This document shows positions 1 to 64,000 of a DNA stretch of 64,000 bases, piece after piece. The notes under the pieces are model-generated. The model did not search any database, was not told the origin of the DNA, and worked only from the letters and a program-made list of their open reading frames with translations. The position numbers were made by a program, and so were the translations under genes. Origin of the DNA: Corallium rubrum (taxonomy: Eukaryota; Cnidaria; Anthozoa; Scleralcyonacea; Coralliidae); the NCBI GenBank assembly GCA_964035015.1, contig OZ036016.1:1585330-1649329 (forward strand), written 5' to 3'. Within the stretch, counting starts at the first letter, position 1. Each line of letters opens with the position of its first letter.

Positions 1-130
1 TTGAGTACTTCTTGTGTCCTTACATTCGTTTAAATTTTTTAAAATAACTCTTTTTGTCTGTTTTCAATCTACGAAAGCTATGAACTTCAGTGGCGCCCAT
101 CGTAGGTAGTGGTCACGTCATCATACAACT
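1..130. repeat. Dispersed repeat R1, partial
   Basis: The same sequence recurs in direct orientation at about 8727-8850 and inverted at about 32080-32222, with a few mismatches. No coding potential is seen. It is cut by the window edge and by the MITE that begins near 143. Confidence 0.7.
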
Positions 131-142
131 GGCACGCTAAAT

Positions 143-718
143 CATAGTCAATCGAGATATGGTCTGGAAACTCGGCAAACTTCAAAGCGCCTATATTATG
201 TTGAACCGTACCTTACACCGTGCGCATCCTTTGTCCCAGGTTTATTAATATTTAAATAGCACGGTTGAGTGATTGAACTGAAACGTTGCTATTGGACAGT
301 TCGTTCATTATACTAGGGAGGGATACTCTATCACGAGAAAAATGTAAAATGTATTAAGTTAACATACAAACACAAAGTGTCCCAAGGTATTTTGTCACCG
401 ATTGCATATATGTTAACATAGTCAATCGGGATATGGTCTGCATGGAAACTCAGCTAAAGTCTTTGGTCTATCTTTTTGTTCGCCTTTATGCATTTTTGTG
501 CACGGTGCACGGTCACTGAACACATTGTATTTTAGTATAATGAACGAATTATCCAATAGCAACGTTTCAGTTCAATCACTCAACCATGCTAATTGAATAT
601 TAATAAACCTAAAACAAAGGATGTGCACAGTGTAAGGTACGGTTCAACATAAAATCCCAGCTCATTATAGGCGCTTTGAAGTTTGCCGAGTTTCCAGACC
701 ATATCTCGATTGACTGTG
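143..718. mobile_element. MITE of the CATAG family, long terminal inverted repeats
   Basis: Arms at about 143-340 and 520-718 are inverted copies of each other, including the shared segment AATCGAGATATGGTCTGG. It resembles the elements at 10255-10552, 10922-11308 and 22406-23430, which start CATAG and end CTATG. There is no ORF. Unlike those three, no clean target duplication is visible at this copy. Confidence 0.7.
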
Positions 719-719
719 A

Positions 720-1060
720 TGTAAATAATATTTAGTTAAGTAAATAAGTAATTTATTTTAGAAAACGATTGTTTGGTGATAAAATCCTTTGACCACGAGG
801 TTATTAAAACTTCAGTACGCGGATACTACGGGTGAAAGTTCGTGGCAAAAAAGTCCTGCACTCATGAAGCGGGTTTTACATTTCTCGATTTTGCCGACAC
901 ATTTGTTTATAGAAAAAGATTGCTAAAAATTTCCGAACTACGCATTGTTGAAATACATCGGGTACGTATGTTGTTAGAAATTTTATAAGCTTTCACTCGG
1001 TATAAAGTTCAAATTTTTGTGCTATCTGTAACTTTTTAAAATGTTCAAAATGTTCTCACC
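720..1060. repeat. Dispersed repeat R2
   Basis: Near-copy in inverted orientation at about 32815-33150. Shared landmarks are the tract around GCGGATACTACGGGT and the tract around TTTTTAAAATGTTCAAAATG. It lies just downstream (minus sense) of TRADD-N exon A, as the inverted copy lies downstream of exon B. No gene is recognised. Confidence 0.65.
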
Positions 1061-1177
1061 ATTCTTCGTAAAATTAGAATTGTATAATGAGAAATAGACT
1101 CCTCACAAGTGTTATAAAATTTTGGATTTTGTTTTTAAATACCAAACACACACACTGATTTTGGTGGTATATCTTAC

Positions 1178-1694
1178 CTCAGTTGTTCCGCATGATTTTT
1201 CACTTTTTCTTCATCTCTAATCTTGACAGTCAACTTGTCGTCGAAGTGGAGGTTTTTGAATTTTTCTTCTAAACTTTCTTTGAATTTGATGGGCAGACTT
1301 TCGTCGAAGACAGTCATTGTTGTAGCCGTTTCTGTCGTCGGTTTTCTAGTAAATTTTGCAATTTCTTCTGCCAAAGAATCCTTCAGTTTGCCTGATTTGT
1401 AGTCATCGTAGAATCGTAGAAAGCTGCTGGGTGTCAGGAAGCGAAGTTTAACAACGAGCGAACCATTCTGAATGTCTTCCATGACCGGTTCCTCGTGTGG
1501 GAAGTTGGGATTTGTAAAGGCATTGCGAATAAGCTCCCGAAAGATGTATAACACGTTGACCGTACCAGCAGCAGCCACCGTAACTATTCCTAATCGTTCG
1601 CTGATAATCTCTAACACCACCCGCATAGTACCGTCAGGAAGTACCTCAAAGATCCCTTTTGCAGCCATTTTTCTGAAAGTTATTTCTATACGAC
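1178..1694 (-). CDS. TRADD-N-like domain exon, copy A
   Basis: This is one exon of an incomplete gene. It is bounded by an AG acceptor at 1696-1695 and a GAG|GTAAG donor at 1178-1173. The reading frame enters with one base from a previous exon; the first ATG inside is at 1668. From that Met the protein has a hydrophobic stretch (LGIVTVAAAGTVNVLYIF) that could be a membrane helix, then a segment NGSLVVKLRFLTPSSFLRFY followed by YKSGKLKDSLAEEI and a C-terminal SLEEKFKNL-type stretch. This order (LIV-x-LRF, FLRxY, GxL, LxxEI) matches the N-terminal domain of the TNF-receptor adaptor TRADD. Fusions of this domain to signalling or NTPase modules are known in cnidarians. It is strongly similar to exon B at 34133-34646. 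Neighbouring exons were not found; the next one would lie left of the window. The family call is by motif recognition, not by a search. Confidence 0.6.
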
Positions 1695-1927
1695 CTGTGA
1701 ATTGAAACAAATTAATTTGAGTCAAAACTAACGTAAATGTTTTAAAATTTTTATACGCAGCAAAGTAATATACTGACTAATACACATAGAGGAAATTACA
1801 TATGTGTAGGGAGTGTAGGTAATGAATAAAATATTGTTTTCACCACGAGAAGAAAAATCATATCCTGCTTAATATTGAATATCGATATAGTAAAGTACCA
1901 TAGTGACTAATATATATTCAACTCATT

Positions 1928-1929
<2 letters not shown>

Positions 1930-2010
<81 letters not shown>

Positions 2011-2011
2011 T
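1930..2011. repeat. (GT)n/(TA)n microsatellite
   Basis: An uninterrupted GT run of about 66 bp passes directly into TA dinucleotides. Confidence 0.95.
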
Positions 2012-2159
2012 TGTGAAATTCATTACTAATTCATGAGTTTTGCAGCCAATCCAATTTCAGAAATTACGTCACATGTGTTCGGCTCGTGATTGTATATTCA
2101 ATACAACACGGCCGCTCGTGTTGTAAACATTACATATATATATATATATATATACACAG

Positions 2160-2557
2160 TATGTTCTAGGGATTTTAGGTGAAGGAAAATTCGAGTGTAG
2201 AATATATACATTTAATATATACATTCGAATTTTCCTTCACCTAAAATCCCTAGAACATGCTATGTAATCGAGTGAAATGCCCAATATTACTTCTAATGAA
2301 CCCAATTCTCTCCTGGCATTACCACCTTAATGTATACAGAATTCGCGATCAAGCTCTCGGCAACGGCCTCCGTGGCTCAGTGGTCAGAGCATTGCACTAG
2401 AATCGCAAGGTCGTGGGTTCAATTCCTGCCGGAAGGCCTGTGTAGTTGCATTTTTCGCAACTGGTCCCGGTTTGGTCTTAAAATGTATATATTCTACACT
2501 CGAATTTTCCTTCACCTAAAATCCCTAGAACATGCTATGTAATCGAGTGAAATGCCC

Positions 2558-2560
<3 letters not shown>
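2160..2560 (+). mobile_element. tRNA-derived SINE-like unit, isolated copy
   Basis: This is one copy of the unit that forms the 277-bp array at 29348-30523. A 74-bp tRNA-like head at 2365-2438 has an A box (GTGGCTCAGTGGTCAGAGC) and a B box (GGGTTCAATTCC). It is followed by the tail motif TTGCATTTTTCGCAACTGGTC. Upstream, 2168-2270 is itself a hairpin of the tail sequence. AT arrays abut both ends. Confidence 0.75.

Positions 2561-2561
<1 letters not shown>

Positions 2562-2614
<53 letters not shown>
2562..2614. repeat. (TA)n microsatellite
   Basis: Pure TA run of about 53 bp between the SINE and a Penelope-type terminal fragment. Confidence 0.95.
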
Positions 2615-2617
<3 letters not shown>

Positions 2618-2700
2618 CGTGTGGGTTTTGGTCTACGAAACGCAAAGAGTGCTCGATAACACATAGTCAGAGCAAATATGAGGCAAGCGAATATATATAT
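2615..2700 (-). mobile_element. Penelope-type terminal fragment
   Basis: The segment containing GAAACGCAAAGAGTGCTCGA is the inverted counterpart of 8000-8062. The phrase TCGAGCACTCTT also occurs 3' of the reverse-transcriptase ORF at 37430. It is flanked by AT arrays, as are the other fragments of this kind here. Confidence 0.55.
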
Positions 2701-2710
2701 ATATATATAT

Positions 2711-2991
2711 TTATATCACGATTGAGTCGGTTTTCTTTGATGTACCGCTTGATATATACAGGTTATATCCCGTGAATAAATAATTAGGTAAAACTTGTGG
2801 ATATAACTCGAAAAATCTTGATCGAAACTATTCGAAATTGACGAAACCTTGTTCGAAAACCTCCTCAATCGTGATATAAGTCGGTTATATACCTCGAACT
2901 TGGGATATAAGTCATATATTGACCCTCGGGACCTTCGGCCCCTCAGGTCAATATATGACTTATATCCCGCGTTCTCGGTATATAACCTATA

Positions 2992-2992
<1 letters not shown>
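2711..2992. repeat. AT-rich palindromic stretch
   Basis: It contains a hairpin at about 2903-2969 whose arms read GGGATATAAGTCATATATTG and its complement. No gene is seen; overlapping ORFs are low-complexity. Confidence 0.6.
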
Positions 2993-3045
<53 letters not shown>

Positions 3046-3046
3046 T

Positions 3047-3095
<49 letters not shown>

Positions 3096-3115
3096 CATAC
3101 ATACATACATACACA
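2993..3115. repeat. (TA)n/(CATA)n microsatellite
   Basis: About 100 bp of TA with one GATA interruption, then CATA tetranucleotides. Confidence 0.95.
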
Positions 3116-3530
3116 TATATAAAACGTTGCCTATGCAGCACTCCACATTTTACTTTGATGAAGGACTCCACTCACTCGAAACGTCAGTATTTCGTTGTAA
3201 AACTATTCTCGGCAGTTTATCACATTTTCACTTTGCTCTATCTAAAACGCTGCCTATACTCAGCACTTTTTTTCACATATCAAAACATTCGTGTTTTGCC
3301 GTTGCGTAATGAAATTAGACTTGACAGCTGTTGCATGACGGGGCTACAGATTTGAACTCATTTCTCCAAATGGACCAGTTCTCAATCAACCCAACCCATA
3401 CAGTTGCGGTCACCACAACCTATTCCATATACAACTGTCGTACGTCGAGGGCTATCCCTATCCATCGTATATGCGGACCAGATTTTGCATCAAATAGGAG
3501 AATTTTGATTTCTTAATTATGCAAAATATT
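3116..3530 (+). mobile_element. Penelope pseudo-LTR-like fragment, copy A
   Basis: A TTGATGAAGGACTCC...GAAACGTCAG segment (about 3155-3196) is followed by a diagnostic tail (TATTCTCGGCAGTTTATCAC). The same order occurs at 37560-38230, beside a Penelope-like ORF. The core CTGATGA...GAAAC is that of degenerate hammerhead ribozymes; here it has decayed to TTGATGA. ORFs across it are incidental. Confidence 0.5.
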
Positions 3531-4122
3531 TTCGTCGCTTAAACGATTCATAATTGATATACACAAACATAACGGAATCAAGCGTTTGAATCATTGTTAA
3601 AAAAACATTGAGATTATTAATAGGTCATTAATTATAAACCAAATCCTCTATGTGCTCTGTACTTACCAATCTCTGCTACTTTCTGAGATTGTAGATGGTA
3701 AACTATCAAAATTATACGTAAATACAACGTCTATACAATTGAAAGGTTTTAGTATATAGAACTAAAAAGGAAATACATACAGATCTTTTCCCCTCTTGTT
3801 TCTAAGCACAAGTTTGACTTTTTCTTCTTCCTGGAGCAGTGTTACACTAGCAGTGCAAACGATGCTATCACATATAAGGGATGGGCGCAATGGCGCTTCA
3901 AACGTAATTAAAAGTTATACATATATATATGGAATTTTTTGTTGCTTTTATAGAAGTAGACTGCTGCGTTCATTGTCTTGGTTCTTAGAAGTTGTGAGAG
4001 TTTCTGGCATCCGGAATATCGCATTTTTTGTTCTATAGCATCTAAGGTTCTATAGATATACATTTAAAAACGATAAAAAGGCTTAAAAAAAGGCACGCCC
4101 AGGCCTGCATGTATCTACTGCG

Positions 4123-4801
4123 TTAACCCTTTGATGCTTAAGCACGCACGTGGACGCCCTTTAGTATTTTACTGTGGCTAACGACAGAGTATTTTACTGT
4201 GGCTAACGCCAGAGTATTTTACTGTGGCTAACGCCAGAGTATTCTACTGTGGCTAACAACAGAGTATTTTACTGTGGCTAACGCCAGAGTATTTTACTGT
4301 GGCTAACGACAGAGTATTTTACTGTGGCTAACGACAGAGTATTTTACTGTGGCTAGAGTATTTTACTGTGGCTAACGACAGAGTATTTTACTGTGACTAA
4401 CGACAGAGTATTTTACTGTGGCTAACGACAGAGTATTTTACTGTGGCTAACGCCAGAGTATTTTACTGTGGCTAACGACAGAGTATTTTACTGTGGCTAA
4501 CGACAGAGTATTTTACTGTGGCTAACGACAGAGTATTTTACTGTGGCTAACGCCAGAGTATTTTATTGTGGCTAACGACAGAGTATTTTATTGTGGCTAA
4601 CGACAGAGTATTTTACTGTGGCTAACGACAGAGTATTTTACTGTGGCTAACATCAGATGACAGACGATTTTACTCGTCAAGAGAAGACCTCTGGTAGTCA
4701 AGGATAGATATACTTGTGGCAAAAGGTGACAAATGAACCTGCACAAAGAAAGCTCTGATGAAGGCCTTAGTCATGTGCGTACTTAGAAGTCAAAGGGTTA
4801 A
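4123..4801. mobile_element. TTAA-flanked MITE carrying a 25-bp minisatellite, copy A
   Basis: It begins TTAA-CCCTTTGATGCTTAAGCACG and ends GTACTTAGAAGTCAAAGGG-TTAA. TTAA duplications with CCYT-type ends are the hallmark of piggyBac-type cut-and-paste elements. The interior is mostly the tandem array below. There is no transposase ORF, so it would be non-autonomous. Confidence 0.65.
4163..4655. repeat. 25-bp minisatellite, copy A
   Basis: About 19-20 head-to-tail units of GAGTATTTTACTGTGGCTAA plus CGACA or CGCCA. One unit near 4350 lacks about five bases. Variants are interspersed rather than blocked. Confidence 0.95.
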
Positions 4802-5275
4802 ACACAATAGACATACATGCATGCCTGGGCGTGCCTTTTTTAAGCCTTTTTATCGTTTTTTTAATGTATATCTATAGAACCTATTGAAAAAAATTTCCGT
4901 CTTCTCTGTAAAGACCGATGTTTTCTTTCCCAAATCTTTCTGCTAGATTAGTTAAACTAAATAGACCGACAAGTTCGGAAATCTCCGCTCCGTCGAAACT
5001 GCCCATTGTGACGTCGAACGTTGATGAACTTTCGCTTTTAATCCACGCTTTCTCTTTAGTGAAACAACAGTTACTTTCGCGCGAGCCTTATAACTTTGAT
5101 GTACTGGTCAGGAATTTCGGTTTTCTTGCTTGCCCAAGCTAAAGCTCTACTCAAAAGGACTTCTGATATATAGAGAGATTAAAGTCGACGATGTCGAACG
5201 AAAGAAAGGTGCACTTGTTTTTGTCGGCAATTTAATTACTTTTAAAAATGCTGGAAGTGCGACCAGGATTGAACA

Positions 5276-5873
5276 TGATGATTTTGGAGACGTTCTCTGG
5301 TTGAAAATATTTATTTATCACGAGCTTTCGGCTGCCAGACTGCAGCCTTCAACGGGTAGTTACAAAAAACAATGATTGCAGACGACTACGGTTTACAATT
5401 ACAGACTATACGCCTACGCTACGATTAACAATACAATGACAAACAAATAACTGGATGTGACAGTTCCGCCTATATGATACTCTGTGAACTCTAACGATTG
5501 TTCTATTTCTTCAATAAAAAACGGTATTGTTCGGGTAGATGTTTTGAATTATTGTCAGCATTAGTTGTATCACCGCGCTTACAACTAATGCTGACAATAA
5601 TTCAAAACATCTACCCGAACAATACCGTTTTTTATTGAAGAAATAGAACAATCGTTAGAGTTCACAGAGTATCATATAGGCGGAACTGTCACATCCAGTT
5701 ATTTGTTTGTCATTGTATTGTTAATCGTCGCGTAGGCGTATAGTCTGTAATTGTAAACCGTAGTCGTCTGCAATCATTGTTTTTTGTAACTACCCGTTGA
5801 AGGCTGCAGTCTGGCAGCCGAAAGCTCGTGATAAATAAATATTTTCAACCAGAGAACGTCTCCAAAATCATCA
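5276..5873. repeat. Near-perfect 293-bp-arm palindrome
   Basis: Arms 5276-5568 and 5581-5873 have equal length and match almost base for base; the loop is 12 bp. The 13-base word CAATTTAATTACT occurs 36 bp outside the left arm and immediately at the right arm end. ORFs over it have no recognisable domain. Confidence 0.85.
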
Positions 5874-6321
5874 ATTTAATTACTGTACGTGTCGGTGCTT
5901 CTCCATTGATTTACTTTGGTTAAGGTCGAATTTTTGTGTTGATTTCATCAAGAAAAATTTTGCTAACTTTGCCAAGATCGCTTTTTGCTGGATTGATTAA
6001 CCTGCATCTTGGGTGATAAAACACACCACTAATCAGTGCAAACGACGAAGGGACATTACGTGGTTCAACCCCCCTTTACTAAAAACGTAAAAACAAACGT
6101 GGGGGGAAATTTACAGACATTTTCTTAAATCGCACCCGCTTCACAAAATCTTTATCAACCATTCAATTGAATGGTGTTTAGAGTGTGAGTGTAGTCTCAT
6201 ACTCAGTGAGTAAGAGTGGAGACTCGTTGAGTTGCACTTATTGAGTGTGAGGGGCCACACATTTAGTGTGAGTGTGAGTATACAGGCGTAAGATCTAATT
6301 GCATGGACAAATTGCACTTAC
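5874..6321. other. Gene-free stretch with TGAGTG-rich tract
   Basis: There is a degenerate GAGTGTGAGT low-complexity tract at about 6180-6285. Nothing else is recognised. Confidence 0.6.
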
Positions 6322-6459
6322 TGTTCTCAAAACACGATAGCCTTCTTTAACTGACTTTTGTATTGCTTCTTTATACTGTTTAGTGAGGTAATCAAGCATT
6401 GAACTGTATGCACCTCCTTGAACAATGATACAAGGCGTTTGTCTTCCTCCTTCTGCCAT
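6322..6459 (-). pseudogene. Orphan first exon of an ASRGL1-like gene
   Basis: The ATG is at 6459. It encodes 46 codons starting [16 protein letters not shown] and ending LRT, with a donor ACA|GTAAGT in the same phase as exon 1 of the complete gene at 29240-29109. It keeps two residues (GA after QG) that the other copy lacks. No exons 2-5 are visible to its left inside the window. It may be the start of another gene whose later exons are off the window, or a dispersed exon duplicate. A hairpin (6503-6606) sits just upstream. Confidence 0.6.
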
Positions 6460-6502
6460 GACTTTTAAAACTAAAAAATACATACATACACACACATATG
6501 TA

Positions 6503-6606
6503 CTATTTACAATATGAGTGGCCGTGTTGTATTGGATATACAAGCTCGAGCCGAAGGCGAGAGCTTACCATATCCAATTCAACACGGACACGAATATTGT
6601 AAATAG
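6503..6606. mobile_element. Short hairpin MITE
   Basis: The terminal arms CTATTTACAAT and ATTGTAAATAG enclose further inverted sequence (TGGATAT/ATATCCA). It lies immediately 5' of the orphan exon. Confidence 0.6.
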
Positions 6607-6834
6607 CTTAAAATACTCCGAGTCTTTGATGTCAATGTGAGTAATATTTGTTCAGATTAATTCAGAAAAAGCTCAATTTCAATGTTTTAGAGCTGAGATA
6701 GACCTGATATACAACCACGCGTGGTTTGTATCAAATATACAACCTCCTTCACGGTCATGATTTCTTTTGTGTTTTCTTCATGAATTATTAATGAGTATTT
6801 TATACTTATTATACTTATACTATTATTGATGAAT

Positions 6835-7123
6835 CGTGGAAGTTGTCACTCAGGTGGATAAACGGTAATAAGACGCTGAGTCGATAAAGCGAAGTACCGC
6901 TTCGACATTCAGTGTATAAACAATTATTCCCATACCTTTCTCCGCCAGACCGTGTAGCTCAGTCGGTAGAGCGTCCGCCCAGCGTTCGGAAGGTCGTGGG
7001 TTCGATTCCTATACTGGGGTCTGCATTTTAAAAATGCTTCCCAGTTTGGTTTCGTTACACTCGGAGAACAACCTTATTATAGATCTTATTACCGTTTATC
7101 CACCTGAGTGACAACTTCCACCG

Positions 7124-7124
<1 letters not shown>
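6835..7124 (+). mobile_element. Inverted-repeat element with a tRNA-like core
   Basis: Arms of about 39 bp (GTGGAAGTTGTCACTCAGG and its complement) flank a tRNA-like unit at 6946-7022. That unit has an A box TAGCTCAGTCGGTAGAGC and a B box GGGTTCGATTCC, with CAGACC/GGTCTG pairing at the acceptor. Behind it comes TGCATTTTAAAAATGC...CCCAGTTTGG, the same body motif as in the other SINE family. The core lacks the conserved T33 expected of a functional tRNA. Confidence 0.65.

Positions 7125-7126
<2 letters not shown>

Positions 7127-7184
<58 letters not shown>
7127..7184. repeat. (TA)n microsatellite
   Basis: Pure TA run, directly after the tRNA-cored element. Confidence 0.95.
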
Positions 7185-7190
<6 letters not shown>

Positions 7191-7230
7191 CTCATTAATA
7201 ATTCATTGGGGTAAATGCGGTGATAAAATA

Positions 7231-7231
<1 letters not shown>

Positions 7232-7294
<63 letters not shown>
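7232..7294. repeat. (CA)n microsatellite
   Basis: Pure CA run of about 62 bp. Confidence 0.95.
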
Positions 7295-7296
<2 letters not shown>

Positions 7297-7332
7297 ATTT
7301 ACATAAACTTTAGCTTTGATTTCTCGGCTTAG

Positions 7333-7650
7333 TAGGGATGTGCCAGATACCCTTCACCAGATACCGGATATAACAGGATAGCTATTTACCGGATACCGGA
7401 TATACCGGATAGTCCTTAAAAAAATTCCATACAAGGGAGGACTTTTTTTTCGAATGGCTAGACATGTATGGTCATGGAGTCCAATAGTCCATTTACTCCA
7501 TTGACATGAAAATGAAAATAGTTTGTCAGATATTTTCTGTCCTACCCAGGGAAACAGCGGACGTATTTCCTAGTAAACACAGCATTCTCCGGTAAATGTT
7601 TACCGGATACTACCGGATAGCCGAATTTTACCGGATCCTGCGCATCCCTG
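7333..7650. mobile_element. hAT-like MITE with TACCGGATA repeats
   Basis: It begins TAGGGATGTGCC and ends GCGCATCCCTG, imperfect inverted termini. The interior carries several TACCGGATA words on both sides. TAGGG-type ends are common in hAT MITEs; no target duplication was confirmed. Confidence 0.5.
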
Positions 7651-7736
7651 CGGCTCAGACGACGTTATTTTTCAAACTGACAGATCTAAAACACTCGGCT
7701 ATCTGATAAAACACTGCAGCTCATGTTTTAAATATT

Positions 7737-8163
<427 letters not shown>

Positions 8164-8184
8164 CTCGTGTATATATGTATATTT

Positions 8185-8900
8185 TATATCGAACAACTGG
8201 TGCATGGTCTATTCACTGATCTCTAAATAAACTGGATAGGCCATTCCCTATGGCCAGCAGTCAAACATTTCGTGGCAGTCGCCGCCATCTTACGCAGTGG
8301 AACATATGACGAGTTGCGGCCTTAAAACTTGTTCCCAATCCTAAAGTTGACTAGCATAAGCAATCTTGACGTCAGCACGGTCAAATTATCGGGGGGTAGG
8401 AATACTAAGTACTCTGTGGTGGGGGAGTCGGAAAAGCCGTAAAGTTAACAACAGATGCCGGTTCGTTTAGTTTTCACTGTTTAACAACAAATGCAGTCAA
8501 ACGATGGCAAGTACACAGCACGAGATATTGATAAGGCGTTAAGATTACTATAAAAGGTACAATTTAAGACTTGGAAGTGAATTCTTCGCAGATTTTCTAG
8601 TCTGTTTTTCAGTTTATATTATCGTGAAGTTTCTTCGTTGTCGGCACTGAAGAAAAACAACGAAATTTAAAGGTTTTACAGCTCAGTAATAAAAACAAAT
8701 TCAAGAAATAATGTCTTAAACCTTATTGAGTACTTCTTGTGTCCTTACATTCGTTTAAATTTTCTTAAAATAACTCTTTGTCTGTTTTCAATCTACAAAA
8801 GCTTATGAACTTTAGTGGCAGCCATCTTAGGTAGTGGTCACGTCGTCATACAGCTGGCACGCAAAATCCGGCCTCATGCCCCATCCAGTTTTATTCTATT
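8185..8900. repeat. Dispersed repeat R1/R3, inverted copies at 32.0-34.05 kb
   Basis: 8190-8420 matches 33839-34045 inverted (shared words include AAGATGGCGGCGACTGGCACG and its complement). 8500-8860 matches 32030-32400 inverted. No coding potential is recognised. Confidence 0.65.
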
Positions 8901-9950
8901 ACAAATTCGGCTTCCTAATTGGCTGAGCTACACGTGACAAGTGATTTACTGATGATAGACCACTAGTAGCGTTATCCAATGACAAATCTTATAACTGGAA
9001 TATTTCTATCCTGACCAATCAGAAGCCACGACATATTTGCAAGCAAAACCTTAGGCCAAACATGGCGTCCGCTAAAATTTAACATGCGGCTAAAAGCTAA
9101 CCTGCACCAAGCTAAAAATAGCAACACTGCGTTCACGTCATTATGATTATGGTAATACATGATACACGCTATCTGTCAAGGTTGTTTCCCTACGGGAATA
9201 CACGCACTTATTAATCATAATATTTTTGGGGACTCGCTGATCAATCATGTGAAGCATGTTTTCATTCTATTGCGAGATTCCGATAAACGCGGTTTATTCT
9301 CTTCGTCAAGCTCTTCTTCGCTGCTCCTTTGCGCACTATACTTCAGCTTGGAAACATCCGAAACGTAAGTAGAGAAAACATAACCAGCCGATAAAAGCTA
9401 AACCGTTTGAAAAACATGAGAACGCGAAAATATCCGTGTTGATACAGAACGTGAGTGGAAACTATATCGACTCGTTGTCTTACTTAAAGATGTTTTTTTC
9501 TGCGGTTCAAAGTTTATCTTGTAAGTAGAAGTATCTAAAACGTTTCTATTTTAATTAACTGTTTGTGATTTGTTAACATGAGCCCCGTTGCGCTTCAGTG
9601 CTGTTGCTATTTTTAGCCTGGTGCAGGTCATCTTGATCTTTTACCCCCATGTAAAATTTCTATACGAGTGATGAAATCATGAAAACATTGGCCGAAAGTA
9701 ATGGAAAATTGTTCAGTTTGACACTTTCGAATAAGAAAATGAATTCGCTTATGCCTATGGAGTATATTTACACTAATCTCGTTTTTTTGTGAGCGATTGT
9801 TTATCATGTGCCATCGAACTATTCTACATTTTGAATGGGGAGAGACTACTGCAAACAAAAAGGTAAAGCTATCTGAAAATTTTGAATAATGTTTGATAAG
9901 ACTTATTTACGTTAAAGAAAAGTTGTTTATGGTTGATACTAAAACAATTA
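8901..9950. other. Gene-free stretch, nothing recognised
   Basis: Short ORFs here have no recognisable domain. No tandem or inverted repeat stands out by eye. Confidence 0.5.
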
Positions 9951-9952
9951 GA

Positions 9953-10040
9953 CAACTCGCCCTCGTTTTCTACGAGCAGATAGTCAACTCGGCTTCGCCT
10001 CGTTGACTATCAGCTCATAGAAAACTCGGTTTCGTTGTCT
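9953..10040. repeat. Short hairpin repeat
   Basis: GACAACTCGCCCTCGTTTTCTA...TAGAAAACTCGGTTTCGTTGTC is an inverted repeat around GGCTTCGCC. Confidence 0.55.
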
Positions 10041-10254
10041 AATGCATGTCATTAAACTGCATGGATAAACTTTTCCGAGAACAATTATCAAGGGATAATT
10101 CCAGGAAAAACAGAAAGAAAATTAACATCTTGTAAATTCAAGATTTGGGTCTTGAATCTTGAATTAAAAATGTTGTAAATTTTTAATGTTTATTGTCTAA
10201 TCTCAGGTCACCTGCTAGACCGAATTGAAATTTTAATGCAGGCCTAACTCTGGA

Positions 10255-10552
10255 CATAGTTAATAGAAAATATTCATGGTTTGGAAACCCGGCAAACGTC
10301 AAAGCGGTTAACAATCAAGCTAGGATTCATGTTGAAAGGTGCCAAATCCTTTGTTTTAGGTTTATTAATATTTAAACAGTACGGTTGAGTGATTGAACCC
10401 AAACGTTGCTATTGGATGATTGCATCATTACACAGACAACACGATAGTTTCAGTAACCGTGAAAGTGCAAAAATTTCCATAAACCTGAACAAAAACATAA
10501 AACAATGACTTTTGTTGAGCTTCCAAACCATGTATATTTTCTATTAACTATG
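10255..10552. mobile_element. MITE of the CATAG family, 7-bp target duplication
   Basis: It begins CATAGTTAATAGAAAATAT and ends with the complement (CTATTAACTATG). Flanks CTCTGGA (10248-10254) and CCCTGGA (10553-10559) agree at six of seven bases. The interior shares sequence with the element at 143-718. There is no ORF. Confidence 0.75.
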
Positions 10553-10921
10553 CCCTGGACCGGCTTTCCGTGCAAACAGATTGGGATCGCGAAAAGAAGC
10601 TTTTTAACCGACGTAATGGGCATACTTTCACTTCTCAAACTCAATAGGTCGGCCATGCAGCCGAGTACTTGTAACTCGCCCTGGCGAGAACTCGGCATTG
10701 GCAGCAGGTATCTTGGCAAGGCAGGATCTGAACATTCCCTCATATAAACACTTTTCCCCGCGAGTATCTCGGCATTTACTGGGGATGTATATTCTCTGTA
10801 TTCGTTGCTTTATGTCACTTTCGTTTATGAAAATCAAACTTGTCGGCTATCTCGCTCTTATATAGAGAATGTAAAGTTTATCCCAGCAAACCGGGTAGAT
10901 CAGGGTACGATAAGCGTAAAG

Positions 10922-11308
10922 CATAGTTGATAGAGGGAGATGGTTAGGAAACTCCATAAAATCCATTGTTCTAGGTGTTTGTGTACCTTGTGCACGGCCA
11001 CGGTTGAAAATTCTATTGTTTTACTAATTGTTTTACCTTTGCGAACTATGATAGCAGTGTAAAAGAGATTGGCACTACGTGTTTGTTTTGGCTTCTGGTT
11101 CGAGGTATTCCAGTACTTATTACAAATAATGACATATTTCGAGCCGTGCTTCCAATAGAAAACGTTTGTGTTCAGTCGTTTTTCCATATCAAATGAGCTT
11201 TAAAAAACTTTGTGCACGATCAAACCCCGTTCTACCTCCAAGTGGGTTCTTTGTTCAATGTATTTGAAGTTTGCCGGGTTTCCTAACCATCTCCCTCTAT
11301 CAACTATG
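10922..11308. mobile_element. MITE of the CATAG family, perfect 7-bp target duplication
   Basis: The termini are CATAGTTGATAGAGGGAGAT and its complement. Both flanks are CGTAAAG (10915-10921 and 11309-11315). It is the short form of the element inserted beside ASRGL1 exon 4. Confidence 0.85.
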
Positions 11309-11319
11309 CGTAAAGCAAA

Positions 11320-11990
11320 CTTTCATGTTGTCTGTGAATACCATAACAATAGACAGCTATACGCTGCGTATACTACTATGTAAGTAAGTAGGTGAGCCTT
11401 AATAAAGTGTTGAAACAAAACGGATATTTGGTTATGTTAACACAAGAATATCTTAATATTAGAAGTCGCCATACGGGGATGAATTTTCTATATTCGTTGC
11501 TTTATGTCACTTTTGTTGACGATAATCATCTCAAATATTACAACTTGCCAGCTAACTCGCTCTTATAAACAGAACGTGGATATATCAGGGTAATTCGCAG
11601 CTCCATATAAACATAAGCTACGAAAAGTGTATGACAACAATAGCCAACTAGGCTGCGTATATTACTATGTAAGTAAGTAGTTGAGCCTTAAAGTACTGAA
11701 ACAAAACGGATACTTGGTTAAGTTTATAACACAAGAATATCTTAATATTGTAGAAGTCACATAACACTAAAATACATACATAAGCTACGAAAAGTGTAAA
11801 GCAAACTTTCATGTTGTCTATAAATACCATGACAACAATAGACAGCTAGGCTGCGTATACTACTGTGTAAGTAAGTAGTTGAGCCTTAAAGTACTGAAAC
11901 AAAACGGATACTTGGTTAAGTTTATAACACAAGAATATTTTAATATTAGAAGTCACATTATAACACTAAAATACATACATACAGAAGCCT
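11320..11990. repeat. About 198-bp tandem duplication
   Basis: The word GTAAGTAAGTAG with TGAGCCTTA downstream recurs near 11381, 11670 and 11868. The last two units are about 198 bp apart and nearly identical; the first is more diverged. There is no ORF. Confidence 0.7.
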
Positions 11991-11999
11991 TCTATTTTT

Positions 12000-12940
12000 G
12001 TTTCGTGGACAATCTATAATGTAATCTTCAAGTCTGACGATGCAGTGCGGTAGAGGATGGACGACTCCAAAGTCGCGGGATTACTAAGGGCCGTTTCAAA
12101 CGTCGCTCTTCTCTCGAGCGGCGTTGATTCAAACGTCGAACTTAATTCGTCGAACTGTCAAAAACCGGCAAAAACCTTACGCATAGTCAGTGGCAGCGAT
12201 AATAATTAAAATAATTTATGCATTAAGTTCGGCAGATGAGAATTTGGACGTTTCAATGAGAGTCGCTCCAACGTCGCATAATGCGACAGGCCTTGACGCT
12301 CCTAATACTATAAATATAACACGCCAGTTTTCCTAATAAATCAATACTGCATGGGACTACCGTATGAACAACATATTAAATAACGGTTCACTTGAAGCAG
12401 AGAGAGTGAGAACGTTTATATGTTAGTGTTTTATATACCGGTCTTGGTGTGGGTAAAGCTTCAAAACGTTTTTTTGTGAACGGAAAAGTGTTTGAAACAA
12501 AGAAAAAAATAAACAATAATGAAGAACAGTTGCAGCTATTGAAAATTCTCTATTGAAAACAAAAACAAGAAATTGTCAACGATTTTTTCGCTTCATGGAC
12601 ACCTATAATTTTTTGTTTTTTTGGGCAATCAAATAATCTTCAAAATTTTCCCAATTAATGGCAACCATGTATAATTTTTACTATAAATAAGGGAACATTT
12701 CAACATAAATTCTCTAGTCCAAATGTAACCAGTTCAAATTAAGTATTTTTTCTATCTAAGTTATTTTAGAGGTGTTGGACAAAAATAGTTGTCTTTTTTA
12801 GCTCTAGAGTTCAATGGAAAATTAAATATTGGTTAAATGGAATGTGTGTGGTTGGGCTCCACTATTTCTAAGAGTATAAAGATCATAGGCTATAGCTAGA
12901 TGTTTTGTTTTTTACACAGTATTTTACAAAATTACTATGC
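12000..12940. other. Gene-free stretch
   Basis: 12089-12293 contains AACGTCG words in both orientations and may be an old MITE. The rest is AT-rich with nothing recognised. Confidence 0.4.
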
Positions 12941-12944
12941 ATCA

Positions 12945-13350
12945 CATTACATATCACATTACATTACATTACATTACATTACATTACATTACATTACATT
13001 ACATTACATTACATTACATTACATTACATTACGTTACATTACATTACATTACATTTTACGTTGCATTACATTACATTACATTGCATTGCATTGCATTACA
13101 TTACATTACATTACATTACATTACATTACATCTTTAACATTACTTTACACATTACATTACACATTACATTACATTTTACGTTGCATTACATTACATTACC
13201 ATACATTGCATTGCATTGCATCGCATTGCATTGCATTGCATTGCATTGCATTACATCTTTAACATTACTTTACACATTACATTACATTTTACGTTGCATT
13301 ACATTACATTACATTATACCTTGTACTGCATTACATATTACATTACATAT
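12945..13350. repeat. (TTACA)n microsatellite
   Basis: Pentanucleotide TTACA with blocks of TTGCA and a longer repeat (TCTTTAACATTACTTTACAC). It resumes at about 13870-14030, where ATTATACCTTGTACT is repeated from 13310, so 13355-13870 is an insertion. Confidence 0.9.
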
Positions 13351-13354
13351 TACA

Positions 13355-13870
13355 TTTAGCATTTATAGACCTCGAGGTTCGCCCTCGGACCCGAGGGATA
13401 TATCATCCCGAGGGGTAATATTTCATCGAATTCCCCGAGTGAAAGGTCTATAAATTATATATTATACCGAAACATATTAATCTTTCCAAAAAAAAGCTGA
13501 AGTAATGTTAATAAAGTTAGGTTAACTTTTGTCCGCTTTTCATTGTCTGCTTCTATTCTGTTGTCGTCTCAAGGCTTCTGGATGCATTGTTTATTGCTTT
13601 CTTTGTATTCCTTGAATCCTTATTTTCTTGTTCGAATTTCTTGGGAATAATAGTCGTATTCCCCGCTACAACGGGGAATATGCTTCGTGTACCACGCGTG
13701 AACGCCACGCACGATTCGGGAAGCTGTCAACAATGACGGAGTTTGGCGAGACAAGAAAACGTTTCGCCTGAACATTCAGATGTTGACAAGAAGATTGTTA
13801 CGTATGATTAATTGACTGGTCACATGGTACAAATCAAGCTTTCTGACTGGACAATTTACAGTTGAGGTAT
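13355..13870. mobile_element. Insertion inside the TTACA array
   Basis: Array sequence just left of it is repeated just right of it. It contains a hairpin (TATAGACCTCGAGG...GTGAAAGGTCTATA, 13364-13455). No ORF of note; the family is not recognised. Confidence 0.5.
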
Positions 13871-14030
13871 AATATTACATTATACCTTGTACTACATTAC
13901 ATATTACATTACATATTACATTATACTTTATACATTACATTACTTTTTACATAACTTTTTACATTACATTTCACATTCATTTTACATTTTATATTATATT
14001 ATATTACATTGCATTACATTATCAAATCAT

Positions 14031-14384
14031 TAATAATTCATAAGGAAACTTCAAAAGAAATGAATGTTTAATCAGGTGTTTGTAAATCTGTTAAAACATT
14101 GATTAATAAAACATCAATGTTTTATCAAAGTTATTAGATACTAGCGGCTGAGTTAAAATGATGTTATCTAACGTTTTTCTTGTAATTCTTAAACAAACTT
14201 TTCATCATGTACACTTAAAATTTGATAACTCGATCAAAGGTAAAAGAACTCGGAAAAATCGAGCACGCAACATGCCTTACAGTTTCGCAAGGCCTGACGG
14301 GATGATGCAATAATGCAATTTTGTGGACACCCCCCCCCAAAAAAAAAAAACAACCCCTAAAAAAACCCCAAAACAAACCCAACA
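14031..14384. other. Gene-free stretch
   Basis: AT-rich DNA and a short homopolymer C/A tract before the CAAA array. Nothing is recognised. Confidence 0.5.
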
Positions 14385-14387
14385 ACA

Positions 14388-14610
14388 AACAAACAAACAA
14401 AACAAACAAACAAACAAACAAACAAACAAACAAACAAACAAACAAACAAACAAACAAACAAACAAACAAACAAACAAACAAACAAACAAACAAACAAACA
14501 AACAAACAAACAAACAAACAAACAAACAAACAAACAAACAAACAAACAAACAAACAAACAAACAAACAAACAAACAAACAAACAAACAAACAAACAAACA
14601 AACAAACAAA
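14388..14610. repeat. (CAAA)n microsatellite
   Basis: About 220 bp of near-pure CAAA. It keeps three frames open on both strands and so creates spurious KQTN and CLFV proteins. Confidence 0.97.
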
Positions 14611-15480
14611 AGCCGAAACCCAGACTCGGCCTACCACAGCTAGCCCGAATAATTAGTCAAGAGATTTCAAAGCGGCTAACATTGCATGGCTGCAATTGAC
14701 GGTACCGAAAAAGACGGCGACCTCAAATCATCTCAAATGACAACAAAACATCGTTTATCATGTTAACGTGGATTAAGTAAGCAAGAACTTCATTTCTACC
14801 AAAGTTGATCTTTTTAAAGACCGATCCTCCGGTAATTCTATAAGAAACAATATTACCCATGTTCAAGGGATTGTTGTTAAATGTACAAGTCGCCATCTTT
14901 TTCGTTACAGTCAATTTATGTTGAGGGTGGCTTGGTAGTTTACAAATCTTTTGTTTTACATCATTAATATTTAAACAGCAACGCTGCTATTGGTTGATTG
15001 CGTCATTATACTAAAAATACAATGTGTTCAGCAAGCATGAAAGTGCAAAAACGTGAACAAAATTTAGAACAAAGACTGGCCGCGTTTTCAGACAATTTAT
15101 GACACTAGGTAAAGCTGCGAGAGTTCCGATAAGTACTCTCAGAGCTGTTTTCTCATAGCCTACGTCATACCCTGTGTCTACTGTATACATATTTTGGAAA
15201 AACACAGACTATGAACCAGCGCCGCTTTTCGTGTTACTATCAGAAATTTAAGTAGTTCACTGTGATTGGTCATCTTTGAAATCAAGTCTAATACACGACA
15301 TTTAATTGGTTAATTGCGACGGTTTCCGTTTTAAATGTTTTGCTGTTTACACGTCAGCAAATTAACCTGAGTGTCAGGCTCTCTTGGGGTTTGGGGGAGG
15401 GGGAAGGGAAAGAGAGGGGAAAAGGGGGAAAGAGAGGGAGAGCAACCCGCAGAGCCAACGGACCTTTGTCTCATCCGCTA
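14611..15480. other. Gene-free stretch with MITE fragment
   Basis: 14940-15010 carries interior sequence of the CATAG MITE family (TTAATATTTAAACAG...CTATTGG). 15380-15440 is G/A-rich. Nothing else is recognised. Confidence 0.5.
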
Positions 15481-15499
15481 GAATGCATTAAAGTGTCTA

Positions 15500-15572
15500 T
15501 GAAGTGAAAAATACGTGGGCATTTTTGTTGTTTTATTGTGAAAAATACGTGGGCATTTTTGTTGTTTTATTG
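15500..15572. repeat. Direct duplication
   Basis: The 34-bp phrase beginning GTGAAAAATACGTGGGCATT occurs twice head to tail. Confidence 0.85.
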
Positions 15573-15584
15573 TACAGAGGACCA

Positions 15585-15892
15585 TGACGGGAGCACTCAC
15601 TGAAAATTTCAAGAGAATCTGATGCGTAGTTTTCGCGCTATCAACTCTAAAAATTTGCCGTGGATAGTTTGTTTTGGGGGAAATTTGAGCTTCTTGGTAA
15701 CAATGCCTTATGACGTACGCAGATGGATCATTAATAGTGAAATCTATTGTTCTTATGCATAGTTGTCCATCTGCGTACGTCATAAGCATTGTTACCGAAA
15801 GCCCAGTTTTTCTCCAAGAACGACTAGCTATGGCAAACTTTGAGAGTTAATAGCGCAAAAACTACGCATCAGATTCTCTTGAGATTTTCAGT
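15585..15892. mobile_element. Foldback element
   Basis: The arms contain AGAGAATCTGATGCGTAGTT and its complement. The inner arms, ATGACGTACGCAGATGGA and its complement, are near perfect. There is no transposase. Confidence 0.7.
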
Positions 15893-16252
15893 CGTAAAAT
15901 TGTAATAGAAGACCTTTTACAACTTTTTCGTGCCTTTCTTCGTTTGCGGCAAGATATTTCAATTTGTTTAATATGTAAATGAGATGGGCTCTGACGTCAG
16001 GAGCAGGGTGCAGTATTTTTACACAAAGCAGCATCAGTTATTAAATGTTCAGTGTTACAAAGCGATTTTATGTGCACAGTTTCAAGTGATTTCGTTGAAC
16101 ACATTAACTGATTTTGCTAGGTGTGAAAATACTGTACCCTGCTCCTGAAGGTCAGAGACCATATCATTTACATATTAAACAAATTGAAATATCTTGAAAA
16201 CGAAGAAAGATATGAAAAAATTGTAAGAGATCTTCTATTACAATTTTATGAG
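15893..16252. mobile_element. Second foldback, abutting the first
   Basis: The inverted arms contain GAAATATCTTG/CAAGATATTTC, AGCAGGGT/ACCCTGCT and GTAATAGAAGA/TCTTCTATTAC. No ORF. Confidence 0.65.
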
Positions 16253-16321
16253 TTCTTTCAAATTAGACAAACTTAATTTTTGTTGCCAATGTCCTTTAAA
16301 TCCGTCTATTTATTATAAATC

Positions 16322-16690
16322 TCTTTTTTGGGGAGCACGGTTGGCATGTGCTGTTAGGGCGCTGCCTCTCACCAATAGTTAAGCCCGATTGGACCGGGTT
16401 AGTACTTGGATGGGTGACCGTCTGGGAATAACCCTGTTCCCGAGACTTGAGATTCATGTGAGTAGAGTTTAGTTGGTCTCTCCTGTGCTTCGAGGGTTTT
16501 TCACCGGGTTCTCCAGTTTTCCTCCCTCCGCAAAACCAACACCTAGGTCTTAGTTGTAATTCGTGGGCCGATATGTGTCGTATGGCGACTGCCTGAGCGC
16601 CTTTAATATGCCTTCGACTCGGCCATGTCAAAAATTATTGTAAGGCGCATTTGAAAACCTTAAAGTTGAATTTGCGCGGTATAAATACTT
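16322..16690 (+). mobile_element. 5S rRNA-derived SINE, copy 1
   Basis: The 5' part has the 3' domain of 5S rRNA, GTTAGTACTTGGATGGGTGA followed by CCGTCTGGGAA, which carries the internal promoter box. The body (GTGAGTAGAGTTTAGTTGGT...) is shared with copies at 25555-25715 and 63640-63985. Confidence 0.8.
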
Positions 16691-16699
16691 GTTATTATT

Positions 16700-17320
16700 T
16701 TTGTCTTTTTTGCAGTAAATGGTAACTATATTGAACTAAAGCTAGATACATGTACTTTGACAACAATACAACACATTGTCAAGAAAAAAAGAAGACAAGA
16801 TAATTGAAAACAAGTAAGTTGGTGTATTGTATCATGAGGGGCATGGGTCACTGATTCTCTATGTAACTGGATTGCTCATCCTTTATGGTCATAGAGCAGA
16901 AACTAAACATTTTGAATCCATAGGCGGCGGAACGTGGGGCTGAAGTCCCCCCCCCCCCCCCAACTTTGTAAAAGTGGAAAAAAGGGGGGCTCCTGCCTTT
17001 GCGCCGAAGGTAAGGGTGATTATACGTTGAATATTTATACATGTTCATGGCATTTTGAAAATTCCATATCACTGCAGGGTGACAATCGTAAGAAAAATCG
17101 TGTCGTGTGATAGCTCAAAACTCATTTCATGAAGTACTCCACGTATTAGCATTTGATGACTGCTGACCAGAAGTATTATGAATGAGCCATATCGAAATGT
17201 TTCTCAAAGTAATGAATTGCCGTTTTCGTCTGAGCCAAGAATTAAGAAAGGCCGAAAAATGATGAAAAACTTGTTGTGGTCGGTAAAGGTTTTATAACGT
17301 TTAGGATTCTGTAAAATCTT
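16700..17320. other. Gene-free stretch
   Basis: A poly-C run near 16948. No gene or clear repeat is seen. Confidence 0.45.
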
Positions 17321-17445
17321 CCCCCAAAACGCAGGAAATGCCATTTCAGAGACTCTAGATTTCAAAATTTTCCGGGGGGCATGCCCTGGACCCCCACAGG
17401 TTTCTCGCGCCTTCGGCGCTCGGAGTTCAGCCCCCCTACCAAACC
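17320..17445. repeat. Dispersed repeat with GGGGGGCATGCCC motif
   Basis: CAAAATTTTCCGGGGGGCAT followed by GCCCTGGACCCCC is shared with 43725-43780. It is probably a fragment of one transposon family; the family is not identified. Confidence 0.5.
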
Positions 17446-17455
17446 TATCTTCCGC

Positions 17456-18048
17456 CTAGCCTAGTTTCTAGGCCTTTCGTTTCCGCCATTAGTTTGGCCG
17501 CGCAGTCGGTTTGTGTTCTTGGGAAGACTGGGGAGAGGCTGGAAACGAGAAGGCCAAGCAACATTCGCAAAAAGGTTCTGCCCAGAATCGTTCTGGCCCT
17601 TCGAGTGTTCCTGGGATCTAGCGTAGCGACAGTAAAAAGCATAAGGATGTCTGCGAAGATTTTACCAAAGATCTTGGCGATAGGAAGAAGGAAATTATGG
17701 AATATATTCCAATTGGAGCGCGAAATGAAAATTTAACTGTTTTTAACTTTCAACTTTTGACGGTTGCAGAAGGAAAGCTAGTGATAAGAAGCTAGGTCTG
17801 TGAACCTTCGTCGATCCGAGGTGAGATAGAGCTTGTATTAAAATAGTAAGTGTCGGGAAACACTTAGGACGTCATAACATCACAATTCTTCCTCAATAAA
17901 CAACTGAGCTGTAAAGTGAAAGTGTTTACGAATGTTCCTAGGCCTTCCCCAGCGAAGTGTTTACGAATGTTCCTAGGCCTTCCCCAGCGGATCCGTTCGG
18001 ATCACTTCTGAAACGTGTCAACCGAGGTAGGCCTAGAAACTAGGCTGT
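17456..18048. mobile_element. Insertion with short inverted termini
   Basis: AGCCTAGTTTCTAGGCC at the left and GGCCTAGAAACTAGGCT at the right. It interrupts the GC-rich repeat around it. A 45-bp phrase (GTGTTTACGAATGTTCCTAG) is duplicated near 17920-17985. An 80-codon ORF (17494-17736) has no recognised domain. Confidence 0.55.
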
Positions 18049-18342
18049 CTTCCGCCGCCTGTGTTTGAATCCATATCTTCCTATAGCCCTCAGCCCCCCC
18101 AATATTACATATCTTCCTATGCCACTGATGAATATTTCAAGAACAAGTGTTATTTCCTATACAAATGACATTTCAATCAATTTTCCTCATTCCTGATTGG
18201 CTAATGATTTCAGTATTAAATTTAAATTCTTTTAAAAGTTCTTTCAAATAAGACCAACTTCATTTTGCAACACTTTAATAGATTGTTATTAACGCATGAC
18301 TGAACGTTGCCATGACATTACGGGGTATCAATACTTGTTGTC

Positions 18343-18462
18343 AGTTTCGTACACCGACGTATTTTGTGAGTTCTGATTGGGTAATTTGTACCACGTGATA
18401 CCGTGTCACGTGGTACAAATTACCCAATCAGAACTCACAAAATACGTCGGTGTACGAAACTG
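18343..18462. repeat. Near-perfect 120-bp palindrome
   Basis: CAGTTTCGTACACCGACGTA...TACGTCGGTGTACGAAACTG. The arms are about 56 bp with a loop of about 5 bp and no mismatch noticed. Confidence 0.85.
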
Positions 18463-18465
18463 CAA

Positions 18466-18900
18466 ACAACAAACTGGTTCTCTGATGAAAATGTTGTTGG
18501 CAATGTTTTTGCATAATCCTAAAGATGTTATGGTAGTTAGTAATCGTGCAAAGTTTCATTTCAAAATTCGTTGAAGAAAAAGTGATATTTTACGTGTGAA
18601 GTTTGTATTTTGGAGCGCCGCCATTAAAGTGGCTGAGCTTGAGAAGAATGAATTTTGTTGACAACAACAATGATCTTTTGTTTTTGTTGAGTCTATGACC
18701 GTCATAAGTTCTCCTCAACTCATTCTTCTCAAACACAACCAATTTAATGGCGGCGCTCCGAAATACAAACTTCGCACATAAGATACAACTTTGTTTTTGA
18801 GAATTTCGAAATGAAACTTCGCACAATTACCAACTATCATAATATCTTTAATATTATACAGAAACATCACCAACAAAAATTTCATCAGAGAACCACTTTA
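18466..18900. mobile_element. Foldback element 3' of the ASRGL1-like gene
   Basis: The arms contain GGTTCTCTGATGAAA and its complement, and GGAGCGCCGCCATTAA and its complement. It starts about 50 bp beyond the stop codon, so it would contribute 3' UTR or lie just beyond it. Confidence 0.65.
18847..18852 (-). terminator. Possible polyadenylation signal ATTAAA
   Basis: ATTAAA on the minus strand, about 100 bp after the stop at 18948. It lies inside repeat sequence, so this is a weak call. Confidence 0.25.
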
Positions 18901-18947
18901 AGACATGCGGCTGATTCCATTTAACGCAGTATTCCTCCAACGTTCAC

Positions 18948-19139
18948 TCACTCCAGATTGATGGTATGGCTTTCATTTGGCTCCATACCATATTTTAGTT
19001 CGTCGTCTTTTATTGAAGCCCAAACCATTACTTTAGTGTTGAAAGCTTTCCCAAAATTTCCATCGCGGTCAATGACGAGCACTCCGCCAAATCCGTTGAC
19101 GCATGTTTTCATCTTGTCTAAGGCGTTGTCCGCGGACGC
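18948..19139 (-). CDS. ASRGL1: ASRGL1-like exon 5 (terminal)
   Basis: Acceptor CTAG at 19141-19140. It encodes [13 protein letters not shown] through ESHTINLE and the stop TGA (18950-18948). [12 protein letters not shown] is the conserved C-terminal strand of the family. Confidence 0.88.
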   Translation of the reverse strand, partial: ASADNALDKMKTCVNGFGGVLVIDRDGNFGKAFNTKVMVWASIKDDELKYGMEPNESHTINLE

Positions 19140-22100
19140 CTAGGAAATTATATTAAGAGAATTAAGACTATGGGAGTGTGAACATGAGACTAGCCTGAAC
19201 TTTATTAAATATTAAATATTAAATAGTTTGTTTAGTAGCGAACTATCACCCAGCCTTGTTTAATCTACCGACTGGTCTTCCAAAAGCATGTTGCTTAAGG
19301 TCTTCGTTAAGGTTTTCAGGATCATTTCTGTAAAGCGCTCTCAAATCGTCAGAATTTTTGCCACAAAAATAAAATAGATATTAGAAAGCTATGAATTTGT
19401 AGAATACAATGGTGTCTTTGGTTTCGCGATAAGCACAAACTGTTAAAAGTTGTGAATTTTTTAATTAAAACCAGATGGCTTCACTCGGGGCGACTCGAGT
19501 AAAAAGCGTTTTATTTTGTTCAAAATCTTTTTTTGTACTTTGATTCCGAGATAAATTTCCAAGCAAAACGGTGTCAGCGTTTTTTGATATGTCGAGTTTT
19601 GCCGATTTTATTGACGACCAAAGTTAAAAATAGGTACGCAATGCGTACATGCGTCTACGTTTAGGGCTACAGTGTACATCTTTGCAATCACGTGACATTG
19701 GATGCCATCTTGCTAAAATAAACATGATGGTTACTGGTGTGTCAACAGTGAATGCCAAGCCAAAAATCAACCAATATGATGGGGATGTATCTATCACATA
19801 ATCTGATTTTTCTCATGATACATATAATTTAATAACAACAACTACATGTATAGTAATTGTGATAGGCATAACTGACTACATGTACTACCTGTATACTAAG
19901 TAAATCCACATTACATGTACCAGGAGGAAAATTGAGTCCAGTTAATCAGATCATGTGAATGGACCTTTGGTTGCAATAATCATCAAAGACACTGACAGGC
20001 AGTGTAAATGTGTAATTAATATAACAGGGGACATAGCAATATATCAAATCAGGAAATAGCCAATTTAATTTGCTAAAATACATATTAAGAACTTTTCAGA
20101 ATGTTTGTTGATATTTGACTAGTTTAGCATGAGAATTTTCTACTATGTGTATACACATGCAGAAATAGTACTGTCATAATAAGTTACATACTGGTTACAT
20201 CCTGTCTGCATATCACTGCAGTCAACAACAGTTAAAACTGAGACAGACTGTTTGCCCTCACTAAAACTGGCAGATTTTTGACCTCGGTCAATTACATAAA
20301 CAAAGGATCCAGGATTTTCCTCGATGTTAGTTACTTTCCTCAGTAATAATGCAACATACTTACACAATATATAACAGACATTTGGACGTTTGTCAAGCTC
20401 AATTACTCAGAAAAAATTTCTTAGCCCCAGACAGGGTTCAAACCTGCAACCTTCTAATGACTGGTTTAGATGCTCTAACCATTGAGAGGGTCAGATGGAG
20501 AGCTACAGTAAGGTTTCAAATTCATAGTCATAGTGCTCCTAACGGTAGCGTTTGCATATGAGATGTAGTTAAAGTGATCCGATAATTCACTACACAGATA
20601 ATGTCTGATCAGAATGTCACCACTAACACATTGGTTCCTGTACAACAACTGTCACAAGCTATGAACACATGTCAGTCAATATTTCTAAAACAGAAAACAA
20701 AAAAATCGGTCATTTAGGGAAGAATATATATAAGTATCTATGAAGCAAAAAAGTGTTACTAATAATAAATCGTGGTAGAAGTATTTACTAAGAGTTTAAT
20801 TTTTGAATCCATTTTTGAAGAAATGGATCGCTTGGTTGCACTGCTTTATAGCATATACAGTTGCACATTTAATAAAATATAAGCTTACATTACAGTGTAT
20901 ACTATTTTGACGCCTTTCTTTGAAACTATAAACATTTTTGTGTAGATCTGTAACTGTCGGGCTTACAGTAACGTTGAGGACAAAATGCCTTGACATGGCG
21001 AGAAATGGTGGACATAGAGAGGCGGAGTTAGAGCCCTATTAAACTAATACCTATATCGTGCGGTCGTCACAGTTCCGCGGTTCAGAAGAAAAGAGAACAA
21101 CTAATTTATGCAATGTTGGATGAAATCTTCATTCGATGATCAGAAAATACTGAAGCTTTGAGATTGAAAACCGCAACAACGACAAATACAGGCTAGAAAT
21201 GAAGAATATCATCGAAAAGACGGATCTTTATAGTAGCCGAATCAGATCGAAACTTGTACGGAAATAGTATACCTCTGTTTGAATTTCGATAACGTGAGCA
21301 GCAAGGTTGGTACAGTTTGCGTATTCGCCATATTGGCTTATGTTAGACTTGTGCTCAAAATAGTATATCAAAAACCGCAACGGATTTAATATCTGTGGCA
21401 TATCGCTCATGATATTTATATCGCAGATGTGTTGCACTATACGATTCAGATGGAAACATTTGAAATAATTTAAAAATTGACACTGCTACGACGATTGTTT
21501 CACCCATCCTCTATGTAAGTCCTATTAATCTTGCAGAACTTTTCTAGTCAAAATTGTTGTAAGTGGGCATGCATTACGCGCATGCGTGACCACTATTTCT
21601 CGCCATGGTGAAAAGTAAAACAACTGCAAATAGATATTTCCTTTTAAACAACTATTTCATGAGTCTGATGATATATACAAGATATACAGCCTAAAAGATA
21701 GCCCAGTACAACAGTATAAGTTATAATTACTTCCTTACCTTGATAAAATCTCCCCAAAATCAAAAGAAACAACTCGTTTTCAAGGACTCAATCGTTGGTA
21801 CATGTGGATGAAGCAGAAAGCTGTTGACGCCATATTCACTAAATCACATTACACACATAGCTACATCGGAAAACATCGGCACACCTTCGCTTATATTGGC
21901 TATGTAATTCGCTCCGAACGTTTCACGCGCCGATGAATCTGATAGAGGAAAACCTATTACGTCACAAAAGTGACAATACACAGCCAGATAGGTTTTTACG
22001 GGTACATAACGTCTACGTTGCTATAGCAACGTAGACGCAAAAATGCTGTTTTTCGGCCAACATTCGGACAAAATAAGTCATAAATTCGAAACCAGACAAT

Positions 22101-25100
22101 AAATAAAAAACCGCTGACACCGTTTTGCTGGATATTTATCTCTGTAAGGAACTGCGAAAAAAATTTTCGAACAAAATGAAACGCTTTGTTCTTAAGTCGC
22201 CCCGAGTGAAGCCCTCTGGTTTTAATTAAAGAATTCACAACTATTGGTTTGTGTTTATCGCGAAACCAAAGACACCATTGTATTCTACAGATTAACAGCT
22301 TTCTAGCGATATCTATTTTATTTTTGTGGCATAAATTCTGACGAATTGAGAGCGCTTTACAGAAATGACCCTGCAAACCTTAACGAAGACCTTAATACGT
22401 CTAGACATAGTTGATAGAGGGAGATGGTTAGGAAACCCGGCAAACTTCAAATATATTGAACAAAGAACCCACTTGGAGGTTGAACGGGGTTTGACCATGC
22501 ACAAAGTTTTTTAAAGCTCATTTGATATGGACAAACGACTGAACACAAACGTTTTCTATTAGAAGCACGGCTCGAAATATGTCTATTTGTAATAAGTATA
22601 CTGGAATACCTCAACCAGAAGCCAAAACAAACACGTAGTGCCCAATCTCTTTTACACTGCTATCTTAGTTCGCAAAGGTAAAATAATACGGTCAATAGTA
22701 ATGTCATGATCACCTCGGTTTTCATTGTTCTCAAAGGGAATGTAAATCCCGTATTTTCCTCATTACCCATGCATACGCCTTTGTCTTCTAAATTTCCCCG
22801 GCAAATTTAGTAGACGGGGAAATTTAGTAGAAAACAAAAGATTTCTTTGTCTACTAATTTTCCCTCATCAAGCATACAAGGGAAAATTAGTAGACAAAGA
22901 AATCCTTTGTCTTTTACTATATTTCCCGCTTGCATATCTATTATGCAAACAGGCGGTCCTAGAACACTCACAACATTTTTATTAACAGACAGCCATATTC
23001 GAAAATTGTGAATAAAATAAATCTAAATTCAATGCAGTCATTTAAGTAACCCTCACAAACACAAAGCATGTCCCAAAGGTATAATTACTTCAATCAATAG
23101 TAAAACTCGTAAACAACTTCACTGAACCATACAAAAACAAACACCTAAACTTATCTCAGCATACTTCTCTGAGTTTCCTCGGCGATCATAATATTACAAA
23201 CTGATAACATGACTTGTCGGGAAATTAGCGATTATACATTGCCCTTCGCCTCGGGAAGATTTGTAATCTTCCCTCGGCGGCGGGCAATTTAATCGCTAAT
23301 TTCCCTCAAGTCATGTTATTACTTATAATAAAACAATATAATTTTCAACTGTGACCGTGCACAAGGTACACAAACACCTAGAACAATGGATTTTATGAAG
23401 TTTCCTAACCATCTCCCTCTATCAACTATGGTCTAGACAACTAGAAATCTTACCTGAGCACTATCTCCTTGCTCTAGACGATAAATAACTTCTCTTGCCA
23501 AAGTCATTTTCATTATTGACTCTCCATGTCCCGTTGTAGTTGCCCCTCCATGTTCATTTGCGTAACCACCGCAGCCCACTAAGGGTGCGTCTCCAACGCG
23601 GCCTCTCATCTTTCCTGGTATACCACCTTGTTGAAAAAATGCTTAGATTACACTGAAAATCGCTGTCCAGTTAGCTGCATGCAAAAATCGAGTCAACGTG
23701 TTCTCTATATATAATGCTGGTGATGCTCATATGTACAGATCATAATATAAGGGGGCGATTACATGGACTGGGCTGGACCGGTTAACCGAGAAATAGGTTT
23801 GGAAGAGACTCTCTTATTTAAAATAACTTTTGAAGTTAAAGATTGACGTTTGCAGCTCTTCCATATCTTAGGGCCTGTTTATGTGATCCCGGTGTACCGG
23901 GACGGGATGGCAGCCGGGATGATTTCGATGTATTGAAATAAGTCACGGTCTTTGATTATTATGTACATCGAAAAGCTTTCGCCTATCTTTTTCAAGGCCT
24001 GGATTACTAAATAACTTCAACAAAAGCCATTTTCAATTGCCACAATCATTCACTTTTAACTTTAGGATCAGATCAACAAAATCTGAATTTCTTCAGGCAT
24101 CGCGTGGTTTTTCTGTTTTAGGTGTTGACTTATTCCAATACATCAAAATCATCCCGGCTGCCATCCCGTCCCGGTACACCGGGATCATATAAACAGACCC
24201 TCACTTCGTTCTTTGGATATTGAGAGTTGCGTGATATGCAAATAACATCACTTAGACGTCACACTGTATAATGACTTGTTGGAAAATCATGTCTATTCTT
24301 GCAATAATTACATATAAAACAAATCTCAATATCTCAAGAACGAAGTGAGATAAGGACGAACTGTAAACGTCCATCGTTATAACTTCAAAAGTTCGTGTAA
24401 ATTCATAAGAGAGTCTCCCAAACTTATTTCTCGCTTGTATGGATGAAATAATGAATAAAATGCTTGATTACAATTCTTTACCTGTTGACGTTGCGCATGC
24501 AATGTGTCCATTTCCATCCATGGCAACCGCTGAAACGGTGTCGTGACATTCTTCTTGGACGGCTTCTCTGTTATAGTGATTGCGAATAAATTTTCCGTAA
24601 TTCTCATAATTGATAGCAGCTTTTTTCTTGGCTTCTTCCGTTACAAGTGCCTCGGGCTCTATAATTTCTAAACCGTATTTCTCAGCAAGGCCCAGGGCCC
24701 CGTCGTTGGTCATAGCACAGTGATTGGTTTTTTGCATCACGCATTTTGCCACTGACACTGGGTGAGGAAAACGAGACACGGCCATCACTGCGCCTATAAA
24801 GACGATGATGATAATAGTGAAGTGCTTGTGAAATGAAAATTTCAGTTCGAAATAATCATGTAATTGCAATAAATACAAGTGTTTGACTCGGTTTCTTTTG
24901 TTCTCACCGAATAATTTAATTTCTAATTTCCCTCAAACAGGGAAAATTTATAATTTTTCCCTCTAAGGGGACGTTTACACGAGCCCAGGTTGAGAGCCAA
25001 CCCGAATAAACGAATAAACTCCTGTTAGCGTTTACACGATAGCTGGGTCAACCCGTCTTGTCGGATGACCCTTTTCAAGACCCGGGTCAACCCGGGTTGG

Positions 25101-28100
25101 AGAGATGCGAAGTGTGAAAATTTGGTCAATTTCTTCAAAGTTTGGGTTTTGGTCGAGGGTCGAGTGTCGAAGGTTGCAAGTCGAGGGTCGGGAAATACAC
25201 TGAAATGTACGCACATAATTTCCTTCTAGCGGCACAAATAATATTTAAGTGGATATATATATTTTTTTTGATATTTCATGCGTGCGGCAAGGTGTTTACT
25301 CGGCACTGACAGGAAATATTTGGTAAATTTGTCTACAAAAATCCTGCCCAAAATGTTTTTACTGGTAACGTATACACGCATCAAGAATTTCAGTTTCCAG
25401 CCCAATTATGATGCACTATGGGATAGAATCAAAGGTCAAGTGAGCACCAATTAAGTCAGTGCCATTGTTGTGGTTCATGAATATTCTTTGTTAACAATGG
25501 CACTGACTTAGTTGGCGCTCACTTGACGTTTGATTCTATCCCATAGTAAACCCTCGAAGCACAGGAGAGATCAACTACAACTCTACTCACACGAGTTCCT
25601 AGCCCGACAACGGAGTCATTCCCAAGTGGTCACCCATCCAAGTACTAACCCTGTCTAACCGGGCTTAACCTTTTGGTGGGAGGCAGCGCCCTAACAGTAC
25701 ACGCCGCCGGTGCTTCTCTGTCATTTTAAGTGATCTTTCCAATATGACAACTTATTTCCATGCCATATGCCAAATATTATAAATAAAAAAAAACATGCCC
25801 CAAACATGAGATAACCTGTTTCCATGCTGGTTCCATTCATAATCATCGCGTCGCATTGAACTTCGCCTTTATCATTCAAAAATGAGCCACGACCTGCATT
25901 GAAATTCGGATCCTCCTCCAAGATACGAACGGCCTTTTCTACGGCATCAACTGCTGTGCCACCCTACATGTAAAACTATAGATGGTTAATATAATAACTA
26001 CTTAATAACAGAGAGTGAGGTCTTTACGTAATATATCATGCACGAGAAGCCGTTTGTTATCTGATTTGATAACACCGATAATATTATACATGACAAAATT
26101 ACTGCATCCTGATTGGTTGAGAGGAGTGCAATTTCAATGTAATACAGTGCAGAAAAGGTGTAATACAGTGCAGAAAAATGAAATAGTGCAAATTTCAATG
26201 AGTATTAAGCATTCTGATTGGCTAATGAACAACCGGAATCTACCGGAAAGCCAATGAAATGCCTATGCGGATTTTGAAGGATGGTTTTTCCTTCACGAGA
26301 AAATCCAATATGGCGACCAAACATAAAGTTGTCGAAGAACATTTCGATGAAATACAGAGTGAATTTTGCTTTAATATTGTCATAAAAGTTCCTACAAGAA
26401 GACTAGAAGAGGTTAGATGCTATGAGTAAAACGTTTGACGTATTTAGTGAACAAAATGAAGCAGTTTTCAACCATTAAAGCTTCGAGAAGTGGAGCAATG
26501 AGTGGTATGTAACTTCGTAGCTGGAAGAACATTTTGTCGAGCATTTTCATGTATATTATTAATAAGTAACAGCATGGTTTCGAGTGCAATTTTGAAAAAA
26601 CACGCACTCGTGAGTTTTTCAAGACCTCAAATAGCACTCGTCCTTCGGACTCGTGCAATTTTGATAGTCTTTGAAAAACTCACTTGTGCATGTTTTTTCC
26701 AAATATATTGCACTCGAAACCATGCTATTACCTATACAAAGTGTGTTGAAAAACGAGGCGATAGCTGAGTGTGTTTTTAAATCGGATAATAAACGGCTTT
26801 CGAGTGTATGGTATAGCTTCTCAAACAAATCCGTATTTAAAGATAAATTTGAGGTAAAACTTGTCTTAATTTATGGGCGTTTATTACCCAATGTTTTCCC
26901 ATCATGAATTATTAATGATTTGAGAAGGTAAAATAGGTATCAAACCGAGGTCTTGCTGTATTGGCCGAGCGATAACGAGGTTAATACGTTCAAGATTTGA
27001 TATTAGGGACCTTAAGCAATCACAACGCGAACGTCACGACGACGACCCAAGTACAATAGTATTTTTCAACCAAAACAAAGCGTTGAATAATTTGCAATCC
27101 CAAGAGTAATCCCAACACCGTCCTCGTTGCACATACAACGTCAACTGAAGCGTTTTTACGTTTTCAAGACAACGATGTGGCAAGGAGCAGCAAAAGCTGT
27201 TAGTTTATTTTGACGTTAATCTATCATATACGTTATGTTGTCGAAGCTATACGGCTGCTTTTTAATGATCTACAAAATACATAAAGCATACAATATACGA
27301 TGTCCTGATCCATGGTTTCTTTTAAATGCAGTAACTGATTTGCCGTCGTCGTCCTAGCTTGCTTAAGGTCCCTATATTACCGTAAAGACCAAACGGTCGA
27401 GGTTATTAAGTAGTTTATTATAGACCTTATTCAAAAATGGCCGCCGAATTAGAATTCTTTTATGTTTATATAAATTAGCCCTTATGAGCTCGTTTTAAAG
27501 TAAAAATTCTTTTGAATTTCACACATGAAAACGAGTTCGTAAGAGCTGATTTATATGTATATAAAAGAATTTTAATTCGGCCGCCATTTTTGAATAAGGT
27601 CTATATGGTCTTCGCTTCTTTAACTTCGTCGAAACACCGGACTAGCGTTATTTTCAGTTGTTTCTTTCTCGTCTGGATACTAAAATTTACTTCTATAATG
27701 TTCACCGTCATTTATTTCAAATATAAAATTCTAACACGATGTGACGAAATGAGGAGAATATTGACAAGGTGACATGTCAATCTAATGAAAGTGTCGAACG
27801 TAAAAAACAAGTAAAGAAATTCTAATTATTGTGGTGGAGATGTAAAGAGGGAGAGAGAGGAGGGGGAAAAAAAAAAGTTAAAAATAAATAAATTATAAAC
27901 TAAATATAGTGTTAAAATGACAGACTTGAACGTTTAGGTCAGGTTTGGTAACATGTTTCGGCAACACTTATGCCATCTTCAGTACTAAGCAGTAATGGAT
28001 TAAAATATTTACAAGCAGTATTTATATAACTTAACCTAATTTGTATTACAATGGTGATACTATTCTAAATATAAAATTCTAACACGATGTGACGAAATGA

Positions 28101-29240
28101 GGAGAATATTGACAAGGTGACATGTCAAGTCTCTCATTTTAACACTAGATTTAGTTTATAATTTATTTTTTTTAACTTTTTTTTTTCCCCCTCCTCTCTC
28201 TCCCTCTTTACATCTCCACCACTATAATTAGAATTTCTTTACTTGTTTTTCACGTTCGACACTTCCATTAGATTGACATGTCACCTTGTCAATATTCTCC
28301 TCATTTATTTAATTTATTTTCGTCGTTTTGCAGCAATAACTTTCTTATTAGGATTTTGTTTAGCAACCAATCACAGCGCGTGATTTTACCGGAAGTAATT
28401 CGTGCCAAATAAGAAATATATGTAACGGTCTGTCGGGGCTCAGAAATCTTTTCTGAGTAATTGAGCTAAACGAACGTCTACCAAACGCTTGTTACATTAC
28501 ACCAAGCTCGCAAACGTACCACATGCACTACATGTATACGTACGACTTATCATATTATATAGGTAATATTTCATGAACGAGTGGAAGTGTTTTACAATTG
28601 GTTACAAACACGAGAGGACAATGAAAATCACGAGGCCGTTAACCGAGTAATTTTAATTGTTCTCGAATGTTTGTAAAACATGAGAGGCTGCAAGCCAAGT
28701 GATTTTTATTGTTTTCGAATGTTTTACAAACACGAAAGAACATTGAAAATTACGAAAGTAATAGGCCGAGTGATTTTCGTTGTTCTCGAGTGTTTGAAAC
28801 CCCTGGTAAAAGATGATACACGAGTTTATGAAGTAGCTTTTCAATTGTCAATTATAGTAGAGGGGCTGGGTGATATTGGATTAGACAATGGTTTCCGTTG
28901 AATTTATAATTGAGAAATGTGGCAATAAACGATTCTTTGTTTGTGCCATTTATAATATGATTTCTTAATTAATTATGAATCCAGTTAGCGCGACCTTTAC
29001 TGGGTTTTAGAACTCATACACATGACCAAATATTTTTCTCTGATTGGCTAATTAGCTCATGAATTATTAATGAATTTGAGAAATTTGCATCGACAAACGT
29101 GTACTTACTGTTCTCAAAACATCATAGCCTGCTTTAACTGACTGTCGTACTGATTCTTTACACTGTTCAGTGAGGTCACCAAGCATTGGACTGTATCCTT
29201 GAACAATGATACACGCCGTTTGTCTTCCTCCTTCTGCCAT
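18948..29240 (-). CDS. ASRGL1: Isoaspartyl peptidase/L-asparaginase, five exons, complete
   Basis: It is a Ntn-hydrolase of the asparaginase-2 family, predicted to hydrolyse L-asparagine and isoaspartyl-peptide bonds in the cytoplasm. Five exons (29240-29109, 25963-25816, 24793-24482, 23626-23454, 19139-18948) have AG/GT boundaries and matching phases (0, 1, 1, 0). Together they give 318 codons plus TGA, close to the usual length of about 310. Landmarks: [15 protein letters not shown] near residue 60; [11 protein letters not shown], where Thr179 is the expected autocleavage nucleophile; ATSTGG near 194-199; [15 protein letters not shown] (Arg207 and Asp210 for substrate carboxylate); TTGHGES near 228-234. 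Asp before the nucleophile resembles the glycosylasparaginase/taspase arrangement rather than the Gly of human ASRGL1. At the N-terminus the usual VHGG loop reads VQGY, an oddity that could affect activity. The introns carry many MITEs; the upstream region is an AT array and SINE array. Confidence 0.88.
19295..22400. mobile_element. Large foldback element in intron 4
   Basis: The arms at about 19297-19520 and 22190-22395 are inverted copies; landmarks are CACCATTGTATTCTA and CGCCCCGAGTGAAG with complements. About 2.6 kb lies between them and holds no transposase ORF, only a tRNA-like segment. Confidence 0.65.
20424..20495 (-). mobile_element. tRNA-derived SINE head
   Basis: The minus strand reads CTCAATGGTTAGAGCATCTA, then GGTTGCAGGTTTGAACCCTG, i.e. 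A and B boxes of a pol III promoter. Acceptor pairing is poor, so it is a SINE relic rather than a functional tRNA gene. Confidence 0.5.
22406..23430. mobile_element. CATAG-family MITE beside exon 4, enlarged by internal insertion
   Basis: The termini are identical to those at 10922-11308. The flanks are GTCTAGA on both sides (22399-22405 and 23431-23437), a 7-bp target duplication. The outer parts match the short element inverted; the centre contains extra palindromes at 22790-22930 and 23215-23325. Confidence 0.82.
23454..23626 (-). CDS. ASRGL1: ASRGL1-like exon 4
   Basis: It encodes [20 protein letters not shown]...[11 protein letters not shown]...LEQGDSAQ. The acceptor is CAAG at 23627 and the donor is CAG|GTAAGA. 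It holds the substrate-binding Arg/Asp and the TGHGE loop. Confidence 0.9.
23871..24200. mobile_element. MITE with GGGCCTGTTTA ends in intron 3
   Basis: Inverted termini of about 40 bp, GGGCCTGTTTATGTGATCCC then GGTGTACCGGGACGG, and the near-complement at the right end. It is nested in a larger inverted repeat (about 23803-24420) with GAGACTCTCTTAT arms. Confidence 0.7.
24482..24793 (-). CDS. ASRGL1: ASRGL1-like exon 3 (nucleophile exon)
   Basis: It encodes [20 protein letters not shown] through [11 protein letters not shown] to ATSTG. The boundary is TATAG|GC at 24793 and ACAG|GTAAA at 24482. It contains the predicted autoprocessing site before Thr179. Confidence 0.9.
25415..25547. mobile_element. 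Short MITE in intron 2
   Basis: Arms of about 54 bp, ACTATGGGATAGAATCAAAG and its complement, with a loop of about 20 bp. Confidence 0.75.
25555..25715 (-). mobile_element. 5S rRNA-derived SINE, copy 2, truncated
   Basis: The complement reads GTTAGTACTTGGATGGGTGA. It is the same family as 16322 and 63640, in minus orientation, lacking most of the 3' body. Confidence 0.75.
25816..25963 (-). CDS. ASRGL1: ASRGL1-like exon 2
   Basis: It encodes [20 protein letters not shown] to [11 protein letters not shown]. The acceptor is GTAG|GGT and the donor is ACAG|GTTAT. NAGRGS is the signature glycine-rich turn of the family. Confidence 0.9.
26565..26745. mobile_element. Inverted-repeat MITE in intron 1
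   Basis: The arms are AGCATGGTTTCGAGTGCAAT and its near-complement. The centre is CCTTCGGACTCGTG. Short ORFs across it are incidental. Confidence 0.6.
27004..27373. mobile_element. MITE with TAGGGACCTTAAGCAA ends
   Basis: Inverted termini of about 15-16 bp, and TCGTCGTC/GACGACGA words near both ends. No ORF. Confidence 0.65.
27421..27603. mobile_element. MITE with TAGACCTTATTC ends
   Basis: The arms TAGACCTTATTCAAAAATGG then CCGCCGAATT match the complement at the right end. It is 183 bp in total. Confidence 0.75.
27748..28305. mobile_element. Foldback with 172-bp arms and a hammerhead-like segment in the loop
   Basis: Arms 27748-27920 and 28134-28305 are near identical inverted. A 60-bp segment (TCTAACACGATGTGACGAAA) at 27729 is also repeated directly at 28078. 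In the loop, minus strand 27982-27955 reads CTGAAGA...GAAAC with GGC/GCC pairing. Confidence 0.75.
28560..28810. repeat. Diverged tandem repeat
   Basis: Three or four imperfect units containing ACAAACACGAGAGGACAATG or a variant, alternating with AATTGTTCTCGAATGTTT. Confidence 0.55.
29109..29240 (-). CDS. ASRGL1: ASRGL1-like exon 1
   Basis: The ATG is at 29240, and 44 codons lead to LRT|GTAAGT. It begins [20 protein letters not shown]. Relative to the orphan copy at 6322-6459 it lacks two codons right at the glycine loop. The start was chosen because both copies share it, with context AAAAGCCATGGC on the coding strand's complement. Confidence 0.82.
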
Positions 29241-29267
29241 GGCTTTTAAAAGTAAAAATAGTTGTAT

Positions 29268-29275
<8 letters not shown>

Positions 29276-29343
<68 letters not shown>
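29276..29343. repeat. (TA)n microsatellite upstream of ASRGL1-like ATG
   Basis: A pure TA run 36 bp upstream of the start codon, so it lies within the 5' UTR or core promoter. Confidence 0.95.
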
Positions 29344-29346
<3 letters not shown>

Positions 29347-29347
29347 A

Positions 29348-30530
29348 ATGATATTGGGCATTTCACTCGATTACATAGCATGTTCTAAGGATTTAGGGTG
29401 AAGGAAAATTCGAGTGTAGAATATATACATTTTAAGACCAAACCGGGAGCAGTTGCGAAAAATGCAACTACACAGGCCCTCCGGCAGGAATTGAACCCAC
29501 GACCTTGCGATTCTAGTGCAATGCTCTGACCACTGAGCCACGGAGGCCGCTGCCGAGAGCTTGATCGCGAGTTCTGTATGTATAATAAGGTGGTAATGCC
29601 AGGAGAGAATTGGGTATATTATAAATGATATTGGGCATTTCACTCGATTACATAGCATGTTCTAAGGATTTAGGGTGAAGGAAAATTCGAGTGTAGAATA
29701 TATACATTTTAAGACCAAACCGGGAGCAGTTGCGAAAAATGCAACTACACAGGCCCTCCGGCAGGAATTGAACCCACGACCTTGCGATTCTAGTGCAATG
29801 CTCTGACCACTGAGCCACGGAGGCCGCTGCCGAGAGCTTGATCGCGAGTTCTGTATATATAATAAGGTGGTAATGCCAGGAGAGAATTGGGTATATTATA
29901 AATGATATTGGGCATTTCACTCGATTACATAGCATGTTCTAAGGATTTAGGGTGAAGGAAAATTCGAGTGTAGAATATATACATTTTAAGACCAAACCGG
30001 GAGCAGTTGCGAAAAATGCAACTACACAGGCCCTCCGGCAGGAATTGAACCCACGACCTTGCGATTCTAGTGCAATGCTCTGACCACTGAGCCACGGAGG
30101 CCGCTGCCGAGAGCTTGATCGCGAGTTCTGTATGTATAATAAGGTGGTAATGCCAGGAGAGAATTGTGTATATTATAAATGATATTGGGCATTTCACTCG
30201 ATTACATAGCATGTTCTAAGGATTTAGGGTGAAGGAAAATTCGAGTGTAGAATATATACATTTTAAGACCAAACCGGGAGCAGTTGCGAAAAATGCAACT
30301 ACACAGGCCCTCCGGCAGGAATTGAACCCACGACCTTGCGATTCTAGTGCAATGCTCTGACCACTGAGCCACGGAGGCCGCTGCCGAGAGCTTGATCGCG
30401 AGTTCTGTATATATAATAAGGTGGTAATGCCAGGAGAGAATTGGGTATATTATAAATGATATTGGGCATTTCACTCGATTACATAGCATGTTCTAAGGAT
30501 TTAGGGTGAAGGAAAATTCGAGTGCAGAAT
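29348..30530 (-). repeat. Tandem array of a 277-bp tRNA-derived SINE
   Basis: Four full head-to-tail units with period exactly 277 bp, with tRNA-like heads at 29475-29548, 29752-29825, 30029-30102 and 30306-30379 (minus). A partial fifth follows. Units 1 and 3 read TGTATGTATAAT where units 2 and 4 read TGTATATATAAT. The heads carry A and B boxes and a 7-bp acceptor. The repeated 95-codon ORFs are a by-product. Confidence 0.9.
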
Positions 30531-30534
30531 ATAT

Positions 30535-31215
30535 ACTCGAGCTCGATCAAGCTCTCGGCAGCGGCCTCCGTGGCTCAGTGGTCAGAGCATTGCACTAGAA
30601 TCGCAAGGTCGTGGGTTCAATTCCTGCCGGAGGGCCTGTGTAGTTGCATTTTTCGCAACTGCTCCCGGTTTGGTCTTAAAATGTATATATTCTACACTCG
30701 AATTTTCCTTCACCCTAAATCCTTAGAACATGCTATGTAATCGAGTGAAATGCCCAATATCATTTATAATATACCCAATTCTCTCCTGGCATTACCACCT
30801 TACGTTTATTAGAGAGCTACGTTTATTAGAGAGACGTTTATTAGAGAGCTACGTTTATTAGAGAGCTACGTTTATTAGAGAGACGTTTATTAATTTTCCT
30901 TCACCCAAAATCCTTGGAACATGCTGTGTGATCGAGTGAAGTGCCCAATATTACTTATAATATACCCAATTCTCTCCTGGCATTACCACCTTATTATATA
31001 TACAGAACTCACGATCAAGCTCTCGGCAACGGCCTCCGTGGCTCAGTGGTCAGAGTATTGCACTAGAATCGCAAGGTCGTGGGTTCAATTCCCGCCGGAA
31101 GGCCCGTGTAGTTGCATTTTTCGCAACTGGTCCCGGCTTGGTCTCAAAATGTATATATTCTACGCTCGAATTTTCCTTCACCCAAAATCCTTGGAACATG
31201 CTGTGTGATCGAGTG
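30535..31215 (+). mobile_element. Two plus-strand copies of the same SINE
   Basis: The tRNA-like heads are at 30563-30636 and 31031-31104, in opposite orientation to the array. The junction at about 30535 reads ATATACTCGAGCTCGATCAA. Confidence 0.85.
30800..30893. repeat. 17-bp minisatellite, block 1
   Basis: Units of ACGTTTATTAGAGAGCT or a 14-bp short form, between the two SINE copies. Confidence 0.85.
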
Positions 31216-31234
31216 AAGTGCCCAATATTACTTA

Positions 31235-31525
31235 TGTTTATTAGAGAGACGTTTATTACAGAGCTACGTTTATTACAGAGCTACGTTTATTACAGAGCTA
31301 CGTTTATTAGAGCTACGTTTATTAGATAGCTACGTTTATCAGAGAGCTACGTTTATTAGAGAGCTACGTTTATTAGAGAGACGTTTATGAGAGAGAGACG
31401 TTTATTAGAGGGAGGTGTTTGTTAGAGAAACGTTTATTAGAGTGAGTTGTTTATTAGAGAGAGACGTTTATTAGAGAGAGGTGTCTATTGGAGAAAGAGG
31501 TTTATTAATGGAGGGAGGCGTTTAT
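31235..31525. repeat. 17-bp minisatellite, block 2
   Basis: The same ACGTTTATTAGAGAGCT unit, progressively degenerate to the right. Confidence 0.85.
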
Positions 31526-31699
31526 GGCACAATTACAAGGCAGCTTTGCGGTGGCAAGAACGAAATTTTTGTTTAATAATTTACCTCTTCCTTGCGACTC
31601 CACTGTATTCGCTCTACAAAAGATTTGATAAAAATTCCTTTAGTTAATTTGTAAAGGAAAGAACTATAAGGGGAGATTCAACAAAGGGGCCCACGAAAT

Positions 31700-31930
31700 T
31701 GCGCCGGTGTCTTATTTGATAACATTCAGTGATACACGCTTGATTAAAAGACGTACGGTACTATATAAACACTAACAACACTAGGATTATAAATACAGTT
31801 CCAACTGTCGACCATTAATTTCTAAGCTATTGATGAAGAAACTAAATCCTTGTGTCGAAACGTTGGGTCTCGCTTTTGACTATTTTGTTCTAGTCACATA
31901 TATTCCAGTCAAGTAATCTATTTTACTTTT
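31700..31930 (+). mobile_element. Penelope-type terminal remnant
   Basis: TTGATGAAGAAACTAAATCC followed by TTGTGTCGAAACGTTGGG has the order of the pseudo-LTR motif at 3155 and 37862, but diverged. No ORF. Confidence 0.4.
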
Positions 31931-32029
31931 TGGAAATCATTCTCTGCGGATTCTTTCTTTGGTTTTAGTTTTTCTTGTTTGAGATATCTTTTAAAGATAC
32001 TTTAAAGTTCGTTTGAAAGAACCATATGA

Positions 32030-33161
32030 AATCCGGGATCACTGATCTCAATAAAACTGGATAGGGCATGGGGTCGAATTTAGCGTGCTAGCTGTATGAT
32101 GACGTGACCACTACCTAATTGGCGCCACGAAAGTTCATAAGCCTTCGTAGATTGAAAACAGACAAAAAGAGTTATTTTAAGAAAATTTAAACGAATGTAA
32201 GGACACAAGAAGTACTCAATAATGTTTAAGACGCTAATTTCTTGCATTTGTTTCTATTACTGAGCTGTAAAACATTTAAATTTCGTTGTTTTTCTTCAGT
32301 GCCGACAACTCAGAAACTTCACGATAATATAAACTGAAAACAGACAATAAAATCTACGAAGAATTCAATCCCAAGTCTTAAATTGTACCTTTTATAGTAA
32401 TCTTAATGCCTTACACATCTGGTCCACACAGCTAAAATTACTTCCGGCCTTACCAAGGAACTTGGCTGAAGAGTGAAGACTGAAGAGTGGAGCTTTTGTG
32501 AGACTTGTTTACTGTTTTTAAATTAAACTTGCCGCTTTCCAAACGTCGAATTTGTCTTTTTCAAGTGTAACACATCATTTTGAGTAAAAAAAAATTATTA
32601 TTTTGGTCTGGACCGTCTGAAATGGATGAATTTCTTAAGTTTGGTTTGCCTTTTCCTGTTTTGGTGTTTGCTATATCTTCAGAAAGACTTCTGGTATGAA
32701 CCTCAGATATTTCTTAAACAGAAGCTAATTTAAATATGAAAGGAGTGGGAAAGTTTGCAGATTTCTAGTTGAAGTTGAAAATGTTTTTGATGCAAATTAG
32801 TGATCATACCTTTTGAACATAGAAAAAGATATAAAACTTCTGCGGTCAATGGTGAGAACATTTTGAACATTTTAAAAAGTTACAGGTAGCCTAACACTAA
32901 AATTTCAACTATACACCGAATGAAAGCTTATAAAATTTCAACAATGCGTAGTTCCGAAATTTTTAGTTACCTTTTTCTATAAATAAATGTGTCGGCGTAA
33001 TCGAGAAATGTAAAACTCAGCTTCGTGAGTGCTAGACTTATTTGCTACTGACTTTTACCCGTAGTATCCGCGTACTGAAGTTTTAATAACTTCGTGGTCG
33101 AACAATTTTATCTCCATATAATCGTTTTCTAAAGTATATTACTTATATACTTAACTAAATA

Positions 33162-33165
<4 letters not shown>
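32030..33165. repeat. Inverted copies of repeats R1 and R2
   Basis: 32030-32400 matches 8860-8500 and 130-1. 32815-33150 matches 1060-720. The stretch between, 32430-32810, shows nothing recognisable. Confidence 0.6.

Positions 33166-33169
<4 letters not shown>

Positions 33170-33243
<74 letters not shown>
33170..33243. repeat. (TA)n microsatellite
   Basis: Pure TA run of about 70 bp. Confidence 0.95.
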
Positions 33244-33246
<3 letters not shown>

Positions 33247-33399
33247 ACAAATAAAACATAAAGCTCCGTGCATATGTACTCTTATAAAGGCACGTTTGAC
33301 GTCATTTGAACACGAAAGAAGTTGAGTAGAGGCACGAGGCGATAGCCGAGTGCCTTTACACTTCTTTCGTGTGCACAGGAGCGATATGTTTTATTTGTT
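33247..33399. mobile_element. Hairpin MITE between two AT arrays
   Basis: ACAAATAAAACATA and TATGTTTTATTTGT ends, with ACACGAAAGAAGT/ACTTCTTTCGTGT inside. Confidence 0.6.
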
Positions 33400-33572
33400 T
33401 TATAAAATAAGAAGAGGAAAAATCAAACTAAAAGTGAGGTAGTTTAGGAATTTGGCGGGCTTTTCTGGCCAGCTGACGCCATTCTACGCCATTCTACGTC
33501 ATTCATGATCTATGTTCTCTTATAAATGCACGGAGCCCAGCCAATCAGAGCGTGCGTAGAGGGCACCTTATT

Positions 33573-33576
<4 letters not shown>

Positions 33577-33656
<80 letters not shown>
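33577..33656. repeat. (TA)n microsatellite
   Basis: Pure TA run of about 78 bp. Confidence 0.95.
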
Positions 33657-33657
<1 letters not shown>

Positions 33658-33834
33658 CAATATAAAGTTAATTGAAAGGTCGCAAGAATTAGCCAAGAGT
33701 AATTGCGTACAGGAGCCCAAGGGTCGCAAGAACGAAAGGGCTAATTTTCCGGGGGCACTTACTTTAAAAATGGCGGACTGGTCCGTGCGCATAAAAATAA
33801 TGGCACACTTTCGCGAGTCGGACTTCTGGTTAAT

Positions 33835-34050
33835 CTTTATTCTGTGACAGAGTACTTAATATTCTTTCCCCCAGTACTTAATATTCTTTCAGATTGCTTA
33901 TGTCAGTCAACTTTGGGATTGGGAACAAGTTCTAAGGTCGCAATGCGTCATATGTTCCACTACGTAAGATGGCGGCGACTGGCACGAAATGTTTGACTGC
34001 TGGCCATAGGGAATGGCCTATCCAGTTTATATACAGATCAGTGAATTACA
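33835..34050. repeat. Dispersed repeat R3, inverted copy of 8190-8420
   Basis: Contains AAGATGGCGGCGACTGGCAC. It ends about 80 bp from the donor of TRADD-N exon B. Confidence 0.65.
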
Positions 34051-34132
34051 TTCCTTTGCGTTAGGATTGTTATTGACGCGTCGTTATTTCGGGCTCGATG
34101 AGCACTCTACTAATTTTAGTAGTATTTCTTAC

Positions 34133-34646
34133 CTCAGTTTTTCCACGTGAGTTTTCACTTTTTCTTCATCTCTAATCTTGACAGTCAACTTGTCGTCGAA
34201 GCGGAGGTTTTTGATTTTTTCTTCTAAACTTTCTTTGAATTTAACGGGCAGACTTTCGTGGAAGACAGTCATTGTTGTAGCCGTTTCTGTCGTCGGTTTT
34301 GTAGTCAATTTTACAATTTCTTCTGCCAAAGACTTCTCTAGTTTGCCTGATTTGTAGTCATCGTAGAATCGTAAAAAGCTTTTGGGTGTCAGGAAGCGGA
34401 GTTTAACAATGAGCGAACCATTTTGAATGTCTTCAATTACCGGTTCATCGTGTGGAAACTGGGGATGTCTCAAAGCATTGCGAATAGGCTCCCGGAAGAT
34501 ATATAACACGCCGACTATACCAGCAGCAGCCACAGTAACCATTCCTAATCGTTCGCCGGTAATCTCAATCTCAACCCGCATAGTACCGTCAGAAAGTACC
34601 TCAAAGACAACGCCAGCCATTTTTCTGAAGGTTATTTCTATACGAC
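34133..34646 (-). CDS. TRADD-N-like domain exon, copy B
   Basis: It is paralogous to 1178-1694, with the same acceptor position (AAG|GTCG at 34647) and donor (GAG|GTAAG at 34133). It is 514 bp versus 517; the 3-bp difference falls just after the ATG at 34620. It encodes MAGVVFEVLSDGTMRVEIE, a hydrophobic segment (LGMVTVAAAGIVGVLYIF), then NGSLIVKLRFLTPKSFLRFY, YKSGKLEKSLAEEIVKL and LPVKFKESLEEKIKNLRFDD. The pattern matches the TRADD N-terminal domain, which in animals binds TRAF-type adaptors in death-receptor signalling. Both copies remain open with mostly conservative differences, which suggests they are, or recently were, under selection. Other exons are not found within about 3 kb on either side. 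Confidence 0.62.
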
Positions 34647-35021
34647 CTTGAGTTGAAACAAATTAATTTGAGTCAAAACTAACGTAAATGTTTTAAAATT
34701 TTCATACGCAGAAAAGTAATATATTGACTAATACACATAGAGGAAATTACACGATGGTGCAAGAATATATGGATACGATTTTATCTTCGAGTTGTAAAAA
34801 CACTATGTGTAGGGAGTGTAGGGAATGAATAAAATATTGTTTTCACCACGAGAAAAAAAATCATATCTTGCTTAATATCGATATAGTAAAGTACCATAGT
34901 GACTAATATATATATATATAGGAATATATATAGGAATTACTTACACATGAATATTTTATTGGATAACTTTTATAAAAGGTGGACAACGCCTTAAAATATT
35001 TATAATTTCATTGTGTTTTTA

Positions 35022-35062
35022 CTGATGTAGGCCGAATGGTCGAAACGTTTATTATTAATAAA
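35022..35062 (+). ncRNA. Degenerate hammerhead-like motif
   Basis: CTGATGT (35022-35028) then GGCC-GAAT-GGTC pairing, then GAAACG. The core has a T in place of the required A9, so it is probably inactive. Confidence 0.3.
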
Positions 35063-35198
35063 GGACCAGTATGAAGTTGCCTGTTTCTTTTTCTTCTTCA
35101 TTCTACACAACAATTCTTTGAAAGAACGGCTGTTGAATCCACTAGGATCCTTCAACTGGAAGTCTTCGTTTTGGTATACCAAGCAACTCATTATACTC

Positions 35199-35201
<3 letters not shown>

Positions 35202-35239
<38 letters not shown>
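35202..35239. repeat. (TA)n microsatellite
   Basis: A short TA run bordering the Penelope-type segment. Confidence 0.95.
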
Positions 35240-35242
<3 letters not shown>

Positions 35243-35453
35243 GCAAAATTATTTCATTTCGACAATAAGAAGATTCGAATAACCACTCTTGTTTTTAAAT
35301 AAATAACATTTTATTTAACACACAAACGTTTTCGCTGTTCTTAGCTCTTCAGGTGTGGGGCAATAATAAGTGGTTGGGTTACTTTGATATTACATGTTAA
35401 TTTCGCTCTACTGTTATGTTAATTTAAGATTGTTTGTATACATTCCTTTGAAG

Positions 35454-35454
<1 letters not shown>
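35240..35454 (-). mobile_element. Penelope-type terminal segment between AT arrays
   Basis: It carries the hammerhead at 35358-35317 on the minus strand, opposite to the reverse-transcriptase ORF to its right. It probably belongs to a second, inverted insertion or an inverted terminal segment of the same insertion. Confidence 0.55.
35317..35358 (-). ncRNA. Minimal type I hammerhead ribozyme
   Basis: On the minus strand: stem I CACAC pairs with GTGTG; core CTGAAGA; stem II GCT/AGC with a 6-nt loop; core GAAA; stem III the palindrome AACGTT; then T at the H17 cleavage position. All strictly required core bases are present. A stem III made of a loopless palindrome implies dimeric action, as described for hammerheads in Penelope-like elements. 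Confidence 0.75.

Positions 35455-35525
<71 letters not shown>
35455..35525. repeat. (TA)n microsatellite at the 5' truncation point
   Basis: A pure TA run directly joined to the Penelope-like ORF. Confidence 0.95.
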
Positions 35526-35528
<3 letters not shown>

Positions 35529-37325
35529 CATTCCGCACCATTAACAACGAATGACAACATTAACAACGAATTAAAAACCATCGCTGACGAATTAAAGATC
35601 ACCAATCGACTAGAACCGATGGCGCAATCACAGGCATTTATTTCATTAAAGGACCACAAGGAAGACTTCGAAAACCACACCAAATGTAGACTAATCAACC
35701 CAGCGAAAAGCCAGCTCGGAAAAGTCAGCAAAGTAATTCTTGACGACATTAACACTAAAATCGCACTAAAAACCGGCGCAAACCAATGGCGCAACACGGA
35801 ATCAACCATAGCTTGGTTTAAGAGCATCGAAAACAAGAACAGGCACTCGTTTCTTTCATTTGACATAGTAGAATTCTACCCATCAATCACAGAAGAACTA
35901 CTGGACAACGCAATTTCTTGGGCCCAAGAAATTACTCCCATCACAGATGAACACATTAAAGTGATAAAACACTGCCGGAAATCGGTCTTATTTAACAACG
36001 GCAAAGCATGGATAAAGAAAGAAAGTGAGAGTAATTTCGACGTTACTATGGGCAACTATGATGGAGCGGAGATCTGCGAACTCGTAGGTCTCTTCATATT
36101 GAGCGTCCTAGAAAAGCGATTCGGGAAGAATATTGGTCTCTATAGAGACGACGGCCTCGCTCTCCTCAACACGTGCTCAGGGAGATTAGCAGACAAGGCA
36201 AGAAAAGATCTCACCGACATATTAAAAGATTTCGGGCTAAAAATTACTGCACAAACTAACTTAAAAACCGTAAACTTCCTTGACGTGACTTTCGACCTGA
36301 CAAACGGCACATTCAAACCATACCGCAAACCGAACAACGAGCCACTATACATTCACCGCCAATCCAACCACCCACCTTCTATCCTAAAACAACTCCCCAT
36401 CTCAATAGCTGACAGAATTTCCAAACTATCTTCCGATCAAGAAACCTTTAATACAGCAGCACCAACCTACGAAAACGCCCTCAAGCACAGTAACTTCGAC
36501 GTGACGCTCACCTATAACAACAACAACAACGACGCCGAAACAAACGAAAACAACACAACGACATCTAACCGCAAACGAAACAGGAACAGAAATGTCATTT
36601 GGTACAACCCCCCTTACAGCAAGAACGTAAAGACGAACATAGGACGAAACTTTCTTAACCTCATTGACAAACATTTCCCCCAATCCAACAAATTACATAG
36701 ACTATTCAACCGAAATTCAGTGAAAGTCAGCTATAGCTGTATGGAAAACATCCAGAACACAATCCAGAGACATAACAACCGCATCTTGAAGAACAGAAAT
36801 AACCCGCGCATGAATGTAGAGGAATGCAACTGTCGACAACGCAACAGCCAACAATGCCCAATCCCAGGAAACTGTTTAGCGAAAAGCATAATATATCAAG
36901 CCGAAGCAACCACACATAACGACGGAGAAATCAAGAAATACATCGGTATGACAGCCAACGATTTCAAGCAACGTTATCGCAACCATATAAAATCATTCCG
37001 CAACGAAAAGCACGCAAACGAGACGGAACTTTCAAAGCACGTTTGGAACTTAAAGAGAAAAAAAACCGATTTTGATATAAAATGGTCAATTGTCCGACGC
37101 GCCGCGGCTTACCGAAGTGGTTCCCGAAGATGTAACCTTTGCCTGGAGGAAAAATTAATGATTATGAAGGCCGACAAGAATACTCTTTTAAATAAAAGAT
37201 CGGAAATTTTCGCAAAGTGTCGTCACACAATCAATCACCGATTAAAGAACGTCAACAAACGACCAACAGATAACAACGTCATCAGAACTATTTTTAACTC
37301 GCCAAGTATATTAACGACTAGTTGA
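35526..37325 (+). CDS. Penelope-like element reverse transcriptase with GIY-YIG nuclease, 5' truncated
   Basis: 599 codons remain, ending TAG at 37325. Counting from N (codon 1 at 35526): KDHK near 42 and CRLINPAKS near 54 (fingers); SFDIVEFYPSI near 111 (motif A Asp); MGNYDGAEICELVGLF near 175 (motif B); IGLYRDDGLALL near 204 (motif C, YxDD); VNFLDVTFDL (motif D/E region); VKVSYSCMENI; a Cys cluster CNC...CPIPGNC; IIYQA...KKYIGMT with QRYRNH and a downstream Glu (CLEEKL), i.e. a GIY-YIG endonuclease. The order RT then GIY-YIG is that of canonical endonuclease-bearing Penelope-like elements. The N-terminal part is missing, replaced by the AT array, so the copy cannot be autonomous though the rest is open. 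The frame also runs upstream through the AT array to an ATG at 35394, which is incidental. Confidence 0.85.
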
Positions 37326-37476
37326 AGCCGAACTGTCAGTTGCCTGAAGATCGCTCTTCGCGTGAAACTCAGAGTAGTGACGAAAACATTCTAACTCTTT
37401 TACATATAATACGCTCTACCTCTAATGGTATCGAGCACTCTTGGACCATCCGTCAGCTTTATAACATCCATGTTTA

Positions 37477-37478
<2 letters not shown>
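37326..37478 (+). mobile_element. 3' tail of the Penelope-like element
   Basis: It contains CCTGAAGATCGCTCTTCGCG then TGAAAC (37343-37368), a hammerhead-like motif with CGC/GCG pairing, and GGTATCGAGCACTCTTGG, which matches other termini in the window. It ends at the AT array 37479-37509. Confidence 0.65.

Positions 37479-37509
<31 letters not shown>
37479..37509. repeat. (TA)n microsatellite
   Basis: A short TA run 3' of the Penelope-like element. Confidence 0.9.
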
Positions 37510-37510
<1 letters not shown>

Positions 37511-37559
37511 TTTCATTAAATCTTTCAGAATCTACGCTCATTCAATCGAAAATTGCAGT

Positions 37560-38230
37560 ATTAATGTAAAATATCACAGTTTATTCTGATGAACGGCTCT
37601 CGTCGAAACGTCAGTATTTCATTATCAAAACTATTCTCGGCAGTTTATCACATTTCACTTTGCTCTACCCGAAACACTGCCTACGCAGCACTCTACATTT
37701 TAAAATATAGTAAGGTTTGATATACTGAGCGAAAGGCCTTCGCTCGAAACGTTAGACTCCTACGTTCTCTGTTTCGGCAGTATATCTAACCTTACTATAT
37801 CTCGATTGTTGTTTATACACTGCCTACGCAGCACACTACTTTTATTGCTCTACAGTTTACTCTGATGAAGGACTCCACTTGAAACGTCAGTATTTCGTTA
37901 TCAAAACTATTCTCGGCAGTTTGCCACCTTTTCACTTTGCTCTATCCAAAACGCTGCCTATACCCAGAATTATTTTTTTTTACATCTTGAGACATTCGTG
38001 TTTTGCCGTTGCGTAATGAAATTAGACTTGACAACTGTTGCATGACGGGGCTACAGGTTTGAACTCATTTCTCCAACTTAAGCAGTTCTCAATCAACCCA
38101 ACCCATTGCAGTTGCGGTCATCACAACCTATTTCATACAACTGCAATCGTACGTCGAGGGCTATCCATCATATATGAGGACCAGACTTTGCCTCAAATAG
38201 GAGAATTTTCATTTCTTCTTAATTATACAA
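37560..38230 (+). mobile_element. Penelope pseudo-LTR-like fragments, copy B
   Basis: Two motif copies, CTGATGA at 37586 and 37862, each followed by GAAACGTCAGTATTTC. A hairpin between them (37708-37800) has AAGGTTTGATATACTG/CAGTATATCTAACCTT arms. Sequence right of 37862 matches 3160-3530. Confidence 0.6.
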
Positions 38231-38861
38231 AATATTTTCGTCGCTTAAACGATTAATAATTGACAAACGTAATAGAATCAAAAGTTTTAATCATTGTTAG
38301 AAAAACATTGAGATTATTAATATATAAGTCATTAATTATTATAAACCAAATTATCTATTTGCTCTGCGCTTACCAATCTCTGCTACTTTCTAAGCTTGTA
38401 GACGGTAAACTATTTAGCTATCAAAATTATAGGTAGCCTAAATACAACGTCTAATACAAGTGAAAGGATTTAGAATATATATATATAACTTGAAAGGAAA
38501 TACATACAGATCTTTCCCCCTCTTGTTCCAAAGCAGAAGTTTGACTTTTTTTTCTTCCTGGAGCAATTTTACAGTAGCAGTGCAAACGATGCTGTCACAT
38601 ATAAGGGATGGGCGCAATGACACTTCGAATCTCGCAGAGTTGGTAATTAAAAGCTATACATGTAGATATGGAATTTTTTGTTTCTTTTATAGAAGTAGAC
38701 TGCTGCGTTCATTGTCTTGATTCTTAAAACTTGTGAGAGTTTCTGGCATCCGGAATATCGCACATTTTTGTTTTATAGCATCTAAGATTCTATAGATATA
38801 CATTTAGAAACGATAAAAAGGATTAGAAAAGGCACGCCCAGGTCTACATATATCTACTGTG

Positions 38862-39640
38862 TTGACCCTTTGACTCTTAAGCACGCACGTAGACGCCTTT
38901 TAGTATTTTACTGTGGCTAACGACAGAGTGTTTTACTGTGGCTAACGACAGAGTATTTTACTGTGGCTAACGACAGAGTATTTTACTGTGGCTAATGACA
39001 GAGTATTTTACTGTGGCTAACGACAGAGTATTTTACTGTGGCTAACGACAGAGTATTCTACTGTGGCTAACGACAGAGTATTCTACTGTGGCTAACGACA
39101 GAGTATTCTACTGTGGCTAACGACAGAGTATTTTACTGTGGCTAACGACAGAGTATTCTACTGTGGCTAACGACAGAGTATTCTACTGTGGCTAACGACA
39201 GAGTATTTTACTGTGGCTAACGACAGAGTATTTTACTGTGGCTAACGACAGAGTATTTTACTGTGGCTAACGACAGAGTATTTTACTGTGGCTAATGACA
39301 GAGTATTTTACTGTGGCTAACGACAGAGTATTCTACTGTGGCTAACGACAGAGTATTCTACTGTGGCTAACGACAGAGTATTTTACTGTGGCTAACGACA
39401 GAGTATTCTACTGTGGCTAACGACAGAGTATTTTACTGTGGCTAACGACAGAGTATTTTACTGTGGCTAACGTCAGATATTCAAGGATAGATATACTTGT
39501 GGCAAAAGGTGACAAATGAACCTGCACAAAGGAAACTCTGATGAAGGCCTTAGTCAACAGGTCGGAAGCTCAGCATTCAAAATACTCTGTCGTTAGCCAG
39601 AGTAAAACATCACATACGTGCTTAGGAGTCAAAGGATTAA
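38862..39640. mobile_element. TTAA-type MITE carrying a 25-bp minisatellite, copy B
   Basis: Left end TTGACCCTTTGACTCTTAAG (TTAA mutated to TTGA), right end AGTCAAAGGATTAA. The layout is the same as 4123-4801, but the array is longer. Confidence 0.65.
38900..39472. repeat. 25-bp minisatellite, copy B
   Basis: About 23 units of GAGTATTTTACTGTGGCTAA plus CGACA, with a T/C variant (TATTTTAC or TATTCTAC). It is more homogeneous than copy A, and the CGCCA variant is absent. Confidence 0.95.
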
Positions 39641-40144
39641 ACGCTGTGGATGCATACATGCACGCCTGGGCGTGCCCTTTTTAGCCTTTTTATCGTTTTT
39701 AAATGTATACCTATAGAACCTATTGAACAAAAAAACATTTTTCCGGATGCCAGAAACTCTCACAAGGTCTAAGAATCAAAACAATAAACACAGCAGTCTA
39801 CTTTGTACAATTAACAGAAAATTCCGTACATGTGGTTTTTAATAACCAACTCTGTGAGGTTCGAAGTGCCACTGTGCCCTGCTGGTGTAAAATTTCTCCC
39901 GGAAGAAGAAAAAGTCAAACTTCTGCTTAGAGACAAGAGGGGGAAATATATCTGTATGTATTTCCTTTCAAGTTCTATTTACTAAAACCTTTTACTTGTA
40001 TCAACGTTGTATTTACGTATAATTTTGATAGCTAAATAGTTTACCATCTACAAGCTTAGGCAGAGATTGGTAACCGCTGAGCAAATAGAGAATTAATTTA
40101 GTTTATAATTAATGACCTTCTTATAATCTCACTGTTTATCTAAC

Positions 40145-40360
40145 AATACACGACTTTCGAATCTCAGTTCTGAATCGGGGTAAAACTCATTTCAATTCAT
40201 AACATCAAGCAAAGACTGGTTATATTAATTTGCATTGCATTTAAATTTCCGAACTCGATTATACCGAGACGTCAGCTAGATGTTATGAAATGAAATGGGT
40301 TTTATCCCGACTCCGAACGCGTCATTCTGATGCGCAGTTGAGATTCGAAAGTCATGTATG
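40145..40360. mobile_element. Inverted-repeat element
   Basis: The arms ACTTTCGAATCTCA/TGAGATTCGAAAGT and GTAAAACTCATTTCA/TGAAATGGGTTTTAT enclose about 60 bp. Confidence 0.6.
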
Positions 40361-41259
40361 ATTCAAACGCTTGAGTCTCCCTGCGATAACTTAGGGATCA
40401 AACTTTCCCAAATCGTTGCTGGAATTGCGCCGCTTGCGTCATCTAGGATTAATTCGCACTTAGAAAGAGTTTTCCTAAAAGTATATATGTATCAATGCCA
40501 AAGTTATGCAGTATATGTGAACACCAAAGTTATATGTAAGAATGCCAAAAGTATGTACAATTGAACATGGTGATGCTAACTTGATATATAGCATGAGCAG
40601 TGCTGTTGATAATGCTGTTGCGGCCTTTAAAATGAATGACTTCAGGTATCGTTATGCCAGATCTGTGAACACCATCTAAACAGTTTATTAACAATAACTA
40701 AAATATTAAAGTGTAATATGTACACAAAATGTCACAATACCGTACGTATAGTTCGAGATATAGTTAAAGCAATATCATGGTGGCTTTCAGTATATGAATT
40801 CCATGTTGTCCCAATCTAGGTTGTCCATGCATGTAAGTTTATAATAATAGTCAATAAAAAAATTATTCTTTGTAAAACAAGTGAGTGTGCTTTCTAACTA
40901 GCTTTGCCCATTGCGCATGCCCAGTAGCCCGAGTTAACCCCTAGCCTGCGTCTTTTTGGAATTAAATTCGTCTAAATTAAATTCGTCTATTGTGCGACGT
41001 TTAGCGCAGGCCTTAGAATAACTTGATATACCTGTGGCGTTATGCCGTGATAATGCGCGAATCACGAATATATCGTACTTGACGTACGTTGGAGTTTTAT
41101 AAGGAACGAGGCAACATTGTGACATACTTGTGGCATAAGTGTCTACCGTCTACATCGTCTGATATCGATCCGTGACCATATGCAACGCCCTTTTACCGAT
41201 CGTTACTATAGGGTGGGGGTTGGAGTATGGGGTTGAACAGCTAACCTGGCACACTAGTG
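40361..41259. other. Gene-free stretch
   Basis: AT-rich sequence; no convincing ORF or repeat is seen. Confidence 0.45.
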
Positions 41260-41360
41260 TTAACACTTTGAAGCCTGACGACGAGTTTTTAAGGTTTATT
41301 CTGGCTAACGCCAGCCGATTTTATTCAGCGCAGGGAGAGGTCCAGGCCTCAAAGTGTTGA
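41260..41360. mobile_element. Short TTAA-type MITE with a single minisatellite-like unit
   Basis: It begins TTAACACTTTGAAGCCTGAC and ends CAGGCCTCAAAGTGTTGA. The interior has TTCTGGCTAACGCCAG next to GATTTTATT, close to one unit of the 25-bp minisatellite in the two long MITEs. Confidence 0.6.
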
Positions 41361-41364
41361 CGAC

Positions 41365-41520
41365 CTAGCTTATATACGTTAACCTGACCCATTAATTGTC
41401 TAGCTTATACACTAACCTGACCCACTAGCTGACTAGCGTGTTTACTGCCTAGCTTATACAATATAACCTGACCCATTAGCGTGTTTATCGCCTAGCATAT
41501 ACGCTAACGTGACTCACCAG
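41365..41520. repeat. Short tandem repeat
   Basis: Imperfect units of about 45-60 bp built on CTAGCTTATACACTAACCTG and ACCCACTAG. Confidence 0.6.
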
Positions 41521-43370
41521 TGTGTTTAATGTGGTTAAATATAGTATATATATATTTAAGCGAAGTTAACTGCTGATGTAGTTGGCCTGCGGTTCCCCTT
41601 ATTAGGGGAGTCCCTAACGTCACGTACATTTAGGGGGTTTCCCGCGCATTCGAGATTCATTGAGCGTCTGTTGCTTTGCTGCAAGTAGCGTCTTGCTCAG
41701 CTTGTGCTCTGAAACTAGGGTTTCTTTGCCCTTTGTTGGCCGTGCTTCGTCGCTTGATATGCTGCCTTAGATAAAGGCTGCTGGAATGTCACATCCACAA
41801 TTTGAAGAACAGTCTGACAAACTTCAATTTACCCAATTCGGGTCACACTCACAAACCTTTGCCAGTGAAACGCTAAAACTCGCCAAGCCAAAAATACACT
41901 CGCATTTTGCGAGATTGCGAGCGGCAAATTCGAGCCTTGTGCATGTATAAACGCTATCGCTATCGATGTAACGGTGCATTCAACTGATCGGTGCGATCCT
42001 AAACATCTACAGCAAACCGACACAACGCCGGACGTGGGCGCCACAGTGCCCTCTGTCCCAAGACGTGCATATAACCGAAGAATCAGGGGTACCATTCGCC
42101 TCATGCTCCAACCAGGCCAGGCAATATTAGGTAAATCGAACGACTACACCTTTTTCAGGTCAAATTCAGAAACTTCCAAACGAACTTCAGATAATTCAGA
42201 TCAATTTCAGAACTTTCCAAGTGAATTTCAGATAATTCAAGTGAATTTCAGAAATTTCCAAATGATATTCAGATTTTCCAAATGATATTCAGACATTTCC
42301 AAATGATATTCAGACATTCCCAAAATGAAGCGAGAGGCTTGCACAGTAAATAGTTCGGAGCAGCTGAGGGAACACATATACCTTTTTTGCCCTGCATTAC
42401 TCAATAAAAAACATTCAAGTGCACTTACTGAAATAAAAATAGCACTTTATGTAATCAATGCTATTGATATGTTACAGAAGCGGTATTGAATGTCGTTTCG
42501 CGCTAATAATAAAGTGATGTTGTTATTTCAACGAGTGCAATTGAATGTTTTTTATTGAGTAATGCAGGGCAAAAAAGGTATATGTGTTCCCTCAGCTGAT
42601 CCGAACTATTTACTGTGCAAGCCTCTCGCTTCATTTCGGAAATGTCTGAATATCATTTGGAAATGTCTGAAATTCATTTGAAAATGTCTGAATATCATTT
42701 GGAAAATTTGAATATCATTTGGAAATGTCTGAAATTCATGTGGACAATCTGAATATCATTTGGAAGTGTCTGAAATTCGTTTGGAAGTTTCTGAATTTGA
42801 CCTGAAAAAGGTGTAGGCTCACCTGGTAAATTATCTAAATTATGGCGTCCAACGACTTAACAAAATTTTGGTCTTACGAACTCGTACGCCAGAGCGGAAC
42901 AGTACCGATATCTGAACGGCTAGCATGCTACGAGTTGGTCAAACATACAAACGCTTAGCCCATAAACACAAGCAGATTGAACAGCGCCGAGCCAGAATAA
43001 ACAGTCTCCTTCGATAAGGCGATAGCTCAAAAAACGCAACGAACAAGCTGTTGGGGAACTGCAAAAAAAACAAACACCAAGGACCAAGTAGCGGTCTGTG
43101 TACAACAAAATTCTCCGGTAATAACTGTGGAGAGAACAAACGACTGAACAAGCCACGTAAATGAAGACAAGCAAGCTAGCGGCAACAGCAGCGTATAACA
43201 TTGCAGCAAATCGCTGAGACGCGACAAATTGATAATTTAAGCACAACGATGGTATAATGAACCAGAGCTAAAAACACCTGAAAGCTAAGCTACAATGTAC
43301 AAACCGTAAACCGGCACAAACCGGACGGAGTGAAGAGCCAGTTGAGCCAAATTCTAAGCCGAGCAGCTTA
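41521..43370. repeat. Duplicated block, copy 1 (rearranged)
   Basis: 41521-41765 matches 62105-61861 inverted. 41772-42144 plus 42816-43370 matches 60941-61870 direct. The inverted piece thus sits at the other end of the block compared with copy 2. Remnants of a reading frame MASNDLTNFG and a basic AHKHKQIEQRRARIN stretch appear in both copies, broken by frameshifts. The family is not recognised. Confidence 0.65.
42145..42815. mobile_element. 671-bp MITE with repeat-built arms
   Basis: It begins TACACCTTTTTCAGGTCAAA and ends with the exact complement. Each arm is a ladder of about 21-bp units (GGAAATGTCTGAATATCATTT or its complement). The duplicate block lacks it at about 61338, which defines an empty site. 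Confidence 0.85.
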
Positions 43371-43830
43371 GCTTATGAATAATATTCTATAAATTAATAT
43401 TATATTATACTGTATGCTAATGAGTCCTCACTCAGTGTTTCATGGGAGTCAGCTCTCCGCTGTTCGGTTTCAATATTTACTGCAGTCAGTGAGACTGAGT
43501 CAAGTCTGACAGTCGCTTTCCATATTAAATACATTTTGAGTTTAGACTAGTCTCTTTCTCTCGTTTATGCTTTTTACAGTATAGTATTACTAAGCGCTTC
43601 TCGGTTGTATTTATGTTTAATTGTGTATCTAATTACAATACGTTATCTTAAATATATACAAAACGATCTTCCAAGATGGCTTTAACTTGCTCTCAGAATG
43701 CGGGAAATGAGTTTTTAGAGGTCCTAATTTTCAAAATGTTCCGGGGGGGGGGCATGCCCCCGTACCCCCCTACATGGAGTGAACCACGCCATGCGTGCAA
43801 CAGTCAAATATTTTCCTAGATCCGCCCCTG
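43371..43830. other. Gene-free stretch with dispersed repeat
   Basis: 43725-43780 shares the GGGGGGCATGCCC repeat with 17360-17400. Otherwise nothing is recognised. Confidence 0.45.
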
Positions 43831-44490
43831 GTTCGGACTTCGATTTTAGCTCAGTTATTCTATTCCTGGCTTGGCTCGTCTTCCAGACACTGCGATAGTT
43901 GAAGCTTGATTCACGTTATTCCGTATTGCCTGTTGCTAGGCCTGGGTTCGCAGGCCATGATTATACCGTTTATTCTCCACTTGCATGTGTTGTCCTTTAG
44001 CTCGATTTGCTGGGTTCTTGTTATTAAACGATTACTTAGCTGTCGCCTGTTCTTGGGCTATTGCTTGCTACCTCTTATTTAGCTCGTAAACAACTCCATA
44101 TTTGGAGGGTTGTTTGATTTAGTCCGGTCTGATCATTCTAATTGGCTTGCTCGCAGACTTTCTGTCGTCGGCACTTATTGTTATCACATTCGGTTCTCGG
44201 ATAGTTAGATGGGGGGGGGGGGGTGGGCTAGGGTAGCTGCATGGTGGGGTAATGATTATAGGTTATCTTGTTAAGGTGTGCGCAGCTTTAATGCGGTTTC
44301 TAGTCTTTATGGTTAGCCTCTAGCTTAGCATCCGGATTCTTGCCAATTCTTGGCATGTTGCAACCGGTAATTCAAATGCCAGTTAGCCGTATAGCCTATA
44401 CTCAATAGTAGCATGGTAGCACCTTTCCTTTGCTTATGTTCCCGCGTCGAACACGTCAAGAATGAGTACTTGAATGATTAATGTTAGCTT

Positions 44491-44727
44491 TAATCTCCGC
44501 AATCTCGTTCCCAGAGCCCACGTTCCCCTTACCCAGCGGGCGGGAAACGAGAGGCTCTGGGATAATCCGTTCACGCCATCACAGGACTCTTGTTATCCGT
44601 CAGAAGAGTTATATAGAGTTCATTGTGTTCATCAGCCAATGAAATATCGATGTGAAATGGATTATCCCAGAGTCTCTCGTTTCCCGGGTGGGGAACGTGG
44701 GCTCTGGGAACGAGATTGTAATCTCCG
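44491..44727. mobile_element. 219-bp MITE with 9-bp target duplication
   Basis: Element 44500-44718: ends CAATCTCGTTCCCAGAGCCC and complement. It is flanked by TAATCTCCG on both sides. The mirror DIRS copy has a single TAATCTCCG at 54729-54737 and no insert. A 9-bp duplication is typical of Mutator-like elements. Confidence 0.88.
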
Positions 44728-44779
44728 TATAAACAACAGATACAAGCTTCTTGCGCACAGTCAGGACCTACGTGATTGT

Positions 44780-46935
44780 CACGCGCGGGGTACATGGTCG
44801 CCGCTGACCATAATTATCGCGTCACTCGAAGGTTCTGCTAGCGGATCCGTTTCTTGGTTCTTTCCCCTTGTTGGGTCGTAGGCTATCGTTGGTTGGGGTT
44901 CAGCCTTAGTTTTCGCTTGGTCTATCTAATCTTATTTCTTAGGCTCCGGTTCGCGGGTCCCCCACTTTATTGCAACAGTTACTACCGAGCTCCAACTACA
45001 TCCGGACCGCTTGAAGGTGGTTATGTTCTCAACGGCATTGCTCATGGTTTGAGATTGGGTTCAACCCCTCGCTCCTCTGACTTCAGCACGTAAGAACAAA
45101 GCTTCAGCCTATGAGCACCCTGAGTTTGTGGATGCCTATTTAAATAATGCAGTCGCCTTGGGTGTTATTCCGAAAGTTGGTCATCCAGGAAGTGGCGGTT
45201 GATTTTGGATCTTCCTTCCCCACATGGGTTTGTGTTTATGATGGTACTGATCCGGAACGGTTTTCTCTTCAGTACATTAAGTTCGACGATGTAATCGTTG
45301 GTTCGGCACTTGGTTGGGGGGCTTTGATGGCCAACGTTCAAGTGCTTATCGGAATGTAGCTGTCCTACCTTCCCACCGGCTTTGCTTGCCATGAAATGGC
45401 GAGGCAAAAAATTTACGTTGATCTCACCTTACCGTTTGGCTTACGTTCGCTCCCCCCCCCCCCTTTATCTTCAATTCGGTGGCTGACCTTGTCGAATGGA
45501 TTGCACTGCAACTACGCTAGTCCTGATCTTTTGCCTTATCCCGATGATTTAACTGCTGGTCCTCCGCAGTCGACCTTCTGTGCTCGTAATTAGCAGTTGC
45601 TCGTCGGTCTGTAAGAATTATGGTTTACCTTACACCCCGTTAATTCCGTTTTACACCCCGGTTATTCCGTAGGTACCACCACGTGTCTAATTGTTCTCGG
45701 CATCGAGCTTGATTCAGTCCACCAGATCGCTCGCCAACCTGGGGTCAAACTTGCGGCTCTCAAACAACTCCTCGTTGAATGGAGGCAGCGGAATTGGTGC
45801 ACGAGGACAGCTAGAATCCCTAATCGGGAAGTCCACCACGCGTTCTTAGTCGTTTGGCCGGGACGTACCTTTCTACGCCGTATGATCAATTTGCTTTACG
45901 CATTCCGCAGTCGTAATCATCCGATTCGTCTTAACGTAAAATTTCGGCTTGATCTGCAGTGGTGGTGTGACTTGCCTCCCAGGGCTCGTTCCTTTGGCTG
46001 ATCTACATGTTACCTCGGACGCGGCCGGATCTATCGGTTACGGTGCTGTGTATCAGTAGCAGTGGTTAATCACAAGGGGTTACCATCTCAGGTCCCACTG
46101 TCCTTCGCCATAAAGAGTTTTTCCTGTTGTGATAGCTAACCGCTCAGTTGTGGGGCTCCCAGTGGGCTCGTCTACGCGTTTGCTTTCATCTGGATAATTT
46201 GTCCGTTGTTCATATTCTGAATTCCCACACCTCGAGGGATTATCATATCATGCACCTCTTGTGTTCCCTCCTTGGGTAGCCGCTCGCTTCAACTTTATGT
46301 TTCAGGCTCAACATATCCTTGGCCTAAACAATCTCGTTGCGGACGCACTTTCCCGTTTTAATTGGCAGGCGTTCCACCAACTCGCCCGACTGTGCTCCAT
46401 TACCATTCCCAATTCCAGACTGGGTGTTGGACCGACTGGATCCCGCAAATTAGAACTACAATGTCACAATTACATGAAACACGGCTTGGCGTCGTCGACC
46501 CACAGGACTTACTCGTCTGCCCAACGGTCGGTTACTTTTCTGCCGTGCTACCAATCGGGTAAACACTAACGGCTCCGCGCTCCCAGCTACCGAATGGACG
46601 CTGTGTCTTTAGGCTACGTGGTTGTCGCGGATGTAAAACCTGTTACGATCAAAGTTTATCTCTCTGCAGTCCGAGCTCTGCATATTGAAAAAACTTTTGG
46701 TGATCCTTTGAAAGGTTGCCTTCGTCTATCACTTACATGTGCTTCTTCACGGAGCGTCTACGCAAGTTGTTCGAGGCAGCTGGTATTACCGGTCATTTAG
46801 GAGCCACAGTTTTTGGATTTGGTGCGGCTACGTCTGCGGCTTTAGCAGGGGTCCCGGAGCACCTGATCCAAACTTGGTACGGTGGACTAGCTCCACCCAC
46901 TTATCTTATTACGGACTCCTCGCACCTTATCTAAC
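44780..46935 (+). pseudogene. DIRS RT-RNase H-tyrosine recombinase, left copy, multiply broken
   Basis: RT pieces lie at about 45100-45600; the active-site YLDD reads YPDD (near 45535) and about 65 bp of the fingers are deleted near 45155. The RNase H part has SDAAGSIGYGAVYQ at about 46015-46055 and NLVADALSRFNWQAF at 46330-46375. The recombinase part (46440-46935) has THRTYSSAQR and AATSAALAGVPEHLIQT, but the HxxR box and the final LGRW..Y are disrupted. Several frameshifts and stops make it non-functional. Confidence 0.75.
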
Positions 46936-47360
46936 ATAGCAAAAATAATTTGCTAAGTGCGACTTTAAGCAATGTGATTAGTAGTTCGAGGTTGTTCCTT
47001 CGTCTGTCTTCTTCGCATGTCTGCCCAGTTGTGGTAGGTGCCGGTATACTGTGGCCCGTTGGACAGCGGTCAGTTGTTGGAGATAGTGCCATGGCAAACT
47101 GCCAAGGCACTTCTTCTTCAGGAAGGGACTGACCGTCTTGGTGGTCTGCCTTGGCAGAGTTGTCATGGCAAACGCCTATTGCTTCTCTGATTACCCTAAT
47201 TGCTATTGCTTAGTTTGCTGGCTATTTGCTCATGGCCCAATTGCTTACAGTTACTTTGCTTGTTAACAAGGCTAGATTGCTGACTAGCCTGGGCTAGATT
47301 GCTGACTAGCCTGGTCACCAGCGGCACCTACCTCCAAACAACGCATATTCTGCAGTTAAC

Positions 47361-47463
47361 TGCCTATATATATAGAGCAACGTGAATTTCCTTCTACCTC
47401 ACTTCGTTCATACGAAGGAAAAACATTTTCCTCCTACGTTTCGAGCGGAGCCCTTCATATAAT

Positions 47464-47521
<58 letters not shown>
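47361..47521. mobile_element. Penelope-type remnant and AT array at the palindrome centre
   Basis: The minus strand has ATGAAGGGCTCCGCTCGAAA then CGTAGGAGG, the motif found at Penelope-type termini, next to a (TA)n run at 47468-47521. It sits exactly at the dyad of the DIRS palindrome. Confidence 0.55.
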
Positions 47522-47525
<4 letters not shown>

Positions 47526-47999
47526 CTGCAGAATATGCGTTGTTTGGAGGTAGGTGCCGTTGGTGACCAGGCTAGTCAGCAATCTAGCCCAGGCTAGTCA
47601 GCAATCTAGTCTTGTTAGCAAGCAAAGTAACTGTAAGCAATTGGGCCATGAGCAAATAGCCAGCAAACTAAGCAATAGCAATTAGGGTAATCAGAGAAGC
47701 AAAGGCGCTTGCCATGACAACTCTGCCAAGGCAGACCACCAAGACGGTCAGTCCCTTCAAGCGCACGACGACAAGTTGTGCGCCTGAAGAGGAAGTGCCT
47801 TGGCAGATTGCCATGGCACTATCTCCAACAACTGACCGCTGTCCAACGGGCCACAGTATACCGGCACCAACCACAACTGAGCAGACATGCGAAGAAGACA
47901 GACGAAGGAACAACCTCGAAATACTAATCACATTTATTAAAGTTGCACTTAGCAAATTATTTTTGCTATGTTAGATAAAGTGCGAGGAGTCCGTATATA
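47522..47999 (-). mobile_element. DIRS-type right copy, 3' segment
   Basis: Mirror image of 46905-47360, including a short insertion/deletion difference (GCGCACGACGACAAGTTGTG present only here). It is continuous with 52482 onward once the 4.5-kb insert is removed. Confidence 0.75.
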
Positions 48000-50218
48000 C
48001 ACAGCAAAATTGAGAATTCTTACCTAGAACATTGATTCTCATTTTAAGCAATAATTTTCTTAAAATAAGAAAAATGTTCTTGCCTAGAACTAATTTTACT
48101 TAAAACAAGAAAATTATTTCTAACCAAGAATATATCTTACTTAAAGCAAGAAAATATTTTCTTGACAAGAATAAATCAAGAATTGATTTCACTTAAAACA
48201 AGAAAATATTTTCTTAACAAGAATAAACCAAGAATTGATTTTACTTAAAACAAGAAAATATTTTTTGGCAAGAATAAACCAAGAATTGATTTCACTTAAA
48301 GCAAGAAAATATTTTTTGGCAATATTAAACTAAGAATTAATTTTGCTTAAAACAAGAAAATATTTTCTAACCAAGAATAAAACGAGAATTTGTTTTACTT
48401 AAAACAAGAACAAATTTTCTTACCACGAATAAAGCAAGAATTGATTTTACTTAAAACAAGAAAAGTCAAAAAATACGCACCGCGCTTCCGGGGACCGGGG
48501 GAGCGTCGAGGGGCAGTCAATACTTTCTTACCAAAAATTGATTTTACTTAAAGAAAGAAAATATTTTCTTGCCATAAATAAACAAATAATCCATTTTACT
48601 TAAACGTAGGAGAACATTCTCTAATCACATGCGTACAATGATACAGAAATAAGCCAAGAATAAATTTCTGAAATTTATAGCAACGATGATTTTGTTATTC
48701 ACTTGTTCTAGAGCATGAAAATATCTTAACTATTCAACAGATATTTAGTGCAGCGTGCTACACACTATTTATTTGATTAGACACAAAACTGTCAATTGAC
48801 CTAAATATTCTAGCCCATAAGTAGAAATATTGATTTTGCAATGTCCTTATTAAGACCACGCGAGGCTAACGCGGGATAATTATCCCATGATGACGCGGGA
48901 ACCCGGTGACGGCGTGTTTACTGTTTTCGAAGTTCGTTGGCCGTTCACCGTTGGCGATTGTTTGTCATTATGGCTTTGTAATTTATTGCTTGTTTTGTAA
49001 ATGGTTCTTCGCTAGACGTATACAGACGATGGATGCGATCACATTATTGAAGGTAAGTCATAGATTCTTACATGTAAATCAGCAATTTTGTATACTGATT
49101 GGTGATTCAGCAAATGTATGTAGCTTCATTTATTTATTCGCTAGTCGCTACGGAATAGAAATGTTCTTACAAAGATTTGCCGTTTGATCCTTACAAAATA
49201 TGTTTATTTTCTTAGTTGATAAGTATTACAATTGAAGGAGTTACTTATGGTTTGTTTTGGGAATTGACAAATTGTTTGTGTTGATCAACAATTAACGGCG
49301 GCAATTTTGAATACATAACAATGCATAGGTAAAATTCATTTATTTATTAAAAGTCGACCATTTGCTTCCTCTTTTGATGCATACAACTGTTATGTTTCGA
49401 TATTTAATTTAAGAAAAGGCTCTACTGTGTTAACAATACAGCTTGACAACTAGATATTCCTAGACAGCAATGTTCTTTGTTTGGAATCTGGGGGCAAACT
49501 TATTACAGTATATATGGATTGTATGCTATAAACCAGACTGCAAAGAATATTAAACATGTTACCTTTTTGTTTGCATGTTCAGAGTTAATTAAACAAATGT
49601 TCAGCAGTTAATCCATGGTATTGTTGAGATTTAAAAAAATAAGGCTTTTCTTCTGATAAGCTAAATGTAGTCACATGGTTTGCATGAAGCTTCAGCTAGT
49701 GCCAGGCTAAACTTACTATAATTATTTAATTTTGCAATGTATCAGTGCAAACCAAGAAGGGGATACACAGTGTAATGTGTTTGGCTGTATACTAACAAAA
49801 TCTTTGTCTTAGTTTATTAAAGGATTATCAAGACCAAAATCGTGTACCTTAGACTGGAAATGATGATAGTACTGGAACCCCAATTCATGACAGAGCAAAA
49901 TAAATAAAGAGAACATTGTTCTTTGAGTTTAGACGTGTGTGAAAAGATATCAATTGATTTATTGGTTAGTATCTAATGTAAAGTTTTATTTCTTAACAGT
50001 TCTGTAGTTATCACATTCATGCACACGTTTACAAATGATGGTTCAAAATTGAAGCTTTCAACTGTTTTGGATTAAGAATTTGTTAAAAAATTATGTGTCT
50101 AGTAGTGCAATATATAGTTTTCATACTAAAACTTTAATCAATTAAGGCCACTACTTGTTGCATATTAGTTTCTCATTTTCCCACTCACATTTTTACAACT
50201 ATTCCAGCCCAACTCAAG

Positions 50219-50221
<3 letters not shown>

Positions 50222-50260
<39 letters not shown>

Positions 50261-50262
50261 TA
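50222..50262. repeat. (TTA)n microsatellite
   Basis: Trinucleotide run inside the 4.5-kb element. Confidence 0.9.
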
Positions 50263-51815
50263 TTATTATTAACACAACCATGAGGAAACCTCGGCTCAGA
50301 AATCACAAAGGAGCCTTGGGTGTCATTTGGTGTGGTCATGTTTTTTCATGTGCATGTCATATGCCTGTATTTTTAACATACTGTGGTACTTAGTTCTGCT
50401 TTTCAATGTACTGTACTGCCCCAATAATGGGTTAATGGTAATGGCTGCCCTCCCGCATGAACTTTTGGTAAAGTCCTGGATGAGAAACTAATATATATGC
50501 AACAAATAGCTGCCTAACATGAAATTCATTAATCCTGGGGGTATTCACATATGCTGAAAAAATTAAGAAACATGTACATGGACTGAGATGTGCTGTATAG
50601 GCTTGTAGCAACTACATGCAAACTTTATCCTACCAGTGTCAGCACATTTCTCAATAAAGAGGTTATAATAATCATAGTGATGAAATCACATTTTAATTAG
50701 AGGTGCTACATGTATTGTTACCACATTTTAGTTAAAATATCTAGTGTGGAAAGATTATTAGATCTTTATTCAAGAATTTTCACACCATAGAGCTTTTTCT
50801 TTAAAAATTGAAAACTAAAAAGGTTTCCATAATTTAAGTTATACTTATAACTGGACTTAAGTATGTAACTTGTTATATGATAGACTGGAGTATCACTTCT
50901 ATCTGTCAGGGACTGATCATTTTATTTATTAATATGTGATTATAACTGGGTCAGGTAAAATTGAGCCTATACCGGGTTCCAAATTACTTGTTGCTTGATT
51001 GTCCCGGAGCAACCAAAGTTTTACTTGGGCAAATAGATTTTGGCTTTTGGTTAATCATGGAGTGATTTTAATAGCTCATGAATTAACCACCCAATGCTAA
51101 ATATCAAGAAAAAAGAAATGACTCAGTCAGGCATATGAATAAAAAATATGCAGTGCCTACTGTATTTGCATATGTTGCACAATAAAATACATTTTAAACA
51201 GTTCTATTTAGTGAAAGATAAGATTTTGGTCAACCAACCAAGAATTCTATTACAACCTCACATTACCTACAGTATCATTTGTTTGCTGGTCTTAATTTTT
51301 CCAGCTTGCAGGCTGCAATTTAGACCTGCCATATGTATTTACCACTAACGCTTTTATCTGTGCTTCCCACTTAAGTTAAACCTTTATTTTAATATTACTT
51401 TTGACTTTTTGTAATGTTAAGATGATGAGCAACTTGACAGGTGGCTGTGGAAGTGGTCTAGCTTTACCCCTGGTCTTACGGTGTCTGGTTGTGGAAGGCA
51501 AATCCTGTGTATGTTCAAGAAAAGCAAAATGTTTGAAGCTGTTGTGACATTATTGGCAATATTCTAGTAATTGGATTTGGCATACACTGTACTGACCTGT
51601 ATCTTCAAGGATGGTGGATGTTGCTGTGAAAGTTGCAAGACCTAATCTTTGGTGACAAGTGTCATCCTGGTGTGATTTCAAATTGGATGTTACCAAAACC
51701 CTGAATGACTTGCAAAAGTATTGCTCTCGTGGAGAATGTTAGAACATTCGTATGTATAATGTCTGCATGTTTTTTATATAATTAATACTGTTAGTATTCT
51801 TAAATTTAACTTTCT

Positions 51816-51950
51816 GTAGACATGTTTTGGTAAACTTATGCCAGTGCAAGATATGAAAGAATTATTTTGATAAATATTTAAATAATTATTCTTATATTCT
51901 ATTGACAATGGCATAAGTTCCCAAAACATGTCTACTGTACATTAAAAAAA
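51816..51950. repeat. Foldback inside the 4.5-kb element
   Basis: GTAGACATGTTTTGGTAAAC then TTATGCCA, and the near-complement at 51908-51940. The words ACATGTTT...CTTATGCCA also occur at 27950-27975. Confidence 0.65.
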
Positions 51951-52481
51951 TTTGTCATTTACTTGAAGTATATAGTAACTTTAGTGCTCTTAAGAACACA
52001 TGGAAATAACTAATAAATAATGCAACTCAGTACATGTACATTTAATTTTTTCTTAAACCAAGAATTTTCTTGTTTCTTAAAACAAGAACCATTCTAGAAT
52101 CAGTGCTAGAAAATTTTACTTACTTGCAGACTATTTTTACTCATTTCAAGTAAAAATATTCTTTATGAAATTCTAGTCTAGAATAATATTCTTACTATAC
52201 TGACAAGAATTATTTTGCTTGTTTTAAGCAATATGTTACTTAAAACAAGTAATTTTTTGCTTGAAACAAGAATTGCACAAGAATATTATTTCTTATTTTA
52301 AGTAAAATTATTCTCGAAAAATTCTAGGTAAGAATAATATTCTTGACAAGATTCTTGACAAGATTCTTGGTAAGAATATTATTCTTACTATACTGACAAG
52401 AACAATCTTACTTGCTTTAAGCAATTGTTTGCTTAAAACAAGTATTTTTTTTCTTAAAATAAGAATCAGGATTTTGCTGTG

Positions 52482-55427
52482 TAAGATAAGTAGGCGGTGC
52501 TAGTCCACCGTCCCAAGTTTGGATCAGGTGCTCCGGGACCCCCGCTAAAGCCGCAGACGTAGCCGCTCCAAATCGAAAAACTATGGCTCCTAAAATGACC
52601 GGTAATACCAGCTGCCTCGAACAACTTGCGTAGACGCTCCGTGAAGAAAGCACGTGTAAGTGGTAGACGAAGGCAATCTTTCAAAGGATCACCAAAAGCT
52701 TGTTCAATATGCAGAGCTCGGACTGCAGAGAGATAAACTTTGATCGTAACAGGTTTTACATCCGCGACAACCACGTAGCCTAAAGACACAGCTTCCATTC
52801 GGTAGCTGGGAGCGGGGAGCCGTTAGTGTTTACCCGATTGGTAGCACGGCAGAAATGTAAAACGACCGTTGGGCAGACAAGTAAGTCCTGTGGGTCGAAG
52901 ACGCCAAGCCGTGTTTCATGTAATTTTGACATTGTAGTTCTAATTCGCGGGATTCAGTCGGCCCAAGAGCCAGTCCGGAATTGGGACTGGCAATGGAGCA
53001 CAGTCGGGTGCGAGTTGGTGGAACGCCTGCCAATTAAAACGGGAAAGTGCGTCAGCAACGAGATTGTCTAGGCCAGGGATATGTTGAGCCTCAAAAATAA
53101 AGTTGAAGCGAGCGGCTACCCATGGAGGGAACGCAAGAGGTGCATGATATGATAATCCCTCGAGGTATATGAACAAATTATCCAGATGAAAGCAAACGCG
53201 TAGACGAGCCCACTGAGAACCCCACAAATGAGCGGCTAGCTATCACAACAGGAAAAAACTCTTTATAGGCGATGGACAGTGGGACCTGAGATGGTAACCA
53301 CTTGTGATTAAACCACTGCTACTGGTACACAGCACCGTAACCGTTAGATCCGGCCGCGTCCGAGGTAACATGTAGATCAGCCAATGGAACGAGCCCTGGG
53401 AGGAGGAAATTGATACCATTCCCTTCCTCAGCAAATCACACCACCACTGAAGATCAAGCCGAAATTCTACGTTAAGACGAATCGGATGATTACGAACGCG
53501 GAATGCGTAAAGCAAATTGATCATACGACGTAGAAAGGTACGTCCCGGCCAAAGGAGTAAGCAAGCGTGGTGGAGTTTCCCGATTAGGGATTCTAGCTGT
53601 GTCCTCGTGCACCAATTCCGCTGCCTCTATTCAACGAGGAGTTGTTTGAGAGCCACAAGTTTGGCCCCAGGTAGGCGAGCGATCTGGTGGACTGAATCAA
53701 GCTCGATGCCGAGAACAATTAGACACGTGGTGGTACCTACGGATTAACCAGGGTGTAAAACGGAATTACCGAGGTGTAAGGTAAACCTAAATTCTTACAG
53801 ACCGACGAGCAACTGCTAATTACGAGCACAGAGGGTTGACTGCGGAGGACCAGCAGTTATGAAATCATCGAGATAATGCAAAAGATCAGGAATAGCGTAG
53901 TTGCAGTGCAAATCCATTCGACAAGATCAGCCACCGAATTGAAGATAAAGGGGGTAAGGTGAGATCAACGTAAAATTTGCCTCGCCATTTCATGCCAAGC
54001 AAAAGCCGGTGGGAAGGTAGAACAGCTACGTTCCGATAAGCACTTTGAACGTCGAACTTGGCCATTAAAGCCCCCCGACCAAGTGCCGAAACCATCACGA
54101 ATACATCGTCGAACTTAATGTACTGAAGAGAAAACAATTCCGGATATATACCATCATTAACATTAACCCATGTGGGGAGGAAAGATCCAAAATCAACCGC
54201 CACTTTCCTGGTTGACCAACTTTCGGAATAACACCGAAACCGCTAACGTGTAATTCCGCAACTGGAGGATTATGAAACGGACCTGCGACCCAGCCCAAGG
54301 CGACTGCATTATTTAATAGGCATCCACAAACTCAGGGTGCTCATAGGCTGAAGCTTTGTTCTTACGTGCTGAAGTCAGAGGAACGAGGGGTTGAACCCAA
54401 TATCAAACCACGACCAATGCCGTTGAGAACATAAACCACCTTCAAGCGGTCCGGATGTAGTTGGAGCTCGGTAGTAACTGTTGCAATTAAGTGGAGGACC
54501 CGCGAACCCGGAGGCAGGGAGCCTAAGAAATAAGATTAGATAGACCAAGCGAAAACTAAGGCTGAACCCCAACCAACGATAGCCTACGACCCAACAAGGG
54601 GAAAGAACCAAAGAAACGGATCCGCTAGCAGAACCTTCGAGTGACGCGATAATTATGGTCATCGGCGACCATGTACCCCGCAACGTAAGTCCTGACTGTG
54701 CGGAAGAAGCTTGTATCTGTTGTTTATACGGAGATTAAAGCTAACATTAATCATTCAAGTAATCATTCTTGACGTGTTCGACGCGAGAACATAAGCAATG
54801 GAAAGGTGCTACCATGCTACTATTGAGTATAGGCTATACGGCTAAACTGGCATCTGAATTACCGGTTGCAAACATGCCAAGAATTGGCAAGAATTCGGAT
54901 GCTAAGCTAGAGGCTAACCATATAAGACTAGAAAACCGCATTAATGGAACGGCGCACACCTTAACAAGATAACCTATAATCATTACCCCCCCCCCCAACA
55001 TGCAGCTACCCTAGGGCTCCCCCCCCCCCCCATCTAACTATCCGAGAACCGAATGTGTAACAATAAGTGCGGACGACAGAATGTCTGCGAGCAAGCCAAT
55101 TAGAATGATCAGACAGGACTAATTCAACCAACCCTCCAAATATGGAGTTGTTTACGAGCTAAATAAGAACCCGACAGGGGGAGGTAGCAAGCAATAGCCA
55201 AGAACAGACGACAGCTAAGTAACCGTTTAAAAAACAAGAACCCGGCAAATCGAGCTAAAGGATCGACAACACAAGTGGTAGATTAAACGGTATAATCATG
55301 GCCTGCGAACCCAGTCCTTGCAACAGACAATACGGAATAACGTGAATCAAGCTTCAACTATCGCAGTGTCTAGAGGACGAGCCAAGCCAGGAATAGAATA
55401 ACTGAGCTAAAATATCGAAGTCCGAAC
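52482..55427 (-). mobile_element. DIRS-type retroelement, right (minus) copy, main part
   Basis: Mirror image of 43831-46920. It lacks the 219-bp MITE and retains RT sequence deleted from the left copy. Confidence 0.75.
52490..54690 (-). pseudogene. DIRS RT-RNase H-tyrosine recombinase, right copy, decayed
   Basis: The RT keeps KWRLILDLSSPHG and YLDDFITAGPP (minus, near 53890-53860), so the catalytic YxDD is intact here. The RNase H piece has HIPGLDNLVADALSRFNWQA (near 53030-53090). The recombinase end reads GHFRSHSFS...NLGRWTSTAYLSY, with the Arg of HxxR lost and the frame broken. Stops and frameshifts separate the pieces. Confidence 0.75.
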
Positions 55428-55868
55428 AACCCGAACCAGTGCCATAGGCATACTGTAGCAGCAATCTGAACTGAAGCTAAGCTAGAATTGTGATGATAAA
55501 CACGAGCAACCGTCATCGCAACGGACATATATAAGCTACTAGAAATACATGATCGCAACAACCCCTCGCCCACTTTTAATATATACATTTTTGTAAACCA
55601 CCCCAACCACCACACACACACTTTCTGGTTTTGGTTGGGTTTTTTTTGTATTTAAGTCTACCTGTATTATAGTTTTTATATTTAGTCTATGTAATAATAA
55701 AATTAACAGCCTGAAAAATTTTGAATAGAAAGAGAGAAACAAACCAGTATAACTTCAAAGAAAATTCATTGGCAAAGTTCACCCGGCTGTAGTCATGTAC
55801 TGTAGTATTAAGTATTGACACACCGAAAGAGCATACAATGTCAATACAGTGTATTAAAAAAGAAACTA
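55428..55868. other. Gene-free stretch
   Basis: AT-rich sequence right of the DIRS palindrome. Nothing is recognised. Confidence 0.45.
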
Positions 55869-56425
55869 TAGCCCTAAACTAAGACTATAGTCCTAAGTCT
55901 AAGACTGTAGTCGTAAGACTAAATTTATAAGACTATAGTCGTAAGACTAAATTTGTAAGACTATAGTCCTAAGACTAAATTTATAAGACTATAGTCCTAA
56001 GACTAAATTTATAAGACTATAGTCCTAAGACTAAATTTATAAGACTATAGTCCTAAGACTAAATTTATAAGACTATAGTCCTAAGACTAAATTTATAAGA
56101 CTATAGTCCTAAGACTAAATTTATAAGACTATAGTCCTAAGACTAAATTTATAAGACTATAGTCCTAAGACTATATTTATAAGACTATAGTTCTAAGGCT
56201 AAATTTATAAGACTATAGTCCTAAAACTATAAAATTTATGAGACTATAGTCCTAAGACTAAATTTATAAGACTATAGTCCAAAGGCTATAGTCCTAAGAC
56301 TAAGACTTAATAGTCCTAAGACTAAGATTATAGTCCTAAGACTATAGTCCTAATACTAAGATTATAGTCCTAAGACTATAGTCCTAAGACTAAGATTATA
56401 GTCCTAAGACTATAGTCCTAACAAC
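55868..56425. repeat. 28-bp satellite
   Basis: About 14 units of AGTCCTAAGACTAAATTTAT plus AAGACTAT, then a shorter CTAAGACTATAGTC variant from 56280 on. Each unit contains the palindrome GACTATAGTC. Confidence 0.93.
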
Positions 56426-56604
56426 GAGATGAACCAAATAACAAATTTTCATTCAAAATAGATAATAGTGGCCAAGAAAAGACACAAGGCCACGTCAGTA
56501 GCTTAATCCCGACATCCAGGATCGGAAGTGACGTCACGCTATGAACCGGAAGTAAATGTGTATAATGTCAGCACTTATTTAGCCCCCATATGATGTCATC
56601 AGCG

Positions 56605-56720
56605 TACGTACGCGTACGTACAGTACGTACAGCACATCCAGGCCCGGAAGTGACGTCATAGGGGTGTGCGCACAGGCTGACGTCATCATTTTTGCGTACG
56701 TACGCGTACGTACGCGATAT
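56605..56720. repeat. GTAC-rich arrays in left arm
   Basis: Two clusters of GCGTACGTACGCGTACGTAC at about 56605 and 56694. The right arm has the same at 59308-59340 and 59400-59432, with one extra unit in its inner cluster. Confidence 0.85.
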
Positions 56721-56808
56721 CATCAAATTCCCCATAAATTCTTTTTTTTCGGAATAAAGAACACAATGCTTATAGTTTTCATAGAGATACCATTAATACT
56801 ATATAAAT

Positions 56809-57252
56809 ATGGATACGAAGATTACGGAATGCCGAACTATAGCCGAACTAACGAGTTTGGAAAACATGTATGTCTTGAGCGAGTACGAACAGGGTTTAGT
56901 GTTTGAGAGGAAAGTGGAATTAATTACTCGTTCGCTCGAGTGGGGAGTCGAAAATGAACAACTTGGGTTAACAGCGAACCTTACGGATTCCTGGACACCA
57001 GAACAAAGACAACAGTTTTTGATGGACTGGCAAGATGATGAGGCATTGCTACAGAACGAACGATTAGGGCTCGCTTCAAACCTTATGGATTCTTGGACCC
57101 CTGAACAACGAGAAAATTTCATGATGGATTGGCAAGACGACGAACCTTTGCTACAGACTGGCCGTGGGGAGAAGAGATCAATCGACGACGTAGACGATGG
57201 TGCAAGTACATCTGAACAGGTTAGCGATAATACCTTGCTCATTTGCTCATAA
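56809..57252 (+). CDS. 147-residue protein with 34-residue tandem repeats, left arm
   Basis: Starts MDTKITECRT. Residues 49-82 and 83-116 are two copies of a 34-residue unit containing NL-x-DSWTPEQR and MDWQDDE-x-LLQ. The N-terminus is probably helical and the C-terminal region is acidic with a short GEKRS patch. There is no signal peptide or membrane segment, and no family is recognised. A CAG|GTTAGC donor-like site lies after residue 137, so the true C-terminus may be spliced. It is predicted identical to the right-arm ORF. Confidence 0.7.
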   Translation: MDTKITECRTIAELTSLENMYVLSEYEQGLVFERKVELITRSLEWGVENEQLGLTANLTDSWTPEQRQQFLMDWQDDEALLQNERLGLASNLMDSWTPEQRENFMMDWQDDEPLLQTGRGEKRSIDDVDDGASTSEQVSDNTLLICS

Positions 57253-57535
57253 CTGCTCTGAGCACTTGCTCATTGGCTCATAAGTGCTCTGAGCACTTGC
57301 TCATTGGCTCATAAGTGCTCTGAGCACTTGCTCATTGGCTCATAAGTGCTCTCAGCACTTGCTCATTGGCTCATAAGTGCTCTGAGCACTTGCTCATTGG
57401 CTCATAAGTGCTCTGAGCACTTGCTCATTGGCTCATAAGTGCTCATGAGCACTTGCTCATTGGCTCATAAGTGCTCTGAGCACTTGCTCATTGGCTCATA
57501 ATTGCTCATGAGCACTTGCTCATTTGCTCATATGG
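57253..57535. repeat. 31-bp palindromic minisatellite, left arm
   Basis: About nine units of GAGCACTTGCTCATTGGCTC plus ATAAGTGCTCT; each unit is itself an inverted repeat (GAGCAC/GTGCTC). Confidence 0.93.
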
Positions 57536-57663
57536 GCCCGATCAGGCCCGAAATGGCACTTTTTGGCCCGATGAGGCCCGATGGTCCGTTTGCTGACTGG
57601 ACGTCGTAACCTGGGCAAGCCCAGGCTTGTCATGCTCCAGGACACAATACAATTTTGATAAAT

Positions 57664-57672
57664 TTTTATTTC
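57664..57672 (-). terminator. Polyadenylation signal AATAAA
   Basis: AATAAA on the minus strand about 25 bp after the stop of the central ORF. Confidence 0.5.
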
Positions 57673-57691
57673 ACATAAGCATTACATCGAT

Positions 57692-58249
57692 TCACTGATC
57701 ATCATCACTATCTGAAAAACGTCCTTGATCTTCTAAAAGCTGTTTCAAAAGAAACTTTCTTTTGTCAACCGCTGCAGATAAAGCTTCATCAGGATCAAAC
57801 GAGTCTTCGTTCACAAGTGTCTGCTTCGTTTCCATGATCTTTCCATGCACAGGATCCTTTTTAAGTGCTTTCATCCAACGTAAATTATCCACGTAAACGT
57901 CAGCGAATTCTTTCTGAAGTTCAGGGAGAATTTTTTCAAAGGCTTTCTGTTTAGCTACACTTTCTTCTTGCCCTTCCATTTGCAACGTTTTTAATAGTTC
58001 ATCATATTCTGGCCGAACCGTCACTTTTGCATCGTCAATCATGGTTGCCCAAGGATCAATCTCTTCCTTTATTTCACCATCATCTTCGGAACTCTGACTG
58101 TTTTCATCATACGACGAGCTTGACATTTCTTCATCAGATTCCATATCAGGCTCCTCAGTGTCAGTGTATTCCCTTGACGGACAATCGTTCTCGTGCCGTC
58201 TTAGATTATAGCCTTTACTAAACATTTTCCCACAATATTGGCAGTTCAT
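57692..58249 (-). CDS. Acidic C2HC zinc-finger protein, central ORF of the Polinton-like element
   Basis: 185 codons. A single finger at the N-terminus, C3-x2-C6-x12-H19-x3-C23, is followed by a Glu/Ser/Asp-rich linker (about 28-65). Then comes a helical region (VRPEYDELLKTLQMEG, FEKILPELQKEF, DNLRWMKALKKDPVHGK) and a second helical, charged C-terminus (AAVDKRKFLLKQLLEDQG). An acceptor-like TTTACAG ends at 58268 and a polyadenylation signal follows the stop, so it is probably expressed. DNA or RNA binding is suggested by the finger only. No known family is assigned. Confidence 0.7.
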   Translation of the reverse strand: MNCQYCGKMFSKGYNLRRHENDCPSREYTDTEEPDMESDEEMSSSSYDENSQSSEDDGEIKEEIDPWATMIDDAKVTVRPEYDELLKTLQMEGQEESVAKQKAFEKILPELQKEFADVYVDNLRWMKALKKDPVHGKIMETKQTLVNEDSFDPDEALSAAVDKRKFLLKQLLEDQGRFSDSDDDQ

Positions 58250-58489
58250 TCTTTCAGCTCAGACAACCTGTAAATGACGAGTAGGGACGGAAAGTCCTTA
58301 TTAATAAACACCACTTGATTTTTGGACTACATTTATCAAAATTGTATTGTGTCTTGTTTCATTTTTTAAGCAATAATAAGTCCTTGAAGAAAAAAAATGT
58401 ACACCAGAATTAAGCCGTACCTTCTAGTCAGCAAACGGGCCATCGGGCCGTATAGTGCCTTATAGGGCCAAAACGGGCCTGATCGGGCC

Positions 58490-58790
58490 ATAATGAGCAA
58501 ATGAGCAAGTGCTCATGAGCAATTATGAGCCAATGAGCAAGTGCTCAGAGCACTTATGAGCCAATGAGCAAGTGCTCATGAGCACTTATGAGCCAATGAG
58601 CAAGTGCTCAGAGCACTTATGAGCCAATGAGCAAGTGCTCAGAGCACTTATGAGCCAATGAGCAAGTGCTGAGAGCACTTATGAGCCAATGAGCAAGTGC
58701 TCAGAGCACTTATGAGCCAATGAGCAAGTGCTCAGAGCACTTATGAGCCAATGAGCAAGTGCTCAGAGCAGTTATGAGCAAATGAGCAAG
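58490..58790. repeat. 31-bp palindromic minisatellite, right arm
   Basis: Mirror of 57253-57535, about nine units, with a slightly different order of the TCTGAGC and TCATGAGC variants. Confidence 0.93.
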
Positions 58791-59215
58791 GTATTATCGC
58801 TAACCTGTTCAGATGTACTTGCACCATCGTCTACGTCGTCGATTGATCTCTTCTCCCCACGGCCAGTCTGTAGCAAAGGTTCGTCGTCTTGCCAATCCAT
58901 CATGAAATTTTCTCGTTGTTCAGGGGTCCAAGAATCCATAAGGTTTGAAGCGAGCCCTAATCGTTCGTTCTGTAGCAATGCCTCATCATCTTGCCAGTCC
59001 ATCAAAAACTGTTGTCTTTGTTCTGGTGTCCAGGAATCCGTAAGGTTCGCTGTTAACCCAAGTTGTTCATTTTCGACTCCCCACTCGAGCGAACGAGTAA
59101 TTAATTCCACTTTCCTCTCAAACACTAAACCCTGTTCGTACTCGCTCAAGACATACATGTTTTCCAAACTCGTTAGTTCGGCTATAGTTCGGCATTCCGT
59201 AATCTTCGTATCCAT
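58772..59215 (-). CDS. 147-residue repeat protein, right arm
   Basis: Same translated protein as 56809-57252, on the minus strand, all 147 residues. Its donor-like site at 58804 faces the acceptor at 58268 upstream of the C2HC ORF. Splicing the two would remove the minisatellite. All three acceptors that I tested run into a stop before or just after joining, so a fusion protein is not supported. Confidence 0.7.
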   Translation of the reverse strand: MDTKITECRTIAELTSLENMYVLSEYEQGLVFERKVELITRSLEWGVENEQLGLTANLTDSWTPEQRQQFLMDWQDDEALLQNERLGLASNLMDSWTPEQRENFMMDWQDDEPLLQTGRGEKRSIDDVDDGASTSEQVSDNTLLICS

Positions 59216-59543
59216 ATTTATATAGTATTAATGGTATCTCTATGAAAACTATAAGCATTGTGTTCTTTATTCCGAAAAAAAAGAATTTATGGGGAATTTG
59301 ATGATATCGCGTACGTACGCGTACGTACGCGTACGTACGCAAAAATGATGACGTCAGCCTGTGCGCACACCCCTATGACGTCACTTCCGGGCCTGGATGT
59401 GCTGTACGTACTGTACGTACGCGTACGTACGCTGATGACATCATATGGGGGCTAAATAAGTGCTGACGTTATACACATTTACTTCCGGTTCATAGCGTGA
59501 CATCACTTCCGATCCTGGATGTCGGGATTAAGCTACTCACGTC

Positions 59544-60605
59544 CTAGCGTCCAAAGACAACTGTAGACAAGAATATTATTTTATATATTGCATGTTTTTG
59601 TTTTTCAAGACTCAGCTAAACTGGTAAATATGAATCTCCTACCGTTAAACTTTCTTCTGCTTTTGTCACCACAAACACTGCCAATTCAGTCTATACTCTT
59701 TTCAGAATTCATATTGTTTTTCTCGTTCGGTTTCTTTCGGTTTCTCCGTGACCAGGCATGATTCAGTTCTCTTCAATATCTAAAAAGCCGTTTGTTTCAA
59801 ACTGATTTCTTCATCGTTCTCCCTCGAGTTAAGTAGAATACACCAGAGCAGATTTATTTACAGGCTTCGGCCAGTTTCAGGCACAGTGTCGTTTTCGGTC
59901 TACCAGTAACCCTGCTATTCGAATTCCGAACTGCGAAAGTTGCGGATTTGTTGACATATATATATATATATAAACATCTCGCAGAATTTCTTTCCCACTT
60001 GCGTGTAATTTCGCGTGTACTCCACGCGTGTCGAGATTAACACCCTCACCGGGCTCCGGGCCTTCGGCCCGTCGCCCGGCTCGGGGATAATTCACAAAAT
60101 ACGTTAAACATGCAAACTAAGAACAACACACACAACTGTAGTAATGAACACTTGTAACAAGGTCACCGAACAGGGTAGACATTCAGAAATTGTAACATAG
60201 TCATAAAATCACAGAACATGCAAATGATGCAGACTAAAGTAACCCATGTATAAACAAGGCTCTACATTAACTTTTGAGGCAACTAGCAAACATGTGCCAG
60301 TAGGTTTTATTTTCACTAGCAAATATTCGAAAGTCACTGGCCAAACTTAAATCCCTAAGTAACCATAGAACCATAGTAATTAAGCAAAACACTAAAAAAT
60401 ATTCATTTATTTATTTGAGCGTGATTGCTGTAAATGTGTAATATCTCAAACTTTAGTCAACCACTCAATGCTAGTACAACAACATGAAATTAAATTAAAA
60501 ATTTCAAAAAGCTTGTAACATCTACTGCTCTGTACAGTCTGACAGTCTGTAATAGTTTCCGCTGCTAGACAGCTAGAGAGACTAGAGTCAGTGGTACACT
60601 GGTAC
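59544..60605. other. Gene-free stretch
   Basis: A short TA run near 59957 and a GC-rich hairpin at about 60040-60090 (GGGCCTTCGGCCC). No gene is recognised. Confidence 0.5.
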
Positions 60606-60940
60606 ATTAATTTACTTTATAGTTTATACCAGTGCTTAATAGCAATTGGAAATCTGCTAGTTTCCTTGGGCCATCAATCTTGATTCGCATCAGTGTATCT
60701 AGGGAATCACACGAGAGAGAACACCGCCAATCAGACTTGACCCTCTTCATGGTTGAGAAACCTCTTTTACATGAAGCATTAGCCAGTGGATAGATAGCTG
60801 TTAGGTGTATCACTTTCATGACGTTTGAGTAATTCTTTATCTCTGAATCTTCTTGGCTTATTCTCTGCCATACAAGAAGTGGGTGCTTTCTAGTGAGATG
60901 AGAATTGGATTTAACGTAGACTTTCAGGTCTGACCATTCA

Positions 60941-62670
<1,730 letters not shown>

Positions 62671-63268
62671 AGGCCCTGTTTAGGGTGACCCTTCTAGAAG
62701 GGTTACCCTTTGAAGCGAGTCAAAAGATAGCCCTTGTTTACATGGAGTAGGGTGACCCTTCTAGAAGGGTTACCCTTTGAAGCGAGTCAAAAGATAGCCC
62801 TTGTTTACATGGAGTAGGGGGACCCTTGTAGCAGGGTTAACTCTTCTAGTAGGGTCATTACTTCTGAGTGACCATTTTACTATATTTTCTGTTTACATGT
62901 TATTGTTGGCGTCATTTGCTTGATATCTTCAAAAGACTTCACAAGGTGTATAAGAACAGGAAGGACAGCCAGAAAATCGTTAAAACATTTTGTCTGGTAC
63001 GCGTTTTTTTTTTCTCATTGAAACATAACCCGGCTGCCAGGGTCACCCTAGCAAACGCGTTTACATGGCTTATGTAAACAAAAAGATAACTCTACCGCCA
63101 GGGTTACCCTAACAAGCTGATAGGGTAACCCTCCCCCTAATTCATTGTCTTTCCGTGTTTCGTTTACATGAGTGCTAGGGTGACCTAGCACTCATGTAAA
63201 CGAAACACGGAAAGACAATGAACTAGGGTAACCCTTTTACTTGGGTAACCCTTCTAGAAGGGTCACCC
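62671..63268. mobile_element. Inverted-repeat element with AGGGTGACCC motifs
   Basis: The ends are TAGGGTGACCCTTCTAGAAG and its complement (GAAGGGTCACCCTA). A 67-bp tandem duplication occupies 62681-62815. A perfect inverted pair (CGTGTTTCGTTTACATGAGT) is centred at about 63180. No ORF is recognised. Confidence 0.65.
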
Positions 63269-63289
63269 TAAAATACTAAAGCTATTTAT

Positions 63290-63640
63290 GTCGCCAATTT
63301 GTGTCTCAATGGCATTGCGAGATAAATCTGTGTGTGTAACATACCCAGTCGACACCGATTTATGCGTTGCTGAAGCATTGCAAATTTTTGATAAGGGATC
63401 AGAAACTTGCAACGAAAATTTGCAACGCCGCACAAATCGACAAGTGTAACATACCTGTCGCCGATTTGTGTTGCAATCATGCCAAATTTCTTTTGTTCAA
63501 GCTCCGCCCACCCTTGGTTTATTTTTATACTTGATTTTTCTTCAACACAAATTGATGTATGTAGCCGGGTGACCGATTTATCTCGCAATACCTTGCGACA
63601 CAAATCGGCGACACAAATCGGTGTGTGTAACCGTAGCTTT
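63290..63640. mobile_element. MITE with GACACAAATCGG motifs
   Basis: Inverted ends (GTCGCCAATTTGTGTC near 63290, GACACAAATCGGCGAC near 63600) and several internal GATTTGTG/CACAAATC words. No ORF. Confidence 0.55.
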
Positions 63641-63985
63641 GGGGAGCACGGATGGCGTGTGCTATTAGCGCGCTGCCTCTCACCAATAGTTCAGCCCGGT
63701 TAGACGGGGTTAGTACTTGGATGGGTGACCGTCTGGGAACAACCCCATTCTCGAGTTTGGAACTCATGTGAGTAGAGTTTAGTTGGTCTCTCCTGTGCTC
63801 CGAGGGTTTTTCGCCGGGTTCTCCGGTTTTCCTCCCTCCGTAAAATCAACACCTAGGGCTTAGCTGGGATCCGTGGTCTGAACTGTGACGTATGGCGGCT
63901 GCTTCAAGCGCCTTTGATATGCCTCGACACGGCCACATTGAAAAGTCCTTAGGATAATTTGATTGTAAAGATACACGTTTGATGT
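63640..63985 (+). mobile_element. 5S rRNA-derived SINE, copy 3
   Basis: GTTAGTACTTGGATGGGTGA then CCGTCTGGGAA, followed by the same body as at 16322 (GTGAGTAGAGTTTAGTTGGT...CCTCCCTCCG). Confidence 0.8.
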
Positions 63986-64000
63986 ATTCTAATTAAAGGC

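What the first reader, a model, noticed from the sequence alone, without database searches (positions are those of the whole stretch)
56497..59537. Palindromic 3-kb Polinton-like mini-element carrying genes inside its inverted repeats
The element has AG...CT termini, a perfect 6-bp target duplication (CACGTC) and 1.1-kb inverted arms, the diagnostic trio for Maverick/Polinton elements. Yet it has none of their polymerase, integrase or capsid genes. Instead each arm encodes the same 147-residue protein and the loop encodes a C2HC-finger protein. A non-autonomous Polinton relative that keeps three ORFs, two of them duplicated by the palindrome, is not a standard category. The ORFs may be accessory genes kept for mobilisation, silencing control or virus interference.
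Basis: partly seen in the sequence, partly recalled or inferred. Interest (0 to 1): 0.85.

Follow-up and report, generated by a model that had tools for sequence, protein, structure and literature searches.

The report
Small palindromic satellite of a virus-like transposon
A 3-kb mirror-image mobile element that has lost its own mobility genes and appears to travel with a larger virus-like transposon (an adintovirus-type Polinton) living in the same animal genome, carrying the start of that virus's DNA polymerase gene in each arm and one zinc-finger gene of its own in the middle.

Summary
In detail: element 56497-59537, AGTAG...CTACT ends, CACGTC duplication, 1.1-kb arms each encoding the same 147-residue protein, loop encoding a 185-residue C2HC-finger protein. 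It belongs to a large family in a 474-Mb, probably animal, genome: 240 matching ends (reversed control 0); 19 of 29 distinct copies read have perfect 6-bp duplications. "No polymerase gene" is wrong: the 147-residue ORF is 94% identical to the N-terminal part of a 1387-aa frame holding a Polinton-type PolB. Of 34 end pairs listed, 10 are large: 9 hold PolB-type matches, 8 an integrase. The one sampled in pieces has a chromodomain integrase. Of 24 small ones, 22 hold the finger gene and none a listed integrase; the finger gene is in 0 of the 9. Finger cores are 98.5% identical between copies, terminal 200 bp about 50%, yet a copy's own two ends agree (median 98.5%). Best reading: a helper-dependent palindromic satellite of an adintovirus-type Polinton, re-symmetrised during replication, with a finger gene apparently under purifying selection (pN/pS 0.45, CI 0.26-0.83 in 30 copies; an earlier set of 23 did not exclude 1). 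Mobilisation in trans is inferred, not shown.

The parts
56491..56496 (.). left copy of the 6-bp target duplication CACGTC
   Evidence: script
56497..57601 (+). left inverted arm; its outer part matches the first 316 bp of the left end of the full-size C13 element at 94% (right arm 91%)
56497..56536 (+). terminus AGTAGCTTAATCCCGACATCCAGGATCGGAAGTGACGTCA; same class of end at 240 places genome-wide
56809..57252 (+). 147-aa ORF = truncated N-terminal part of Polinton-type PolB
57234..57532 (+). 31-bp tandem repeat, 9.6 copies; from 57237 on the sequence departs from the PolB gene of the two helper loci compared (deletion junction)
57602..58422 (.). loop between the arms
57692..58249 (-). 185-aa C2HC zinc-finger protein gene; 150 scored matches genome-wide (238 candidates), pN/pS 0.45 in 30 copies
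58423..59537 (-). right inverted arm
58493..58790 (-). 31-bp tandem repeat of the right arm
58772..59215 (-). second copy of the 147-aa truncated PolB N-terminus, identical
59538..59543 (.). right copy of the 6-bp target duplication CACGTC
   Evidence: script

Best explanation
The element is a non-autonomous, palindromic satellite of an adintovirus-type Polinton (Maverick) that is present as full-size copies in the same genome. Shown: its ends, subterminal sequence and about the first 144 codons of PolB correspond to the PolB end of that helper, joined at 57237 to a 31-bp repeat array and a zinc-finger gene not found in the helpers; one half is mirrored to make both ends. Inferred: the helper's PolB replicates it by protein priming and the helper's rve-chromodomain integrase inserts it, giving the 6-bp duplication. 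During strand-displacement replication a nascent or displaced strand snaps back or switches template, so one arm is copied onto the other. This would explain why the two ends of one copy agree although different copies have very different ends. The finger protein probably binds the element's or helper's terminal or 31-bp repeats and helps it compete for helper functions; this last step is a guess.
For: Shared ends: 240 ends, control 0. PolB origin of the arm: residues 1-144 of the ORF are 94% identical to the N-terminal part of a 1387-aa frame in which PF03175 is also found; DNA match 95.5% over 493 bp to L058, and an AGTAGCTTA terminus in L059, both departing from the window at one point. Helper C13:11136063-11150562: identical 37-bp ends on both sides, left end 94% to the window's left arm over 316 bp, integrase rve 2.2e-13 with C-terminal Chromo 1.3e-11. 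Split between classes: the 100 ends listed of 240 give 34 pairs; 22 of 24 small ones hold the finger gene, 9 of 10 large ones hold PolB-type matches and none of those 9 the finger gene (positions, the PolB-type ones hand-picked); listed integrase matches lie in 8 of 10 large and 0 of 24 small. Symmetrising: core identity between copies median 98.5%, terminal 200 bp between copies median 50%, own two ends median 98.5% (18 rows, one copy twice); 24 of 34 pairs have identical terminal matches against 2 of 561 between copies. Finger gene: 30 copies, pN/pS 0.45, CI 0.26-0.83.
Against: No direct evidence of replication, mobilisation or expression. A first run with 23 finger copies gave pN/pS 0.46 with a CI reaching 1.17; I added seven copies after seeing it, and only then was 1 excluded. 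For the 147-aa coding part the within-copy advantage is small: 99.0% between the arms of one copy, 97.8% between copies. Some own-end pairs disagree: L027 (= L042) 55%, L035 71%, L038 84.5%, L012 85%. Some copies carry quite different arms without PolB-N (L035 type); the 40 of 258 candidates scored for that arm show no large helper. The 31-bp repeat and the finger gene have no known source. Absence of finger gene and integrase rests on capped lists (150 of 238 and 127 of 2061 candidates scored).
Confidence: 0.77

Rival explanations
1. A MITE-like or foldback derivative that is only moved by the Polinton integrase; the arms are kept alike by gene conversion in the chromosome after insertion, and no hairpin replication is involved.
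For: Many repeat families have long inverted arms, and chromosomal palindromes convert (recalled). Within-copy agreement of the arms alone does not tell when the copying occurred.
Against: A hybrid copy with two different ends but a perfect duplication (L027, AGTGTT) suggests that end exchange came before insertion. Two full-size loci with PolB-N at both ends and an integrase between (C1:59659215-59675090 and C156:602164/616392) look like the PolB end being copied onto the other end. A second lineage has 14 convergent PolB-N pairs, one of which was read and is a palindrome.
Confidence: 0.13
2. The small palindrome is a true second genome segment of a multipartite adintovirus, kept because the virus needs the finger protein, rather than a parasite of it.
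For: The finger gene was not found in the 9 large elements with PolB-type matches but in 22 of 24 small ones, and its pN/pS is below 1 in 30 copies. Bidnaviruses, which carry an adintovirus-class PolB, can have up to twelve segments (passages of PMC11071296), and putative segments of one of them show similar terminal repeats, to be treated with caution as its authors say (passages of PMC8363768).
Against: As far as two pieces of one full-size copy show, no usual function is visibly missing from the helper. No virion or co-packaging data exist.
Confidence: 0.1
3. An assembly artefact: fold-back reads or inverted duplication during assembly produced the palindromes.
For: Hairpin artefacts are known in long-read assemblies (recalled).
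Against: 19 sites with different perfect 6-bp duplications, consistent AGTAG ends, and arms that are mostly not exactly identical.
Confidence: 0.01

Closest known systems
Maverick/Polinton transposons
   Same: AG...CT ends, 6-bp duplications, long inverted repeats, N-terminal part of PolB; large elements with the same ends carry PolB-type sequence and rve integrase
   Different: about 3 kb against 13-24 kb for the large elements with integrase; no polymerase domain, integrase or capsid; an almost complete palindrome; a private finger gene
Adintoviruses (adintovirus-type Polintons of animals)
   Same: the helper has a rve integrase with C-terminal chromodomain, a feature given for adintoviruses in passages of PMC11071296, and a size (14.5 kb) close to the 13.3-14.6 kb adintoviruses, two of three near-complete, in passages of PMC8363768
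   Different: the satellite itself has none of these genes; the two features by which that paper defines the group, an OTU-like domain in PolB and a hexon, were not verified for the helper
Adenovirus defective genomes with duplicated left ends (recalled; the nine papers listed were not on this subject by title)
   Same: palindromic deletion products that keep both terminal origins of a protein-primed linear genome
   Different: here they are integrated, in many copies, and carry a gene not found in the helper
Satellite viruses and virophages
   Same: small partner that lacks replication genes and shares ends or signals with a helper
   Different: dependence on the helper is inferred, not shown; no capsid gene seen

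Membership tests
Maverick/Polinton | AG...CT termini with 6-bp target duplication | tested here: met
   window copy, and 19 of 29 distinct copies with perfect duplication, 1 with ends only, 9 unresolved
Maverick/Polinton | protein-primed PolB gene | tested here: not met
   only about 144 N-terminal residues are kept in the window element, no DNA_pol_B_2 match; PF03175 found elsewhere in the genome
Maverick/Polinton | rve integrase | tested here: not met
   no such ORF in the element, no listed integrase match on contig C53, 0 of 24 small elements; so a non-autonomous derivative, not a Polinton proper
Maverick/Polinton (as non-autonomous derivative) | ends homologous to an autonomous-type element of the same genome | tested here: met
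   window left arm 94% to L061 over 316 bp; shared end pattern
Adintovirus (for the helper) | rve integrase with C-terminal chromodomain (a described feature) | tested here: met
   rve 2.2e-13, Chromo 1.3e-11
Adintovirus (for the helper) | PolB with N-terminal OTU-like domain | tested here: inconclusive
   a 943-aa PolB ORF of the C49-type lineage gave PF03175 only; the window-type PolB was not scanned for OTU
Adintovirus (for the helper) | hexon-like capsid protein | tested here: inconclusive
   an L062 ORF looks like a Polinton capsid protein by motifs recalled from memory; no Pfam, PHROG or PDB match
Defective-interfering palindrome (works like) | both ends derived from one end of the helper genome | tested here: met
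   both arms read from the terminus into PolB
Defective-interfering palindrome (works like) | replication dependent on helper and interference with it | not testable with these tools
   needs an experiment

The most novel reading that the evidence does not exclude
A lineage of gene-carrying satellites of animal adintovirus-type Polintons. A finger-gene core moves between helper lineages by taking over the helper's own ends and mirroring them, and the finger protein is a selected tool for hijacking or restraining the helper. It would be a nuclear, integrated counterpart of defective-interfering genomes that has evolved its own gene.
Probability: 0.35. Interest if true: 0.85.

Novelty: new variant of a known kind. 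Interest (0 to 1): 0.64.

Why it matters
Polintons are usually described as large self-synthesising elements (recalled); a many-copy, gene-carrying palindromic satellite that shares their ends would show that they can have parasites of their own. Because core, ends and helpers are in one genome, questions about how protein-primed linear elements form palindromes, swap ends and control each other can be tested by comparing copies. It also warns annotators that small AGTAG...CTACT palindromes and 147-residue 'orphan' ORFs in this genome are pieces of this system.

Tried and rejected
Different transposon superfamily: rejected, since the same ends are on large elements with PolB-type matches and integrase. 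Orphan accessory gene for the 147-aa ORF: rejected. Assembly artefact: rejected (duplications differ from site to site). Finger gene as a normal gene of the helper: not seen in the 9 large elements with PolB-type matches, with the caveat that 150 of 238 finger candidates were scored. Viral contigs: no close relative of the finger protein; 11 stretches matched a pattern and none was confirmed. Structure of the finger protein: single-sequence model, mean pLDDT 58.7, only the finger region well modelled, no viral fold match at E <= 0.001. PDB: generic zinc fingers, and a TRIM5 match at E 0.51 that I take as chance. Papers (open-licence PMC only): I saw search listings, and passages of PMC11071296 and PMC8363768; no listed title was on non-autonomous or palindromic Polintons. 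The listings were 0 papers, 15 of 29, 20 of 92, 13 of 13, 10 of 49 and 9 of 9. Repbase and Dfam could not be searched. L035-type arms: the 40 matches listed of 258 candidates include many convergent pairs 2.0-2.5 kb apart and none inside the ten large elements, so their helper is unknown.
Full report
Observation. The window holds an element from 56497 to 59537 with ends AGTAGCTTAATCCC...GGGATTAAGCTACT and CACGTC on both sides. Its arms are 98-99% complementary. Each arm has the same 147-aa ORF, and the loop has a 185-aa ORF with a C2HC finger. The arms also hold 31-bp tandem repeats. Five of the eight TGACGTCA sites in the 64-kb window lie in the element; 0.7 are expected in the whole window by chance.

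A family. The genome (474 Mb, 312 contigs) has many copies. It has 15 Bcl-2 family matches, all above the Pfam cut-off, so I take it to be an animal; the species is not known to me. Twenty loci, picked from the best arm matches, were fetched with flanks, and nine further finger loci came. With the window, and counting L027 and L042 as one copy, this makes 29 distinct copies; one of them, L022, is the end of a full-size element. Nineteen have a perfect 6-bp duplication, all different (CACGTC, TGCCGA, GGGGGG, CCTACC, AGCTCT, GCCATT, GTTGTG, CGTACA, TGCGAC, GACTTA, GCTGCC, CATAAA, AGTGTT, TTTACG, TGTGTA, AGTGCC, GAGGAG, TGGCTC, GACGTT). L018 is perfect only with the farther of two right ends and has one mismatch with the nearer. 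One copy (L028) has ends but no duplication, and nine (L014, L019, L022-L026, L034, L039) gave no credible pair of ends. A pattern of the terminus has 240 matches genome-wide and none for the reversed control.

The arm is the start of PolB. The 147-aa protein matches the N-terminal 145 residues of a PolB frame of another lineage, 40 of 113 residues identical, E 2e-22 in a two-sequence comparison. Its residues 1-144 are 94% identical to the N-terminal part of a 1387-aa frame at C12, match 5598188-5598619, in which PF03175 is found further on. At DNA level the window matches that locus at 95.5% over 493 bp. A second locus, C23, begins with AGTAGCTTATCCC and is nearly identical to the window over the first part of the coding region; a PF03175 match lies about 1.4 kb further on. 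Both depart from the window at the same point (57237), where the window enters the 31-bp repeat.

The helper. End pairs facing each other mark elements. Of the 240 ends the tool listed 100, from the first contigs only; they gave 34 pairs: 24 small (1.5-5.0 kb) and 10 large (9.5-23.6 kb). Two pieces of C13:11136063-11150562 (14.5 kb) were read. Its left end matches the window's left arm at 94% and right arm at 91% over 316 bp. ORFs include a Bcl-2-like protein (Pfam Bcl-2 E 0.018), an ATPase-like protein (AAA_22 E 0.0065), both below cut-off, an integrase with rve 2.2e-13 and a C-terminal chromodomain 1.3e-11, and proteins that I call capsid-like only from recalled motifs: Pfam gave nothing above cut-off for them, PHROGs (one of them scanned) and the PDB (two scanned) gave nothing usable. 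A rve integrase with a C-terminal chromodomain is given for adintoviruses in passages of PMC11071296; adintoviruses of 13.3-14.6 kb, two of three near-complete, are listed in passages of PMC8363768. Integrase matches listed lie inside 8 of the 10 large and 0 of the 24 small elements; that list holds 128 matches, from 127 scored of 2061 candidates.

Two classes. The finger gene lies in 22 of 24 small elements; the two without it are one of 4.9 kb with a PolB-N match and one of 1.5 kb. It lies in none of the 9 large elements with PolB-type matches; the tenth large one has two finger fragments and no such match. Limits: finger positions are the 150 scored of 238 candidates. PolB-type positions were picked by hand and are N-terminal matches in most of the nine; PF03175 itself was listed inside one, C12:5585567-5600443. 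PolB-N as such does not separate the classes, since window-type satellites keep it; integrase and finger gene do.

Selection. In 30 finger copies pN/pS is 0.45 (bootstrap 0.26-0.83, 0.5% of bootstraps at or above 1). An earlier run with 23 copies gave 0.46 with an interval reaching 1.17; I added seven copies after that. The truncated PolB-N in 20 copies gives 0.38 (0.22-0.65), which may be inherited from the helper if arms are re-acquired. By my count, 130 of the 150 finger matches have no stop codon, partial matches included.

How it probably works. Cores of 18 rows (one copy twice) differ by a median of 1.5% (least identical pair 96.7%), yet their terminal 200 bp are only 50% identical between copies. 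The two ends of one copy agree at a median of 98.5%, with low values of 55% (L027 = L042), 71% (L035) and 84.5% (L038). In an earlier set of 14 copies, 13 had their own other end as best match, L012 at only 85%. For the 147-aa coding part the contrast is weak: 99.0% within, 97.8% between copies. Of 34 end pairs 24 have identical terminal matches, 6 differ by one change and 4 by four to eight; between left ends of different elements 2 of 561 comparisons are identical. So ends seem to be exchanged, and the exchange mirrored. One copy, L027, has two different ends inside a perfect duplication, as expected if exchange comes before insertion. Two full-size loci, C1:59659215-59675090 and C156:602164/616392, have PolB-N at both ends and an integrase between, as if the PolB end had been copied onto the other end. 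In the related C49-type lineage I picked 14 convergent PolB-N pairs, 8.9-12.1 kb apart; none has a listed integrase inside, whereas 22 of 33 single PolB-N loci that I picked have one within 16 kb downstream. One of these pairs was read: arms of about 5.8 kb, 99% identical in the two stretches compared (812 and 1871 bp), loop at most 732 bp, duplication GACCTC. Snap-back or template switching during protein-primed strand-displacement synthesis, as recalled for adenovirus defective genomes, would explain these facts. It is an inference.

What remains open. The source of the finger gene and of the 31-bp repeat, the function of the finger protein, the helper of the L035-type arms, and any activity. 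The finger protein could not be modelled beyond the finger and no close relative was found in viral contigs.

Verdict. A non-autonomous derivative of an adintovirus-type Polinton that keeps a helper end, is palindromic and carries one apparently private gene with pN/pS below 1: a new variant of a known kind. In the listings seen (open-licence papers only, several listings partial) no title was on non-autonomous or palindromic Polintons. Repbase and Dfam were not available.

Noticed in passing
G000 C49:8475191-8487477 and 13 further convergent PolB-N pairs: A second Polinton lineage has convergent PolB-N pairs 8.9-12.1 kb apart; none of 14 has a listed integrase inside. The one read is a palindrome with PolB in both arms and an ATPase ORF at the centre that by eye looks truncated into a repeat.
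   Followed up: partly
G000 C1:59659215-59675090 and C156:602164-616823: Full-size loci with an integrase and PolB-N sequence at both ends, like intermediates in which the PolB end was copied onto the other end.
   Followed up: partly
L061 1065-1433; L029 8486-8854: Bcl-2-like ORFs of 122 aa with a BH1-like motif (recalled) in the full-size element and in the arms of the C17 palindrome; Pfam Bcl-2 E 0.018 and 0.083, both below cut-off.
   Followed up: partly
G000 C17:88263-94523 (L029, L030): A larger palindrome, arms 2.5 kb, around a finger-gene core; the arms also carry the Bcl-2-like, a 102-aa and a 175-aa ORF. The neighbouring pieces are rich in repeats.
   Followed up: partly
L035, between the left end and the 185-aa ORF: By eye, a second small ORF of about 70 codons with a C2H2-like motif upstream of the finger gene on the same strand (sequence); I did not see it in the window copy.
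   Followed up: no
L045, L048, L051: Another PolB lineage with an ATPase-like ORF beside it (Walker A GPSQCGKT, by eye); not compared with the window's arms.
   Followed up: no
window 35388-37325 (+): 645-codon frame that looks by eye like a reverse transcriptase with a GIY-YIG-like tail (Penelope-like element).
   Followed up: no
window 55865-56412: Array of 20- and 28-bp tandem repeats beside the element.
   Followed up: no
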